Part shown: positions 1-64,000 of the stretch, piece by piece
Position numbering within the stretch: the first letter of the stretch is position 1
Layout: the number at the start of each line of letters is the position of its first letter
NCBI GenBank assembly: GCA_009778065.1
Contig: WRKM01000004.1
Span: forward strand, 1 to 64,000
Direction of reading: 5' to 3'
Length of the DNA stretch: 64,000 nucleotides
DNA from: Oscillospiraceae bacterium
GTDB lineage: Bacteria; Bacillota; Clostridia; Oscillospirales; Ruminococcaceae
The notes under the pieces: generated by a model
The model's input: the letters and a program-made list of their open reading frames with translations, nothing else
The model's database searches: none
Told to the model about the DNA's origin: nothing
Made by a program: the position numbers and the translations under genes

Positions 1-862
1 CCTCATCAATAGCGACACGATAAGCGGTGCGTCCTTTAATCTTGTCCCACAAAGCCAAAAACTCCGGCGAAATTAAAACCTGTTTTTTCAAACGAACGGT
101 AACTTCTTTGTTTTTATTAAGCACGGGTACTTTGCTGTTGGCTTTGCTGATGATTGTTTCAAATTTTTCGCGCGCCGCCTCAAATCGTGCAGGCAGGTCA
201 AGCGTTCCGGCGGCAAGTTCTCGCTTCATTGTTTCCTTGATTACGCCCGATTTTGAGATGTAGCCCTTTTCCTCAAAGTGTGTAATTATTTCTTGCGCCT
301 CGTCATGCGTAACGGTTTTCTCGACTTCTTTAGTTTCGGTGTAGGTTATTTCAGCGACTTTTTCGGGAGTTACATCAGCCCCCATTCTTGCGGCGGTAAC
401 AGCTTTGTCTACTACAACAGCAAGTGCGGGCGACAACGAGTTTTTAGACTCCAGTTGACAGTTTTCAGAAAGCGAGGATTCGCCAGTTTCAGATTCTGGA
501 CACTGGTATCTGGATACTAAATCGGCGATTATTTTCGCTTCTTCTTGGGTTACAGATTTTTCTTCAACAACTTCTTCCTTGTAAGTAATCCCGCTGAACA
601 GCGATAATTGCAATGTGCCGAATTTTACTCCTGTTTCTTGTTCAATTTCACGTTGAAGCTTATCTGCAAATTCAGCGAAACTTTCATTTGCCATAACGTG
701 AAGAATGTTGATGTTCCTATCCTCAATCCGTTCACCGTCTTGATTCACGCATAACCGAAGCCCGCGCCCGACTTTCTGCCGTGTAGTGAATGTCGATTTC
801 TGCTCCACCAACGTGCAGACTTGGAACACATTAGGATTGATAATAAGAAGGCGGCTGACGGT
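1..862 (-). pseudogene. res: Type III restriction endonuclease (Res) C-terminal remnant, 5'-truncated; continues past left window edge
   Basis: Minus-strand reading is open from 862 to 1: ...INPNVFQVCTLVEQKSTFTTRQKVGRGLRLCVNQDGERIEDRNINILHVMANESFAEFADKLQREIEQETGVKFG..., typical of the Res helicase motif VI region. In-frame TAA at 863-865 and no start codon or helicase N-terminus upstream. Confidence 0.75.
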
Positions 863-985
863 TTAAGTTACGAACGCGAGGTTCTAAAGGAGAAACGCCA
901 GACCACCTTCTAATTATAACAAAAATAAGCACAACTTTCTCTGTTAGAAAGATTATGCTTAAATTATACCAAAAGGAGAATTAAA

Positions 986-1075
986 ATGAAAACGCTTGTT
1001 CTTATTTTAAGCATTTTAAATCTTATCTTTTTCGCATCCCTCGCATTTTACATAAATGCGTTGATTAAAACCTAA
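986..1075 (+). CDS. 29-aa hydrophobic micropeptide MKTLVLILSILNLIFFASLAFYINALIKT
   Basis: AAAAGGAG Shine-Dalgarno at ~971-978, ATG at 986, single predicted TM helix. Too short for the supplied ORF track. Confidence 0.4.
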   Translation: MKTLVLILSILNLIFFASLAFYINALIKT

Positions 1076-1139
1076 CCAATAATCAGATGTTGTCTCCAAA
1101 ACACCGTCGCACTCCGATAAGTGCGTTGATTAAAACATA
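1057..1139. repeat. Direct repeat TGCGTTGATTAAAAC(C/A)TA, copies at 1057-1074 and 1122-1139
   Basis: 17/18 identical bases, 65-bp offset, located just upstream of the integrase. Confidence 0.6.
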
Positions 1140-1250
1140 GTTACAGTCACCCAGAACATCCGAAAAAAATTGATTGACAAGAAATCAACCATATTATATA
1201 ATAGTATATAGGATGATTTTTTGGCAGACATTAAAAGGAGGAATGTCCCA

Positions 1251-2580
1251 ATGCCAAGGCAATTAAAAGAAACTAAATCTAAGCAAAACAGGCGCGGAAA
1301 CAACGAAGGCTCTATTTACAAGCGAAAAGACAAGGATTTATGGTGCGGTCAAGCTATTGTCGGCCATAAATCAGATGGTAAACCGGTCAGAAAAACAATC
1401 TACGGCAAAACCCGGCAAGACGTAGCTCGTAAAATCGCCCGGCAATCAAGCGAAACCTTTAATAATGGCTACGTGCAATTTGCAAAAACGACTTCAAGGT
1501 ATTTCAACGAACTATTTTACGAATGGTTCACAACTTTCAAAGCCCCGACCATAAGCTCAGCAACAAAAGAAAAACTCTTAAATTTCATGAATAATCACAT
1601 ATTTAAAGAGTTCGGCAAATATGAGCTTCAGCACGTTGACTTAATCAAACTCCAGCAATTTTTTAACAAAAAATCAAAAGAATTGTGCGACCAGTCAATC
1701 AAGCACATAAAGCAATTCTTAAATCAGTTTTTCACATACGCTGTTAAGAAAAATTTAGTCAACGTCAATCCCGTAACGGACGTTCAGCTGAGAGCTAAGA
1801 AAAAAACAACCGAAGAACAGGACAAAAAAGCCCTGTCGTCGGAAGAACGCAAAATAATCTTTGCGGCTCTCGAAGACAATGTTATTTTAAAGCCGATTTT
1901 ACTTACTTATGCTTTCACAGGTCTGCGCCCCGGCGAACTTATTGCCCTAAGATGGAAGAATATCGATTTCGAAAATTCAACGATTTTCGTTTCACGTGCA
2001 ATCAACAGGGAAATTATATTCGACGAGAATGATAAAATCATTTCCCGAAACGAAATTATAGGCAACACAAAAACAGCCAAAAGCACACGAGCCTTTAAAG
2101 TACCTCAAGCTGTCATGGATAGCCTAAAGACTTGGCGTGAACATCAAGAATCTCAAGAATTAAAGAAAAAAATTGATTTCACAAGTGCCAATTGCTTCGT
2201 TTTTACCACCAAAACCGGCACAGTACGCAAATACAGCGGGGTACGAAGCCATCTTGTTCGTTTTCTCAAAAAAAATCGGCTTGGAAAACTCCGGCATAAG
2301 TCTTTATTCGTTTCGCCACACTTTCGCAACCATGTTGCTCGAAAAGCGTGAAAATCCCAAAATTGTAGCTGACCTCATGGGACACGCCCGAGTTTCAACG
2401 ACTTTGGATATTTACAGCCATGTTATCTCCCAAACTGTTTACGAAGAGACGGCAAATATGCTCGATGGGATTCACGACGATATCATCAAGGATTTTATCA
2501 ATTCATCAGATGATTCCCCCGACGATGATGATTCTCCGGCTAACTCTTCCGAAAGTTTTCTGAAAACTCTTCAGAAATGA
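1251..2580 (+). pseudogene. int: Site-specific tyrosine recombinase/integrase, frameshifted at an A8 tract
   Basis: Frame 1 carries the N-terminal DNA-binding, SAM-like and first catalytic regions (TGLRPGELIALRW). The second frame continues SKKIGLENSGISLYSFRHTFATMLLEKRENPKIVADLMGHARVSTTLDIYSHV. Joining frames at A8 (2268-2275) restores the protein. SD AAAGGAGG 1234-1241 supports ATG 1251 rather than TTG 1221. Confidence 0.88.
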
Positions 2581-2613
2581 CCCTAAAGAAAAAATCAGCA
2601 AACCAGCCTAAAA

Positions 2614-2642
2614 CAAAAAAACTGCTTACGCAGTAATTTTTT
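2614..2642. terminator. Probable bidirectional intrinsic terminator downstream of the integrase
   Basis: ACTGC-TTAC-GCAGT stem flanked by an A tract on one side and a T tract on the other. Confidence 0.6.
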
Positions 2643-2652
2643 GACCCTAAAA

Positions 2653-2674
2653 AGTACTGCAATTAGTACTGCAA
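2653..2674. repeat. Direct repeat AGTACTGCAA x2 (2653-2662, 2665-2674)
   Basis: Two identical 10-mers with 12-bp period between integrase and tRNA-Thr; candidate integrase-binding sites. Confidence 0.5.
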
Positions 2675-2712
2675 CGTAGTTAATTTTAGGCAATTTTGGG
2701 GGGACTTTTTGA

Positions 2713-2785
2713 AGCTTTCGACCGGATTCGAACCGGTGACCCCCACCTTACCAAGGTGGTGCTCTGCCGACTGAGCTACGAAAGC
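2713..2785 (-). tRNA. tRNA-Thr (anticodon GGU)
   Basis: Reverse complement GCTTTCG-TA-GCTC...GAGC-A-CCACC-TTGGTAA-GGTGG-...CCGG-TTCGAAT-CCGG-T-CGAAAGC-T folds into a complete cloverleaf. CCA not encoded. Confidence 0.92.
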
Positions 2786-2881
2786 AAATCAGTGTTCATG
2801 CGGTTTTACAAGTTTTTTAGTTAATCTCTAAAACTAATATTTCATCAAATCGGAATCATATGAACAAACATACGGCTAACT

Positions 2882-2920
2882 CTTACCAAGGACGCGCTCT
2901 GCCGACTGAGCTATGGGAGC
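2882..2920 (-). pseudogene. tRNA-Thr 5' half (acceptor 5' strand, D arm, anticodon arm to the loop)
   Basis: Reverse complement GCTCCCATAGCTCAGTCGGCAGAGCGCGTCCTTGGTAAG then diverges; no variable loop, T arm or 3' acceptor. Confidence 0.75.
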
Positions 2921-3075
2921 GGCTACAGAAAATACAGAAGGAAAGAAAAAACACAAAGCCTGAAAATTATCCGATAATAACGCGATAAATGTAAACCGCG
3001 AAAACAATTATAACATAAAAGGCGTCTTGTGTCAATACATTTTTTATAATTTTTCACAAATATAGAAAAATATGC

Positions 3076-3104
3076 TTGACAAACTTTAAATATTATAATA
3101 TACT
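3076..3104 (+). promoter_or_regulatory. Sigma-A-type promoter for rpoB
   Basis: TTGACA (3076-3081), 17 bp, TATACT (3099-3104). Confidence 0.65.
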
Positions 3105-3171
3105 AATATAATGTCACAATGGATAAATATGCGCTTTTTATAAAAAGGCGTGAAAAGGGAGTGTAGACCTT

Positions 3172-6100
3172 ATGGTGAATGTCAAGCCGGTGCAGTTAGG
3201 CAGGGTTTCAAGGCAGAGCTTCTCAAAAATTGAAGAGATTCTTGAAATGCCGAACCTCATCGAAATTCAAAAGAATTCTTACAGATGGTTCGTTGAGGAG
3301 GGTATAAAGGAGGTTTTCAATGATGTTTCACAAATAGCGGACGCAAACGGAAAATTCGTGCTTACTTTCGTTGACCACCGATTAGACGATACACCCAAAT
3401 ATACGATAGCCCAGTGTAAGGAGCGTGATGTAACATTTGCGGCTCCGCTGAAGGTGAGGGCGCATCTTGAAAATAAAATAACCGGTGAGGTCGTTGAGAG
3501 CGAAATCTTCATGGGCGATTTTCCGCTTATGACCGACAACGGTACTTTTATAATAAACGGTGCGGAGCGGGTCATAGTTTCTCAGCTTGTACGTTCGCCC
3601 GGTGTTTATTATGGCTTCGATTATGACAAGACGGGTAAAAAGCTCTTCAAGACTACAGTAATACCCAACCGCGGTGCGTGGCTTGAGTATGAGATGGACT
3701 CTAACGACATCATGTATGTCAGAATAGACAAAAACAGAAAAATACCTGCAACCACGCTGATTCGCGCACTCGGTAAGGGTACGGACGAGGATATATACGA
3801 CCTGTTCGGCGAGGATGAGCGGATTAGGCAGACCATAACACAGAAGGATGTTACTAAAAACTCGGAGGAAGCTTTGCTTGAGGTTTATAAAAAGCTTCGC
3901 CCGGGTGAACCGCCGACTGTTGAATCAGCGCAAAACCATATTAATTCTCTTTTCTTTGATGCAAAGAGATATGATTTATCGCGCTTCGGAAGATATAAGT
4001 ATAATAAAAAGCTCGGTATTTCGGGGAGAATCGTAGGTCATAAATCTGTCAACCCCGTAGTTAATCCGCTGACGGGCGAGCTTTTGCTCGGAGCAGGGGA
4101 GTACATTAAATTTGAAAAAGCGATAGAGATTGAACAAGCGGGCGTAATGGAAATGCTCCTCACAATAGAAGACAGAGAAGTCAAGGTAGTAGGAAACGGT
4201 ATGGTTGATATTAGACCGTATCTGCCGGAGGGGATTGACCCGATTAAATGCGGCGTAAACGAAAAGGTTTCTTTCCCCGTGCTGAGAGAGATTCTTGAAA
4301 GCTGTTCGGATGAAGAAGAGATTGAAGAGGCTGTCAGACAACGTGCGGACAAGTTAGTATCTAAGCATGTTACGCTCGATGATATTTATGCTTCTATCAG
4401 TTATTTTATAAATCTTTGTGAAGATGTGGGCGATATTGATGATATAGACCACCTCGGAAATCGGCGTATTCGCTCGGTCGGAGAATTGTTACAAAACCAG
4501 TTCAGAATCGGCTTTGCGCGTATGGAGCGTGTGATTCGCGAGCGTATGGGCTTACAGGCACAGGACATGGAAAAAGTTTCGCCCAACTCGCTCATTAATA
4601 TTCGTCCCGTAGTGGCGGCAATAAAAGAATTTTTCGGCTCTTCACCGCTTTCGCAGTTTATGGACCAGAACAACCCGCTTGCCGAATTGACCCATAAGCG
4701 CAGACTGTCGGCTCTCGGTCCGGGCGGACTCTCGCGTGAGCGTGCGGGCTTTGAGGTACGGGACGTGCATTATTCGCATTACGGCAGAATGTGTCCGATT
4801 GAGACCCCGGAAGGACCTAACATCGGATTGATTTCTTACCTTGCTTCATTTGCGAGGATAAACGAATACGGGTTTATAGAGGCGCCGTACAGAAAGGTTG
4901 CGAAGGGTACGGGGAAGGTTCTTGACGAAGTGGTATACATGACCGCCGATGTAGAGGATATTTATACAATCGCACAGGCAAACGAGCCGCTTGATGCTGA
5001 GGGTCGTCTCAGACCCCGTGTAACAGGCAGATGGAAAGACGAAATAATAGAGGTCGCCCGTGAAACGGTTGAGTTCATGGATATATCGCCGAAGATGGTC
5101 GTATCTGTGGCTACTTCTATGATTCCTTTTTTGGAAAATGACGATGCAAACCGCGCACTGATGGGTGCGAACATGCAAAGACAGGCAGTTCCGCTGATGA
5201 TTACCGAAAGTCCTGTCGTAGGCACGGGTATGGAATACAAAGCCGCCGTAGATTCGGGCGTTGTAGTACTTGCCGAGCATGACGGAACAATAACAAAAGT
5301 TACGGCTGATGAAATTTGCATAACCGATAAATACGGCAGAGAACACCCTTACAGAATGGTTAAGTTCAGACGTTCAAACCAGGGTACCTGTATTAATCAG
5401 AAACCTCTCGTTGAAAAAGGAACACCCGTCAAAAAAGGCGATATTATTGCAGACGGTCCTGCGACCTCTGAGGGCGAAATCTCTCTCGGAAAGAATGTAT
5501 TAATCGGTTTTATGACGTGGGAGGGTTACAACTACGAGGACGCAGTATTAATCAGCGAACGCTTAGTTTACAACGATGTTTTTACTTCTATACACATTGA
5601 GGAATATGAGCTTGAGTGCCGTGATACCAAACTCGGTCCCGAAGAAATAACCCGCGATATACCCAACCTTTCGGAAGACGCACTAAAGGACCTTGACGAA
5701 CGCGGGATAATCAGAATCGGTGCGGAAGTACGTTCCGGCGACATAATGGTCGGTAAAGTTACCCCTAAGGGAGAAACAGAACTGACAGCCGAGGAAAGAC
5801 TGCTCAGAGCCATATTCGGTGAAAAGGCACGTGAAGTAAGAGACAACTCGCTTAAGGTTCCTCACGGCGAAAGCGGTATTGTGGTCGATGTAAAAGTATT
5901 CACCCGTGAAAACTGCGAAGAGCTTTCTCCGGGCGTGAATATGGTGGTACGTTGTTACGTCGCTCAAAAGCGGAAAATCTCCGTAGGCGATAAAATGGCG
6001 GGTCGCCACGGAAACAAGGGTGTTGTGTCGAGGATTCTTCCGGTTGAGGATATGCCTTTCTTACCCGATGGGACGCCTCTTGATATAGTTTTAAATCCGC

Positions 6101-6945
6101 TTGGTGTTCCTTCGCGTATGAATATCGGACAGGTACTGGAGGTTCACTTGGGTTATGCCGCACGCGCACTCGGATGGAACATTATGACCCCCGTATTCGA
6201 TGGTGTCCGTGAATCCGATATACAAGAAATGCTCCGTATGGCAGAGCTTAACCCCGAAGCGAAAACAGAATTATATGACGGCAGAACAGGCGAAAAGTTT
6301 GATAGCCCCGTTACCGTCGGATATATGTATTATCTGAAATTACACCATCTCGTAGATGATAAAATTCACGCTCGCTCAACCGGTCCGTACTCGCTTGTTA
6401 CTCAACAACCGCTCGGCGGTAAGGCGCAATTCGGCGGTCAGCGTTTTGGGGAAATGGAAGTTTGGGCACTCGAAGCTTACGGTGCGGCTTATACATTGCA
6501 GGAAATACTCACGGTTAAGTCTGATGATGTTGTCGGACGTGTAAAGACATATGAAGCCGTGGTAAAAGGCGAAAACGTACCCAAAGCCGGCGTCCCCGAA
6601 AGCTTTAAGGTATTAATAAAAGAGTTGCAGTCGTTAGGGTTAGACGTAAAGGTACTCGATGAGCAAAACAGCGAAATAGACCTGAAACAAACCTTTGATG
6701 AAGATGACGATGTAGGAATCGTCACTGCGGAGGATTTTGAATATGTCGCAGATGAAGACCTTGAAGCGGAGTTTATAACCGGAGATATCGCAGAAAGCGA
6801 CTTCTTCACGGGCGGCGAGGACGATGAAACGGACGATTTAGACGACGACGATGATGATGATGGTCTTGACGAGGTCGATATTTACGATGATGAAGAAGAA
6901 TCGGAATTAGACGTTGATGCGTCCGAGAATCACCCGGAAATGTAA
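3172..6945 (+). CDS. rpoB: DNA-directed RNA polymerase subunit beta
   Basis: Full-length, canonical motifs ([42 protein letters not shown]); highly acidic C-terminal tail. Confidence 0.99.
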
Positions 6946-7022
6946 AATGCACGAGCGGCTGATTTAAAAAATAACGTCTGCTCGCAAATTCAAAAATAAA
7001 ATGAAAGAACCGAGGTTTTACC

Positions 7023-10000
7023 GTGGGATTTAATACTTTTGAGTCAATGAAAATAGGTCTTGCTTCACCCGAACAAATTCGCGGTTGGAGTCATGGTACA
7101 GTTGAACGCCCCGAAACTATTAACTACAGAACCCAAAAACCGGAACGCGACGGTCTTTTCTGCGAGAAAATTTTCGGACCGCAAAAGGATTGGGAATGTA
7201 ATTGCGGCAAGTATAAGAGGATTCGCTTTAAGGGTAAAATCTGCGAGCGCTGCGGCGTTGAGGTTACTCGAAACAAAGTAAGACGCGAGCGTATGGGGCA
7301 TATTGAGCTTGCGGCTCCTGTTTCGCATATTTGGTATTTTAAAGGTACACCATCCCGTATAGGTCAGGTGCTTGATATTTCACCTAAACGTCTCGAAGAA
7401 GTGTTGTACTTTACAAAATATGTCGTAATTGACCCCGGCGACACCGCCCTCACCAAATGTCAGCTTTTATCGGAAAAAGAATTCTCGGACATGAAAGAGC
7501 GTTACGAGGACGACTTTTTTGCGCGTATGGGTGCGGAGGCGATTAAGGAGCTTCTTTCCGAATATGGCGCGAACAGATACGACCATTATATAATGGCTAA
7601 CGCAGGAGATTTTTCTAAAATAATCGGACTTAATAAAATGCAGATTGAGGATTATTTAGCAAAGCGTTATCGTTTTATTTCCGAATTCCCTCAAGATATT
7701 TATGAACGCATGAGAGTTAACAGCGAGAAGGAAGAACACGAGTACTCCCAGCGTGAGCGTGATTTTGAACAGGGTCAGATTATAGCACGTAAATTGTATG
7801 AAGAGGTAATTATTCCACTGAACCTTAAACGTCAGCGCGAAGGACTGCCGCTCATACAAACTAAAACAGGTTCAGCCTACATCGAAGAGCTTTTTGATGA
7901 AGCTGAAGTAAATGAACCCGACAATGAGTTCATCGCCCGTCATTCAAAGAATAATTGGGTCAGCAATATTGTATGGGTGTCAAATGATTTAAAAGAACAG
8001 CTCGCAAATACTCAGCAGGGACAAAAACGCCTAAAGCTGCTCAAACGTCTTGATGTAATCGAAGCGTTCAGGATTTCAAAAAACGCTCCGGAATGGATGA
8101 TAATGGACGTAATACCGGTAATACCGCCCGATATTCGTCCGATGGTTCTTCTTGACGGGGGGCGTTTTGCGACTTCTGATTTAAACGATTTATACAGAAG
8201 GGTAATCAACAGAAATAACCGTCTTAATAAGATGATAGAGCTACGCGCTCCTGAAATAATTATACGCAACGAAAAGCGTATGCTTCAGGAGGCTGTGGAT
8301 GCTTTGATTGACAACGGCAGACACGGAAAAGCTGTTACAGGACCTTCAAACAGACCGCTCAAATCCCTCTCGGATATGTTAAAGGGAAAGCAGGGTCGAT
8401 TTCGTCAGAACCTCCTCGGAAAACGTGTGGATTATTCGGGACGTTCTGTCATCGTTGTGGGACCGGATTTAAAGTTAGACCAATGCGGTCTGCCCAACGA
8501 AATGGCAATCGAGCTTTTCAAGCCTTTCGTCATGAAAGAGCTTGTGGCAAGGGGTTTGTCCAATAATATAAAATCTGCACGCAAAATGGTGGAACGCGCC
8601 AACGAAAACGTATGGGACGTTCTTGAGGACGTAATAAAAGAGCATCCCGTTCTGCTTAACCGCGCTCCTACACTTCACAGACTCGGAATACAAGCGTTTA
8701 TGCCTGTTCTCGTAGAGGGTAGAGCGTTAAAGCTTCACCCGTTGGTATGTACGGCGTACAATGCCGATTTTGACGGAGACCAAATGGCGGTGCATTTACC
8801 CCTGTCGATAGAGGCACAGGACGAGGCGCATACGCTTATGCTTGCGGCGAAGAACCTTTTAAAACCGTCGGATGGTCGTCCTGTAACAGTACCTACTCAG
8901 GATATGGTATTGGGTTCGTATTATCTTACGCTTGAAAAAGATGGCGAGCCGGGCGAAGGTAAGGTTTTCCGCGATGTTAACGAAGCCATTATGGCGTATA
9001 GCGAGAGCCTAATTACGCTTCATTCAAAAATTAAAGTACGCATAACCCGTGATACGGGCGAGAGAATAATAGAGCGGATAATAAATACAACGGTAGGTAA
9101 GTTGATTTTCAATGAGCCTATTCCGCAGGATTTAGGCTTTGTTGACAGGACATTACCGGAACACGAACTCGAACCTGAAATTAATTTCAAGGTAGGCAAT
9201 AAAGAACTTGGCAGAATCATAGACCGTTGTATTAAAATCCACGGTACGGCTGTGACTGCCGGAGTACTCGACAGGGTTAAAGCTCTCGGTTTTAAGTATT
9301 CTACAAAATCAGCGATAACTGTTGCGGTAACAGATGCGACAATTCCGCCGCAGAAGAAGATATATCTTGAAGAAGCTGATAAACAGGTCGAGGAAATCAA
9401 TGAGTATTTCGAGCAGGGTTTTATCTCAAACAACGAGCGTAAGGAAGCGATTCTTAATATCTGGAACGAATCTACCGACAAGGTGTCGAAGGCTCTGATG
9501 GAAAACTTAGACCAATATAACCCTATTTATATGATGGCGGATTCCGGCGCACGCGGAAGTATAAACCAAATCAGACAGCTCGCAGGAATGAGGGGACTGA
9601 TTGCGAACACGTCGGGCGAAACCATAGAGATACCTATTCGCGCCAATTATCGCGAAGGGCTGAATGTTCTTGAATACTTTATTTCGTCGAGAGGCGCGAG
9701 AAAAGGGCTTGCCGACACTGCGCTTCGTACTGCGGACTCAGGGTATTTGACACGCCGCTTGGTCGATGTTTCGCAAGAAGTTATTATAAGGACAGACGAT
9801 TGTAAAGCCGCGGGCGGGATAGAGGTCTACGAAATAAAAGAAGGGAAAGAACTTATCGAGCCGCTCTCTGAAAGGCTTGTAGGGCGTTATCTCGTTGATG
9901 ATTTTACCGATGAAAAAGGTAAAGTAATTGTTTCAAAAGATAGGCTTCTTGGCGATGACGAAATCAAGAAGATTCTAAACACAGGGGCGCAAAAGGTCAA

Positions 10001-10904
10001 TATCCGTTCGGTGCTGACCTGTGAAGCGAAGCACGGGGTCTGTGTTAAATGCTACGGTGCATCGCTTGCCAACGGGAATCCAATCTCAATAGGCGAAGCC
10101 GTGGGTATAATTGCCGCACAATCAATAGGCGAACCCGGAACACAGCTGACTATGAGAACCTTCAGAACGGGGGGGATTGTTTCGGCGGAGGATATTACTC
10201 AGGGTCTGCCGCGTGTAGAAGAGCTTTTTGAGTCACGTAAACCAAAATCCAGTGCGATTATGTCAAGGCTGACGGGTACAGTCAAAATAGAAGAGGTTAA
10301 AAAAACCCGCCACTTAACCGTGACGAGTGCAGACGGCGAAGCCGAAACCTATACTGTTCCCTTTGGATATAGGCTAAAAGCGGATGACGGCGATATAATA
10401 GAAGCGGGCGACCCGATTACGGAGGGTAGTGTGAATCCGCATGACGTCCTCGCGGTAAAAGGTGAACAGGCGGTAGAAAACTATATTATAGCCGAGGTTC
10501 AAAAGGTTTATCGTTTACAGGGTGTTGATATTAACGACAAGCATATAGAAGTAATCGTGCGTCAGATGATGCGTAAAGTCAGAATAGAAAACCCCGGCGA
10601 CAGCTACCTTCTCCCCGGTTCCGCAGTGGACAAAAACGAGTTCGCTCGCGTGATTTACGAACTCAAGGAACGCGAACAGGGTGGCGAGCGGATTGAATAC
10701 CCTACGGCAAGTCCGCTGCTTCTCGGAATTACAAAAGCCTCGCTTGCGACCGACAGTTTCCTCTCGGCGGCGTCTTTCCAGGAGACCACGCGCGTGTTGA
10801 CAGATGCGGCGATTCACGGAAAGGTAGACCCTCTGCTCGGCTTAAAGGAAAATGTAATAATAGGGAAACTAATTCCGGCAGGCACGGGAATGGCGAGAAA
10901 TTAA
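7023..10904 (+). CDS. rpoC: DNA-directed RNA polymerase subunit beta'
   Basis: GTG start; Zn-binding [23 protein letters not shown]; catalytic [12 protein letters not shown]. Confidence 0.99.
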
Positions 10905-11009
10905 GTTGTGTTTCTTAAAAATCTAAGGGTAATTTCAACAATTAATAGATTTATGTAACCCGTAAAACAGTAAAAGTCACAAAATAATCGGTTAAATTTG
11001 AGATAAATG

Positions 11010-11038
11010 TTGACTTTAACTGTTTTCGGGGTTATAAT
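11010..11038 (+). promoter_or_regulatory. Promoter for rpsL-rpsG-fusA
   Basis: TTGACT, 17 bp, TATAAT. Confidence 0.65.
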
Positions 11039-11073
11039 AAATAATATATTTTATGAATAGGAGGTGAAATGAA

Positions 11074-11499
11074 TTGCCGACCTTTAACCAGCTTGTCAGA
11101 AAGGGAAGGGAAGTTTCTAAAACGAAGTCAAAATCTCCCGCTTTACAAAAAGGGATGAACACGTTAAAGAAACAAGAGACGGATAACTCCTCGCCGCAAA
11201 AACGCGGAGTTTGCACCGCCGTAAGAACCCATACCCCTAAGAAGCCTAATTCTGCGATGCGTAAAATCGCAAGAGTAAGACTTTCTAACAGCCATGAGGT
11301 GACAGCTTACATTCCCGGTATAGGTCACAAACTGCAAGAACACAGCGTTGTGTTGATTCGCGGAGGACGTGTTAAGGACCTACCCGGCGTGCGGTATCAC
11401 ATTGTACGCGGTACGCTTGATGCACAGGGCGTTGACGGAAGGATGCAGGGCAGAAGCAAATACGGGGCGAAGCGTCCCAAAAAGACAGCAGGCAAATAG
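11074..11499 (+). CDS. rpsL: 30S ribosomal protein S12
   Basis: TTG start after [22 protein letters not shown]...[17 protein letters not shown]...[12 protein letters not shown]. Confidence 0.98.
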
Positions 11500-11500
11500 A

Positions 11501-11540
11501 CAGTTGACAGTGGATAATTGACAGTTGACAGTTGACAGTC
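11501..11540. repeat. TTGACAG heptamer-type repeat cluster
   Basis: CAGTTGACAGTGGATAATTGACAGTTGACAGTTGACAGT directly after the rpsL stop. Confidence 0.7.
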
Positions 11541-11701
11541 TGATTTAAGGTAATAAGAACAGCATAACAGAATAACCGCATAAGCGGAGATATATAGTTA
11601 TCTCTACTATTATCTTTGCACGGCGGAAGAATGGTGCTTTATTAAAAAGCACACTGCTTTCGAGTACCTGAGAATTCATTTTTATGAAGGAGGGAAGTAC
11701 G

Positions 11702-12172
11702 ATGCCAAGACGAGGTAACGTACCCAAACGCGAAGTCTTACCGGACCCAATGTACGGCTCCGAGATGGTTACACGGTTAGTCAACAACATCATGCTCGAC
11801 GGGAAAAAAGGCGTCGCGCAGAAAATTGTTTACGGAGCATTTGAGATTGTCGGTGAGAAGACAGGAAAAGAACCTTTGGAGTGTTTTGAGCAGGCGCTTG
11901 AGAATATCATGCCCCAGCTCGAAGTAAAAGCGCGCAGAGTGGGCGGTGCGACTTATCAAGTTCCAATGGAAGTAAGACCGGCGAGAAGAAGAACGCTCGG
12001 TTTACGTTGGCTCACAAATTACAGCAGAAACCGTAACGAGAAAACAATGAAGGAAAGGCTCGCCGGAGAACTGCTGGATGCTTTAAAAGGGCAAGGCGGA
12101 GCGTGTAAAAAGCGCGATGACACACACAGAATGGCGGAAGCCAATAAAGCATTCGCTCATTACAAATGGTAA
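11702..12172 (+). CDS. rpsG: 30S ribosomal protein S7
   Basis: [28 protein letters not shown]...; AAGGAGG at ~11687 lies inside the longer ORF call, so ATG 11702 is preferred over 11684. Confidence 0.98.
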
Positions 12173-12184
12173 AGAAGGGTTAGT

Positions 12185-14260
12185 ATGGCAAGAGAAGTAT
12201 CTCTGGAGATGACCCGAAATATAGGTATCATGGCTCATATCGATGCGGGGAAGACGACGACGTCTGAGCGTATTTTGTACTACACGGGTATATCGCATAA
12301 AATGGGCGAAACCCACGACGGCACCGCAATCATGGACTGGATGGAGCTTGAACAGGAGAGAGGAATAACCATCACCTCGGCGGCAACGACCGCTTTCTGG
12401 AAAAATCACAGGATAAACGTGATTGATACCCCGGGTCACGTGGACTTTACAGTAGAGGTAGAACGCTCGCTGAGAGTCCTTGACGGCTCTGTAACCGTTT
12501 TCTGCGCAAAAGGCGGCGTTGAGCCGCAGTCAGAAACGGTATGGCGTCAGGCAGACAAGTATAAGGTTCCCAGAATGGCTTATATTAACAAGATGGACAT
12601 AATGGGAGCGGATTTTTTAGGCGCGGTTAGTATGATGAGGGACAGGCTGAAAACAAACGCAGTTCCGATTCAGCTTCCTATCGGGGCAGAAGACAGCTTT
12701 AGCGGCATAATTGACCTTGTGGAAATGAATGCGGAAGTGTACGGTGACGATTTAGGTAAGGACAGAAAAACCGTAGAAATACCGCATGAATTGAAGGAAA
12801 TCGCTCAAAAGTACAGGGAAGAGCTACTTGAAGTGGTAGCCGAACAGGACGAAGAGGTATTGAATAAGTTCCTCGAAGGGGAGGAAATCACCGTTTCGGA
12901 GATTAAAAAATGCCTCAGAAAAGCCTGTATAGCAAATGCAGTAGTACCTGTAGTCTGCGGAACCTCGTATAAGAACAAGGGCGTACAAAAACTGTTAGAT
13001 GCAATTATTGATTATATGCCCGCACCCACGGATATTCCTCCGGTCACGGGTGTAAGCCCTTACAAAGACAGCGAAGAATCCCGTAATTCATCAGATGACG
13101 AGCCGTTTTCCGCATTAGCGTTTAAAATTGCGGCTGACCCGTTCGTAGGAAAGCTCTGCTTCTTTAGAGTCTATTCCGGTTCTATAGCGGCGGGTGCGGC
13201 GGTTCTCAATGCCACAAAGGGCAAGAAAGAAAGGCTCGGCAGAATATTACAAATGCACGCAAACCACAGGCAAGACCTTGATGTTTGCTATGCGGGTGAC
13301 ATTGCGGCGGCGGTAGGGCTAAAAAGCACGACGACAGGCGACACACTCTGCGATGAAAAACACCCCGTTATTCTGGAATCTATGGATTTCCCGGAGCCGG
13401 TTATAAGCTTGGCAATAGAGCCTAAAACAAAAGCCGGTCAGGAAAAGATGGGTATTGCTCTCGGAAGACTCGCAGAGGAAGACCCGACGTTCAGGATAAG
13501 GAATGATGAAGAAACAGGGCAGACAATAATTGCGGGCATGGGCGAATTACATCTTGAAATCATCGTTGACAGAATGATGCGCGAGTTCAAGGTAGAAGCA
13601 AATGTAGGAAAACCGCAGGTTGCCTATAAGGAAACCATAACATCTCAGGTTGAACAGGATACAAAGTATGCGCGGCAGTCGGGCGGACGCGGACAGTATG
13701 GTCACGTTAAAATCCGCATAGAACCCAATGAATCAGGTAAGGGATACGAGTTTATTAACAAGGTAGTCGGCGGCGCGGTTCCTAAAGAATATATTCCGGC
13801 GGTAGATGCGGGAATACGGGGTGCGATGATGTCGGGTACTCTTGCAGGTTATCCGGTAGTAGACGTGAAAGTGACCCTCTACGATGGTTCGTTCCACGAG
13901 GTTGACTCGTCAGAAATGGCATTCAAAATCGCAGGTTCAATTGCTTTTAAAGAAGCGATGCAAAAGGCGTCACCTATAATACTTGAGCCGATTATGAAGG
14001 TTTCCGTTCTCGTTCCTGAGGATTATATGGGCGATGTAATAGGCGATTTGAGTTCTCGCCGAGGGAACATTCTCGGTATGGACGATAAAAGCGGTATCAA
14101 ACAGATTGACTCTAACGTACCTTTGTCCGAAATGTTCGGTTACGCAGGCGATTTGCGCTCAAAAACCCAGGGGCGGGGGCAATACACAATGGAACCCAGT
14201 CACTATATCGAGGTTCCCAAATCCATAACAGAGGGAATAGCGACAAAAAGAGCGAGATAA
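12185..14260 (+). CDS. fusA: Elongation factor G
   Basis: [45 protein letters not shown]. Confidence 0.99.
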
Positions 14261-14382
14261 TTTGGGTTTTTTAGGGCAAAATTACAAACAATAAATATTT
14301 ACAGAAAAGACTTGTTTTTTCAGTAAAAATTTGTTAAAATTAAATTCAGAAGCAACATCAAAATATCAGGAGGAAATGACTA

Positions 14383-15585
14383 ATGGCAAAGCAAAAATTT
14401 GAACGTAACAAACCGCACGTAAATATCGGCACGATTGGTCACGTTGACCACGGTAAAACAACGCTGACAGCCGCAATCACCAAGGTTCTTTCTCTGAAGG
14501 GATACGCTAAGTTTGAAGCTTATGACGCAATCGACAAGGCGCCCGAAGAAAAAGAACGCGGAATTACTATCAACACCGCACACGTTGAGTATGAAACCGA
14601 CGCACGTCACTACGCACACGTTGACTGCCCCGGACACGCCGATTATATCAAGAACATGATTACAGGCGCGGCACAGATGGATGGCGCAATCCTTGTAGTT
14701 GCGGGTACAGACGGTCCTATGGCACAAACCAGAGAACACATACTCTTAGCTCGTCAGGTAAACGTACCTTCACTTGTAGTTTTCATTAATAAGTGTGATG
14801 ACGTTGACGACCCTGAACTTCTCGACCTCGTAGAAATGGACATCAGAGATATACTCAGCAAAAACGATTTCCCCGGCGACGACACACCTATAGTTCGCGG
14901 TTCTGCAAGAAACGCTCTCGAAAGCAACAGTACAGATATTGGCGCAGAAGAGTTTAAATGTATACTCGAACTTATGGATGCGGTTGACAGCTATATTCCT
15001 ACACCTGACAGAAAAGCAGACCTTCCGTTCCTTATGCCTGTTGAGCAGGTTATGACTATATCGGGACGCGGTACGGTTGCTACAGGGCGTGTTGAAAGAG
15101 GCTCTATAAACCTAAACGACAAGGTTGAAATAGTAGGTTTACAGGATGAAGCGAGAGATACGGTAATCACGGGTATAGAAATGTTCCGTAAACTCTTAGA
15201 TTTCGCAGAAGCGGGAGATAATATAGGCGCGTTACTCAGAGGTGTAGCCAGAAATGAGATTGAACGCGGACAGGTTATATGTAAGCCCGGTTCGATTAAA
15301 CCCCTTACGAAATTTGTAGGTCAGGTTTACGTTTTGAAAAAAGAAGAGGGCGGACGCCACACTCCGTTCTTCTCCAACTACAGACCTCAGTTCTTCTTCA
15401 GAACAACCGACGTTACAGGTGTAATTAAACTCCCTGCCGATAAAGAAATGTGTATACCGGGCGACCACGTTGAGATTGACGTAGAGTTAATTACCCCGAT
15501 AGCGATTGAAGAGGGTCTTCGTTTCGCAATCAGAGAAGGCGGAAAAACAGTAGGTTCGGGCGTTGTTACTAAGATTAAAGAATAG
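14383..15585 (+). CDS. tuf: Elongation factor Tu
   Basis: [46 protein letters not shown]. Confidence 0.99.
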
Positions 15586-15605
15586 TAAAAAAATAGCATT
15601 AAATT

Positions 15606-15650
15606 AAAGGGCGACAGTAGATTAACAGTCGCCCTTTATTTTGATTTTAT
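15606..15650 (+). terminator. Intrinsic terminator after tuf
   Basis: Perfect 10-bp stem AAAGGGCGAC / GTCGCCCTTT then T-rich tract. Confidence 0.8.
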
Positions 15651-15659
15651 TTTATAAAG

Positions 15660-16145
15660 CTAAACTAAACTTTCTTCCCCCGGAATGGTCTTGACCGTAT
15701 CAATGGCACCTTTTGCGTTCGATGTCGGTTTTGCGGCGGCGGGGGCTTTTTTCGCCGGAGGGGTTTTCTTGGTGGAGGAAATTCCCTTTTTCAGCTTTTT
15801 TTCGGCATCCTTTTTTTCAGAACCCGACAAAGCCATTTTATCAAGCTCAAGAGCCATGTTAAAGTCGCCCTCAACTTGAATTATTCCGTTATCAACGGCT
15901 TCCTGCAAGGTGAATCTCGAATTTGCAAGTTTGATAAAATCCTCGCCCGATGCTATCAGCAGTGCGTTTTTATCAACGTAGTCATACGGAGCGACTTCGA
16001 GAATACCTCCACGGAACGCAACATAAAACGCACCGCCTCCCTCGCCTGTTATGTTAAATTGAAACGCGAAATCGCCACACAGCTTGCTTTTATCGGCTTT
16101 AGAATAAACTTTTTTGACATCAGCAAAAATTTTCTCGTAAGTCAT
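15660..16145 (-). CDS. SCP2 sterol-binding domain protein with Lys/Ala/Pro-rich C-terminal tail
   Basis: FAFQFNITGEGGGAFYVAFRGGILEV...ASGEDFIKLANSRFTLQEAVDNGIIQVEGDFNMALELDKM; tail KKTPPAKKAPAAAKP. Confidence 0.75.
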   Translation of the reverse strand: MTYEKIFADVKKVYSKADKSKLCGDFAFQFNITGEGGGAFYVAFRGGILEVAPYDYVDKNALLIASGEDFIKLANSRFTLQEAVDNGIIQVEGDFNMALELDKMALSGSEKKDAEKKLKKGISSTKKTPPAKKAPAAAKPTSNAKGAIDTVKTIPGEESLV

Positions 16146-16376
16146 AACGACACTTCCTTTCGTTTAATTTTGTGCATTTTCAGCCTACTCGTCAACTTAT
16201 AAAGTTATTATACCACAAACTATAGTAATATGCAATACATATTTAATACAAAATTTAGGCGGATTTAAACCGTATATTTGAAATATAGATTAATGCTTAA
16301 AATCGGGATAATTACATAGGTTTATACCAATACCCCGCAAAAAGAAGGGAGGTTTAGTATAAAATGTTTTTAATTG

Positions 16377-16405
16377 TTGACAAAAGAGGAAAGATTATGT
16401 ATAAT
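16377..16405 (+). promoter_or_regulatory. Consensus sigma-A promoter of the mgtE leader transcript
   Basis: TTGACA (16377-16382), 17 bp, TATAAT (16400-16405). Confidence 0.8.
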
Positions 16406-16438
16406 ATAAATAAGGTATTTATGGAAGGAGGCGTTTTT

Positions 16439-16537
16439 GTGCGTATAATGAATTTTGACGACCCGTTACCGCCCCGAAGTAGCAACAAGGTAGGGAACAT
16501 GAAAATAAAAAACTGCATAAAACCGCCGCCGTTTTAA
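16439..16537 (+). CDS. Putative mgtE leader peptide MRIMNFDDPLPPRSSNKVGNMKIKNCIKPPPF
   Basis: GTG start 7 nt after AAGGAGG (16425-16431); alternative ATG 16448. Lies between a consensus promoter and an intrinsic terminator, upstream of mgtE. Not in the supplied ORF track (<60 aa). Confidence 0.6.
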   Translation: MRIMNFDDPLPPRSSNKVGNMKIKNCIKPPPF

Positions 16538-16548
16538 AAATAATAATC

Positions 16549-16580
16549 GGTCGCGTATTTATGCGCGGCTTTTTTATTTT
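16549..16580 (+). terminator. Intrinsic terminator/attenuator in the mgtE leader
   Basis: GTCGCG (16550-16555) pairs with CGCGGC (16564-16569), short loop, then TTTTTTATTTT. Confidence 0.7.
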
Positions 16581-16652
16581 CATATTCCTGTATCGAATCG
16601 GAACATAATACACGGCAGGCTACGTAAAAAATGTAAAGGAGTATGAAAAAGC

Positions 16653-18011
16653 ATGAGAGACTTTGAAATTTACGAAGAAATGCTCGACAACAAGCAGTAT
16701 AACGCACTCAGAAACGAGTTAACAGATGAAAACCCGGCTGACATATCGGGACTCATCGAAAACATTCCGGTAGACAAGGCGGTACTGATTTTTCGTATGT
16801 TGCCAAAGGATATGGAAGCGGAGGTTTTTGCGAACCTCTTTCCCGATGTACAGGAAGCATTAATCGGAAAACTAAGCGAGACGGAAATACGCTCGATTAT
16901 CGAAGAGCTTTTCCTCGATGATGCGGCGGATTTTATAGAGGAAATGCCTGCGGGAATCGCCAAAAAGGTTTTAGCCACCGCAAAACCCGAAACCAGAGAA
17001 GAAATAAATCGACTGTTAAAATACCCTGAAGACTCGGCGGGTAGCATAATGACGGTCGAGTATGTGGATTTAAAAAGCGAGATGACGGTACGCGAGGCGT
17101 TTTCACGCATACGCAGAACAGGCACGGATAAGGAAACGATTTATACTTGTTTTGTTGTTGACTCCGAGCGCAGGCTTGTAGGGGTCGTAAGCGCGAAAAC
17201 ATTAATGCTTGCCGAACGTGATGAAATTATCGGCGACATAATGGATGATGTAAACCTTGTTACCGCCGAAACACTTGAAGACCGCGAAGTGGTTGCCCAA
17301 AGGGTTAACAAATATGACCTTTTGAGCATACCTGTCGTGGATTCCGAAAAGCGTTTAGTGGGGATTATCACCATTGACGACATAGCCGACGTTGTTGAAG
17401 AAGAGGCAACGGAAGACTTTGAAAAAATGGCGGCTATGCTGCCGTCCGAAAAACCGTATCTTAAAACAAGCGTGTTTGAGCTTTTCAAAAATCGAATAGG
17501 CTGGTTAGTCGGGCTTATGATTATGGGAATGGGAACGGGGGTAATATTAAAAGTTTATGAAGATGTTTTGCTTGCGGTTCCGCTTCTGATTGGGTTTGTA
17601 CCGATGCTTACGGACACCGGCGGCAACGCGGGCAGTCAAAGTGCAACTTTGATTATACGCGGTATGGCGGTTTCGGAAATATCATCTTCTGATTTTTTGA
17701 AAGCCGCATGGAAAGAAATACGCATAAGCTTAATGGCGGGCGTTGTTTTAGCGGTTGTTGCGTTTTTGAGGGTTATTTTGTTTTATCACACCGAAACAGA
17801 ATTATTTTTAAAAGCCTCCGTGATTAGTATTACCATTATATTTACGGTATTTATGGCAAAGCTGTGCGGTGTTGCACTTCCCATACTTGCAAAAAAGTTG
17901 AATATAGACCCCGCCATAATGGCGGCACCGCTTATTACAACTATTGTTGATACCTGCTCGTTAGTCGTTTTCGTTATGATTGCGAAATTACTTTTAGGGC
18001 ATCTTATGTAA
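16653..18011 (+). CDS. mgtE: Magnesium transporter MgtE
   Basis: MgtE N domain, CBS pair, TM domain with PMLTDTGGNAGSQSATLIIRGMA. Confidence 0.97.
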   Translation: MRDFEIYEEMLDNKQYNALRNELTDENPADISGLIENIPVDKAVLIFRMLPKDMEAEVFANLFPDVQEALIGKLSETEIRSIIEELFLDDAADFIEEMPAGIAKKVLATAKPETREEINRLLKYPEDSAGSIMTVEYVDLKSEMTVREAFSRIRRTGTDKETIYTCFVVDSERRLVGVVSAKTLMLAERDEIIGDIMDDVNLVTAETLEDREVVAQRVNKYDLLSIPVVDSEKRLVGIITIDDIADVVEEEATEDFEKMAAMLPSEKPYLKTSVFELFKNRIGWLVGLMIMGMGTGVILKVYEDVLLAVPLLIGFVPMLTDTGGNAGSQSATLIIRGMAVSEISSSDFLKAAWKEIRISLMAGVVLAVVAFLRVILFYHTETELFLKASVISITIIFTVFMAKLCGVALPILAKKLNIDPAIMAAPLITTIVDTCSLVVFVMIAKLLLGHLM

Positions 18012-18082
18012 AAGACCTGTAACACAATTCCACCTTGCTGAATAATATAGTTTATTACGTTAAGAGCGGGTGTGATAAAACA

Positions 18083-18250
18083 ATGAGAAGACGGCGTTAC
18101 AGGCGCGAGAGCAGGCGAAATCTGCCTTTTATATGCCTTGCGGGGGCATTGGCATTCGTGCTTATTTGTCTTCTGTCGGCGAAGTTCTTGTTTTTCATAC
18201 TCGCAGTGGTACTAATCGCGCTTGGCTTATATATGCTCAGTTGCGCATAA
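18083..18250 (+). CDS. Small basic membrane protein of unknown function
   Basis: MRRRRYRRESRRNLPFICLAGALAFVLICLLSAKFLFFILAVVLIALGLYMLSCA; two hydrophobic segments. Confidence 0.5.
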   Translation: MRRRRYRRESRRNLPFICLAGALAFVLICLLSAKFLFFILAVVLIALGLYMLSCA

Positions 18251-18277
18251 TCAATTCTGTTAAGGTAGGTGGTCTTA

Positions 18278-18364
18278 ATGAAAATCGTCGTGGTAAAGAG
18301 TCCTAAAATTCTTGCCGGATTCTTAAGGTTTTTTTTCAGAATCAAAAAGGAACAGGTTACATAA
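18278..18364 (+). CDS. spoVM: Stage V sporulation protein M
   Basis: 28 aa MKIVVVKSPKILAGFLRFFFRIKKEQVT with AGGTGG SD; matches SpoVM layout (MK-xx-(V/I)K-xPK-x-L-x-G-(I/F)-x-R) and sits next to rsgA/prkC as in Bacillus. Missed by the ORF track because of length. Confidence 0.85.
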   Translation: MKIVVVKSPKILAGFLRFFFRIKKEQVT

Positions 18365-18381
18365 TGATTTGCAAAATGTAA

Positions 18382-18420
18382 GGCGCGATGAAAACATCGC
18401 GCCGCAAAATTACCGTTTTT
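18382..18420 (+). terminator. Hairpin terminator between spoVM and convergent rsgA
   Basis: GGCGCGATG-AAAA-CATCGCGCC perfect 9-bp stem; T tract about 10 nt downstream. Confidence 0.55.
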
Positions 18421-19378
18421 TATAATTCTTCTCTTCCGTCCGCGCTTCCTCGTAAATTCTGACATAACTTTCAAAGCGGCTTTCTGTAATATCGCCTCGC
18501 TCTTTTGCCATTATCACCGCACAACCATCCTCTTTGGTATGACGGCAGCCTGAAAATCTACACTTATCAAGAAAAGGTATAAACTCACGAAAGCACATCC
18601 CCACGTCCGAAGAAGCGAGCTTTCCGTACTTAGCCGCCTCAACGGTAGAAAAACCGGGCGTATCAGCAATATAAACAGGGGAGGACATACTGTCAAGACG
18701 ATAGAGTTCGACCTGCCGCGTTGTGTGTTTTCCGCGACCGAGCTTCTTACTGATTTCGGCGGTTTCGAGGGTGAGTTCGGGGAAAAGACTGTTTAACGTA
18801 CTGGATTTTCCGACGCCTGTATTACCGACGAGTACGCAAGTTTTCTTTCTCGGACTATCGCAAACGGTATCAGATAACCTATCGGGCAGGGAGTCTGCAC
18901 TGAAGGCGTCCTGCGTACCGAGCAGAAATTTATGCAGTTTGTCAACTCCTTCACCGCTCTCGTTACTGATTGAAAACACTTTAAACCCGGATTTTTCATA
19001 TATTCTGTAAAGCTCATCATCTTCTTTTTTATCAATTTTGGTAAACAGCGGGATGGGTTCTATTCCCTTGCTTTCAAAAATAGCAATCAACTTGTCGAGT
19101 ATTAGTCTGTTCGGGGCGGGTTCTACGGTGGAAATAACAATAATCGCCGCATCTATATTAGCAAGAGGAGGACGGACGATATAGTTTTTTCGCTCAGATA
19201 CATCCGTGATAACAGGTGAATTATCAATAATTTCAACAATAACATCATCGCCCGCTACGGGAGTAATCCCTTTAAGTCTGAACACCCCCCGCGCGGTGCA
19301 TAACAACATTCCGTCAAGGGTTTCTACATGGAAGAAACCCCCGACGGATTTTAAAATTTTTCCTGTTTTATTATTCAT
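18410..19378 (-). CDS. rsgA: Ribosome small subunit-dependent GTPase A
   Basis: Circularly permuted GTPase: FTKIDKK, GNTGVGKSSTLNSLFP, DTPGFS, C-terminal CRFSGCRHTKEDGC zinc motif. Start ATG 19378 (MNNKTGKILK). Confidence 0.95.
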   Translation of the reverse strand: MNNKTGKILKSVGGFFHVETLDGMLLCTARGVFRLKGITPVAGDDVIVEIIDNSPVITDVSERKNYIVRPPLANIDAAIIVISTVEPAPNRLILDKLIAIFESKGIEPIPLFTKIDKKEDDELYRIYEKSGFKVFSISNESGEGVDKLHKFLLGTQDAFSADSLPDRLSDTVCDSPRKKTCVLVGNTGVGKSSTLNSLFPELTLETAEISKKLGRGKHTTRQVELYRLDSMSSPVYIADTPGFSTVEAAKYGKLASSDVGMCFREFIPFLDKCRFSGCRHTKEDGCAVIMAKERGDITESRFESYVRIYEEARTEEKNYKKR

Positions 19379-19379
19379 T

Positions 19380-21605
19380 CTAATAGTCGTAAAAGGGGAA
19401 AACGAACGGTAACGGGTCAGGTTCGGGTTCGGTGACAAGCGGGAATGGGTCTACCGGGAACGGGTCAATGGGAAACGGTTCCGTCGGCGTAGTTTCAGCG
19501 GGTTTGTCTATTTCGGCGAAAATATGAGCATTAATCTCGACTAATCTGTGCGTGACCTCATCGCCTGTAAAATCAACCTCATATACACAGAACTGCCCCC
19601 TGTTACCTGTCTGTACAGAAGTAATGAAAATAGCGTATGTGCTGACGTCGGTACCCTCAAATTCCCAGTTGATGTTTCTGTTAAGTCCGACATTTTGAGT
19701 CACTGTGAGGTAGTCCTGTCGTATACCGTCAATATAATATTCAAATATATAATCTCCGGTTATATCCTCTCTGGAAATATCATGGTTAATTTCAAAAGAT
19801 TTCGGCGGGGCAGGACCGATGCTTATTACGACTTCAATTGTACTGAACTTATCAACGGGTACCATCGGAAGAGGGTCTTGACTGATAACCCTGTCAACAG
19901 CTACGGAATCGCTGTATTCCTCAGTGAACGCAATAACGACATCGTGCATTTTCGCTCTTTCCTCGGCTTGTGTCCTGGTAAGCCCTAAAATATCGGGAAC
20001 CTGTGTACCCCCATCATTTACTCCGCCGAAGCTGACCCAAACCGTTATACGGGAGTCGAGCGGAATCATAGAGCCTGCACGCGGTTCGGTACGGATGACA
20101 TACCCGGCGGGGACAGTGCTTTCCTCATGTCTTATATTGATGTTTGCACGTATAAAACCCTGCCGTATCAATCGCTGTTCAACTTCGTCTATGTGCAGTA
20201 CGCCGCCTTCGTAGTCGTTAAGCTCAACAGCCTCAGGTCCCGAACTCACCCGAATGTCGATTTTCTGACCAATGCGTATTTCTCTGCCCGCTAAAACGCT
20301 CTGCCACATGATGCGTCCTCGTTCATACTCTGTCGAAAATTCGCGGGAAGCAACGAGATTCAAACTGCCGCCGTATTGCGCTATTACCGCATCATAATCC
20401 TCGCCGACAAGCGACGGTACTTTTATTAACTCGTCTCCGCCAATAGTATCAAAGGTGTTGGTGACTATTGTATAAATTAACCACGCCGCCATAATAACGA
20501 TTACAGAAGCGGTGGCAAAAAGAATAGCCAAAAGCGGCGAACGGCGTTCAATCACCTCGTCATAAAAATCATCATCGTCGAACTCGTCTTCAAAATCATA
20601 GTCTCCGCGCTTAGGCACAGGTACTCCCTTTGCCGGCGTGGTCTCGGCTTTAGCTTTTTTTCCTCCGGGGGTTTGAATCGGGGTTTCACCCGTAGAGGAT
20701 GCGGACGTTGTCGGTTTATCAAAGTATTTTATTTTTTGTTCCTCCGCTGAAAAGTACTTGTACTCAAAAACTATACTCGGATTCTTTTTAAACTCTTCTA
20801 TGTCCGTAATCATTTCGCCGGCGGTCTGATAACGCTTACTCGGCACCTTCTGCATTGCCTTGAGTGTTATTTCCTCTAATCCGTCGGGAATAGAGCTGTT
20901 TATGTCGGTGGGTTTTTTAGGTTGTGCCTGCATGTGCATTAAAGCAATCGAAACGGGGTTATCGCCGTCAAAAGGTTTTCTGCCCGTCAGCATCTCAAAT
21001 AACATGACGCCTATTGAATAAATATCGCTTTTTTCGTCTGTTGCATCGCCACGGGCTTGCTCCGGACTTATATAATGAACGGAGCCTATAGCTTTTTCGG
21101 AAATAGTTTTATCGGTTTCTCTATTAAATCGCGCAATCCCGAAATCCATCACTTTTATCGTACCATCGGAAAGAAGCATGACATTTTGAGATTTTATGTC
21201 ACGGTGGACTATTCCGCGGTCATGAGCGTGTTGTAATGCGCGGAGAATCTGTGTAACAAAATGTAAAGCATCACGCCATTTTAAAACTCCCTGACGCTCA
21301 ATATACTCTGTTAAAGTGATGCCGTCTATATATTCCATCACAATAAACTGAACCTTTTCACTGAAGCCGACATCGAAGATTTTTACAATGTTCGGATGGG
21401 AAAGCAGAGCGATAGCCTTGCTCTCATTTCTGAAACGGCGCAAGAAATCTTCGCTTTCGGCAAGCTCGTTTTTAAGGATTTTAGCGGCGACAATTTTATC
21501 CTCGACCATGTCGCGTGCCTTGTATATGTCCGCCATTCCGCCGACGCCAATCAACTCAAGAAGTTCATACCGTCCGTCGAGTCTTTTCCCGATATTATTG
21601 TCCAT
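19380..21605 (-). CDS. prkC: PASTA-domain Ser/Thr protein kinase
   Basis: Kinase motifs HRDIKSQNVML, DFGIAR; single TM; three PASTA-like repeats; Pro-rich C-terminus. Confidence 0.95.
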   Translation of the reverse strand: MDNNIGKRLDGRYELLELIGVGGMADIYKARDMVEDKIVAAKILKNELAESEDFLRRFRNESKAIALLSHPNIVKIFDVGFSEKVQFIVMEYIDGITLTEYIERQGVLKWRDALHFVTQILRALQHAHDRGIVHRDIKSQNVMLLSDGTIKVMDFGIARFNRETDKTISEKAIGSVHYISPEQARGDATDEKSDIYSIGVMLFEMLTGRKPFDGDNPVSIALMHMQAQPKKPTDINSSIPDGLEEITLKAMQKVPSKRYQTAGEMITDIEEFKKNPSIVFEYKYFSAEEQKIKYFDKPTTSASSTGETPIQTPGGKKAKAETTPAKGVPVPKRGDYDFEDEFDDDDFYDEVIERRSPLLAILFATASVIVIMAAWLIYTIVTNTFDTIGGDELIKVPSLVGEDYDAVIAQYGGSLNLVASREFSTEYERGRIMWQSVLAGREIRIGQKIDIRVSSGPEAVELNDYEGGVLHIDEVEQRLIRQGFIRANINIRHEESTVPAGYVIRTEPRAGSMIPLDSRITVWVSFGGVNDGGTQVPDILGLTRTQAEERAKMHDVVIAFTEEYSDSVAVDRVISQDPLPMVPVDKFSTIEVVISIGPAPPKSFEINHDISREDITGDYIFEYYIDGIRQDYLTVTQNVGLNRNINWEFEGTDVSTYAIFITSVQTGNRGQFCVYEVDFTGDEVTHRLVEINAHIFAEIDKPAETTPTEPFPIDPFPVDPFPLVTEPEPDPLPFVFPFYDY

Positions 21606-21631
21606 GATAAATCATTCCTTACTATAATAAG

Positions 21632-22381
21632 CTATTTTACGGATATAATCGCAACTGTGATATTATCCCGACCGCCGTTATCAAGGGCGTATTCAACAAG
21701 CTTGTCACAAACCTTGTTTATAGGATTATTTATTATTATTTCCGCTATGCTCACATCTTCACCATATGCGTGCAGACCGTCTGAGCAGAGCATCAAAATC
21801 GAATCTTCCTGTAACTCAAGCTCATAATAATCGGGGGTCAAGAACGCCTCCGCGCCGACCGCACGGGTCAGGCAATTACGTTTGGGGTGATTTTTACCCT
21901 CGTCTTCGGTGATTTGACCGTCCTCAATCAACTTATTTATGTATGAGTGGTCCTTAGTAATCTGCTGTATACTGTCGCCGAAGGCGTGATAAACCCTGCT
22001 GTCTCCAACATTTATAATGTACGCTCGTCCATCGTAGACAATTACACTGACACAGGTTGTACCCATGCCGAACATAGTCAAGTCAAACTCGGCTAAATCA
22101 TAAACCAAATTATTTGCCGCTGTCACCGAGGTAATTAAAAGATTGCGAATGGAGTTACCGTTAAGCTCGGTGCGAAATCCGCGTTTAATACGCTCAGAAA
22201 TAAAGTTGACAGTCGTTTCGCTGGCGAAGCTACCCGCATTCTCTCCGCCCATGCCGTCGCACAGAACGACAGCCGCCGCGTTCGGGGTTGACTTTTCGTC
22301 GTCTTCGAGTAGCGAAGCCCAGACCCTGTCTTGATTTTCAGAGCGTTTTTTACCTATGTCTGATTTTGAGAAAACCTTCAT
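21632..22381 (-). CDS. stp: PP2C-type Ser/Thr phosphatase
   Basis: SDIGKKRSENQD, VLCDGMGGENAG, INVGDSRVY, CSDGLHAY, GGRDNITV. Confidence 0.95.
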   Translation of the reverse strand: MKVFSKSDIGKKRSENQDRVWASLLEDDEKSTPNAAAVVLCDGMGGENAGSFASETTVNFISERIKRGFRTELNGNSIRNLLITSVTAANNLVYDLAEFDLTMFGMGTTCVSVIVYDGRAYIINVGDSRVYHAFGDSIQQITKDHSYINKLIEDGQITEDEGKNHPKRNCLTRAVGAEAFLTPDYYELELQEDSILMLCSDGLHAYGEDVSIAEIIINNPINKVCDKLVEYALDNGGRDNITVAIISVK

Positions 22382-22450
22382 AAATTCTCCTAACTAAGGT
22401 TTAAAGTAGCAGACGTTTTTTTCGTCTCACTCGTGTATAATTATAACTTA

Positions 22451-23524
22451 CTATGGTGTACTGCCCACGGCGGCACGCAGCTGTCCGCAGGCGGCGTTTA
22501 TATCCGCGCCGAGTGTTCTGCGTACTGTCACGTTTATGCCTGAGCTTGCCAATCTTTCGTAAAAAGCGTTTGTGTTACGGGATTTTGGATATGCTTGCGT
22601 ATGCGAGGGGTTAATCGGGATTAAATTTACATGCGCTCCGAGCGGTTTTATTAGATTTGAAAGATTGTCGGCATCCTTTGGGCTGTCATTTAATCCGCCG
22701 ATTAAAGCGTATTCAAAGCTGATGCGTCTGCCTGTCTTTTCAAAGTAATTTCGGCACGAGGACATTATTCGTTCTATGCCAAAGGTGTTGTTGACGGGCA
22801 TAATTCGGCTTCTTGTTTCATCATCTGCCGCATGTAGCGAAACCGAGAGAGTAAGACCGAGCTTTAATTCTGCCAGCCTGTCAATTTTATCGGCAAGACC
22901 GCAGGTAGAAAGCGATACATGCCGCAGACTCATATTTCTGCCGTTTTTATCAGAAAGCAGGTTCAAAAATCTCACTACATTATCAAAGTTATCAAGCGGT
23001 TCACCGATACCCATTAATACAAGACTGCCTACATCGGTTATTTCGCTCTCATCGGTACGGCGGTCACGTTCGGTTTCGTAGAGCTGTAAAAGCATTTCCG
23101 AGGGTTCAAGATTTCGTGTAAATCCATACGCACCTGACGCGCAAAAGGCGCATTTCATTTTACAACCCGCTTGTGTTGAGATACATATACTGTGGCGAAA
23201 ATCCCGCCCTCCGTCTTGTCGGTAACGCATGAGTACGGTTTCGATTTTATCACCGCTCAAATCTGAATCAAGCCCATATAGATATTTTACAGTATAATCA
23301 TACTCTGATACAAGCTTTTTTTGTATATTTAGTCGTTTTATACAAAAATATTTTGTTAGCTTTTGACGAAGTTGTTCAGATAGATTCGACATTTCGGAAA
23401 AAGCCACCGCTCTTTTAACATGTAACCAATCAAAAATCTGACGCGCCCGGAATTTTTGTTCTCCCAAAGCGACAATCTCATCTTGTAAATCCGAAAGCGA
23501 AAGGGATAAAATATCTTTTTTCAT
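22451..23524 (-). CDS. rlmN: 23S rRNA A2503 methyltransferase RlmN
   Basis: Radical SAM CKMKCAFCASG; VLMGIGEPLDNFDNVV; RRTLGADINAACGQL. Confidence 0.97.
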   Translation of the reverse strand: MKKDILSLSLSDLQDEIVALGEQKFRARQIFDWLHVKRAVAFSEMSNLSEQLRQKLTKYFCIKRLNIQKKLVSEYDYTVKYLYGLDSDLSGDKIETVLMRYRQDGGRDFRHSICISTQAGCKMKCAFCASGAYGFTRNLEPSEMLLQLYETERDRRTDESEITDVGSLVLMGIGEPLDNFDNVVRFLNLLSDKNGRNMSLRHVSLSTCGLADKIDRLAELKLGLTLSVSLHAADDETRSRIMPVNNTFGIERIMSSCRNYFEKTGRRISFEYALIGGLNDSPKDADNLSNLIKPLGAHVNLIPINPSHTQAYPKSRNTNAFYERLASSGINVTVRRTLGADINAACGQLRAAVGSTP

Positions 23525-24852
23525 AATGTTAGTTGTTGAGCGTCGGGTTTTCTTCTGAATATTGCAACGAAAAAGCCGTCGCCGCCCGTTATATGCGGAA
23601 AGAGATTGTAGCGGGAAGCATCGGGTAAGCCTGACCCGACAGGAACAAAATATGGAGAGAAAACAGGATGTCTTCTTTGGAACTCATCCACGACAGCCTC
23701 ATTCTCGTCAGGATTTAAGGTGCAGGTGGAATAAACTAAAGTACCGTTTGGCTTAACGTAGGCAGCGGCGGTATCAAGGATTTTCTTCTGCTTTTCGGGA
23801 AGAGGCTCCAAGTCCTTCATGGGTCTGTATTTTATTTCGGGTTTACGCCGAATTACACCGAGACCGGAGCAGGGAACATCACATAAAACCGTGTCAGCCT
23901 GCGGGAATGTAGGGTTAAAGATTGTTGAATCGTTTTCAACAACCTTTATTACGTCAAGCCCGAGCCGTTTAGCTCCGCTTTCAATCAAAGCCAACCTTCC
24001 GCCGTAAAGGTCACAGGCGAGCAGTCTTCCGCGATTATTCATCATTTGAGCAAGGGTAAAGGATTTACCGCCGGGAGCGGCGCAGAGGTCTATCACTGTC
24101 TGATTAAAGCCGGGGCGTACTAATTTACAACAAAGCTGTGACGAAATGTCCTGGACGTGGAACATACCCTTGCGATATGCGTCGGAAAGCTCAACGCCCA
24201 TATTATTAACCCGCTCAAGTTCAAGACAGTCGTCAAGAAACGTATTTCTCTTTACAGCAAACTTTTCTTTTAGCAAAGCCGCAATCACGTCATCGGTTTG
24301 AAATCTCAACGTATTTACCCGCAGATAAATCGGAGGTCGCCCGAAAGAGCCTTTAAGGATTTCTAATGTCGACGCCTCACCGAATGTAGCTAACCATTTT
24401 TTTATTAACCACTTAGGGCAGGAATATTCTATAGAAAGTTTTGCATTGTCTTCGAGGTGAATGGTGTTAATTTCCTTACCATCTCGTATAAAATTCCGAA
24501 GAATTGCATTCACGAAGCCCTTTGAATCCTGATTGGCAAGATTTGCGGATTCGTTTACGGCGGCGTTTTCGGGTACGCCGCCCATATAAAGAAGCTGATA
24601 GAAGCCCATGCGTAAAACCTGCACGGTTTCACACGATAGGTTATCAAACTCTATATCCGAGTACTCGCGTATCAGAAAGTCAAGTGTCATCTTCCTTTCG
24701 AGTACGCCATAAAACAGAGCGGCGGCAAAACCTTTATCACGCGGCGATAAATTATCCCTCGAGAAGGTATTGTCTAAGATTATATTGGAGTATGCTCCGT
24801 TTTGTTCCATACGGCAGAGCAACTCAAGCACTGTTTTTCTCGATTGCGTCAT
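23521..24852 (-). CDS. rsmB: 16S rRNA m5C967 methyltransferase
   Basis: NusB-like N-term; DLCAAPGGKSFTLAQ; CDVPCSGLGVIRRKPEIK; YSTCTLNPDENE. Confidence 0.95.
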   Translation of the reverse strand: MTQSRKTVLELLCRMEQNGAYSNIILDNTFSRDNLSPRDKGFAAALFYGVLERKMTLDFLIREYSDIEFDNLSCETVQVLRMGFYQLLYMGGVPENAAVNESANLANQDSKGFVNAILRNFIRDGKEINTIHLEDNAKLSIEYSCPKWLIKKWLATFGEASTLEILKGSFGRPPIYLRVNTLRFQTDDVIAALLKEKFAVKRNTFLDDCLELERVNNMGVELSDAYRKGMFHVQDISSQLCCKLVRPGFNQTVIDLCAAPGGKSFTLAQMMNNRGRLLACDLYGGRLALIESGAKRLGLDVIKVVENDSTIFNPTFPQADTVLCDVPCSGLGVIRRKPEIKYRPMKDLEPLPEKQKKILDTAAAYVKPNGTLVYSTCTLNPDENEAVVDEFQRRHPVFSPYFVPVGSGLPDASRYNLFPHITGGDGFFVAIFRRKPDAQQLTL

Positions 24853-24884
24853 GATTTATATATTCCTTACTTTTTCCTTTTGTT

Positions 24885-25604
24885 TTATCTTCTCCTTGCT
24901 ATCGAGAGCAGTCGTATAAGCTGCGCGAGAGAAACAAGCAGTGCCGCAATATACGTAAGTGCGGCGGCTTTAAGGACTTTCGCCGCGCCTTTTTGCTCGG
25001 TTTTATCAAGAATATCTGCCGCCGCTATGGTTCGGAGGGCGCGGCTCGAGGCGTCAAATTCAACAGGCAGGGTGATAAGCTGAAAAACAGCCGCAAGGGT
25101 GAACGAGATTATGCCTATATTAATCATAATCGTTCCGGGTATGAGCGGCAAAAACATACCGATGATTACCAAAAACATCCATGTTCTGTTTGCTATGCTT
25201 ACTACAGGGAAAATCGCGGAGCGGACTTTTACGGGGACATAATTGTCGGCGTGTTGAATGGCATGTCCGCACTCATGAGCCGCAACGCCGATTGCGCCTA
25301 CTGCCGCGCTGTTGAAGGTACTCTCGGACAAGGCGACGACTTTAGTTCGCGGGTCATAGTGGTCGGTTAAATTTCCGTGTGTAGAATGTACTTCTACATC
25401 GTAAAGCCCGTTGTTGTCTAAGATTTGGCGTGCAATCATATGCGCCGGTATGCCTTTCGCAGAGCGTTTCTTATTATATTTTGAAAATGTCAATTTAACA
25501 TTCAAAGAAGCGAACATAGCAATAATTATAGTCGCCATAACAAGAAGCCACGCCGCATTTGGATTGTCGAGAAAATATTCTAAGGTTTCGGGAATTTTTT
25601 CCAT
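24885..25604 (-). CDS. YugP-like membrane zinc metallopeptidase
   Basis: AAHECGHAIQHADNY HExxH within a multi-TM protein; start MEKIPETLEYF at 25604. Confidence 0.85.
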   Translation of the reverse strand: MEKIPETLEYFLDNPNAAWLLVMATIIIAMFASLNVKLTFSKYNKKRSAKGIPAHMIARQILDNNGLYDVEVHSTHGNLTDHYDPRTKVVALSESTFNSAAVGAIGVAAHECGHAIQHADNYVPVKVRSAIFPVVSIANRTWMFLVIIGMFLPLIPGTIMINIGIISFTLAAVFQLITLPVEFDASSRALRTIAAADILDKTEQKGAAKVLKAAALTYIAALLVSLAQLIRLLSIARRR

Positions 25605-25626
25605 ATTATTTATTTCCTTTCGGTAT

Positions 25627-26538
25627 TTAGTTTCGCACGCCGCGTAAAAACTCCTCTGCACTCATCTTGTTCTTTCCTTCGGGTTTAATTTCGAGCATAC
25701 GCAGAATCTTCATGTCCCCGCATATAATTTCTAAACTTTCTGTTATTGTTCCCGCTTTATGGTTAAAAATATCGCTTTTTTCGATAATTTCGCTTGAAAA
25801 AACCTTTAACCTCTTTTCGCCTAACATACAATAGGCTTCTCCCGTAAGTCCGCGGATAAAATTATAAATTTCAAGCGCGGATTTATTTAGGTCGATTTTC
25901 TTCATTTCTTTTGTAATCATAGGTGCGTAGGTGGCTTCGGCATAGTTTTGCGCTGTCATGTTTTTTATATATTTTTCAGGATTCTCCGCGAACCGAGTTA
26001 TCAGCCGCGCCCCTATTTCTTTTAGTTTATCGTGTAGCTCGCGTGAGTTCATCTCATCGGTTATCTCGCATCTCTCGCTTAAAAACATACCGCCGGTGTC
26101 TATTCCTTCTTCCATTCGCATAATAGTAACGCCGCTTTCTTTATCGCCGCTCATGATGCAGTAATTTATCGGAGAAGCCCCCCGCCAGCGCGGCAATAAC
26201 GAAGCATGGATATTAACACACCCTAATCGCGGAGCGTCTAAAACTATACGCGGTAATATTTGACCGTATGCGGCGACAATAATGATGTCGGGGTTTAATT
26301 CTTTTATAAGTTCAAGACTCTTTACGCTGTCGTCACCCTTTCGCAGGGAAAAAGGCTGTTCGACCCTGAGACCATGCGCAAGGGCATAGCTTTTGACCGG
26401 GGAAGGGTGAATTTTTTGACCTCTGCCGCTCGGTTTGTCCGGCTGTGAAAAGACTAAGGGTATTTCATGCCCCGCTCTGTGAAGCGCGTCAAGTGCGGGT
26501 ACGGCAAAATCGGGCGTCCCCATGAAGATAATTTTCAT
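25627..26538 (-). CDS. fmt: Methionyl-tRNA formyltransferase
   Basis: MKIIFMGTPDFAVPALDAL; VNIHASLLPRWRGASPINYCI. Confidence 0.97.
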   Translation of the reverse strand: MKIIFMGTPDFAVPALDALHRAGHEIPLVFSQPDKPSGRGQKIHPSPVKSYALAHGLRVEQPFSLRKGDDSVKSLELIKELNPDIIIVAAYGQILPRIVLDAPRLGCVNIHASLLPRWRGASPINYCIMSGDKESGVTIMRMEEGIDTGGMFLSERCEITDEMNSRELHDKLKEIGARLITRFAENPEKYIKNMTAQNYAEATYAPMITKEMKKIDLNKSALEIYNFIRGLTGEAYCMLGEKRLKVFSSEIIEKSDIFNHKAGTITESLEIICGDMKILRMLEIKPEGKNKMSAEEFLRGVRN

Positions 26539-26672
26539 ATTCACCATTCCTTCTCGAAGTATATATATAAGTTACCATATTATATCGAATTTGTCAAATT
26601 ATCCCAATGCAGTATACCGCAGAGTCCCCTTAAAATAAATATAGCTGCTTGATTCGAGCATAGCTTTTTTAC

Positions 26673-27197
26673 TTATTCTCTTACTCTTCTTTTCTTTTTC
26701 CTATGCGGTTTTCTCTCTCTTTCGGCTTCGGCTTCCTTTTCATCTACCATTTCGTCGGCGACATCCGGAAAAACCACACCGTTCAGATGGTCGATTTCAT
26801 GACTGATAACAATAGCTAAAAGCTCTTCCGCTTCTTTAGTTTGCGGCTTACCGTAGCGATTCATATACTTTACTTTTATATATTCGGGTCGTTTTACATA
26901 ACCCCACATATCCGGACAAGAGAGACAGCCCTCCATTTCGCGCTGAGTGCCTTCAGTTTGGATTATCTCCGGATTAATTAACTCAATCACGCCATCCTCG
27001 TCCTCGCCGGTGTCTATGACAATCACCCTGCGAAGAATACCTACTTGAACTGCGGCGATTCCCACGCCTTCATGCTTTTGAAGCGTGTCGTACATATCGT
27101 CAAGCAGTACCCACAGCTTGTCGTCAAACGAGATAACTTCTTTTGATTTTTTAGTCAGCGTTTCGTCGGGTAAGGTCAAAATGTTTCTCAGTGCCAA
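26673..27197 (-). CDS. def: Peptide deformylase
   Basis: GVGIAAVQVG, EGCLSCPD, ISHEIDHLNGVVF. Confidence 0.96.
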   Translation of the reverse strand: MALRNILTLPDETLTKKSKEVISFDDKLWVLLDDMYDTLQKHEGVGIAAVQVGILRRVIVIDTGEDEDGVIELINPEIIQTEGTQREMEGCLSCPDMWGYVKRPEYIKVKYMNRYGKPQTKEAEELLAIVISHEIDHLNGVVFPDVADEMVDEKEAEAERERKPHRKKKRRVRE

Positions 27198-27217
27198 TTG
27201 TTAATCTCCTTCCGTAT

Positions 27218-29539
27218 TTATAGTATTTCTCCGTTTATGTCTACATATATCCCCGCATATTTAAAATCGGGGTCACCGTAGGCGGTTTTCAGTGCGTCGG
27301 AAATAACGGAGCGAAAAAGTTTATTATTTTTACATTTTATTATCAGCCTATGTCGGAATTTCCCGCCTATGCGTCCTATACCGCTTTTACCGGGTCCGAG
27401 AACGCGGTAGGGGATTTTTTCGGTTTTCAGAGGGTTTAAGCCCTCTCTTAAAATTTTCAGGAACTTTTTTGCCGCAGTTTCGGAAACATTTTCATCAACC
27501 GCCCAAAACCCGATGAGAAAAATATCGCAAAACGGCGGAAATATTAATGCTTTTCTTACATCTGCTTCCTGCTCGTAAAATTCGGGATAATCCTGCGCCG
27601 CCGCTAAATTTAATACATAGTGGTCAGGCGTGAAGGTCTGTATATACGCTCTGCCTTTTTTGTTTCCGCGTCCTGAGCGTCCTACGACCTGCGTAATAAG
27701 CGAAAAGGTTTTTTCATAACCGAGATAGTCTCCTGCATAAAGAGCTTTGTCGATTGCTAAAACGCCGACTAATGTTATATTCTCGAAGTCAAGCCCCTTT
27801 GCTACCATTTGTGTGCCGACCATTATATCATATTCACCGTTTTTAAATTGTGCGAATTTTGTTTCAAAAGCCGTCTTAGAAACCGTTGTGTCGGCGTCCA
27901 TTCGCAAAAGCCGCGCCTGTGGAAAATACTCTGAAATTTCATCCTCGACTCGCTCGGTTCCGGTTCCGGTTTGATATATATGAGTACATTTACAGTTTTC
28001 ACAGGTATCGGGTTTTGGCGCGCTGTGAGTGCAGTAATGGCATTGAACAGAATTGCTCTTTTTATGATAGGTCAACGGAATTAAACAAATTGGGCAGTTC
28101 ACCGAAACGCCGCATTTTACGCACCTTGCATAGGTGTGATAACCGCGCCGATTAAGCAGTATTAAGCTCTGTTCTCCGCGCTTTAAATTCTCCCCGATTT
28201 CATGAATAAGAATATCGCTGAAATTAGAGTTGTTGCCGTTTTCATGCTCTGTCTTCATATCTACGATATAAACGTCGGGCAGTATGGCTTTACTGTAACG
28301 CTCGTTTAATTCAAAAAGGGAGTACCGTCCGATTTTAGCAAAATGATAACTTTCGATTGAAGGGGTGGCAGAGGCTAAAAGTAAGAGTGCGTTATGATAA
28401 AAAGCTCTCTGCTTGGCAATATTTCGTGCATGATAACGCGGCGAACGGTCAGACTTATAGCTCATTTCACCTTCTTCGTCTATGACAATCATACCTATGT
28501 TTGAGAGCGGTGCGAAGACTGCGCTTCTCGTCCCTACGATTATATGCGCCTCACCTGATTTAATACGCCTGTATTCGTCTGCACGCTGACCTATAGATAA
28601 ATTTGAGTGTATTATTGCGACCTTGTTTCCGAAAAGACTCTTGAAATTTCCTGTCATTTGCGGGGTCAGAGCAATTTCGGGTACAAGCATGACGGCTGTT
28701 TTTCCCTTGCTTAAAGTATGCTCAATCAGCTTGATGAAAACCGATGTTTTTCCGCTACCCGTAATTCCGCGTAACAAGGCGCATTTTGCCTCGCCGCAGT
28801 CGGCAAGCTCCTTCAGACCGTCAAAAACCTTCTGCTGAGCTTCGGAAAACACTATATCGTCCAAGCTCTCCGTTACTTCAAAATCCTTACTCAACGCCCT
28901 TGAAAGTTCGTCGAAGCGTTCTTTGAGTACGCCTTTTTTTATAAGATTTGTTATTACGGCGGATGTAACCCCGCAAATAAGGCAGATTTCCTTTACGCAG
29001 GCAGATTCGTATTCCTCAAGAAGGTTAATCACAGCCTGTTGTTTAGGGGTAAATGAGATTAATGAAAAATCAAAATCCTCGTCAATCTGAACTATTTTTG
29101 AAACATCGCGCTTATAACGTGTTTTAACCGACCCGTCCTCGTCCGAAAGTTTTAGCCCCAAGCCTGCGGGAATTACGGTTTTTACCGCATCAAAATAAGT
29201 ACAGAAGGTGTTTTCTTTAAGCCACGCGACGAGTTCTAACATTTCGCTCGAAAGCAGCGGTTTCTCATCTGCGACAGCACAGATTTTTTTTATTTTAGAG
29301 GGTTCACAGACATCTTCTCGAAGCGAAAAAATCATACCCTGCCGCTTTTTTGACGAATATCCGCGTCCGAAATCTACTATTACGCGCTTTCCCGGAGCGG
29401 CGCGTTCGCGTAGGTCAGCGGGGACTAAATAATCAAACAGCATATCGAACGAGTACAGTGTTTTTTCAACGGCTACCCGCGCTATTAAAACCGATAATTC
29501 CGGTAATGCCGGAAGCTCTGATAATTCTGTATTTTCCAT
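27218..29539 (-). CDS. priA: Primosomal protein N' (PriA helicase)
   Basis: LLRGITGSGKTSVF, DEEGE, Zn-binding cysteines, VGTQMVAKGLDFENITLVGV. Confidence 0.96.
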   Translation of the reverse strand: MENTELSELPALPELSVLIARVAVEKTLYSFDMLFDYLVPADLRERAAPGKRVIVDFGRGYSSKKRQGMIFSLREDVCEPSKIKKICAVADEKPLLSSEMLELVAWLKENTFCTYFDAVKTVIPAGLGLKLSDEDGSVKTRYKRDVSKIVQIDEDFDFSLISFTPKQQAVINLLEEYESACVKEICLICGVTSAVITNLIKKGVLKERFDELSRALSKDFEVTESLDDIVFSEAQQKVFDGLKELADCGEAKCALLRGITGSGKTSVFIKLIEHTLSKGKTAVMLVPEIALTPQMTGNFKSLFGNKVAIIHSNLSIGQRADEYRRIKSGEAHIIVGTRSAVFAPLSNIGMIVIDEEGEMSYKSDRSPRYHARNIAKQRAFYHNALLLLASATPSIESYHFAKIGRYSLFELNERYSKAILPDVYIVDMKTEHENGNNSNFSDILIHEIGENLKRGEQSLILLNRRGYHTYARCVKCGVSVNCPICLIPLTYHKKSNSVQCHYCTHSAPKPDTCENCKCTHIYQTGTGTERVEDEISEYFPQARLLRMDADTTVSKTAFETKFAQFKNGEYDIMVGTQMVAKGLDFENITLVGVLAIDKALYAGDYLGYEKTFSLITQVVGRSGRGNKKGRAYIQTFTPDHYVLNLAAAQDYPEFYEQEADVRKALIFPPFCDIFLIGFWAVDENVSETAAKKFLKILREGLNPLKTEKIPYRVLGPGKSGIGRIGGKFRHRLIIKCKNNKLFRSVISDALKTAYGDPDFKYAGIYVDINGEIL

Positions 29540-29549
29540 TCGACCGCCC

Positions 29550-30161
29550 TTAATCTATTACAGGAGTTCCGCGTTTTACCGAAAGCTTTTCCGCTCTTAT
29601 CACAGCCTTAAAATCTTCCGTTGCTTTTTCGAGGTTTTCATTTATGATTATATAATCGTAGCTTTTTACATACGACATTTCGGTTTCTGCAATGTTTACG
29701 CGCTTTTTTATGGTTTCTTCCGTTTCGGAGCCGCGCTTTTTCAGCCTGCGTTCAAGCTCGTCAAAAGACGGCGGCAGTATAAAAACAAGCACACAGTCGG
29801 GAAAAATCCTGCGTATATTTGCCGCACCCTCGACCTCAATTTTTAAAACAACATCTTTACCTGCTTCAAGCATTTTCGGAATGAAATCCTTAGGTGTACC
29901 GTAATAATTCCCGGCATACTCGGTAAACTCAAGAAGCTTGTCGTTTTTAATCAACTCTTCAAACTCTTCGTGCGTTTTAAAAAAGTAATGAACGCCCTCC
30001 TCCTCGCCTTCGCGGATTTGCCGAGTTGTCGCCGATACCGAATAATGCAAATTTCGGCAGGAGTCCCTTACGCAACCTAAGATAGTATCCTTTCCGCACC
30101 CTGCGGGGGCAGAAACCACAATCAATAAGCCCTTAGAGGTAGGCTTTGCTTTATTACTCAT
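29550..30161 (-). CDS. gmk: Guanylate kinase
   Basis: LIVVSAPAGCGKDTIL; YSVSATTRQIREGEEEGVHYFF. Confidence 0.95.
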   Translation of the reverse strand: MSNKAKPTSKGLLIVVSAPAGCGKDTILGCVRDSCRNLHYSVSATTRQIREGEEEGVHYFFKTHEEFEELIKNDKLLEFTEYAGNYYGTPKDFIPKMLEAGKDVVLKIEVEGAANIRRIFPDCVLVFILPPSFDELERRLKKRGSETEETIKKRVNIAETEMSYVKSYDYIIINENLEKATEDFKAVIRAEKLSVKRGTPVID

Positions 30162-30414
30162 CTTCAACACCTCCAAAAGCCGAATTTGACGTAAACCCTT
30201 TTATATGCTTTGACGACAGGATTATATGTCCGCTGTCCATGATGAAAACCGTGCGGGTTTTCTTACCGCACGAGGCGTCAACAACGGCATTTTTTTCCCG
30301 CGCAGTACTGACCATACGTTTAGCGGGTGCGGAATCCGCGCTGACAGCGGCGACCACCCTTGCGGGGTTTATGGCGTTACCGTAGCCGATATTCAAAAGA
30401 TTAAGATACTCCAT
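30154..30414 (-). CDS. remA: RemA/DUF370 family regulator
   Basis: MEYLNLLNIGYGNAINPARVVAAVSADSAPAKRMVSTAREKNAVVDASCGKKTRTVFIMDSGHIILSS; syntenic with gmk. Confidence 0.9.
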   Translation of the reverse strand: MEYLNLLNIGYGNAINPARVVAAVSADSAPAKRMVSTAREKNAVVDASCGKKTRTVFIMDSGHIILSSKHIKGFTSNSAFGGVEDE

Positions 30415-30567
30415 AGACAGACCTCGTATACAATAATATGTAATTATAACATATTCCGGCAAGAAAAGCAAATTATAAAACCAAAATTTCGCCAAAAAAT
30501 CATTTTTGTGACAAAAGTAATTATAAAAACCTATATAAAGACAATAGGATAGGCAAAATGTTACTTT

Positions 30568-31137
30568 TTACATTAACGTATGCTCTAAAAAAATCTTCAG
30601 CCCTATACCAATCAAGATAATTCCGCCTAATATCTTTGCTCTGCCGCCGAGAAGGACGCCGAATCTTTTTCCTAAAAACACACCCATAAAGCTTAAAACG
30701 AATGTCGTAATACCGATTATGGCGATACAGGGCAGGATACCGAAGCCCTCTATTCCCATGGAAATAAACACAACACCCGCAACAAGAGCATCAATACTTG
30801 TCGCAACCGCCTGTGCTATCAGTGAATTAAAAGGGATGCTCACGGCTTCACTACTCTTGCTTTTTTTAAACAATTCGTCAAACAGCATTTTCGCGCCTAT
30901 AAAGCCGAGGAATATTAGTGCGACATAATGGTCAACACTCTTTATAAAAACCTCGAAAACCGTACCGAGCAGAAATCCGATAAGCGGCATAACAGCTTGA
31001 AAAATACCGAAGGATGCGGCAATTTTCAATGCATCGATTCGGGATATTTCTTTAAAGGACAAACCGTTTGTCACCGAGACCGCGAAAGCGTCCGCCGATA
31101 AGCCTAAACCAATAATAAAAATTTGTAAATAGGGCAT
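30568..31137 (-). CDS. mntP: Manganese efflux pump MntP family
   Basis: LGLSADAFAVSVTNGL...ATSIDALVAGVVF, multi-TM. Confidence 0.9.
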   Translation of the reverse strand: MPYLQIFIIGLGLSADAFAVSVTNGLSFKEISRIDALKIAASFGIFQAVMPLIGFLLGTVFEVFIKSVDHYVALIFLGFIGAKMLFDELFKKSKSSEAVSIPFNSLIAQAVATSIDALVAGVVFISMGIEGFGILPCIAIIGITTFVLSFMGVFLGKRFGVLLGGRAKILGGIILIGIGLKIFLEHTLM

Positions 31138-31138
31138 T

Positions 31139-32272
31139 TTATTCTCTCTTTTGACTTAATAGAGGCGAGTATTTCGCCCGAAATTCCGAGAAACAACCAT
31201 TACTGACAGCCTCTCCGATTTTCTCCATAAGCGTGTTATAAAAATAAAGATTATGCAAGACTGCGAGCCGACCTGACAGAAATTCCCCTGCCTTAAAAAG
31301 ATGCCGTATATAAGAGAGCGAGAACTTTCGGCAAACGGGGCAGTCACACTCAACGTCGATAGGATTATCGTCAGTCTTATATTTTTCGTTTTTGATATTG
31401 GTGACACCCTGCCATGTGAAAACCGTACCGTGACGGGCGTTTCGGGAGGGCATGACACAGTCGAACATATCAATTCCGCGGGCGACAGCCTCTATTATAT
31501 TAGCCGGCGTCCCCACGCCCATTAAATATCTCGGCTTATCGACGGGCATTTCGGGTACGATATAATCTACGACCTCGTACATAATCTCAGTCGGTTCGCC
31601 GACAGCTAAACCGCCTATTGCGTAGCCGTCAAGCTCAAGCTCAGATATTTCACGCATATGAGCAATACGTAAATCCTTGTAGGTTCCGCCTTGATTTATT
31701 CCAAACAAAAGTTGATTTTTATTTAAGGTGTTTTCAAGGGCGTTAAGACGGGTGAGTTCATCTCTACAGCGAATGAGCCAACGGGTAGTTCTGCCGGCGG
31801 AATCCTTAACATATTCATAAGCCGCGGGGTTTTCTACACATTCGTCAAAAGCCATAGCTATTGTTGAGCCTAAGTTTGATTGAATCTGCATACTCTCTTC
31901 AGGACCCATGAAGATTTTTTTTCCGTCTATATGCGAGGAAAAGTAAACACCCTCTTCTTTTATCCTGCGGAGCTTGGCAAGTGAAAATACCTGAAAACCT
32001 CCCGAATCGGTTAAAAGCGGCTTGTCCCAGTTTGTAAAAACGTGAAGACCGCCCATTTTACGAATAATCTCATCTGACGGGCGAATATGAAGATGATAGG
32101 TGTTACAAAGCATCACGCGGCATTTTATTTCATCAAGGTCGAGTGCGGAAATTCCGCCTTTTATTGCGGCAGACGTCGCCACGTTCATAAAAAAAGGCGT
32201 CTCAATTTCGCCGTGGACGGTTGTTAATCGCCCTCGACGCGCCTCGCCGTCTGTATTGGTCACTTTAAACAT
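31139..32272 (-). CDS. tgt: Queuine tRNA-ribosyltransferase
   Basis: LLTDSGGFQVFSLAKLRRI; GINQGGTYKDLR; GVGTPANIIEAVARGIDMFDCVMPSRNARHG; CDCPVCRKFS. Confidence 0.97.
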   Translation of the reverse strand: MFKVTNTDGEARRGRLTTVHGEIETPFFMNVATSAAIKGGISALDLDEIKCRVMLCNTYHLHIRPSDEIIRKMGGLHVFTNWDKPLLTDSGGFQVFSLAKLRRIKEEGVYFSSHIDGKKIFMGPEESMQIQSNLGSTIAMAFDECVENPAAYEYVKDSAGRTTRWLIRCRDELTRLNALENTLNKNQLLFGINQGGTYKDLRIAHMREISELELDGYAIGGLAVGEPTEIMYEVVDYIVPEMPVDKPRYLMGVGTPANIIEAVARGIDMFDCVMPSRNARHGTVFTWQGVTNIKNEKYKTDDNPIDVECDCPVCRKFSLSYIRHLFKAGEFLSGRLAVLHNLYFYNTLMEKIGEAVSNGCFSEFRAKYSPLLSQKRE

Positions 32273-32287
32273 AAAACACTTTACCGC

Positions 32288-32926
32288 CTATATCTTTGAA
32301 TATCCGTAATCGTTAATAATGGCGTCAATCTTCTTTTTATCCCGACACATAGGACATTCCGAGTGTGAAAAGCTCTCATAGACGGGAAAATCATCTTTAT
32401 AAAAAATTGATTTTACCGATATACCGTTTAATTCGTCAATCGCGCTGAACAACGCCGCCACACCCACTAAGTTGCCGCTGTAGTATGCAAGACATTCGAG
32501 ACAACGCTCAATTGTCCGCCCGGTGGAGGCAGAAGATATGAGTATAAGCACATTCTTGTTCCAGATAATTTCCTGCGAGTTGTCTCGGAAAATTATCTGG
32601 TTGTTTGAATTAAGCTCGGGCGTTATTACATTTATATTGTTTTCGGCGTTGACGCAATGGGGGGGACCCTCAGAAAGACCCTCAGCCAAAAACGCACCGA
32701 TGACCTGAGTTCCCTCAAGGCAGATTACAGTATCAACAGGGACGTCGGAAAAGTCCGAAACGAAAACCCTTGCGGCTTCCTTACACATTCTGTACTGTCT
32801 TTTAAGAGAACTCATATCAACGTAATAATTAACGTGTGAATGTGACGTCACGAAATGACCGGGAATAACGGCAATCTTTATGTCGTCTTTTCTGCTTGAT
32901 GTTACTTCAATTTTGCGAGCTTCCAT
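32288..32926 (-). CDS. Phosphoribosyltransferase-like protein
   Basis: PRPP-loop-like VLILISSASTGRTIERCLECL; C-terminal CPMCRDKKKIDAII. Confidence 0.65.
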   Translation of the reverse strand: MEARKIEVTSSRKDDIKIAVIPGHFVTSHSHVNYYVDMSSLKRQYRMCKEAARVFVSDFSDVPVDTVICLEGTQVIGAFLAEGLSEGPPHCVNAENNINVITPELNSNNQIIFRDNSQEIIWNKNVLILISSASTGRTIERCLECLAYYSGNLVGVAALFSAIDELNGISVKSIFYKDDFPVYESFSHSECPMCRDKKKIDAIINDYGYSKI

Positions 32927-32941
32927 TATACTAAACCTTTC

Positions 32942-33958
32942 TTACTTCACTCCGAAGGCGTAAACTGTGGTCGATTTAAACTTCTTCCCTTTTTGAAGCA
33001 CGCATGACGGGAAAGAAGGCAGATTCGGGGTATCGGGCGTAAACTGTGTTTCTAAGCAGAATCCGTGGAACTTATCAAAAAACACTCCGTTCTTTCCGAC
33101 TTCTGAAAGTCCGCCCGCGGTATATAACTGGATAGCGGGCATGTCGGTGTACACTGCCATGATTCTGCCGCTTTCGGGGTCATGTGCAACGGCGGCTTTT
33201 TTCATTTCGCCGATTTCGCCGAGTAAGAAGTTGTGGTCGTAGCCGTCGATTTTGCCGTTTTCTATGTCTGTACCTATTCTTTTGGGCTTCAGGAAATTAA
33301 AAGGTGTACTCGGTACGCTTTCGATTTTACCGTCGGGTATATTAAATTCATCAAAGGGCGTATAATTAAATGCGTTCATTTGCAACACTGTATCGAGAAC
33401 ACTGCCGCTACCTTTAAGATTAAAATAAGCGTGATTCGTGGGGTTAAATATGGTGTCGCCGTTGCTGACGGCTTCATATTTAATTTTTAATTTATTTTTT
33501 GCGGTTAGGGTATACCTTACACTTACGTTTAAAGCGGCGGGGAAGCCTTCCTCGCCATCGGGACTGCGATAACGGAAAGTTACGCTGTTTTTCTTTTCGT
33601 CCGTTTCATATTCCCATACACGCTTATGATAACCGAAATTTCCGCCGTGCAGACAGTTTTCTCCATCGTTTTTCGGCAGCTCATACTTCTGCCCGTTTAA
33701 GGTAAAGACGGCGCCGGATATTCGATTCGCATAGCGTCCGACGACAGCTCCTTGATAGGACTTTCCATTTACATACCCGTCAAGACTGTCGTACCCGAGA
33801 ACAATATCGGAATTAAAGCCTTTTTTGTCAGGCGCGGTTATCCCGACGAGCGTCGCGCCGAAGTTGGTCAGACGGACGGTTAAGGCATCGTTTTTCAATG
33901 TGAAGAGTTGTACCGCATAACCTTCATAAAAACCCCATGTTTCTTTTTTGACAGACAT
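32942..33958 (-). CDS. galM: Aldose 1-epimerase
   Basis: GRYANRISGA, NHAYFNLKG, GLSEVGKNGVFFDKFHGFCLETQFTPD. Confidence 0.93.
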   Translation of the reverse strand: MSVKKETWGFYEGYAVQLFTLKNDALTVRLTNFGATLVGITAPDKKGFNSDIVLGYDSLDGYVNGKSYQGAVVGRYANRISGAVFTLNGQKYELPKNDGENCLHGGNFGYHKRVWEYETDEKKNSVTFRYRSPDGEEGFPAALNVSVRYTLTAKNKLKIKYEAVSNGDTIFNPTNHAYFNLKGSGSVLDTVLQMNAFNYTPFDEFNIPDGKIESVPSTPFNFLKPKRIGTDIENGKIDGYDHNFLLGEIGEMKKAAVAHDPESGRIMAVYTDMPAIQLYTAGGLSEVGKNGVFFDKFHGFCLETQFTPDTPNLPSFPSCVLQKGKKFKSTTVYAFGVK

Positions 33959-34110
33959 AATCAGTCGCCCCCTGTTTTGTAATTTTTAGTGTTTTAAATA
34001 ATTATACACTTTTTTTATTTAAAAGTCAATCTTGATTTTTCATGTATTTTATAGTACAATGTAGGCAGGTAGTTATAATGGTTTGCTTTTCACACAGAAA
34101 GAGGGGTTTT

Positions 34111-34794
34111 ATGGGACTGTTTAAATACGAAACTCACATTCATACACGGCAGGGAAGCGCGTGCGGAAATAATAGCGGCGCGGAAATGGCGGAGTATTAT
34201 AAAAGCTTGGGGTATTCGGGCTTTGTTGTCACAGACCACTTCGACAAAGGGAACACGGCGGTGAATTTTGAAAAGCTTCCGTGGGAGGATGCGGTGGAGA
34301 GCTTCTGTGAGGGTTTTGAGGATGCGAAACGGCGCGGTGATAAGATAGGCGTTGATGTATTCTTCGGGTTTGAGTATTGCTACGGGCAAACGGAGTTTTT
34401 AATTTACGGATTCGATAAAGAACAGCTTCTTAAAAATCCGCAGATTTTTAAATCCGAAAGACCGAATCTGAAATACGCACTCTCCTGCTTTAAAGAAGCG
34501 GGTGCATTAGTAATACATGCCCATCCGTTCAGAGAAAGACCATACATTGATATGGTCAGGTTAATCCCAGATTTAACCGACGCCGTCGAGACATATAATG
34601 CGGGCGACCCGGAAACCGCCAATCACAGAGCCGAAATTTATGCCGATATGTACGGACTCGTTAAAATTTCAGGCGGGGACGTCCATTGCAACAAATCAAA
34701 AACAGCAGGAATCGAAGTGAAAAAACCTGTAAAATCGCTTAAAGAACTGATAAAAATTATCAAAGCGGGGGAATTCTCTTTAATAAAATCATAG
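34111..34794 (+). CDS. PHP-domain metal-dependent phosphoesterase
   Basis: MGLFKYETHIHTRQGSACG, VTDHFD, VIHAHPF, GGDVH; start with GAGGGG SD. Confidence 0.8.
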   Translation: MGLFKYETHIHTRQGSACGNNSGAEMAEYYKSLGYSGFVVTDHFDKGNTAVNFEKLPWEDAVESFCEGFEDAKRRGDKIGVDVFFGFEYCYGQTEFLIYGFDKEQLLKNPQIFKSERPNLKYALSCFKEAGALVIHAHPFRERPYIDMVRLIPDLTDAVETYNAGDPETANHRAEIYADMYGLVKISGGDVHCNKSKTAGIEVKKPVKSLKELIKIIKAGEFSLIKS

Positions 34795-34861
34795 AATATA
34801 GCAATATCCACAAATCAACACCTTTAAATTTATTAGATTTGTAACAATTTACAATTTCGAC

Positions 34862-34890
34862 TTGTTTTTTGTAAATAACTGTGATATAAT
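34862..34890 (+). promoter_or_regulatory. Promoter of the glgBCD operon
   Basis: TTGTTT, 17 bp, TATAAT. Confidence 0.55.
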
Positions 34891-34930
34891 TATCAAAACA
34901 GCATGAAAAAATGAAACCGGAGGTTCGCAG

Positions 34931-36868
34931 ATGGCTAAGAACACGCCTAAGAACTACGAAGTCCCCTTACATCTGTTCAGAGAGGGGAGCCTTACCTGCG
35001 GGTATGATTTCTTTGGTTCGCACCTTAAAGACGGCGGGGTTATTTTTAGGGTTTGGGCTCCGAAAGCCGCCGGTGTTTCGGTGGTCGGAGATTTTAACCA
35101 CTGGGACGCAGGTATAAATCCCATGGCTAAAATAACCGAAGACGGAATCTGGGAATTGTTCATACCTAACCTAAAAGTGTACGATTCGTATAAATACGCA
35201 ATCCGAACCAATAGAGGGCAGCTTAAACTAAAATCAGACCCTTACGGCTTTCATATGGAAACCCGCCCCAACACCGCCACTAAGATTTACGACATCGGCG
35301 GCTATGAGTGGAAAGATAAAAAGTGGCTCGACAAGAAAAAGGTTCAATGTATATACACCTCGCCCGTAAATATATATGAGGTTCATTTAAGTTCGTGGCG
35401 TAAAATCCGCGATGAAGGCTTTTTTAACTATATGGAGCTTGCGGCGGAGCTGATACCTTATGTAAAGAAAATGGGTTACACCCATATAGAAATAATGCCC
35501 GTGGCAGAATTTCCGTTTGACGGCTCGTGGGGTTATCAGGGAATCGGCTACTACGCGCCTACCTCACGCTTCGGGACGCCGCATGATTTTATGCAGTTTA
35601 TTGACTATTGCCATCAGAGCGATGTCGGCGTGATTCTCGACTGGGTTCCGGCGCATTTCCCGAAAGATGCGGCGGGGCTATATGAGTTTGACGGCGAATG
35701 TTGTTACGAATACGCCGACCCGTTAAAACGCGAGCATCAAAATTGGGGAACTCGAATTTTTGACTGGGGCAAAAACGAGGTTGTGAGCTTTTTAATTTCA
35801 AACGCCGCCTATTGGCTTCGTGAATATCATATAGATGGTTTAAGGGTTGATGCTGTGGCGTCGATGCTATACCTTGATTATGACCGCAGAGAATGGCGTC
35901 CGAACCACAAGGGGGGACACGAAAACCTTGAGGCAATTGCATTTTTACAAAAATTAAACGCATTAATTTTTAAAGAGTTTCCGGCTGTTTTAATGATAGC
36001 GGAAGAATCGACGTCCTGGCCATTAGTGACAAAGCCTGCCGATGTGGGCGGCTTGGGCTTTAATTTTAAATGGAACATGGGCTGGATGAACGATATGCTT
36101 GACTACATGTCGATGATTCCCGAAGGAAGACCCTATAATCACAACCTACTGACCTTCTCGTTTTATTACGCTTTTTCGGAGAATTACATATTGCCGATTT
36201 CACACGATGAGGTAGTACACGGAAAATGTTCCATGCTCGATAAGATGAGCGGACCGAGGGAACTGCGCTTTGATTCGTTTAAGACATTTCTGACATATAT
36301 GGCGGCACATCCGGGGAAAAAGCTCATGTTCATGGGACAGGAGTTCGCACAATTTAAAGAATGGAACTATAAGACAGGGCTTGAATGGGATGTGCTTTCG
36401 TTCCCCGAACATAAGGCTGTCTCGGAATTTGTCTGCGCGCTTAATAACTTTTATTTGAAAAATAACGAGTTATGGGATAACGACAACGACTGGAGCGGTT
36501 TCAGATGGATTGTCAGCGATGATAACGAGAACTCGGTAATTGTTTTCCGCAGGATTAACCGAAAGGGCGAAGAAATCATAATAGTCTGCAACTTTCAGCC
36601 GAAAGAGCATGAAGCGTATACCTTCGGTGTTCCTTTCAGCGGCTCATATTCCGAGGTATTCAGCACCCACGGCAGCGGCAAGGCGGCTAACCGTAAGCAA
36701 AAGTCAAAACCGATACCCGCACATGGAGAGGAACATTCGATTACGGTAAAAATAAAACCGATGTCGGCTATGTTTATAAAAGGTGAAAAGGCGACCCCCT
36801 CGAATAAAAAAACACCCTCGAATAAAAAAGCACCCTCGAATAAAAAAGCACCCTCGAAAAAGAAATAA
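34931..36868 (+). CDS. glgB: 1,4-alpha-glucan branching enzyme
   Basis: VYEVHLSSW-like [57 protein letters not shown]. Confidence 0.95.
36794..36865 (+). repeat. 18-bp tandem repeat x4 encoding (T/A)PSNKK/(A)PSKKK
   Basis: Units 36794-36811, 36812-36829, 36830-36847, 36848-36865 at the 3' end of glgB. Confidence 0.9.
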
Positions 36869-36902
36869 GTCGGGACGCATTATACGCCCGAAGAAAGAAG
36901 GT

Positions 36903-38114
36903 ATGTTTATGTATCATGTAAAAAAAGAATGTGTCGCGATGATTTTAGCAGGAGGACAGGGGAGTAGGTTGTACGCTCTTACGCAGGATATGGCAAAACC
37001 CGCTGTACCTTACGGAGGAAAGTACAGACTGATTGACTTTCCGCTGTCGAACTGCGTTAATTCGGGGTTCGATACCGTAGGGATTTTAACCCAATACCTG
37101 CCGTTAGTCCTGAACGAGTACATAGGAAACGGACACCCGTGGGGACTTGACAGGGTTCACGGAGGTGTTCATGCGTTAGCTCCTTATGAAAGTTCGGGCG
37201 GAAAAAGTTGGTACACGGGGACGGCGAACGCCATCTACCAGAATATCAGCTTTATAGACCGTTATCAGCCTGACTACGTGGCTATATTGGCGGGCGACCA
37301 TATTTATAAGATGGATTATTCAAAAATGCTCGACTACCACAAGAAACAACAGGCTGACGCTACAATCGCCGTTTTGGAGGTTCCGTGGGAAGAAGCATCG
37401 CGTTTCGGAATAATGACGGCTGGTGAAAACGGTGTTATTACCGAATTTGCGGAAAAACCGGCTGAGCCGAAGTCGAATTTAGCCTCGATGGGTGTATATA
37501 TTTATTCATGGCAGACGCTTAAACGCTATCTTATTGCTAATGAAAACGATGCAGGGGCGAAAAAAGACTTTGGCGGGAATATTATCCCCGATATGCTTAA
37601 AGACGGATGTAAAATGGTAGCATATCACTTCGATGGCTACTGGAAAGACGTCGGGACTATTGACAGCCTTTGGGAAGCTAACATGGATTTGTTAAACCCG
37701 AATATTCCGCTCGACCTTCACGACCCGAAATGGAGAATATATTCTCGTAATCCTGTCATGCCGCCCCACTATGTAGGAGAAAACAGCTTTGTTGAGAACT
37801 CTTTGGTTGCCGAGGGGTGTAACATTGAGGGCAGGGTGGACTTTTCAATCCTGTTCGCAGGGGTGAATATTGAAAAAGGCGCGACCGTCCGAGACAGTAT
37901 AATAATGCCCGGAACGACTGTTAAAAGCGGCGCGGCGATAGAGTACTCCATAATCGGAGAGGATTGTATAATAGGCGAGGGGGTATATGTAGGAGAACGC
38001 CCTGAGTCGATTGCGGATAAGGATAGTTGGGGCGTGGCTGTCGTAGGGCATAATATAAATGTTCCGCAGAATACGGTGATTAAACCCAAGGCAATGATTT
38101 CGGAGAATCTGTAG
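36903..38114 (+). CDS. glgC: Glucose-1-phosphate adenylyltransferase
   Basis: [39 protein letters not shown]; start corrected from 36783, whose first part is out-of-frame glgB sequence. Confidence 0.96.
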
Positions 38115-38172
38115 AAAACGCGACGCTTTTACAGGCGTACCGAATCTTAAAATATTACGAGGAGATAATAAT

Positions 38173-39303
38173 ATGGCTATAATGTCGACTAATATGATAG
38201 GTCTGATTTTTGCGAATCTTCATGACAGCACGATACCGGACCTTACGAAAATGCGTACAATGGGGAGCGTGCCTTACGGGGCGCGGTTCAGGCTCATCGA
38301 CTTTCCGCTTTCTAACATGGTTAATTCCGGGATAACCTCTGTAGGAGTAATCACGAAAGGGAATTATCAATCTCTGCTCGACCATTTAGGTTCGGGCGAT
38401 GAGTGGGATTTGAGCCGTAAAACAGGCGGACTTCAAATTCTGCCGCCCTACGGGAACGACCGGCGGCGCGGTCTTTACAGGGGCAGAATGGAGGCGTTAC
38501 AAAGCGTTAAGCGTTATATTGAAAGCAATAACGCGGAATATGTACTTATGAGCGACTGTAACGTAATCGTGAATATGGACTATAATCATATTCTTGAGTA
38601 CCACATAGAAAAAGGAGCGGACATAACTATAGTTTACGGACACGGAAACTATAACGCTACGCAAATGCTTACGAAGACGGCGTTCGGCGTTGACTCGGAT
38701 GGACGCATTAACGATGTGTTGATTAACCCCGAAAAAGAAGGGGCATTTAACACCAGTATGAATATGTATATTGTAGGACGCGAGTTTCTTTTGGACTTGA
38801 TTACCGAGACTGCGTCACGCAATCTGTATGATTTCGATGTCGATGTTGTTCAGCATAAGCATAATGAATTTAAGATTTACGGCTACAGATATAACGGATA
38901 TTATGAACAAATCGATGGGATTTTAAGCTTCTTTTCTGCAAATATGGCACTCATGAACTATGACAGGCGCAAGGTTCTGTTCCCGCGGCGCAGACCGATT
39001 TACACAAAGGTCAGAGACGATGCACCCGCTAAATACGGGCTTGAATCAGAGGTAAATAACTCTCTCGTTGCGGATGGCTGTGTTATCGAGGGCAAGGTGG
39101 AAAACTGTGTGCTGTTCAGAGGCGCGAAGGTAGGAAAAGGCGCGATAATTAATAATTGTATTTTGATGCAGGACACGATTATAGGCGATAAGTGCGAACT
39201 GAACTACGTTATATCCGACAAAAACGTAAATGTCGGGGGATACAGAAGTCTCTTCGGAACGGCGGATTATCCCGTTTTCGTGGCAAAGGGTTCAAATGTT
39301 TAA
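38173..39303 (+). CDS. glgD: Glucose-1-phosphate adenylyltransferase subunit GlgD
   Basis: GlgC paralogue lacking the LAGGxGxRL motif ([38 protein letters not shown]). Confidence 0.93.
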   Translation: MAIMSTNMIGLIFANLHDSTIPDLTKMRTMGSVPYGARFRLIDFPLSNMVNSGITSVGVITKGNYQSLLDHLGSGDEWDLSRKTGGLQILPPYGNDRRRGLYRGRMEALQSVKRYIESNNAEYVLMSDCNVIVNMDYNHILEYHIEKGADITIVYGHGNYNATQMLTKTAFGVDSDGRINDVLINPEKEGAFNTSMNMYIVGREFLLDLITETASRNLYDFDVDVVQHKHNEFKIYGYRYNGYYEQIDGILSFFSANMALMNYDRRKVLFPRRRPIYTKVRDDAPAKYGLESEVNNSLVADGCVIEGKVENCVLFRGAKVGKGAIINNCILMQDTIIGDKCELNYVISDKNVNVGGYRSLFGTADYPVFVAKGSNV

Positions 39304-39317
39304 TGCGTACTTGCAGC

Positions 39318-40484
39318 TCATCCTAAACTAAAGTATTTGTCTACCTTCATTTCCTTTAATTTCCCTCGCAGGTTATTCTCGATTAGGGTAATTTCATCAT
39401 CCGAAAAATTTTCGTCTTCGAGGAGCGAAAGCTGTTCATAGTTGCTGTTATGCAGTCTTGAGACATGAACGCCGACGCTCCTTATTGGTTTGGCGTCAAA
39501 ATTATTCATGAAAAGTCTTTTCGCGCTTATAAAAATTTTCTGCCCCTTGTCGGTCGGCAGGGGTAGGCTCAGTTGTCTGTTTATTGTGGTGAAATCATTA
39601 TATTTCAGCAGAATTGATATACAGGCTGTTTTAAGTGCGTGCTTTTCGAGCCGTGCCGAAACTGTCTTCGACAGTACGTAAAGCATAGTAAGAATATCTA
39701 ACTCGCTTGTTAAATCATACGGCATAGTCACCGTGTTTCCGATACTTTTGAACGGGTCGTGTTCGGGCGTTTTCGGGTCGAAGGCGCGGTCGTCTCCGTT
39801 TGCGAACATCCAAAGGGTTTCACCGTTTTTGCCGAGTGCCCGTTTTAGAAGCTTTACGTTGCATTGCGCCAAATCTCCTATTGTGAGGATGCCCATATTC
39901 ATGAGCTTTTTACGGGTGGCAGGTCCAACGAAAAGAAGCTCGAAAGCGGGTAATCCCCAAATAAGGGATTTTAGGTCGTTTGGGGTTAAAATAGTGGTAG
40001 CGTCGGGTTTTTTCATATCAGAGGCGAGTTTTGAGAAAATATAGTTATAACTCACACCGACCGAAATGGTCAAGCCTAACTCGTGCTTTACCCGTCCGCG
40101 AAGCTCATCGGCGAGCAGAACACCCTCCCCCATATTTAAGGCTGTTCCGGTTAAATCGAGCCACGCCTCGTCAAGCCCGAAGGGAATCACCTGTACGCCG
40201 TATTCGGCGTAAATTTTTCGGACTTTTTTAGCGAAGCTTAAATATTTGGGATAATCGGCTCTCAGCATAACTAAATTTGAGACCTTACGCTTCGCGCTGT
40301 AGACGCTCTCACCTGTAATTATTCCCATTTTCTTGGCGATGTCATTTTTGGCGAGGATAATTCCATGACGCATTGCGGGGTCTCCAGCAACAGCTAAAGG
40401 AACCTGCCGCAGCCGCTCATTATACACGCACTCGGCAGAGGCGTAGAAATTGTTTATGTCTGAGTGAAGCATTACTTTTTCCAT
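39318..40484 (-). CDS. dinB: DNA polymerase IV (Y-family)
   Basis: HSDINNFYASAECV; FGLDEAWLDLTG; SVGVSYNYIFSKLASDMKKPD. Confidence 0.95.
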   Translation of the reverse strand: MEKVMLHSDINNFYASAECVYNERLRQVPLAVAGDPAMRHGIILAKNDIAKKMGIITGESVYSAKRKVSNLVMLRADYPKYLSFAKKVRKIYAEYGVQVIPFGLDEAWLDLTGTALNMGEGVLLADELRGRVKHELGLTISVGVSYNYIFSKLASDMKKPDATTILTPNDLKSLIWGLPAFELLFVGPATRKKLMNMGILTIGDLAQCNVKLLKRALGKNGETLWMFANGDDRAFDPKTPEHDPFKSIGNTVTMPYDLTSELDILTMLYVLSKTVSARLEKHALKTACISILLKYNDFTTINRQLSLPLPTDKGQKIFISAKRLFMNNFDAKPIRSVGVHVSRLHNSNYEQLSLLEDENFSDDEITLIENNLRGKLKEMKVDKYFSLG

Positions 40485-40540
40485 ATCGGTGTTCCTGAAA
40501 TTCCTTTTAAATTCCGCTCCTCTTATAGTGAACAGAATGA

Positions 40541-40598
40541 CATATATATGAATCAGCGTTCATATATGTATTATACACCGATATATGTTATTTGTCAA
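40541..40598 (-). promoter_or_regulatory. dinB promoter with LexA-like palindromic operator
   Basis: Minus strand TTGACA (40598-40593), 17 bp, TATAAT (40575-40570), followed by ATATATGAAC-GCTG-ATTCATATAT. Confidence 0.7.
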
Positions 40599-40627
40599 GC
40601 CTTATAAAAAAGAAATCGGCGGAGCAT

Positions 40628-42319
40628 TTAAAACTCCACCGATACTTCAGTCCCTACGCCAAACTTGCTTTTCAATGACAGCTTCCAATCATACAGGGTG
40701 CAGATATGTTTAACGATAGACAGCCCCAACCCTGTTCCGCCGTTTCTTTGTGAACGGCTTTTTTCAACCCTGTAGAACCTCTCAAAAATTCTTGTTTGTT
40801 CTTCGGGCGAGATGCCTATCCCGCCGTCAAATACGAAGAGCTTGATACTTTTTTTATAGTCTTCAATAATCACGGAAACTCTTCCGCCCCGGTTATTATA
40901 CCGCACGGCGTTTTCCGCTAAATTCTTCACAACTTCGTAAATGTGACTGTACTCTGCGTTTACCGTAATGTTATCTATGTCTCCATCGCTTTTAACTTCA
41001 AAGGTTAACTCTTTTTCGCTTATCACGGGCGACAGGGTTTCTCGAACATCGTCTATAACCTTTATGAGCGGTACGGCGACCGGATTGATGCTTTGCGTGT
41101 TTTCAAGCTCGGACAATTTCAACATATCTTCTATAAGCGATAATATACGCTCGGTTTCTCTCGTAATACCGGAAATAAATTTATCTAAATTATCGTCCTT
41201 GTTGTTAAGGCTCATTAATTCATTAAATCCCTTTATTGCCGTGAGAGGGGTTTTTAATTCATGAGAAGCGTTGGTGAAAAATTCCTCTCGCCGTTTTGCG
41301 TTTTCGCGGGTTTGTGTAATATCAGACAGTATAACCATTGTAAGTGCCTTATCCGGCAACTTCTTTATTGTGGTGAGATAAATACTTCCGTCCTGCATTA
41401 GTTCAAGCAGGGAGTTTTTCCCGTTATTTACGGAATCATCAATTGCTTCTAAGAGATTTTTATCAAAAGAAAGGTAGTTTACGTTGTTGTTTTTTATCTC
41501 CTGAGTAACGCCGAAAATATCAAGCGCGGCATTATTTATGAGCGTTAGGTCTTTGTTCTCATCGACCGCAAAAATTCCATCGCTTATGTTGCCGATAATA
41601 TAGTCTAATTTGTCCTTCTCATCGCTTAAATCGTTTATACCCTTTTGTAAAATTAATGCAATATCATCTATTTCGCGGATAATTTTATCTATTTCCTCAT
41701 AGCTGTCGGATATTGAACCGGATACATATTCGCCCTTTGTCAACAATCGTAATCTTTGTTCAACAGAGTTAAATGGTTTAGTGATTTGATTTATTATACT
41801 GCGTATAAAAGCAAAACAGATAATAACAACGAAAATCAGAATTATTATAAGTAGTGATAAAGACTGAAAAAGATAGGCATTTATTTTAGCAACGGGAACG
41901 GCAGTTCTGATGAAAACGTAGCTATCTCCGCTATTTGCTTTTAAAGCATAATAGATTGAGTTAATACCGAGGGTATCTGAATATCGGACATAAGTCGCCG
42001 GGTTATCGTTTAAAGCCGCTTGAATTTCCGGACGTTCCAAATGGTTTTCGACCGAATTAAAATCCAGCGGTCTGCTGTCTGCCAAAACCGTTCCGTCGGG
42101 GGCGATAATTGTGATTCTTGTGTCATTTCCGACCCTGACAAACGATGCAACGTCAGCATCATCGTTATATAATCCTGCACAGATTTGTGTGATTTCAATA
42201 ACCGAATTTTTGGCAATATTAAAATTATTATTGCGGGTAATTAAAACCGTTGCAATAAAAAAGCATATAAGCCCCGTAAATACTATTGAAGTTGTACATA
42301 AGAACAGATGTCTTTTCAT
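40628..42319 (-). CDS. phoR: Phosphate sensor histidine kinase PhoR-type
   Basis: HAMP/PAS, FFTNASHELKTPLTAIKGF H-box, NAVRYN, GGTGLGLSIVKHI; in the pst-pho operon. Confidence 0.92.
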   Translation of the reverse strand: MKRHLFLCTTSIVFTGLICFFIATVLITRNNNFNIAKNSVIEITQICAGLYNDDADVASFVRVGNDTRITIIAPDGTVLADSRPLDFNSVENHLERPEIQAALNDNPATYVRYSDTLGINSIYYALKANSGDSYVFIRTAVPVAKINAYLFQSLSLLIIILIFVVIICFAFIRSIINQITKPFNSVEQRLRLLTKGEYVSGSISDSYEEIDKIIREIDDIALILQKGINDLSDEKDKLDYIIGNISDGIFAVDENKDLTLINNAALDIFGVTQEIKNNNVNYLSFDKNLLEAIDDSVNNGKNSLLELMQDGSIYLTTIKKLPDKALTMVILSDITQTRENAKRREEFFTNASHELKTPLTAIKGFNELMSLNNKDDNLDKFISGITRETERILSLIEDMLKLSELENTQSINPVAVPLIKVIDDVRETLSPVISEKELTFEVKSDGDIDNITVNAEYSHIYEVVKNLAENAVRYNNRGGRVSVIIEDYKKSIKLFVFDGGIGISPEEQTRIFERFYRVEKSRSQRNGGTGLGLSIVKHICTLYDWKLSLKSKFGVGTEVSVEF

Positions 42320-42990
42320 ATCAACATATAACCTACCCCTCTGATTGTTTGAATTCGGACATTACTTTCGGCTTCAATAAGTTTTTTTCTTATATCTTTT
42401 ATATGGATGTCAAGCGTTCGGGACTCGCCAATGAAATCAACCCCCCATACCTCATTAAAAATAACTTCCCGCTCCTGAACCTTTTCTGCATTTTTACAAA
42501 GAAAAGAAAGAAGATTAAATTCCTTGAGAGTAGTTTTGACAGGATGGTTATTCGCTGTTATTTTTCGCTTTGAGCGGTCGATAACTATATCCTTATAGGT
42601 TAAAATATCAAGCGCGGGTTTCATGCTTTTACGCAGATTCGCTTTTACGCGGGCAATAAGCTCTAAAACCCCGAACGGCTTCGCTATGTAATCATCCGCT
42701 CCCATATTAAGTCCCTTGACCTTCGAGATTTCATCTCCTTTTGCCGAAACCATAATTACAGGGATAAGGGCAGTTTTATTCGTTGATTTCAGACCCGAAA
42801 GAATTGAAAATCCGTCTCTGCCCGGTAACATCACGTCAAGTATAATTAAATCGGGAGTCGTATCATCAAGCGCAACGGAAAATTCCGTACTGTTATTAAA
42901 ACAACGGCACTCAAATTCAGTCGTGAGCGAATAGGTATATAGCTCCTGCAATGCTTCTTCGTCTTCCACAACGAAAATTATCGGTTTCAT
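42316..42990 (-). CDS. phoB: Response regulator, PhoB/PhoP-type (OmpR family)
   Basis: Receiver DVMLPGRDGF, K motif SAKGD; winged helix C-terminus. Confidence 0.92.
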   Translation of the reverse strand: MKPIIFVVEDEEALQELYTYSLTTEFECRCFNNSTEFSVALDDTTPDLIILDVMLPGRDGFSILSGLKSTNKTALIPVIMVSAKGDEISKVKGLNMGADDYIAKPFGVLELIARVKANLRKSMKPALDILTYKDIVIDRSKRKITANNHPVKTTLKEFNLLSFLCKNAEKVQEREVIFNEVWGVDFIGESRTLDIHIKDIRKKLIEAESNVRIQTIRGVGYMLI

Positions 42991-43661
42991 TTATTGTCCT
43001 TTGTCCCCTCAGATATTTTATGTTCCCCTGTGAGTGCGTACTCGACCCATTCGCCTACGTTTACGGCATGGTCTCCGATTCGCTCTAAATACTTCGTAAT
43101 CATCATCAGCGTAATCGCTTGCTCGGCGTGGTCGGGGTTTTGTTTAATCAGCTCGGTTAATTCGCTCATAACTATATTAAATAAATCGTCAACCTTATCG
43201 TCAATCCTGTCAAGAGAGCGGGCAAGCACAAGGTCTCTGTTAATATATGCTTGTACCCCGTCTTTTACCATTTGAATGACAATCGCCGCCATGAGCGGTA
43301 TGTGTTCCGATTTTTCAATATAATGCCCATCGTCTAAGTGTAATGCAATTTCTGCAATATCCCGTGCTTGGTCTCCGATACGTTCAAGGTCTGTTATCAT
43401 TTTCAGCGTAGCCGATACTTCTCTGAAATCGCTTGCAACAGGGTGTTCCATCATAAGGATTTGCAAACACGCCTGTTGAATGTCGCGTTCCAATTTATCT
43501 ATGGTTTTCTCTTCCTCGCTGACCTCTGCCGCTATTCTTGAATCGCGTTCGGTAAGTGCTTTAACACATTTTTCAATAGCAATTTCAATATGGCGGCACA
43601 TCAACACCAAATTGCTGAAAACTTCTTTTAATTCTTTTTCATAACGCGCTCTTACAGACAT
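42987..43661 (-). CDS. phoU: Phosphate transport system accessory protein PhoU
   Basis: DLERIGDQARDIAEIA; YLERIGDHAVNVGEWVEY. Confidence 0.96.
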   Translation of the reverse strand: MSVRARYEKELKEVFSNLVLMCRHIEIAIEKCVKALTERDSRIAAEVSEEEKTIDKLERDIQQACLQILMMEHPVASDFREVSATLKMITDLERIGDQARDIAEIALHLDDGHYIEKSEHIPLMAAIVIQMVKDGVQAYINRDLVLARSLDRIDDKVDDLFNIVMSELTELIKQNPDHAEQAITLMMITKYLERIGDHAVNVGEWVEYALTGEHKISEGTKDNK

Positions 43662-43697
43662 ATTATACTCCTTTTTTGAGGTAATGTCAACTTGATT

Positions 43698-44465
43698 TTA
43701 CCCGAATCGCCCCGTGATGTAATTCTCGGTGCGTTTATCTTTCGGTTTTGAGAATAACTCGACGGTTCTGCTGTATTCTATTACCTCGCCAAGCAGAAAA
43801 AATGCGGTCTTGTCGGAAACTCTCGTTGCTTGCTGCATATTATGTGTCACGATTACAATAGTATAATCGGTTTTTAGTTGGTTTATTAATTCCTCGATGG
43901 TTCCTGTTGAAATCGGGTCTAAGGCACTTGTCGGCTCGTCCATCAGCAGAATTTTCGGCTGGGCGGCGAGCGCTCTCGCTATACAGAGCCGCTGTTGTTG
44001 TCCGCCTGATAAGCCCATAGCGCTTTTCCGCAGACGTTCTTTGACCTCTGCCCAAAGCCCCGCTTGTTTTAGTGAATGTTCTACAATATTATCAAGCTCT
44101 GCTCTCTTTTTCGTTCCGAATGTACGCGGAGCGAACGCAATATTGTCGTAAATACTCATAGGAAAGGGGTTTGGCTTTTGGAAAACCATACCTACATTTT
44201 TACGGAGCAACGGAATATCGGTGCTTTTATCGTAAATATTCTGTTCTCCGATTTTAATTTCACCCGTGATTACACAACCCTCTACAAGGTCGTTCATGCG
44301 GTTGAAAATTCTTATAAACGTGGATTTTCCACAGCCGGACGGACCTATAAACGCCGTGACTTCATGCTCGTTAATATCCATATTTATATTCTTAAGAGCT
44401 TGAAAATCACCATAGTGCAGGTCACACTCTTTTACCGTTATATTATAAGCGTTATCCATTAACAA
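43698..44465 (-). CDS. pstB: Phosphate ABC transporter ATP-binding protein
   Basis: [48 protein letters not shown]. Confidence 0.98.
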
Positions 44466-45339
44466 GTTCCCCTTTCCCGAAGGTCTTACCGAGGACCGTC
44501 GCGAGTATATTAATTGACACTACAAGAACAAGTAGTACTACACCTGTCGCCGATGCCTGTTCGGGGTAGCCGTGTGAACCGAAGTAATAAACATTGAGTG
44601 CAAGACTTGTTCCCGGTGAAATGAAGCTGCCGGGTATTTTATTAATAACCATGCCTATTGTCAAAATAAGCACTGCACTTTCTGACATTACACGCCCGAT
44701 TGCCAAAATCAAAGAGGTGACAATACCGCTTCCCGCACATGGAAGCACCACAGAAAAAATTGTCCTTACTTTTGAAGAGCCGAGTGCATAGCTACCCTCC
44801 CGAAGCGAGAACGGGACAGCGAGCAGGCTCTCTTCCGTTGAGCGGACTATAGTCGGAAGTATCATAACAGCGAGCGTTAATCCGCCTCCGATAAGTGAAT
44901 AGCCCAAGCCTAAAGCGCGAACAAAAACAATATATCCGAAAATGCCGTAGACTATAGACGGAATCCCCGCCAGGGTTTCTGTCGCTACGCGGATAACTTG
45001 TATTAAACGGCTTTTTGACTTTGTGTATTCGGTTAGGAATATCGCGCTTCCTATCCCGATTGGTGCGGCGATTAAAATTGAAATGATGATTAAGTAAAGT
45101 GTTCCGATGAGTGCGGGCTTTATAGAGGGACTTTTACTGCTGTAATCCCCGAACAATAACTGCGTGTTTATATAGGGGATTCCGCGTATCAGCACGAATA
45201 CGATTACAGAGATTAACGCAGAGAGACTCAAAATTAACATCGATTGCGTTAATATTTTAAAAAAAACATACTTATATACTTTTCTTTTATGTGCGTTTGT
45301 CCTTTGGATGCGTATCGTTTTACGAGCGGTATGTTTCAT
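44452..45339 (-). CDS. pstA: Phosphate ABC transporter permease PstA
   Basis: [32 protein letters not shown]. Confidence 0.95.
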
Positions 45340-46217
45340 TACCTTCCCCCTCCTTTTTCTCTTTTTAAGAGAGAAAAGCTGATATTTAAAAGTAAGGTGA
45401 AGAAGAATAACACCACGCCGGTAGCGATGAGTGCGGTCTCGGCATCGCCTGTCAGCTCGTTCGCTCCCATAGCAATATTCGCCGTCATGGTACGTACCGA
45501 CTGGAAAAGGCTTTTCGGCATAACGGGAGAACCCCCTATAACCATTATTACCGCCATTGTTTCACCTATTGCGCGACCTATCGACAACACAACGGCGGCA
45601 AATATTCCGCTTTTAGCGGCGGGGAGCATAACCTTGAACACGCTTTGTTCCTCAGTCGCACCAAGTGCCAATGCACCCTCATAATAGCTCTTCGGGACAG
45701 CGTTCAAAGCATCAAGGCTTACGCTCACGATTGTAGGCAATATCATTATCGAGAGTACGAGGCTCGCCGCAAGTATGCCGTAACCGACACCGTTCGGCGA
45801 AATCTCGTCCCTTAAAAACGGTACAATAATGATTAAACCAAATAAACCGTATATAACCGACGGAATCCCCGCCAAAAGGTTAATCAGTTGCCGTATAGAT
45901 GGTACGGCTTTTTTGGGACAGAATTTATACAGGCTTATCGCTGTGAGTAGTCCTGTTGTTACGCCGATAATGGTTGACAGTGCCGTAACGTAGAGCGAAG
46001 CAACAATCATCGACAGTATTCCGTAAGCCTCACTGTTTAAATGCCATCTTGTCCCGAAGAAATTCGTGATTCCTACCTTTCCGATAAAAGGTATACCCGT
46101 CGAAAAGAGGAACACGCAGATACAGCCAAGCGCGATTATTGAAAACACGGCGCAAAACATAAAGATTCCGTGCATGACTGTATCCCTGTTCTTAATAAAG
46201 TGATAAGTTTTTATCAT
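45339..46217 (-). CDS. pstC: Phosphate ABC transporter permease PstC
   Basis: NLLAGIPSVIYGLFGLIII; GRAIGETMAVIMVIGG. Confidence 0.95.
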   Translation of the reverse strand: MIKTYHFIKNRDTVMHGIFMFCAVFSIIALGCICVFLFSTGIPFIGKVGITNFFGTRWHLNSEAYGILSMIVASLYVTALSTIIGVTTGLLTAISLYKFCPKKAVPSIRQLINLLAGIPSVIYGLFGLIIIVPFLRDEISPNGVGYGILAASLVLSIMILPTIVSVSLDALNAVPKSYYEGALALGATEEQSVFKVMLPAAKSGIFAAVVLSIGRAIGETMAVIMVIGGSPVMPKSLFQSVRTMTANIAMGANELTGDAETALIATGVVLFFFTLLLNISFSLLKREKGGGR

Positions 46218-47209
46218 TATTTAATCAAATCGCTCCATTTTGCAGTTGTTGTTACGTCTTCGTCATAAATGTTCTTGAGTTCTTCCATTGAAATGTCATC
46301 TAACGGATTACTTTTGTTTACAATAACGGCAATCCCGTCTTTTGCTACTTCATAAAATGTGCATAACGGAGCATTGTCAATATTGAAGTTTTCGCTTATC
46401 ATGCCGAATGCAGAAACATCATCGTTCGCATTTTTATAACCCGTACCCGAGCCGCCGCCGGAAACATTTACGGATACATTAGGCTGTAAATTCTCGAACG
46501 CGCTTGCAAGTTCAATCATAAGGGGCTGGAGTGAAGTCGAGCCGCTTATATCAATTTCGCCTGACAAAGAACCGTCAATAGTATACGCATCCGCATTGTC
46601 AATAATCGAAATATAACCCTCTTCAGATATTATTTCCTGTGCATCGCTTGATTGTAAGAATGCAAAAAATGCTTTATTGATACCATCGTTAATTGTGGCT
46701 TCCTTGTAAACAACCGACAGCGGGCGTGATATTTTATATGTTCCGCTTTTAATATTCGCGACTGTTGCATCTGCGCCGTCAACCTTGAGTATTTTCACTT
46801 CATCTGTTGTGAAACCGAGACTTTCGTAGGCTATTGCCGCAGGGTTGCCTTTTACTTCAGTAAGAACGCCGGCAGTACCTGTCTGAATAATTACGTCAGT
46901 AGGGTCGGCTTTGCCTTTAAGTCCGATAATCTCCATGAAAGCGGATTTTGTGCCGCTTCCGTCTTCACGGGCTATGATTGTGACATTTCTGCTTGTGTCG
47001 AAGTTGGAAACAGGGGTTTCATTACCGCCGTTATTTCCGCTATCGGGGGGTTCAGGTGCTGCAGGTGTTCCGGGGTTTTCGGAGGCAATATTTCTGTTTG
47101 TGTCGGGGTTGCTTCCCGGATTATCATTCCCATCGCCGCTCTCCGTACAGGCGGTTAAGGCGAATGTTAAAGAAGCGAGGATAATAGCGATTGCAAATAG
47201 TTTTTTCAT
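46217..47209 (-). CDS. pstS: Phosphate-binding lipoprotein PstS
   Basis: Lipobox LTAC; ISGSTSLQPLMIELASAFE; NVSGGGSGTGYKN. Confidence 0.92.
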   Translation of the reverse strand: MKKLFAIAIILASLTFALTACTESGDGNDNPGSNPDTNRNIASENPGTPAAPEPPDSGNNGGNETPVSNFDTSRNVTIIAREDGSGTKSAFMEIIGLKGKADPTDVIIQTGTAGVLTEVKGNPAAIAYESLGFTTDEVKILKVDGADATVANIKSGTYKISRPLSVVYKEATINDGINKAFFAFLQSSDAQEIISEEGYISIIDNADAYTIDGSLSGEIDISGSTSLQPLMIELASAFENLQPNVSVNVSGGGSGTGYKNANDDVSAFGMISENFNIDNAPLCTFYEVAKDGIAVIVNKSNPLDDISMEELKNIYDEDVTTTAKWSDLIK

Positions 47210-47284
47210 TAGAATTGTACTCCTTAAATTTTTATTTTGTAGCTACATTCTATCAAATAAAAAGACTTTGAAAAAGCAACAAAA

Positions 47285-47312
47285 CGTAAATGTAATGTAA
47301 ATTTTGCGTAAA
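47285..47312 (-). promoter_or_regulatory. Pho box upstream of pstS
   Basis: Minus strand TTTACG-N5-TTTACA-N5-TTTACG, 11-bp period; candidate -10 TAGAAT at 47252-47247 with no -35. Confidence 0.75.
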
Positions 47313-47419
47313 GAGATTTCGTTTTTAAAGCGTGTCACGTTAAAAAAGTTGTCTGTAAGGCTTGTTTTTTTATACAGGAAGTGGTATAATGTAGAAAATG
47401 ATATACAATGGAGACTATC

Positions 47420-48265
47420 ATGAAATTTAAATCAAAGGTTGACTGGTGGATACATATTGCGTTTGCAGGCATGGTACTCGTAACCGCTTGGATTTTAGTC
47501 GAATTCATACTTTCGCCGGGAGCTGTATTAGGGATTAGTGCGGCTGTTTGCGGGATTCCGACTGCGTTAATTCTGCCGTGGTGGGTAAATATGTACTACA
47601 ATTTAGATGAAAACGAGCTTGTAATTCATCTTGGCGGCTTCGGGAAGGGTAAAAAAATCCCTTATTCCGATATTACGAGTATAAAAGAAACGAGAGAGCC
47701 GTATTCTTCGGAGGCATTGTCGATTGACCGGATTGAGATAAAGTTTAAGGCGGGTAAGACAAGGAGTTATACTGACGTCGTTTATATTTCTCCGAAAGAA
47801 AAGCAAGAATTTTTAAGACTGCTTGAAGAAAAGAGAAGGGGAAATGAAAACATGGAACAATATAATTTTGAGTTTAAAGAAAACCGTCTTACCGGACCTT
47901 CCTTTAATATTACATTTGAAAACGAAATTGAAAAGGTAATTTTTCACAATGAATATTATTTTGTACTATTACAATATTCAAGTGGTAATTTTGAAGAAGA
48001 TAATGTGATGTTTTACGATTACAATGTTTACTGTGTTAATAAAACAGGTGACGTAATTTGGCAGGTAAAGGTGATACGTCCTTATGTTGAAGAGGTACCT
48101 GCAATGCGTGCGTTTGTAGAAATTCGATTACCAAAAGACAGTGCAATGAAGGATGAAAAAAAACTAAAAGGTGACGTACTGATAGGACTTACAATGAATG
48201 GAAACCGTTTTATTATTAACAAGAAAACAGGGGAAACAATCGGGGAACTCCATACTTTAAGATAA
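47420..48265 (+). CDS. Bacterial PH-domain membrane protein fused to a C-terminal domain of unknown function
   Basis: Two TM segments then YYNLDENELVIHLGGFGKGKKIPYSDITSIKETREP (PH-like); second half from ~47851 unrelated, with SD-like AGAAGGGG and internal ATG before it. Confidence 0.6.
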   Translation: MKFKSKVDWWIHIAFAGMVLVTAWILVEFILSPGAVLGISAAVCGIPTALILPWWVNMYYNLDENELVIHLGGFGKGKKIPYSDITSIKETREPYSSEALSIDRIEIKFKAGKTRSYTDVVYISPKEKQEFLRLLEEKRRGNENMEQYNFEFKENRLTGPSFNITFENEIEKVIFHNEYYFVLLQYSSGNFEEDNVMFYDYNVYCVNKTGDVIWQVKVIRPYVEEVPAMRAFVEIRLPKDSAMKDEKKLKGDVLIGLTMNGNRFIINKKTGETIGELHTLR

Positions 48266-48281
48266 AAATATTTGAAAGTGA

Positions 48282-48911
48282 GTGTTGAACATTATTAAAA
48301 TAAAACCTGAAAATATTACTTTTAAGAAGCGTATAAAATTAATCTTGATTTTTCTTATCATTCTTACATTATTTATTTTCTCCCCATATATCCTTAAAGC
48401 TCCGGTATTAATAAAAGACTTTTTTCATAACTCAAAGCTTCGTGATATTGGTATCTATCATATCGCTGTTACCGGCGGAAGTTATAGTCAATACGGAAGT
48501 AGTAGCGGAGCAAGAATGGAAAAAAGAACAAGCTTTTACATATTTTATGATGACGTAAAAACCATAGAGGAGTTTATAGATAAAGTAGAAAAGCTATTGC
48601 TTGATAAAAACGAACTTGATTTTATTAAAAATTTTTCAAACCGGGGTAATGAGCTGAAAAACGATGAATGGCGTTATAACTTAAATTTTAAAAACCCCGA
48701 TAAAGATTTTCCTGTTGGATTTAATTCTATTGGTTGGTTTCCGAAAAACGTAATACACTCCGAGGGTTACTTATATGGTTCAATAGGTTGGGTTGAAATT
48801 GAGTATAATAATAGCAATGATAGTCCATATACTGTAACATATATTCTAAATGGAATCAATGGGATTCAGGAAGTTGAGATATTACAGTATAAAGAGCTAA
48901 ATAGAAAATAG
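48282..48911 (+). CDS. Hypothetical membrane-anchored protein (TTG start)
   Basis: Single N-terminal TM; no recognised family. Confidence 0.5.
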   Translation: MLNIIKIKPENITFKKRIKLILIFLIILTLFIFSPYILKAPVLIKDFFHNSKLRDIGIYHIAVTGGSYSQYGSSSGARMEKRTSFYIFYDDVKTIEEFIDKVEKLLLDKNELDFIKNFSNRGNELKNDEWRYNLNFKNPDKDFPVGFNSIGWFPKNVIHSEGYLYGSIGWVEIEYNNSNDSPYTVTYILNGINGIQEVEILQYKELNRK

Positions 48912-48936
48912 TTTAAGTGAAATTTTAGGAGGCTGT

Positions 48937-49437
48937 ATGAAAAAAACTAAATCATTTAAATTCATAATTATTATTCTGTTACTTATATTGTTGGTTATTT
49001 TTATACTTGGGTGCATAATTTATTTTTTTAACATCAACGCACCTAAAAAAGAGGCAGATAAAATCATTAATGATTTTTATGAAAATGAGCAAGTATTTAT
49101 TACTATAAAAGATTATTTCTTGAATAACGAGTTTGATTCCATACATGTTTATGTAAATAAAAATAATTTTTCTGAATTAATATTAACTGATGAGGAATAT
49201 GAATGTTTTAATAATGTATTTACTAAATTGAAGCTTATACGAATAGTTTACCATAAAACTGACCATTCGAGCGGATATAGTGATGTAGTTCGATTTGTTT
49301 ATACAATTAAATTTAATTTAGAACATGAGATGGTCTATACGGGAAGTAATGACAGTTTCATTTGGAATAGTTCTGTAACTATAGAAAACATAAATTTAGA
49401 AAATGGATGGCACTTTAATTCTTATGGAGGAGAGTAA
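48937..49437 (+). CDS. Hypothetical membrane-anchored protein
   Basis: TAGGAGG SD, N-terminal TM. Confidence 0.55.
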   Translation: MKKTKSFKFIIIILLLILLVIFILGCIIYFFNINAPKKEADKIINDFYENEQVFITIKDYFLNNEFDSIHVYVNKNNFSELILTDEEYECFNNVFTKLKLIRIVYHKTDHSSGYSDVVRFVYTIKFNLEHEMVYTGSNDSFIWNSSVTIENINLENGWHFNSYGGE

Positions 49438-49443
49438 AAAAAC

Positions 49444-49848
49444 ATGACTATCCGCACGGCACGGACATCAGATTTTGATATAATTAATGAACACGAAAAA
49501 TGGCTTGACAAAGCAACTTTGTCTAAGAAAATCACCGACGGAAAAGTTTACGTAGTTTACAGTGGCGACAAGTTCGTCGGTTGGCTTAGATACGGGCTTT
49601 TTGGGGATAATATTCCGTTTATGTACATGTTAAATTTGTTGGAATCGCACCAAAGAAAAGGCATAGGTCGAAAGTTAGTTGAATTTTGGGAGGAGGAAAT
49701 GTGCAAAAAAGGCTATAAACTCGTGATGACTTCAGCCGCCTCAAACGAGAATGCGCAGCACTTTTACACCAAACTCGGCTATAAAGCAATCGGTAGTTTT
49801 TCATTGAAAAATGACCCGCTTGAAATTATGTTTCAGAAATTTATTTGA
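49444..49848 (+). CDS. GNAT family N-acetyltransferase
   Basis: LESHQRKGIGRKLVEFWEEEM...ENAQHFYTKLGYK. Confidence 0.85.
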   Translation: MTIRTARTSDFDIINEHEKWLDKATLSKKITDGKVYVVYSGDKFVGWLRYGLFGDNIPFMYMLNLLESHQRKGIGRKLVEFWEEEMCKKGYKLVMTSAASNENAQHFYTKLGYKAIGSFSLKNDPLEIMFQKFI

Positions 49849-49859
49849 TAGGAAAAATT

Positions 49860-51413
49860 ATGTTTAACTATATACTAACCCGCTCAAAACGCCGCACAAT
49901 CGCAATCTATGTCCGTAACGGCACAGTCGATGTCCGCGCCCCCATGAGAACCTCAAAGCGCGAAATCGATAAGTTTGTGCAGTCTAAGGAAAAGTGGATT
50001 AATGACAGATTGGCGGAGTATAACAGGCAACAGGAAAAACGTGATGAATTTGTGCAAAATAATGCCGCTTTTATTCCGCAGTTGAAAACAGAATACATCG
50101 CAAAAGCAAAATCATATATTCCCGCACGAGTAACGCATTTTTCAAAGCTGATGAATGTCACGCCGCTCGCCGTAAAAATCAACTCTGCGAAAACTCGCTG
50201 GGGGAGTTGCAGCGTGCAAAAAAGCATCAATTTTTCATGGCGGCTGATTATGGCTGATGACGATGTGATTGATTATGTTGTTGTTCATGAGTTGGCGCAT
50301 ATAACCGAAATGAATCACTCGCAGAGGTTCTGGAAAATCGTTGAAAATATACTGCCTGATTATAAAACACGGCAGTTGAAATTAAAAAAGTTACAGAAAA
50401 CTTTATCTGTGCAGGATTGGGATTATGATGCGGAAAAAGATGTTTCCGATGAAGCGGTTCAAGAAAACCCAAAACAAGATTACGCCGCTTGCGGAGCGGG
50501 TTCTGAACCGAAAGTTGAAACAAAAGTGCAATATCACTACGCTCATTATAAAACTATCCTCTCGCCGAAAAACGGCATGAACCTTTATCGCGGTTGTACC
50601 CACGGTTGCATCTATTGCGACAGCCGTAGTGCGTGTTATCAAATGAAGCACGATTTTGAGGACATTGAAGTCAAGCAGAACGCCGTGAAGATTTTGGAAT
50701 CGCAACTTCGGCGAAAACGCACACCTTGCATGATTGGTACGGGTGCGATGTGCGACCCGTACATTCACCTTGAAGAGGAACTTACACTCACGCGGCAATG
50801 CTTAGAACTCATCGAGCGGTATGGGTTCGGGTTGGCGATTCTGACTAAATCAAACCGTATTATGCGAGACATCGACCTTTTGTACAGCATTAATGCAAAC
50901 TCAAAGTGTGTTGTGCAGATGACATTGACAACTCTCGATGAAGAAATGTGCAAAATTTTAGAGCCTGATGTATCGACTACTGCGGAGCGATTCGAGGTGC
51001 TGAAAATCATGCAGAAAGCCGGAATACCAACCGTTGTGTGGCTCTGCCCGATTTTGCCTTTTATCAACGACACTGAGGAAAATTTGCGCGGGATTCTCGA
51101 TTATTGCATTGATGCCGGGGTGCGAGGGATTATGAATTTCGGTTTTGGTACGACCATGCGTGAGGGTAGCCGGGATTATTTCTACAGAAAATTAGACGAG
51201 CATTTTCCGACAGACGGCCGCCGTCCCGGTATGAAGCAGAAATATATCAAGACATTCGGCAACTCTTACGAGTGTCCAAGCCCGAACAGTAGCCGCCTGT
51301 GGCGGATTTTCTCGGATGTATGCCGAAAAAACGGGATTTTATACAAAACAAAAGATGTGTTTGAGTATATGAACAAATTTGAGTCTAAAGCGACACAGCT
51401 TTCGTTATTTTGA
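49860..51413 (+). CDS. Fusion: YgjP/SprT-like metallopeptidase + SPL-family radical SAM protein
   Basis: TRWGSCSVQKSINFSWRLIMADDDVIDYVVVHELAHITEMNHSQRFW (HExxH at codon 50286) in frame with NLYRGCTHGCIYCDSRSACYQ (CX3CX2C, first Cys 50595)...IGTGAMCDPY...PNSSRLWRIF. Confidence 0.88.
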   Translation: MFNYILTRSKRRTIAIYVRNGTVDVRAPMRTSKREIDKFVQSKEKWINDRLAEYNRQQEKRDEFVQNNAAFIPQLKTEYIAKAKSYIPARVTHFSKLMNVTPLAVKINSAKTRWGSCSVQKSINFSWRLIMADDDVIDYVVVHELAHITEMNHSQRFWKIVENILPDYKTRQLKLKKLQKTLSVQDWDYDAEKDVSDEAVQENPKQDYAACGAGSEPKVETKVQYHYAHYKTILSPKNGMNLYRGCTHGCIYCDSRSACYQMKHDFEDIEVKQNAVKILESQLRRKRTPCMIGTGAMCDPYIHLEEELTLTRQCLELIERYGFGLAILTKSNRIMRDIDLLYSINANSKCVVQMTLTTLDEEMCKILEPDVSTTAERFEVLKIMQKAGIPTVVWLCPILPFINDTEENLRGILDYCIDAGVRGIMNFGFGTTMREGSRDYFYRKLDEHFPTDGRRPGMKQKYIKTFGNSYECPSPNSSRLWRIFSDVCRKNGILYKTKDVFEYMNKFESKATQLSLF

Positions 51414-51431
51414 AAGCAGAAAGGTGAAATT

Positions 51432-52211
51432 ATGCTCGGAATTTATTTTAGCGGAACAGGCAATACGCGCTATGCGGTTGAGCGGTTTGTGACAGTAATC
51501 GACAGTACGTCAAATTCGCTCTCAATCGAAGACAACGGCGTTCTAAGCGAACTCACAAAGCATGAGATATTCGTGTTCGGTTTTCCTGTTTATTACAGCA
51601 ATATCCCGAAAATCGCAAAGGACTTTATAATCGAAAACAAGGCTTGTTTCAAAGGCAAGAAAGTTTTCATTATCGCCACAAAAGGCTTGTTTAATGCGTT
51701 TGGCGTTGGTCATGCAAAAAGAATGTTTAAAGACTGCGGCGCGGAATTTATCGGAAGTTCGCAGTTTAATATGCCCGATAATATTCGGGACTTGAAGATT
51801 ATGGAAGTCGCTTTTGATTACAGCAAAGACGGAAAAATGCTCGAAAAAGCCGATAGGAAAATCGTAAAAGCCGCCGAGAAATTCAAAGCGGGTAAGCGGC
51901 AGAAAAGCGGCTTGAATCCGCTGAATTATATAATTGGTTTTTTCTTGAAAATCCTGCGGTTTTATCCCAAAACAGATAGTTATATTTCCGCGCCGAAAGT
52001 TGACATCGGGAAATGTAACGGTTGCGGTTTATGTGCGGAGTTATGCCCGATGAAAAACTTGAAAATCACTGACAGCAAGGTAGTATCGGGTAGCAAGTGT
52101 ACTGTATGTTATCGGTGTTTCGGAAATTGTCCGACACAGGCGCTGACGGTGTTGGGAGATAAGGTTTATGGGCAGTATGTGTTTGAAAAGGAAATGCGGG
52201 AGGAAGATTGA
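51432..52211 (+). CDS. EFR1-type flavodoxin-ferredoxin fusion
   Basis: FSGTGNTRYAVERF flavodoxin-like; CNGCGLCAELCP and CTVCYRCFGNCP 4Fe-4S motifs. Confidence 0.88.
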   Translation: MLGIYFSGTGNTRYAVERFVTVIDSTSNSLSIEDNGVLSELTKHEIFVFGFPVYYSNIPKIAKDFIIENKACFKGKKVFIIATKGLFNAFGVGHAKRMFKDCGAEFIGSSQFNMPDNIRDLKIMEVAFDYSKDGKMLEKADRKIVKAAEKFKAGKRQKSGLNPLNYIIGFFLKILRFYPKTDSYISAPKVDIGKCNGCGLCAELCPMKNLKITDSKVVSGSKCTVCYRCFGNCPTQALTVLGDKVYGQYVFEKEMREED

Positions 52212-52213
52212 CG

Positions 52214-52323
52214 ATGTGGAAATGCCCTAAATGTAATCGTGAATTTAAGAATACAGGACAAGACCACTTAACAAATCGCTTCCGTATGAAATCATAGCCG
52301 AAATCACACGTTGGCGGGTATCG
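52214..52323 (+). pseudogene. Gene scar: zinc-ribbon 5' end MWKCPKCNREFKNTGQDH joined to an out-of-frame 3' end (LPYEIIAEITRWRVS)
   Basis: Start-proximal 18 codons, then frame change and 3' piece; DUF1801/DUF5655-like origin suspected. Confidence 0.5.
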
Positions 52324-52347
52324 CTTATAGAAGAAAGTAGGTTTACC

Positions 52348-52881
52348 ATGCCCAAAAAGTTACGAAAAACCCTCGGCGATGTCAACGCACCGTCAACTAT
52401 CGCACTTCGAGAGCTGATTGACACCCAAAGCAAGGACACAATCCGTAAGTGGTGTCTTGAATACGCCGAGAATAAACTTCTGCCGATTTTTGAGAAGCAC
52501 TGCCCCGGCGACAAACGCCCTCGAAATGCCGTAAACGCCGCTCGCGACTACATTGAAGGCAAGGTGAAATTTCCTGTTGTCAAGAAGAACATACTCAACG
52601 AATGTCATCAAGCGGCACGAGAACTTGACAATAATCCGATTGCACAAACGGCGGCTCGTGGTGTTGGGCAGGGTTCGGCGGTGGTTCACACGCTGACACA
52701 TTCGCTGGGGTTGTTCTTTTACGCGGCGGCGGCAGTCGCTTATGAGCGTGTCGGGCTTGAAGCGACCGATGAGGTTTACGCCGCAATCGCAGAGGAAGTC
52801 TGCCTTGATTATACCGCCGCTTTGCGTGAAATCGCAGTTGCAAACGAGCCGAACCCTGTTAAATTAAAATGGAATTGTTGA
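52348..52881 (+). CDS. Putative Imm5-like immunity protein
   Basis: IALRELIDTQSKDTIRKWCLEYAENKLLPIFEKHCPGDKRPRNAVNAARDYIEG...AARELDNNPIAQTAARGVGQGSAVVHTLTHSLGL. Confidence 0.6.
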   Translation: MPKKLRKTLGDVNAPSTIALRELIDTQSKDTIRKWCLEYAENKLLPIFEKHCPGDKRPRNAVNAARDYIEGKVKFPVVKKNILNECHQAARELDNNPIAQTAARGVGQGSAVVHTLTHSLGLFFYAAAAVAYERVGLEATDEVYAAIAEEVCLDYTAALREIAVANEPNPVKLKWNC

Positions 52882-52894
52882 CGGAGGTATGCAG

Positions 52895-53314
52895 ATGTTT
52901 GAAGTCAAATATGCAACCGAAAACGACAAGCCCTTTTGGTTCACGCTCGACAAGCATCTCAGCGAGAGTGAGTTTGCATTGAAAGTCCGTGACAGGCGCG
53001 GTTACATCATCAGCGACGGCGGCAAACCCATCGGAATCATGCGGTATAATCTGTTTTGGGATAATACTCCGTTTTTGACTCTCATTTACATTACTGAATC
53101 CTGTCAAAGACAGGGTTTCGGCAGACAGGCAATGCTCCATTGGGAGGACGAAATGCGAACGCTCGGCTATAAAATGGTAATGACCTCCACGCAAGCTGAT
53201 GAACAGGCACAGCATTTTTATCGGAAACTCGGATACGTTGATAAGGGTTGTTTAGTTTTGGACGGTACGCCGTTTGAACAGCCGCCCGAAATTATTATGA
53301 TAAAGGTTTTATAG
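52895..53314 (+). CDS. GNAT family N-acetyltransferase
   Basis: ITESCQRQGFGRQAMLHWEDEM...QAQHFYRKLGY. Confidence 0.85.
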   Translation: MFEVKYATENDKPFWFTLDKHLSESEFALKVRDRRGYIISDGGKPIGIMRYNLFWDNTPFLTLIYITESCQRQGFGRQAMLHWEDEMRTLGYKMVMTSTQADEQAQHFYRKLGYVDKGCLVLDGTPFEQPPEIIMIKVL

Positions 53315-53373
53315 AAATATGGAGAATCGTCATATGGCAGAATCATTAAAAAGTGTCGGGAGGTCATGCGTTA

Positions 53374-53551
53374 TGAACTTTTTTGAAATCGTAAAAAAGC
53401 CGCGCTTGAAGCACTCGGTGTCCCTGCCGGGTATCGGTTGCGTGCTGTGTTGCCGATTGGAAAACCGGAGGTCGAGGGAAAGCCGCGTGAGAAATTGCCG
53501 TTTAATGAGCGGGTTAGTTATGGGAAGTTTGGGGAGGGGAAAGACACATGA
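53374..53551 (+). pseudogene. Nitroreductase remnant with internal deletion
   Basis: MNFFEIVKK start joined, in a different frame, to AALEALGVPAGYRLRAVLPIGKPEVEGKPREKLPFNERVSYGKFGEGKDT*. Confidence 0.65.
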
Positions 53552-53991
53552 ACGTCATAATTAGAAAAGCAGAGACTTCAGATATACCGCAAATACTTGA
53601 TTTATACGCCGAACTGCAACCTCTCGACACGCTAATTGAGGAAAGCATGGCACGCTCTGTTTTTGAACAGGCGAATAAATGTGGCGTTACTTATTTCGTT
53701 GCCGATATAGACGGACGAATTGCGGGAACTTGTTATATCGCAATAATTCCGAATATCACAAGGCAATGTTCGCCTATTGGATTTATTGAAAACGTAGTCA
53801 CTTCCGGCGACTATCGCCGACTTGGAATCGGTCGCAAACTAATGGATTCGGCAGTTGAATTTGCAAGAGAATGTGACTGTTACAAAGTTACATTACAAAG
53901 TGGAATTAAGCGTGAAGAAGCTCACAAATTCTACGAATCGGTAGGATTTGACGGGGATTCAAAGAGAGGGTTTGAGATTAGGTTAAAATGA
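53548..53991 (+). CDS. GNAT family N-acetyltransferase
   Basis: NVVTSGDYRRLGIGRKLMDSAVEFAREC...AHKFYESVGF. Confidence 0.88.
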   Translation: MNVIIRKAETSDIPQILDLYAELQPLDTLIEESMARSVFEQANKCGVTYFVADIDGRIAGTCYIAIIPNITRQCSPIGFIENVVTSGDYRRLGIGRKLMDSAVEFARECDCYKVTLQSGIKREEAHKFYESVGFDGDSKRGFEIRLK

Positions 53992-54047
53992 GTAAGGAGG
54001 ATACCCGAAGAATTGGCGAATTTAATTTTTTGATATGGAGGCTCATC

Positions 54048-54710
54048 ATGAATTATAAAAAAGAACAACTCGAAGAAGCCCACATCGCGCTTTTATCAAC
54101 GCTCAAGAAATGCGAGAAAATCGACACGTCTACTTTCGGCAAATCGCAGAAGACGTTGCTTGAGCGACGAATCAGAGCGTTACGGTTGGCTTTGGAATTG
54201 ATAGAGAAAGAAAGAGGTGATAACACTCATAAAGCGTTTTCAGCTTTATATGGAGATAACCCGCAAATACTTATATTAGGAACATTCCCGTCTGTAAAAT
54301 CACGGGAAAGCAACGGATATTACGGCAATCCCCAAAACCAATTCTGGCGTATAATCGCTGAGATTTTTAGCGAGAAAATTGATTTCGATGATTACGAGCA
54401 AAAGAAAGCGATGATTTTCAAACATGGAATAGCTTTATGGGATACATTGATAAGCTGTGAAATAAAAGGTTCGGCAGATACGAACATAAAAAACGAAGTC
54501 GGTAACACAGAAATCCCTGTATTTGTGAAATATTTCAATATAAATAAAGTGTTGTTTAACAGCAAAAAAGCATTTAATTTTTATTGCAGATATAACGGTC
54601 TTGAAAGCCTGAAAGATATTGAATATCACATTATGCCCTCAACAAGTTCCGCTTATGCAGGAATGAATTTCAAGGAGAAGGTTTCTGTGTGGAGAGAAAA
54701 ATTAACGTAG
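54048..54710 (+). CDS. Small N-terminal domain fused to a DNA-deoxyinosine/uracil glycosylase-like domain
   Basis: LILGTFPSVKSRESNGYYGNPQNQFWRII...IALWDTL...MPSTSSAYAGMNFKEKVSVWREKL. Confidence 0.75.
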   Translation: MNYKKEQLEEAHIALLSTLKKCEKIDTSTFGKSQKTLLERRIRALRLALELIEKERGDNTHKAFSALYGDNPQILILGTFPSVKSRESNGYYGNPQNQFWRIIAEIFSEKIDFDDYEQKKAMIFKHGIALWDTLISCEIKGSADTNIKNEVGNTEIPVFVKYFNINKVLFNSKKAFNFYCRYNGLESLKDIEYHIMPSTSSAYAGMNFKEKVSVWREKLT

Positions 54711-54789
54711 CGATTTACCCGCTAAACAAAAGCCCCTTTGTCAACAGCAATAATTCATTAACAGCGGGGGAAAAGAGAAAGGAATCACT

Positions 54790-54885
54790 ATGAACCAAAA
54801 CCACGAAATCTATTTATTCGGTATGGTTACTAAAACTAACGGCTTTGCAACCCTATGTTGCGAAAATGCAAATGCAGGTTGGTAG
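54790..54885 (+). pseudogene. Short gene scar, possibly PfkB-kinase 5' end (MNQNHEIYLFGMVTKTNGF)
   Basis: SD and ATG present but frame stops after 31 codons; start resembles carbohydrate kinase N-termini. Confidence 0.35.
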
Positions 54886-54947
54886 AACGCAACTTAATTT
54901 TTGGGATATAATAAAATTACCAAATTTATAAAAAGGAGTTTTTTATT

Positions 54948-55490
54948 ATGAGTTTTTCTGAAAATCTTAAAAAAATAAGAATGGAAAAAAATCTTTCACA
55001 AGAACAATTGGCGGAAATGACAGGCGTGTCAAGGCAGGCGGTTTCCAAATGGGAACAGGGCAACGGTTATCCCGAAACTGAAAAATTAATTAATATTGCA
55101 AAAACATTAGACGTATCGTTGGACACATTGTTGCTTGACAAATTATGCGTTAAAGAGACTAAAGAGCAAAATCAACCTTTTTATACCGGAGAAAGAAGAA
55201 TCACTATCCGGTCCGGCGAAACTATGTCCTCTTACTATAAGTTTTCAATTCAAAAAAATTATTTTCCGGGTAAAAACGGACCCAAATACGCTCTTTGCGG
55301 TACAGACAAGAGCGGCTTTTTTGGGGACAACCTCGATTCCTTAGGCTGGTATGCTTCACAGGAAGATGCACAGAAAGAGTTAAGTGAAATATACAAAGCT
55401 ATATTGGACGGAGAATCGGTGTATGAGATTAAATATCATGCAAAAGTAAAGGTTAAAGCATTTGGTGTATTTCTTGATAACGAAGAATAG
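54948..55490 (+). CDS. XRE-family helix-turn-helix regulator
   Basis: LKKIRMEKNLSQEQLAEMTGVSRQAVSKWEQGNGYPETEKLI. Confidence 0.9.
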   Translation: MSFSENLKKIRMEKNLSQEQLAEMTGVSRQAVSKWEQGNGYPETEKLINIAKTLDVSLDTLLLDKLCVKETKEQNQPFYTGERRITIRSGETMSSYYKFSIQKNYFPGKNGPKYALCGTDKSGFFGDNLDSLGWYASQEDAQKELSEIYKAILDGESVYEIKYHAKVKVKAFGVFLDNEE

Positions 55491-55503
55491 GAGGATATAA
55501 ACT

Positions 55504-55692
55504 ATGTCAAACTGTAAAGAAAACAAATCAATGAAATGCCCGTGTACATATTCATGTTCACGGCGCGGCAAATGTTGCGAATGTGTAGCATATCACACAG
55601 GTTCGGGCGAGTTCCCCGCTTGCTTTTTCTCGGAAGCGGTAGAACGGCAATACGACCGCAGTTTTGCGGCGTTGGTTAAGGATAGGAAGTAG
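55504..55692 (+). CDS. DUF6485-like Cys-rich small protein
   Basis: CPCTYSCSRRGKCCECVAYHTGSGEFPACFF. Confidence 0.7.
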   Translation: MSNCKENKSMKCPCTYSCSRRGKCCECVAYHTGSGEFPACFFSEAVERQYDRSFAALVKDRK

Positions 55693-55699
55693 GTTTATC

Positions 55700-55945
55700 A
55701 TGCCTAAAAACCACGAAAAACCCTTGGCGATGTCAATGCACCGTCAACCATCGCAACTCGAAAAGAATTAATAAACTACTGCTTGACATTCCCCGCCGCC
55801 TATGAGGATTGCCCATTCGAGAGCGACTCAGCCATTCCGATAACGGAAAGTGGGTACTCATACGGCACAGGGCGAACAGAAAAGGCTTCGCTCACATTTA
55901 TGAGCGAAACGGCAAACTCTGTATAAATCTGAAATGCGAACCGCA
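55700..55945 (+). pseudogene. Chimeric scar: Imm5-like 5' end joined to MmcQ/YjbR 5' portion
   Basis: ATGCCTAAAAA-CACGAAAAACCCTTGGCGATGTCAATGCACCGTCAACCATCGCA parallels 52348 onward, then KELINYCLTFPAAYEDCPF...KWVLIRHRANRKGFAHIYERNGKLCINLKCEP parallels 58356 onward. Confidence 0.75.
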
Positions 55946-55976
55946 CGAACAAATAAACGCGAAAGGGGTGACCGCA

Positions 55977-57287
55977 ATGCTATTTAATTTTCCCGAAGAA
56001 CGTAACCGAATCGAATACAAATCTCAAGTACCGGACGATTTTGAGGAAACCGTAGTGGCGTTACTCAACTATTCCGAGGGCGGCGAGATATACGTTGGCA
56101 TTGACGATAAGGCGAAAGCCATTGTCGGCGTGGAAAATCTCGACCTTGTCCAGAGGCAGATTACCGACAGAATCAAGAACAACATTCGACCGCACACGCT
56201 CGGTCTGTTTGATATTCTTATAGAAAAGATTGACAGCGTTGGGGTCATTAAGGTTGTCGTTTCCAGCGGCATTGACAAGCCGTATTATTTACGTAGAAAA
56301 GGAATGTCCCCGGAGGGCTGTTTTATCCGCATTGGCAGTTCCAACCAACATATGACCAAAGAGCAAATAGAAGCGATGTACGCCAAGCGCATACCGCTTC
56401 ACCTGAGCAATATGCGTTCTCCAAGGCAAAATCTCGCATTCAAGCAGCTTGAGATTTACTATTCCGAGCAGAAGCTGAAATTCAACGATGAATTCTTAGC
56501 CTCGTTGGACTTGCTTGACAATGGCGGGCGGTTCAATTACGCCGCCTATCTTTTGGCGGACGAAAACGGTGTGTCAATCAAGGTTGCTAAATATGCGGGA
56601 ACGACAAAAGTAGACTTGGTTGAAAATGAGGAATACGGTTATCGTTGCCTTATTACGGCGACGAATCGCGTTTTGGAAAAACTCCGAGTGGAGAACAAGA
56701 CGTTTGCGAAAGTTACTGCCCAAAAAAGACTTGAGCGGCAGATGGTTGACGAACTCGCTCTGAAAGAAGCCGTCATCAACGCTATCGTCCATAACGACTA
56801 CAGCCGTGAAGTGCCTCCGGTGGTGGAAATTTTCTCCGACAGAATCACCATCACATCCTATGGCGGATTGCCGCAGGGACTCAGCCGCGAGAACTTTTTC
56901 CGTTGCCGCTCCATGCCGCGTAACCGTGAACTTATGAGGGTATTTAAGGATGTCGACCTCGTGGAGCAGCTCGGCTCCGGTATGAGCCGAATTCTTGATG
57001 TTTACGACCAGTCGATTTTTACCTTCGAAGACAATTTTTTGATTGTGTCATTTCCGTTCGCAGAAGGTTTTACGTTGCCACATGGCAATGTAAATGGCAA
57101 CGGAACTGAAGAGGTAATTTTGAATTGCGTCCGGCAAAACCCAAAATTCACATTAGAAAAAATTGCCGAGAATACCGGTTTCTCAAAGCGAACAGTGTCT
57201 CGACAAATGAAAACGCTCCAAGAAGCCGGCATTATCCGGCGAGTAGGCTCATCTAAAACCGGGTATTGGGAATTTATTCAGGAGTGA
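55977..57287 (+). CDS. AlbA_2/Schlafen-like ATP-binding transcriptional regulator
   Basis: EERNRIEYKSQVPDDFEETVVALLNYSEGGEIYVGIDD...NAIVHNDY...EQLGSGMSRIL; C-terminal wHTH. Start 55977 after GAAAGGGGTGA; the longer ORF includes the MmcQ scar. Confidence 0.85.
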   Translation: MLFNFPEERNRIEYKSQVPDDFEETVVALLNYSEGGEIYVGIDDKAKAIVGVENLDLVQRQITDRIKNNIRPHTLGLFDILIEKIDSVGVIKVVVSSGIDKPYYLRRKGMSPEGCFIRIGSSNQHMTKEQIEAMYAKRIPLHLSNMRSPRQNLAFKQLEIYYSEQKLKFNDEFLASLDLLDNGGRFNYAAYLLADENGVSIKVAKYAGTTKVDLVENEEYGYRCLITATNRVLEKLRVENKTFAKVTAQKRLERQMVDELALKEAVINAIVHNDYSREVPPVVEIFSDRITITSYGGLPQGLSRENFFRCRSMPRNRELMRVFKDVDLVEQLGSGMSRILDVYDQSIFTFEDNFLIVSFPFAEGFTLPHGNVNGNGTEEVILNCVRQNPKFTLEKIAENTGFSKRTVSRQMKTLQEAGIIRRVGSSKTGYWEFIQE

Positions 57288-57342
57288 GAACAAAAATCGC
57301 TGCTGTGTTTTTCGTTTTGTGGCGACCGAAAGGCGGTGCGGT

Positions 57343-57496
57343 TTGACGCGCCAAGAGCTTATAGACTACTGTTTAACATACCCTGCCGCCTACGAGGACT
57401 ACCCGTCCGATAATGACTCCGCTAATTCCGATGTTGAAACGGCAGGTTGAGATGAATTACGAACTTGTGAAACCGAAATTGGAAAGAAGGAAGTAA
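57343..57496 (+). pseudogene. MmcQ/YjbR remnant with internal deletion
   Basis: TRQELIDYCLTYPAAYEDYPSDNDSANSD then frame change to LKRQVEMNYELVKPKLERRK*. Confidence 0.8.
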
Positions 57497-57500
57497 AAAC

Positions 57501-58145
57501 ATGAACTATAAAAAAGTATCATTGGAAAACTGGAAGCGCGGCGAAATTTTCAAGCATTTTATTGAAAATCTACGCTGTGTGATTAATATTACTGCTGATA
57601 TAAATGTGAGTAGTTTAAGAGGGTTCTGCAAGTCCGAAAATTATAGGTTTTATCCTACTTTTATTTATATTGTGACAAAGGTAATTAACAGTCGCGATGA
57701 ATTTAAAATGGGGTATGATGAAGACGGAGATTTAATTTTATGGGACGAGGTTTTTCCGTTGTATACAGTGTTCAATTCCGAGAGCGAAATGCTAACTCGT
57801 TTAGTCACTGCGTATTCGTCCGATTTTCAAACTTTTTACGGGCAAATTATTGATGACATGGAAAAACAAAAAAGCAATTGCGATATTCAATTTCCTCAAA
57901 AAGAGCGAAATGTTTTTGACGTTTCGTGCTTGCCTTGGTTACATTATAAATCCTGTGACCTGCACGTTTTTGACAGCGGAACATACTTGGCACCTTTCGT
58001 AAGTTGGGGAAAATATGAGAAACAAAACGGTGAGTATAAAATGCCTCTTACCATGCAGATTCACCATGCAGTCGCCGATGGATTCCACATTTCGAGATTT
58101 TTTGAGGATGTGCAATTTCAAATTGAGTGTTTTAAAGGGGGGTAA
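57501..58145 (+). CDS. Type A chloramphenicol acetyltransferase-like protein
   Basis: YPTFIYIVTKVINSRDEFKMGYDEDGDLILWDEV...TMQIHHAVADGFHISRFFEDVQ (HHxxxDGFH active site). Confidence 0.85.
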   Translation: MNYKKVSLENWKRGEIFKHFIENLRCVINITADINVSSLRGFCKSENYRFYPTFIYIVTKVINSRDEFKMGYDEDGDLILWDEVFPLYTVFNSESEMLTRLVTAYSSDFQTFYGQIIDDMEKQKSNCDIQFPQKERNVFDVSCLPWLHYKSCDLHVFDSGTYLAPFVSWGKYEKQNGEYKMPLTMQIHHAVADGFHISRFFEDVQFQIECFKGG

Positions 58146-58223
58146 GTTTGAAAGAACCGGTGCAAATCGGGGAAACCGAAACTTTCAAACAGCACATTCG
58201 TGAAGAAAGGACATGCTAAAAAT

Positions 58224-58351
58224 ATGAAATTTAAATCAAAAGTTGACTGGTGGATGCACATTTGTTTGGTGCGGCTTATATTTCGCCGCAAAATAAACAA
58301 GAATTTTTACGATTGCTACAAGAAAAATTATTAGAAAAGGAACGATTCTAA
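58224..58351 (+). pseudogene. Remnant of a PH-domain membrane protein paralogous to 47420
   Basis: MKFKSKVDWWMHICL then, out of frame, AAYISPQNKQEFLRLLQEKLLEKERF*; cf. MKFKSKVDWWIHIAF and VVYISPKEKQEFLRLLEEKRR. Confidence 0.8.
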
Positions 58352-58355
58352 CTCT

Positions 58356-58721
58356 ATGAACCGACAAGAACTAATTAACCACTGCCTGACATTCCCCGCC
58401 GCCTACGAGGACTACCCATTCGACAACGACTCCGCACATTCCGATGACGGAAAGTGGTTGCTCATGCGGCACAGGGCGAACAGAAAAGGTTTTGCTCACA
58501 TTTATGAGCGAAACGGTAAGTTGTGCATAAATCTAAAATGTGAACCGCTTGAAGCCGATTTTCTGCGGAAAGCGTTCAAGGACGTAACTCCGGGTTGGCA
58601 CATGAATAAAACTCATTGGAACACGGTTTATTTGAACGGTGATGTTTCTGATGATGAGTTGAAACGACAGATTGAGATGAGTTACGAACTCGTGAAACCG
58701 AAAGCGAGGAAACAAAAATGA
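58356..58721 (+). CDS. MmcQ/YjbR family DNA-binding protein
   Basis: LINHCLTFPAAYEDYPFDNDSAHSDDGKWLLMRHRANRKGFAHIYERNGKLCINLKCEP...TPGWHMNKTHWNTVYLNGDVSDDELKRQIEMSYELVKPK. Confidence 0.88.
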   Translation: MNRQELINHCLTFPAAYEDYPFDNDSAHSDDGKWLLMRHRANRKGFAHIYERNGKLCINLKCEPLEADFLRKAFKDVTPGWHMNKTHWNTVYLNGDVSDDELKRQIEMSYELVKPKARKQK

Positions 58722-58770
58722 TTAATTTAGACCATGTTGACAGCGGTAAGAAATGAAAAATTATTTTTAA

Positions 58771-58792
58771 ATATGACATACTATTGTCATAT
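58771..58792. promoter_or_regulatory. Palindrome ATATGACA-N6-TGTCATAT upstream of PNPOx gene
   Basis: 8-bp perfect arms; same geometry at 61704-61720. Confidence 0.6.
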
Positions 58793-58829
58793 ATCCCGTG
58801 TTATGATGAGAAGAAAAAGGAGTCTTGAC

Positions 58830-59258
58830 ATGGAAAAATTCATTACGAAAGCAAGCGAAATTATCAAGGAAAGAACGGCATCAGGCGAATATAAAAATCA
58901 ATATTGCGTTCTCGCGCAGGAGGATTTGGACGGTTGCTTGACCGCCGCTGTTATCACACCGTCTAAGTCGGAAGGTATTAGGCAACTCACATTTTGCTCA
59001 GGCACCCTGAGCAATTGGGCGAAACGCGCCGAGCGTGACAACCGCGCCGCAGTCTGCTTTTCGTCCGAGGAGTACAGCATAACTTTAAGAGGAAAACTTG
59101 AAGTTTTAACCGATGATGCAAGTAAGCGGGAAAACTGGTATAGTGGCTTGGAAAACCACTTTTCAGGTGCAGACGACCCGAATTATTGCGTGTTACGGTT
59201 TACCACCGAGAAGTACAAGTTGTTTGTCGATTGGGAAGAAACAGAGGGGTGTTTGTAA
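58830..59258 (+). CDS. Pyridoxamine 5'-phosphate oxidase family protein
   Basis: CVLAQEDLDGCLTAAVITPSKSEGIRQLTFCSGTLSNWAKRAERDNRAAVCF; AAAAAGGAG SD supports ATG 58830. Confidence 0.8.
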   Translation: MEKFITKASEIIKERTASGEYKNQYCVLAQEDLDGCLTAAVITPSKSEGIRQLTFCSGTLSNWAKRAERDNRAAVCFSSEEYSITLRGKLEVLTDDASKRENWYSGLENHFSGADDPNYCVLRFTTEKYKLFVDWEETEGCL

Positions 59259-59261
59259 AAA

Positions 59262-59753
59262 ATGCAAAACGAGAAAAAAGCCTTAGTTATCATCGACATT
59301 CAAAACGACATCACTAAAAATTACAAAGAAATCATAGACAATATTAACAAGGCTGTCGATTGGGCGGTCGCTCAAAATATTCATGTCGTTTATATTCGGC
59401 ATGAGAATTTATCAGCAGGTACAAGGACTTTTAAACCCAATACCAAAGGGGTTGAATTGGTTTCGGATATGAAGATAGTGTCAGAAAATATTTTCACAAA
59501 ATCCAAAACAAACGCTTTAACAAGTGAGGAATTTGCGGACTTTATCGGTAAAAATGAAATCTGTGACTTCTATATAGCGGGAGCGGATGCTGTCGCTTGT
59601 GTTAAATCGACCTGCTACAACTTGCGTAAATCGGATTATGGCGTTACTGTTTTATCGGATTGTATTACGAGTTATGATAAGAGGAAAATTGACGAAATGT
59701 TGCGTTATTATGCAAGTAAGGGTTGCAAAATAGTTAGTGTTGATGTGCTGTGA
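59262..59753 (+). CDS. Isochorismatase-family cysteine hydrolase
   Basis: ALVIIDIQNDI; YIAGADAVACVKSTCYNLRKSDYGVTVLSDCITS. Confidence 0.88.
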   Translation: MQNEKKALVIIDIQNDITKNYKEIIDNINKAVDWAVAQNIHVVYIRHENLSAGTRTFKPNTKGVELVSDMKIVSENIFTKSKTNALTSEEFADFIGKNEICDFYIAGADAVACVKSTCYNLRKSDYGVTVLSDCITSYDKRKIDEMLRYYASKGCKIVSVDVL

Positions 59754-59779
59754 TTTCAGAAAGTATGTGAGGCGAAAAA

Positions 59780-60412
59780 ATGCCGATTGATTTCAAGAAA
59801 ACTCGCAAAGACCTCTACCAACCTAAAACCACTCCGGCTGTCATTGACGTGCCGGAGATGGTGTTCATTATGGTGGACGGCACGGGCAACCCGAATGTCA
59901 GTGAAGAATACAAATCTGCGTTAGAAATTCTTTACGGACTTTCGTACACGATTAAAATGAGCAACAAATCTGTTATGGAATATGTCGTACCGCCGCTTGA
60001 GGGGTTGTGGTGGCTGAATGACAGCTCTGAGGAGTGGTACAAGGATAAGGGCAAATACTGTTGGACTGCGATGATTCGGCAGCCGGATTTTATTACTACT
60101 GATATTTTTGAAGCGGCAAAGGCGAAACTTGACACGAAAAAGCCGCAACTTGACATATCTAAAGCGAGGCTCGAAAAGTTTACAGAGGGGCTTTGCGTTC
60201 AAGCAATGCACATAGGTTCGTATGACGATGAACCTCGCACAAACGCTGTAATCATGCAGTTTATCGCCGAAAATAACTATGTCAGCGACATAAGCGATAA
60301 CCGCCAGCCCGGCTCGGGTCGTCGGCATCATGAAATTTATCTGAACGACCCACGCAAAACCGCACCGGAGAAGCTGAAAACTATAATTCGTGTTCCGGTT
60401 AAAAATCAATGA
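59780..60412 (+). CDS. GyrI-like domain protein
   Basis: DFKKTRKDLYQPKTTPAVIDVPEMVFIMVDGTGNPN...GSGRRHHEIYLNDPRKTAPEKLKTIIRVPV. Confidence 0.85.
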   Translation: MPIDFKKTRKDLYQPKTTPAVIDVPEMVFIMVDGTGNPNVSEEYKSALEILYGLSYTIKMSNKSVMEYVVPPLEGLWWLNDSSEEWYKDKGKYCWTAMIRQPDFITTDIFEAAKAKLDTKKPQLDISKARLEKFTEGLCVQAMHIGSYDDEPRTNAVIMQFIAENNYVSDISDNRQPGSGRRHHEIYLNDPRKTAPEKLKTIIRVPVKNQ

Positions 60413-60428
60413 AAGGTATCACAAACAC

Positions 60429-60550
60429 ATGAAATATGAATGGCTCGAATCCCACGCTACGTCCAAAAAAGGCATGTACAAAGAGTAGAAACAGGGCGGT
60501 TTTACAGCAATTTAGAGCGGGTTAAGAGCGAGATTGAGAGGAGAATATAA
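60429..60550 (+). pseudogene. Chimeric scar: 5' end MKYEWLESHATSKKGMYKE joined to a PNPOx 3' end
   Basis: Second frame VETGRFYSNLERVKSEIERRI* parallels AETGRFYSNFKSEDFEV* of 62118-62537. Confidence 0.65.
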
Positions 60551-60552
60551 GT

Positions 60553-60741
60553 ATGAACTGCCCAAACGTAAAAGAATGTTGTTGCCCGAAAGTTGATTGT
60601 CCGAACTTTGGCAAATGCTGTAACTGTGTAGTCAAGCACCGTGAAACTGACAGTTTACCGTTTTGCTTGTTCAAAAACAATGACGGCGATAAAAGTGTGT
60701 CTGCGTATTATCGAAAACTAAAAGAAAGATTTGAGGTATGA
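60553..60741 (+). CDS. DUF6485-like Cys-rich small protein, paralogue of 55504
   Basis: CPNVKECCCPKVDCPNFGKCCNCVVKHRETDSLPFCLF. Confidence 0.7.
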   Translation: MNCPNVKECCCPKVDCPNFGKCCNCVVKHRETDSLPFCLFKNNDGDKSVSAYYRKLKERFEV

Positions 60742-60780
60742 CTTATGAAAAATTTGAAACCGAAAGTGAGGAAACAAAAG

Positions 60781-61568
60781 TGATTAATTTAGACCATGTT
60801 GATAGCGGTAAGAGTTGGGACTTTGGTAAAGTGTCGCATGATTATGCAAAGTACCGCGACATTTATAATGAGCGATTTTTCAAAACGATTCTCAAATACA
60901 ATATAGGAACCGAGGGACAGACTGTTCTCGATTTGGGAACCGGCAGCGGTGTTATTCCGCGGTATATGACGGCTTTAGTACCGAATACAAAGTGGATAGG
61001 CACGGACATTTCAGCAGAACAAATAGAAGCAGCAAAATTATTAACCGACAACCCGAATATTAGTTACCTTGTTTGCCCCGCAAATCAAATTCCGTTTGCT
61101 GAAAACACTTTCAATGCGGTTACTGCTTGTCAGTGTTTTTGGTACTTTCCTGTGGAAACCACTATTCCCGAAATATACCGTGTTTTGAAAAAAGGCGGAA
61201 GATTTGCAATCCTTTCGATGATTGGGCTACCGCGCGAAAGTGAGATTTTAGCGAAATCAGAGGAACTTGTTTTGAAGTATAACCCTAACTGGAACGGCAA
61301 CGATTTTGACAGAGTAAAGCCATGTCCGCCCGACTGGTTAGATGAGAAATTCGCTGTTGTCGATTTGCAGGAATACGTTGAAGATTTAGAATTTACTCGC
61401 GAAAGTTGGTGCGGTCGTATGAGAGCTTGCCGCGGTGTCGGCGCATCTTTGCCGCAGAATTTGATTGAGGAATACGACAAAGAACATTACGAGGCTTTAT
61501 GTAAAATTACCTCTGAAACTTTTACTATTCCGCATCAATGTATTTTTAAGATTTTTGAAAAAATATAA
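60781..61568 (+). CDS. Class I SAM-dependent methyltransferase
   Basis: VLDLGTGSGVIPRYM...TDISAEQIEAAK; GTG 60781 proposed start because the upstream part of the longer ORF is an MmcQ 3' scar. Confidence 0.85.
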
Positions 61569-61589
61569 ATCTAAATGTTTCAATGCAAC

Positions 61590-61689
61590 CGCAAATCAAA
61601 AATATCACATTATGTCATCAACAAGTTCCGCTTATGCAGGAATGAATTTCAAGGAAAAGATTTCTATGTGGCGAAAAGAATTAAAGTAG
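61590..61689 (+). pseudogene. 3' scar of the deoxyinosine-glycosylase-like gene
   Basis: KYHIMSSTSSAYAGMNFKEKISMWRKELK* versus EYHIMPSTSSAYAGMNFKEKVSVWREKLT* at the end of 54048-54710. Confidence 0.85.
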
Positions 61690-61703
61690 CAATACGTATA
61701 AAC

Positions 61704-61720
61704 ATGACATACAGTTGTCA
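61704..61720. promoter_or_regulatory. ATGACA-N6-TGTCA inverted repeat upstream of RidA gene
   Basis: Same arms and spacer length as 58771-58792; TATAAT follows at 61733-61738. Confidence 0.6.
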
Positions 61721-61759
61721 AGTTTATTATGGTATAATGAGAAGAAAAGGAGTTTTACT

Positions 61760-62128
61760 ATGTCAAAAATTGCAAGACGCGATATAAACGAGGAGTGGGC
61801 GCACGCCGGTATTGTAGAAGCGGGAGGTTTTGTTTACACAAGCTATTGCGTAGGTAATCTCGGCGGAACAATCGAGGAACAAATTAACGGAGCATTTAAT
61901 CATTTAGAAGAGAGGTTAAGCAGTGTTGGATTGACCTTGGAATCGGTTGTAAAGTTAGATGCTTTATTCAAAAATATATGGGATATTCCGACAATGGAAA
62001 AAGTAATCAAAGAGAGATTTAACGGGAAATATCCTGCTCGAAAGTCAATTCAAACTGCGTTCGCACATGAAGACTTGTTGTTTCAAGTTGATGCTGTTGC
62101 ATTTAGGGGGGAAGAACATGATGCGTAA
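61760..62128 (+). CDS. RidA/YjgF-family protein
   Basis: EAGGFVYTSYCVGNLGGTIEEQINGAFNHLEERLSSVGLTLESVVKLDALF...RKSIQTAF. Confidence 0.88.
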   Translation: MSKIARRDINEEWAHAGIVEAGGFVYTSYCVGNLGGTIEEQINGAFNHLEERLSSVGLTLESVVKLDALFKNIWDIPTMEKVIKERFNGKYPARKSIQTAFAHEDLLFQVDAVAFRGEEHDA

Positions 62129-62537
62129 TCCCGAACAAACAATCGGAAACTTAATCGACAAGCAGGGTGTGTCGTTCATCGGCTCTGTCGATTCGGACGG
62201 TTTCCCGAATATGAAAGCGATGTTACCGCCGCGAAAACGTGACGGAATCAAGGAATTTTGGTTCTCGACCAACACGTCGTCAATGCGTGTGTCGCAATAT
62301 CGCGAGAATCCGAAAGCCTGTATTTATTTCATGGACAAGCGATTTTTCCGCGGCGTAATGCTGAAAGGCAGGGCGGAAGTTTTGGAGGACAGCGAGTCTA
62401 AAGAGATGATTTGGCGCGAGGGCGACAAGATGTATTATTCCGCAGGAGTGACCGACCCCGATTACTGCGTGTTGAAGTTTACGGCAGAAACAGGGCGGTT
62501 TTACAGCAATTTCAAGAGCGAGGATTTTGAGGTATGA
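62118..62537 (+). CDS. Pyridoxamine 5'-phosphate oxidase family protein
   Basis: RNPEQTIGNLIDKQGVSFIGSVDSDGFPNMKAMLPPRKRDGIKEFWFSTNTSSMRV. Confidence 0.88.
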   Translation: MMRNPEQTIGNLIDKQGVSFIGSVDSDGFPNMKAMLPPRKRDGIKEFWFSTNTSSMRVSQYRENPKACIYFMDKRFFRGVMLKGRAEVLEDSESKEMIWREGDKMYYSAGVTDPDYCVLKFTAETGRFYSNFKSEDFEV

Positions 62538-63217
62538 ATAACACAGAGAAATTTTCCGGTAAAGGCGCGGTTTACGCACAGGCTCGTCCGAGTTATCCCC
62601 AAGCGGCGATTGATTACATTTGCAAATTCATCACCCCCGATTCCGTTGTCGCCGATATAGGCGCAGGGACAGGAAAATTCACGGAATTACTCGCCAAACG
62701 CAATTACAATATGTTTGCGGTTGAGCCTAATTCGGATATGCACGAACAACTTGAAATAACATTAAAACCCTTCCCGAATGTGAAAATAATCAACAGCACA
62801 GCGGAAGCGACAACGCTTCCCGACAACAGCGTTGACTTGATAACAGTCGCACAGGCGTTGCATTGGTTTGACCCCGACAAATTCCGTGCGGAATGTCGGA
62901 GAATCGGAAAAGAAAATGTGCGTGTAATCGCGATTTATAACCAAACGCCCGGCGGTAGCAGCGTGGGACACAGCAAATTATCAACAGATGTGTTTTTTGA
63001 AAATCCGACTATTCGTGAATTTCCGAACTCTGTATTCTATACGCGGGAAAAGTGGATTCAATACATGACTTCGCACTCCCACGACCCATTGCCGACAGAC
63101 CCGAATTATGAAACGCATATCGCCGAGGCAAACGCAATATTCGATAAAGAGAATGAAAACGGACTGCTTCGTAGAGATGTGATGACTAAAGTTTACAGCG
63201 AGGATTTTGAGGTATGA
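62534..63217 (+). CDS. Class I SAM-dependent methyltransferase
   Basis: VADIGAGTGKFTELLAKRNYNMFAVEPNSDM...NSVDLITVAQALHWFD. Confidence 0.9.
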   Translation: MNNTEKFSGKGAVYAQARPSYPQAAIDYICKFITPDSVVADIGAGTGKFTELLAKRNYNMFAVEPNSDMHEQLEITLKPFPNVKIINSTAEATTLPDNSVDLITVAQALHWFDPDKFRAECRRIGKENVRVIAIYNQTPGGSSVGHSKLSTDVFFENPTIREFPNSVFYTREKWIQYMTSHSHDPLPTDPNYETHIAEANAIFDKENENGLLRRDVMTKVYSEDFEV

Positions 63218-63717
63218 ATGTGATAATTAAACACGCCAACCGTGACGAAATATATGAAATCGCCGTCTTTTTAGACTCGTGTTGGAAGTCGGAATATCGC
63301 GGTATTATTGCAGACGATTATCTTGATTCAATGTCAAGTGATGAGCGATACAAAGCTTTGCTAAAACGCTTTGACGAGAACGCCTCGGACTTTCTGATTA
63401 TGAAGGAAAATGACTGTTTAATAGGAGCGGCTGTTTTTGGAAAATCGTTTATTGAGGGCTTTGAAAACGGCGGCGAAATTTCAGCGATTTATCTGCGTAA
63501 AGACTACATCGGTAAAGGTTACGGTCATAAATTGATTGCAGAAATTGAACAAAAACTCGCCGAAAAATGTTACCCGTATTTTATTCTTGATGTACTGAAA
63601 AATAACATACGCGCATTTGAATTTTATACTAAACATGGGTATGAAAATGTCGCAGAGCGTTCGTTTAAAATGGGTGAAAAAGATTATCCGATTGTTATAA
63701 TGCAAAAAATTATTTAA
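63214..63717 (+). CDS. GNAT family N-acetyltransferase
   Basis: IYLRKDYIGKGYGHKLIAEIEQKL...NIRAFEFYTKHGY. Confidence 0.88.
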   Translation: MNVIIKHANRDEIYEIAVFLDSCWKSEYRGIIADDYLDSMSSDERYKALLKRFDENASDFLIMKENDCLIGAAVFGKSFIEGFENGGEISAIYLRKDYIGKGYGHKLIAEIEQKLAEKCYPYFILDVLKNNIRAFEFYTKHGYENVAERSFKMGEKDYPIVIMQKII

Positions 63718-63731
63718 AGGAGCATTGCACC

Positions 63732-64000
63732 ATGACAAATTATACAATAATCACCACAACCTACCCCGATAAAATTGCGGCAAAACATACCGCAAAACTG
63801 CTCGTAGAGCAGAGATTGGCGGCGTGTGTTCAGCTTTTACCGATTGAAAGCATATACTCGTGGCAGGGTGAAATCTGTGATGAAAATGAAGTTATGCTAT
63901 TGATTAAATCGCGGGCTGATTTGTTTGACAAAATCGCCGTGCTTATTAAAGAAAATCACACTTATGAAGTGCCGGAAATTGTACAGATTCCGATTACGGG
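63732..64000 (+). CDS. cutA: Divalent-cation tolerance protein CutA, truncated by window edge
   Basis: ITTTYPDKIAAKHTAKLLVEQRLAACVQLLPIESIYSWQGEICDENEVMLLIKSRADLFDKIAVLIKENHTYEVPEIVQIPI. Confidence 0.9.
   Translation, partial: MTNYTIITTTYPDKIAAKHTAKLLVEQRLAACVQLLPIESIYSWQGEICDENEVMLLIKSRADLFDKIAVLIKENHTYEVPEIVQIPIT

Follow-up and report, generated by a model that had tools for sequence, protein, structure and literature searches.

Control of Mg2+ uptake through translation is well documented in enterobacteria, and in Firmicutes the M-box riboswitch is the textbook sensor and attenuator of mgtE. Within the leader peptide MgtL, inefficient translation of acidic and proline codons at low Mg2+ raises mgtA expression (PMC11552253, PMC11282234). 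Attenuators of the trp/ilv type, such as the ilvB uORF of Corynebacterium, use the position of a ribosome to choose between an antiterminator and an intrinsic terminator (PMC11109978, PMC10272879). Another RNA element, the published mgtE motif (SRC-65-1, PMC11109978), is a riboswitch candidate reported only from Thioalkalivibrio, and its stem holds the Shine–Dalgarno (SD) sequence and AUG of mgtE itself.

Here, we describe a leader upstream of mgtE in a 64,000-nt stretch of DNA (the window, by which we mean the whole stretch analysed). Positions ~16413-16575 probably constitute a transcription attenuator of mgtE that is driven by translation of a 32-codon leader, with a pause at DDPLPP-CGA-AGT turning mgtE on. 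Like MgtL of enterobacterial mgtA, and like CorL and MgtM/MgtP, the locus places a short acidic and proline-containing leader ORF before a Mg2+ transporter gene, with control proposed to run through translation efficiency. Unlike in MgtL, the target is mgtE, the terminator is intrinsic rather than Rho-dependent, a stem (A:B) lies over the leader's own SD, and a CGA-AGT codon pair is constant across Clostridia; the sequence in common with MgtL is limited to the acidic-Pro theme. With trp/ilv-type attenuators the locus would share a choice by ribosome position between antiterminator and intrinsic terminator, as well as termination by ribosome-free RNA, whereas it differs in a leader without a run of codons for a single amino acid, an ion-transporter target, and a protector stem over the leader SD and start. 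The Thioalkalivibrio motif is also an RNA element before mgtE, but the stem in the window covers the SD and start of the leader.

The M-box (RF00380, gathering score), which likewise attenuates mgtE, was absent from the window, its genome, and all 71 genus genomes searched; this covariance scan agrees with an initial sequence-only reading, which had seen no M-box before mgtE. No Rfam family covers the leader, the literature searched holds no description of such an mgtE leader, and the mgtE leader of gut Clostridia is apparently undescribed so far. A conserved leader ORF before mgtE in many gut Clostridia would represent an independent solution to the problem that enterobacteria solve through translation.

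Organization of the mgtE leader

A promoter 5′ of the leader ORF and a terminator 3′ of it lie within a single intergenic region, followed by the sole mgtE copy of the genome. The features, in positions on the window, are as follows.

16377-16405, + strand: sigma-70-type promoter, read from the sequence, with TTGACA (16377-16382), a 17-nt spacer, TATAAT (16400-16405), and an extended -10 TG
16426-16432, + strand: leader SD AGGAGGC, with AGGAG invariant in 6/6 genomes
16439-16537, + strand: leader ORF with a GTG start and 32 codons, MRIMNFDDPLPPRSSNKVGNMKIKNCIKPPPF, kept in 6 genomes
16457-16483, + strand: codons 7-15, DDPLPPRSS, with [DE]DP[LI]P[PS]RS in 6/6
16475-16480, + strand: CGA-AGT, encoding Arg13-Ser14, with CGAAGT invariant in 6/6
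16430-16442, + strand: element A, the leader SD/start region and partner of B in the RNAalifold stem
16515-16527, + strand: element B (GCATAAAACCGCC), the ORF end and partner of A or C1, with GYAUAAAAYCG in 6/6
16550-16569, + strand: intrinsic terminator hairpin, -10.2 kcal/mol, with 2 compensatory pair changes in the stem
16557-16564, + strand: element C1, the terminator loop and top of the 3′ arm and partner of B, with [UA]UUURUG[CU] in 6/6
from 16570, + strand: U tract (TTTTTT) after the hairpin, read from the sequence, with a U tract in 6/6
16635-16641, + strand: mgtE SD AAAGGAG, read from the sequence
16653-18011, + strand: mgtE, a Mg2+ transporter/channel of 452 aa with Pfam domains PF03448 (MgtE_N), PF00571 (CBS), and PF01769 (MgtE)

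The locus contains the components of a trp-type attenuator, namely an SD-led, translatable short ORF between promoter and terminator and a conserved intrinsic terminator. Promoter, SD, 32-codon ORF, hairpin with U tract, and mgtE were all found where the sequence-only reading had placed them. It had also put mgtE ~70 nt downstream of the terminator; the order is right, but the measured distance from the hairpin end to the mgtE start is 83 nt.

TTGACA and TATAAT hexamers with a 17-nt spacer also precede the leader in the related genomes L120, L147, and L155, and among the six leader genomes compared, a clade-type promoter is absent at the corresponding place in L145 and L146. In L146 (1100-1300), where the leader begins ~10-20 nt past the end of another reading frame, the attenuator may work within a longer transcript. 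The minus strand of the window carries a divergent promoter-like stretch at 16195-16240 (TTGCATATTAC...TATAATAA), similar in L120, L147, and L155, which presumably serves the SCP2-domain gene at 15660-16145.

Conservation of the leader within the genus

We examined a genus sample of 71 genomes, 18 of which have an mgtE-like gene. The whole element was present in six of the 71 (the window, L120, L147, L155, L145 (= L031), and L146 (= L032)), with mgtE downstream each time, and the respective leader peptides are MRIMNFDDPLPPRSSNKVGNMKIKNCIKPPPF, MRTKNFDDPLPSRSRSLGSIKIKSSIKSLSL, MRTINFDDPLPPRSRRSEKIISSIKSPPL, MRITNFDDPLPPRSSNYSMRIIQSIKPPL, MRKVKKIKLAEDPLPPRSRLNETAEITSSIKSSSD, and MRITLVLEDPIPPRSSKCENKKQHKIVTPFALI. 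A covariance model recovered precisely these six from the 71 genus genomes (E 1e-28 to 1e-38), and in 394 genomes drawn from the order it matched only the window and L120. Six of its weaker matches (E > 1e-5) were inspected and rejected as unlike the leader, several of them being generic terminators. The leader is absent from L148 and L149, both close mgtE relatives; a strict DNA pattern run on 398 family genomes yielded, besides the window, only matches within other sequence and no SD-led leaders. Viral contigs gave no match to the leader pattern, and the window's genome holds no credible further copy.

Fourfold synonymous sites of mgtE are only 18-50% identical between pairs of genomes, with 7/77 constant in five genomes, which is near saturation; the conservation of the leader is therefore not a product of shared ancestry alone. 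Despite this divergence, the [DE]DP[LI]P[PS]RS motif and the SD/start have persisted, as have two RNA elements, and indels 5′ of the motif in the leader ORF are multiples of 3 across the six genomes. In the alignment with relatives that the sequence-only reading had proposed as a check, the small ORF and the terminator recur in five other genomes, which bears out, in 6 genomes, its claim of a conserved leader ORF and terminator upstream of mgtE. Its proposal that the terminal PPP acts as a stall or destabilisation point finds no support in the same alignment, as the leaders of relatives end in SLSL, SSSD, PPL, or PFALI.

RNA elements predicted to compete for pairing

The RNAalifold consensus of the six sequences consists of the A:B stem, which joins the SD/start to the 3′ end of the ORF, and the terminator. 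Element A of the clade is GGCGAUUUUAUGC and spans the SD/start. In the conserved structure, 89% of cells are paired, with 3 compensatory pairs versus 0.8 in shuffles, whereas slid structures reach 32-52%. The A:B duplex has a predicted energy of -20.9 kcal/mol, equalled by 0/2000 shuffles, and A:B is better than shuffles in each of the six sequences. Element B is conserved in L146 although it lies out of frame there, which argues that B is kept as RNA. Sequence comparison thus establishes the leader ORF, its motif, the A:B stem, and the terminator as conserved features of the clade.

The stem of the terminator varies with compensation (2 compensatory pairs), and its loop, including C1 (UUUURUGC), is nearly constant. 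A near-constant loop beside a covarying stem is more than a plain terminator would need. For the pairing of B with C1, 98% of cells can pair and double-sided changes are absent. As a bare duplex, B:C1 is no stronger than with shuffled A-rich sequence; for the four members of the clade in which B was set against the real downstream region, p values were 0.01-0.07. An antiterminator formed by GCCGC (16525-16529) of the PPP codons and GCGGC (16565-16569), as first suggested, has correct coordinates but is specific to the window, and A:B and B:C1 are the conserved pairings instead.

Conservation of CGAAGT and of B at the nucleotide level, together with the lack of an Rfam match, would also suit a riboswitch-like RNA that binds a ligand or protein and in which the ORF is incidental. 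We consider this quite improbable in view of the strong SD, the strict frame of CGAAGT, the kept amino-acid motif, and the in-frame indels before the motif.

Modelled ribosome positions and the proposed switch

We propose that ribosomes would set the competition among A (leader SD/start), B (last leader codons), and C1 (terminator loop and upper 3′ arm). Without a ribosome, A would pair with B, the terminator would form, and mgtE would be off. When the leader is translated to its stop codon, the terminating ribosome would cover B, and the terminator would again form and keep mgtE off. If ribosomes are held at DDPLPP-Arg(CGA)-Ser(AGT), a stretch that would be hard to translate, a ribosome waiting on the start codon would cover A; B, left free, would pair with C1, the terminator would not form in time, and mgtE would be on. 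Low Mg2+ would most likely favour pausing and so close a feedback loop. We infer a pausing site in the leader and, from the target gene and the likeness to MgtL, that Mg2+ would be the signal.

Partition functions with masked ribosome footprints, which describe equilibrium folding only and use assumed footprint sizes, were computed for all six sequences. In ribosome-free RNA, the terminator had a probability of 0.98-0.99 in 5/6 (L146, 0.07) and A:B of 0.89-1.00. With a ribosome at the stop codon, the terminator reached 0.98-0.99 in 4/6, compared with 0.85 in L146 and 0.14 in L147. The OFF state is thus far weaker than the model expects in L146 without a ribosome and in L147 with a ribosome at the stop. 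When A was masked by a ribosome at CGA with a second one behind it, the terminator fell to at most 0.04 and B:C1 rose to 0.69-0.78 in 6/6, for RNA up to 3 nt past C1. Once the full 3′ arm was included, the terminator was still almost absent in the window, L146, and L147, but regained 0.51-0.88 in L155, L120, and L145, so that antitermination in these three must be kinetic.

A lone ribosome paused at codon 12-13 leaves A unmasked, and a second ribosome is needed in this clade. In 4/6 members, 33-36 nt separate a ribosome paused at codon 12-13 from a 70S on the start codon; as this spacing is about one ribosome, the paused ribosome could keep the one behind it waiting on A. CGA is codon 13 in four members and lies 4 codons further in L145 and 1 further in L146. 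As modelled, the switch follows trp-like attenuation logic, and B:C1 pairing with its dependence on ribosome position is supported by folding and conservation. The idea that ribosome position could decide termination, already part of the sequence-only reading, holds in predicted folding (B:C1 with A masked, the terminator otherwise), with exceptions in two of the six members.

These folds bear on a sensor of the MgtL type, in which ribosome drop-off at DDP itself would switch mgtE on at low Mg2+. The EPDP of enterobacterial MgtL acts in this way on mgtA (PMC11282234, PMC11552253), and an acidic-Pro motif near the N-terminus, in MgtL style, is present in 6/6 clade members ([DE]DP[LI]P) and, beyond the clade, in L035, L036, L131, L136, L137, L143, L144, and L150. 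In the partition functions, however, RNA with A free folds into the A:B stem and the terminator. Drop-off would leave A empty in this way and so give OFF rather than ON, which makes simple drop-off the poorer fit here. Most clostridial leaders, moreover, lack acidic-Pro yet retain CGA-AGT, and we regard drop-off as unlikely for this locus.

CGA-AGT leaders across Clostridia

We then turned to a set of 137 distinct regions upstream of mgtE, gathered by similarity to one MgtE; almost all are from Clostridia, and many are from MAGs. Acidic-Pro ORFs gave 18 matches on the forward strand versus 1 in the reverse control, and the hexamer with the top forward-over-reverse excess was CGAAGT, in 75 forward versus 8 reverse upstream regions. 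Short ORFs are common, and a chance ORF before an unrelated terminator could be entertained on that ground; set against these excesses, the promoter-ORF-terminator order in one intergenic region, and conservation far above neutral, it has next to no probability and is refuted by the comparative data.

In 74/137 upstream regions, that of the window among them, a short ORF preceded by an SD carries CGA-AGT (Arg-Ser) in frame. Among strong-SD leaders, CGA-AGT is in frame 0 in 50/51, at codons 4 to 17, and early Arg-Ser pairs are encoded as CGA AGT in 70/85 cases; CGA makes up 7% of Arg codons in the counted window genes. Examples of Arg-Ser leaders are MDICGRSTKMDSDIHLR, MEGRSHKTESDGSHPEPKAE, MDGRSRRCSLRQNRI, MDAGGVISTEPRS, and MSYKSDDPLPRS, beside DDPLPPRSS of the window. 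Only a minority of this wider family has acidic-Pro codons. The DDPLPP motif stressed in the sequence-only reading is kept in the close clade, whereas the leader feature that stays constant across Clostridia is CGA-AGT. Inspection by eye gave CGAAGT no consistent pairing partner, whether in a conserved small hairpin or in a downstream ACUUCG.

Such strict codon choice, frame, and position would suit a sensor at the codon level, in which slow CGA wobble decoding or a property of the tRNA reads the general state of translation or tRNA rather than Mg2+ itself. We consider this fairly unlikely: the target is mgtE in every case seen, which favours a Mg2+-related signal, and we know of no link between CGA decoding and Mg2+ transport. 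Conserved leaders of this kind would make it testable whether a ribosome can sense Mg2+ via a codon pair rather than through an acidic-Pro nascent chain.

Complementarity between the ORF end and the SD/start of the same leader reaches p<=0.05 in 59/74 CGA-AGT leaders and in 20/28 sequence clusters (window, p=0.01); leaders within one cluster are not independent. Since A sequences differ between clusters, this complementarity amounts to large-scale covariation. In the wider family, the median distance from the end of B to the stop codon is 3 nt, so that a terminating ribosome would cover B. Pairing of B with the downstream region reached p<=0.05 in just 11/71 family members, and we accordingly claim the B:C1 step for the window's clade only. 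In most other family members a terminator-like site is missing and the mgtE SD falls within predicted structure; this sequestration modestly exceeds that in shuffles (0.77 vs 0.62). A class-wide pattern for one subgroup matched two genomes, both with mgtE downstream.

Extending the proposed pausing mechanism beyond the clade, we suggest, at somewhat less than even likelihood, that a widespread, undescribed class of ribosome-based sensors controls mgtE across Clostridia: a CGA-AGT leader of ~30 codons whose last codons would close over its own ribosome-binding site, acting through a terminator in some lineages and perhaps a hairpin at the mgtE start in others, and reading Mg2+ (or ribosome state) via pausing at the codon pair. 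Leader hosts include the culturable [Clostridium] symbiosum, [Clostridium] asparagiforme, Hungatella hathewayi, Flavonifractor, and Anaeromassilibacillus. Leaders of the MEGRS type occur in L045, L050, L065, L066, L097, and L098, which represent [Clostridium] symbiosum, [Clostridium] asparagiforme, Hungatella, and relatives.

In L131 (1085-1244) and L137 (1106-1262), an M-box lies directly 5′ of an acidic-Pro leader ORF before mgtE, placing two Mg2+-related control elements in series. The minus strand of L150 encodes a diverged leader, MSSRCEEPLPRGMRIKPKSG, with a very strong A:B-like stem (-26.6 kcal/mol). Instead of the terminator, this leader is followed by a hairpin that covers the mgtE start codon, a possible switch of expression platform inside one genus.
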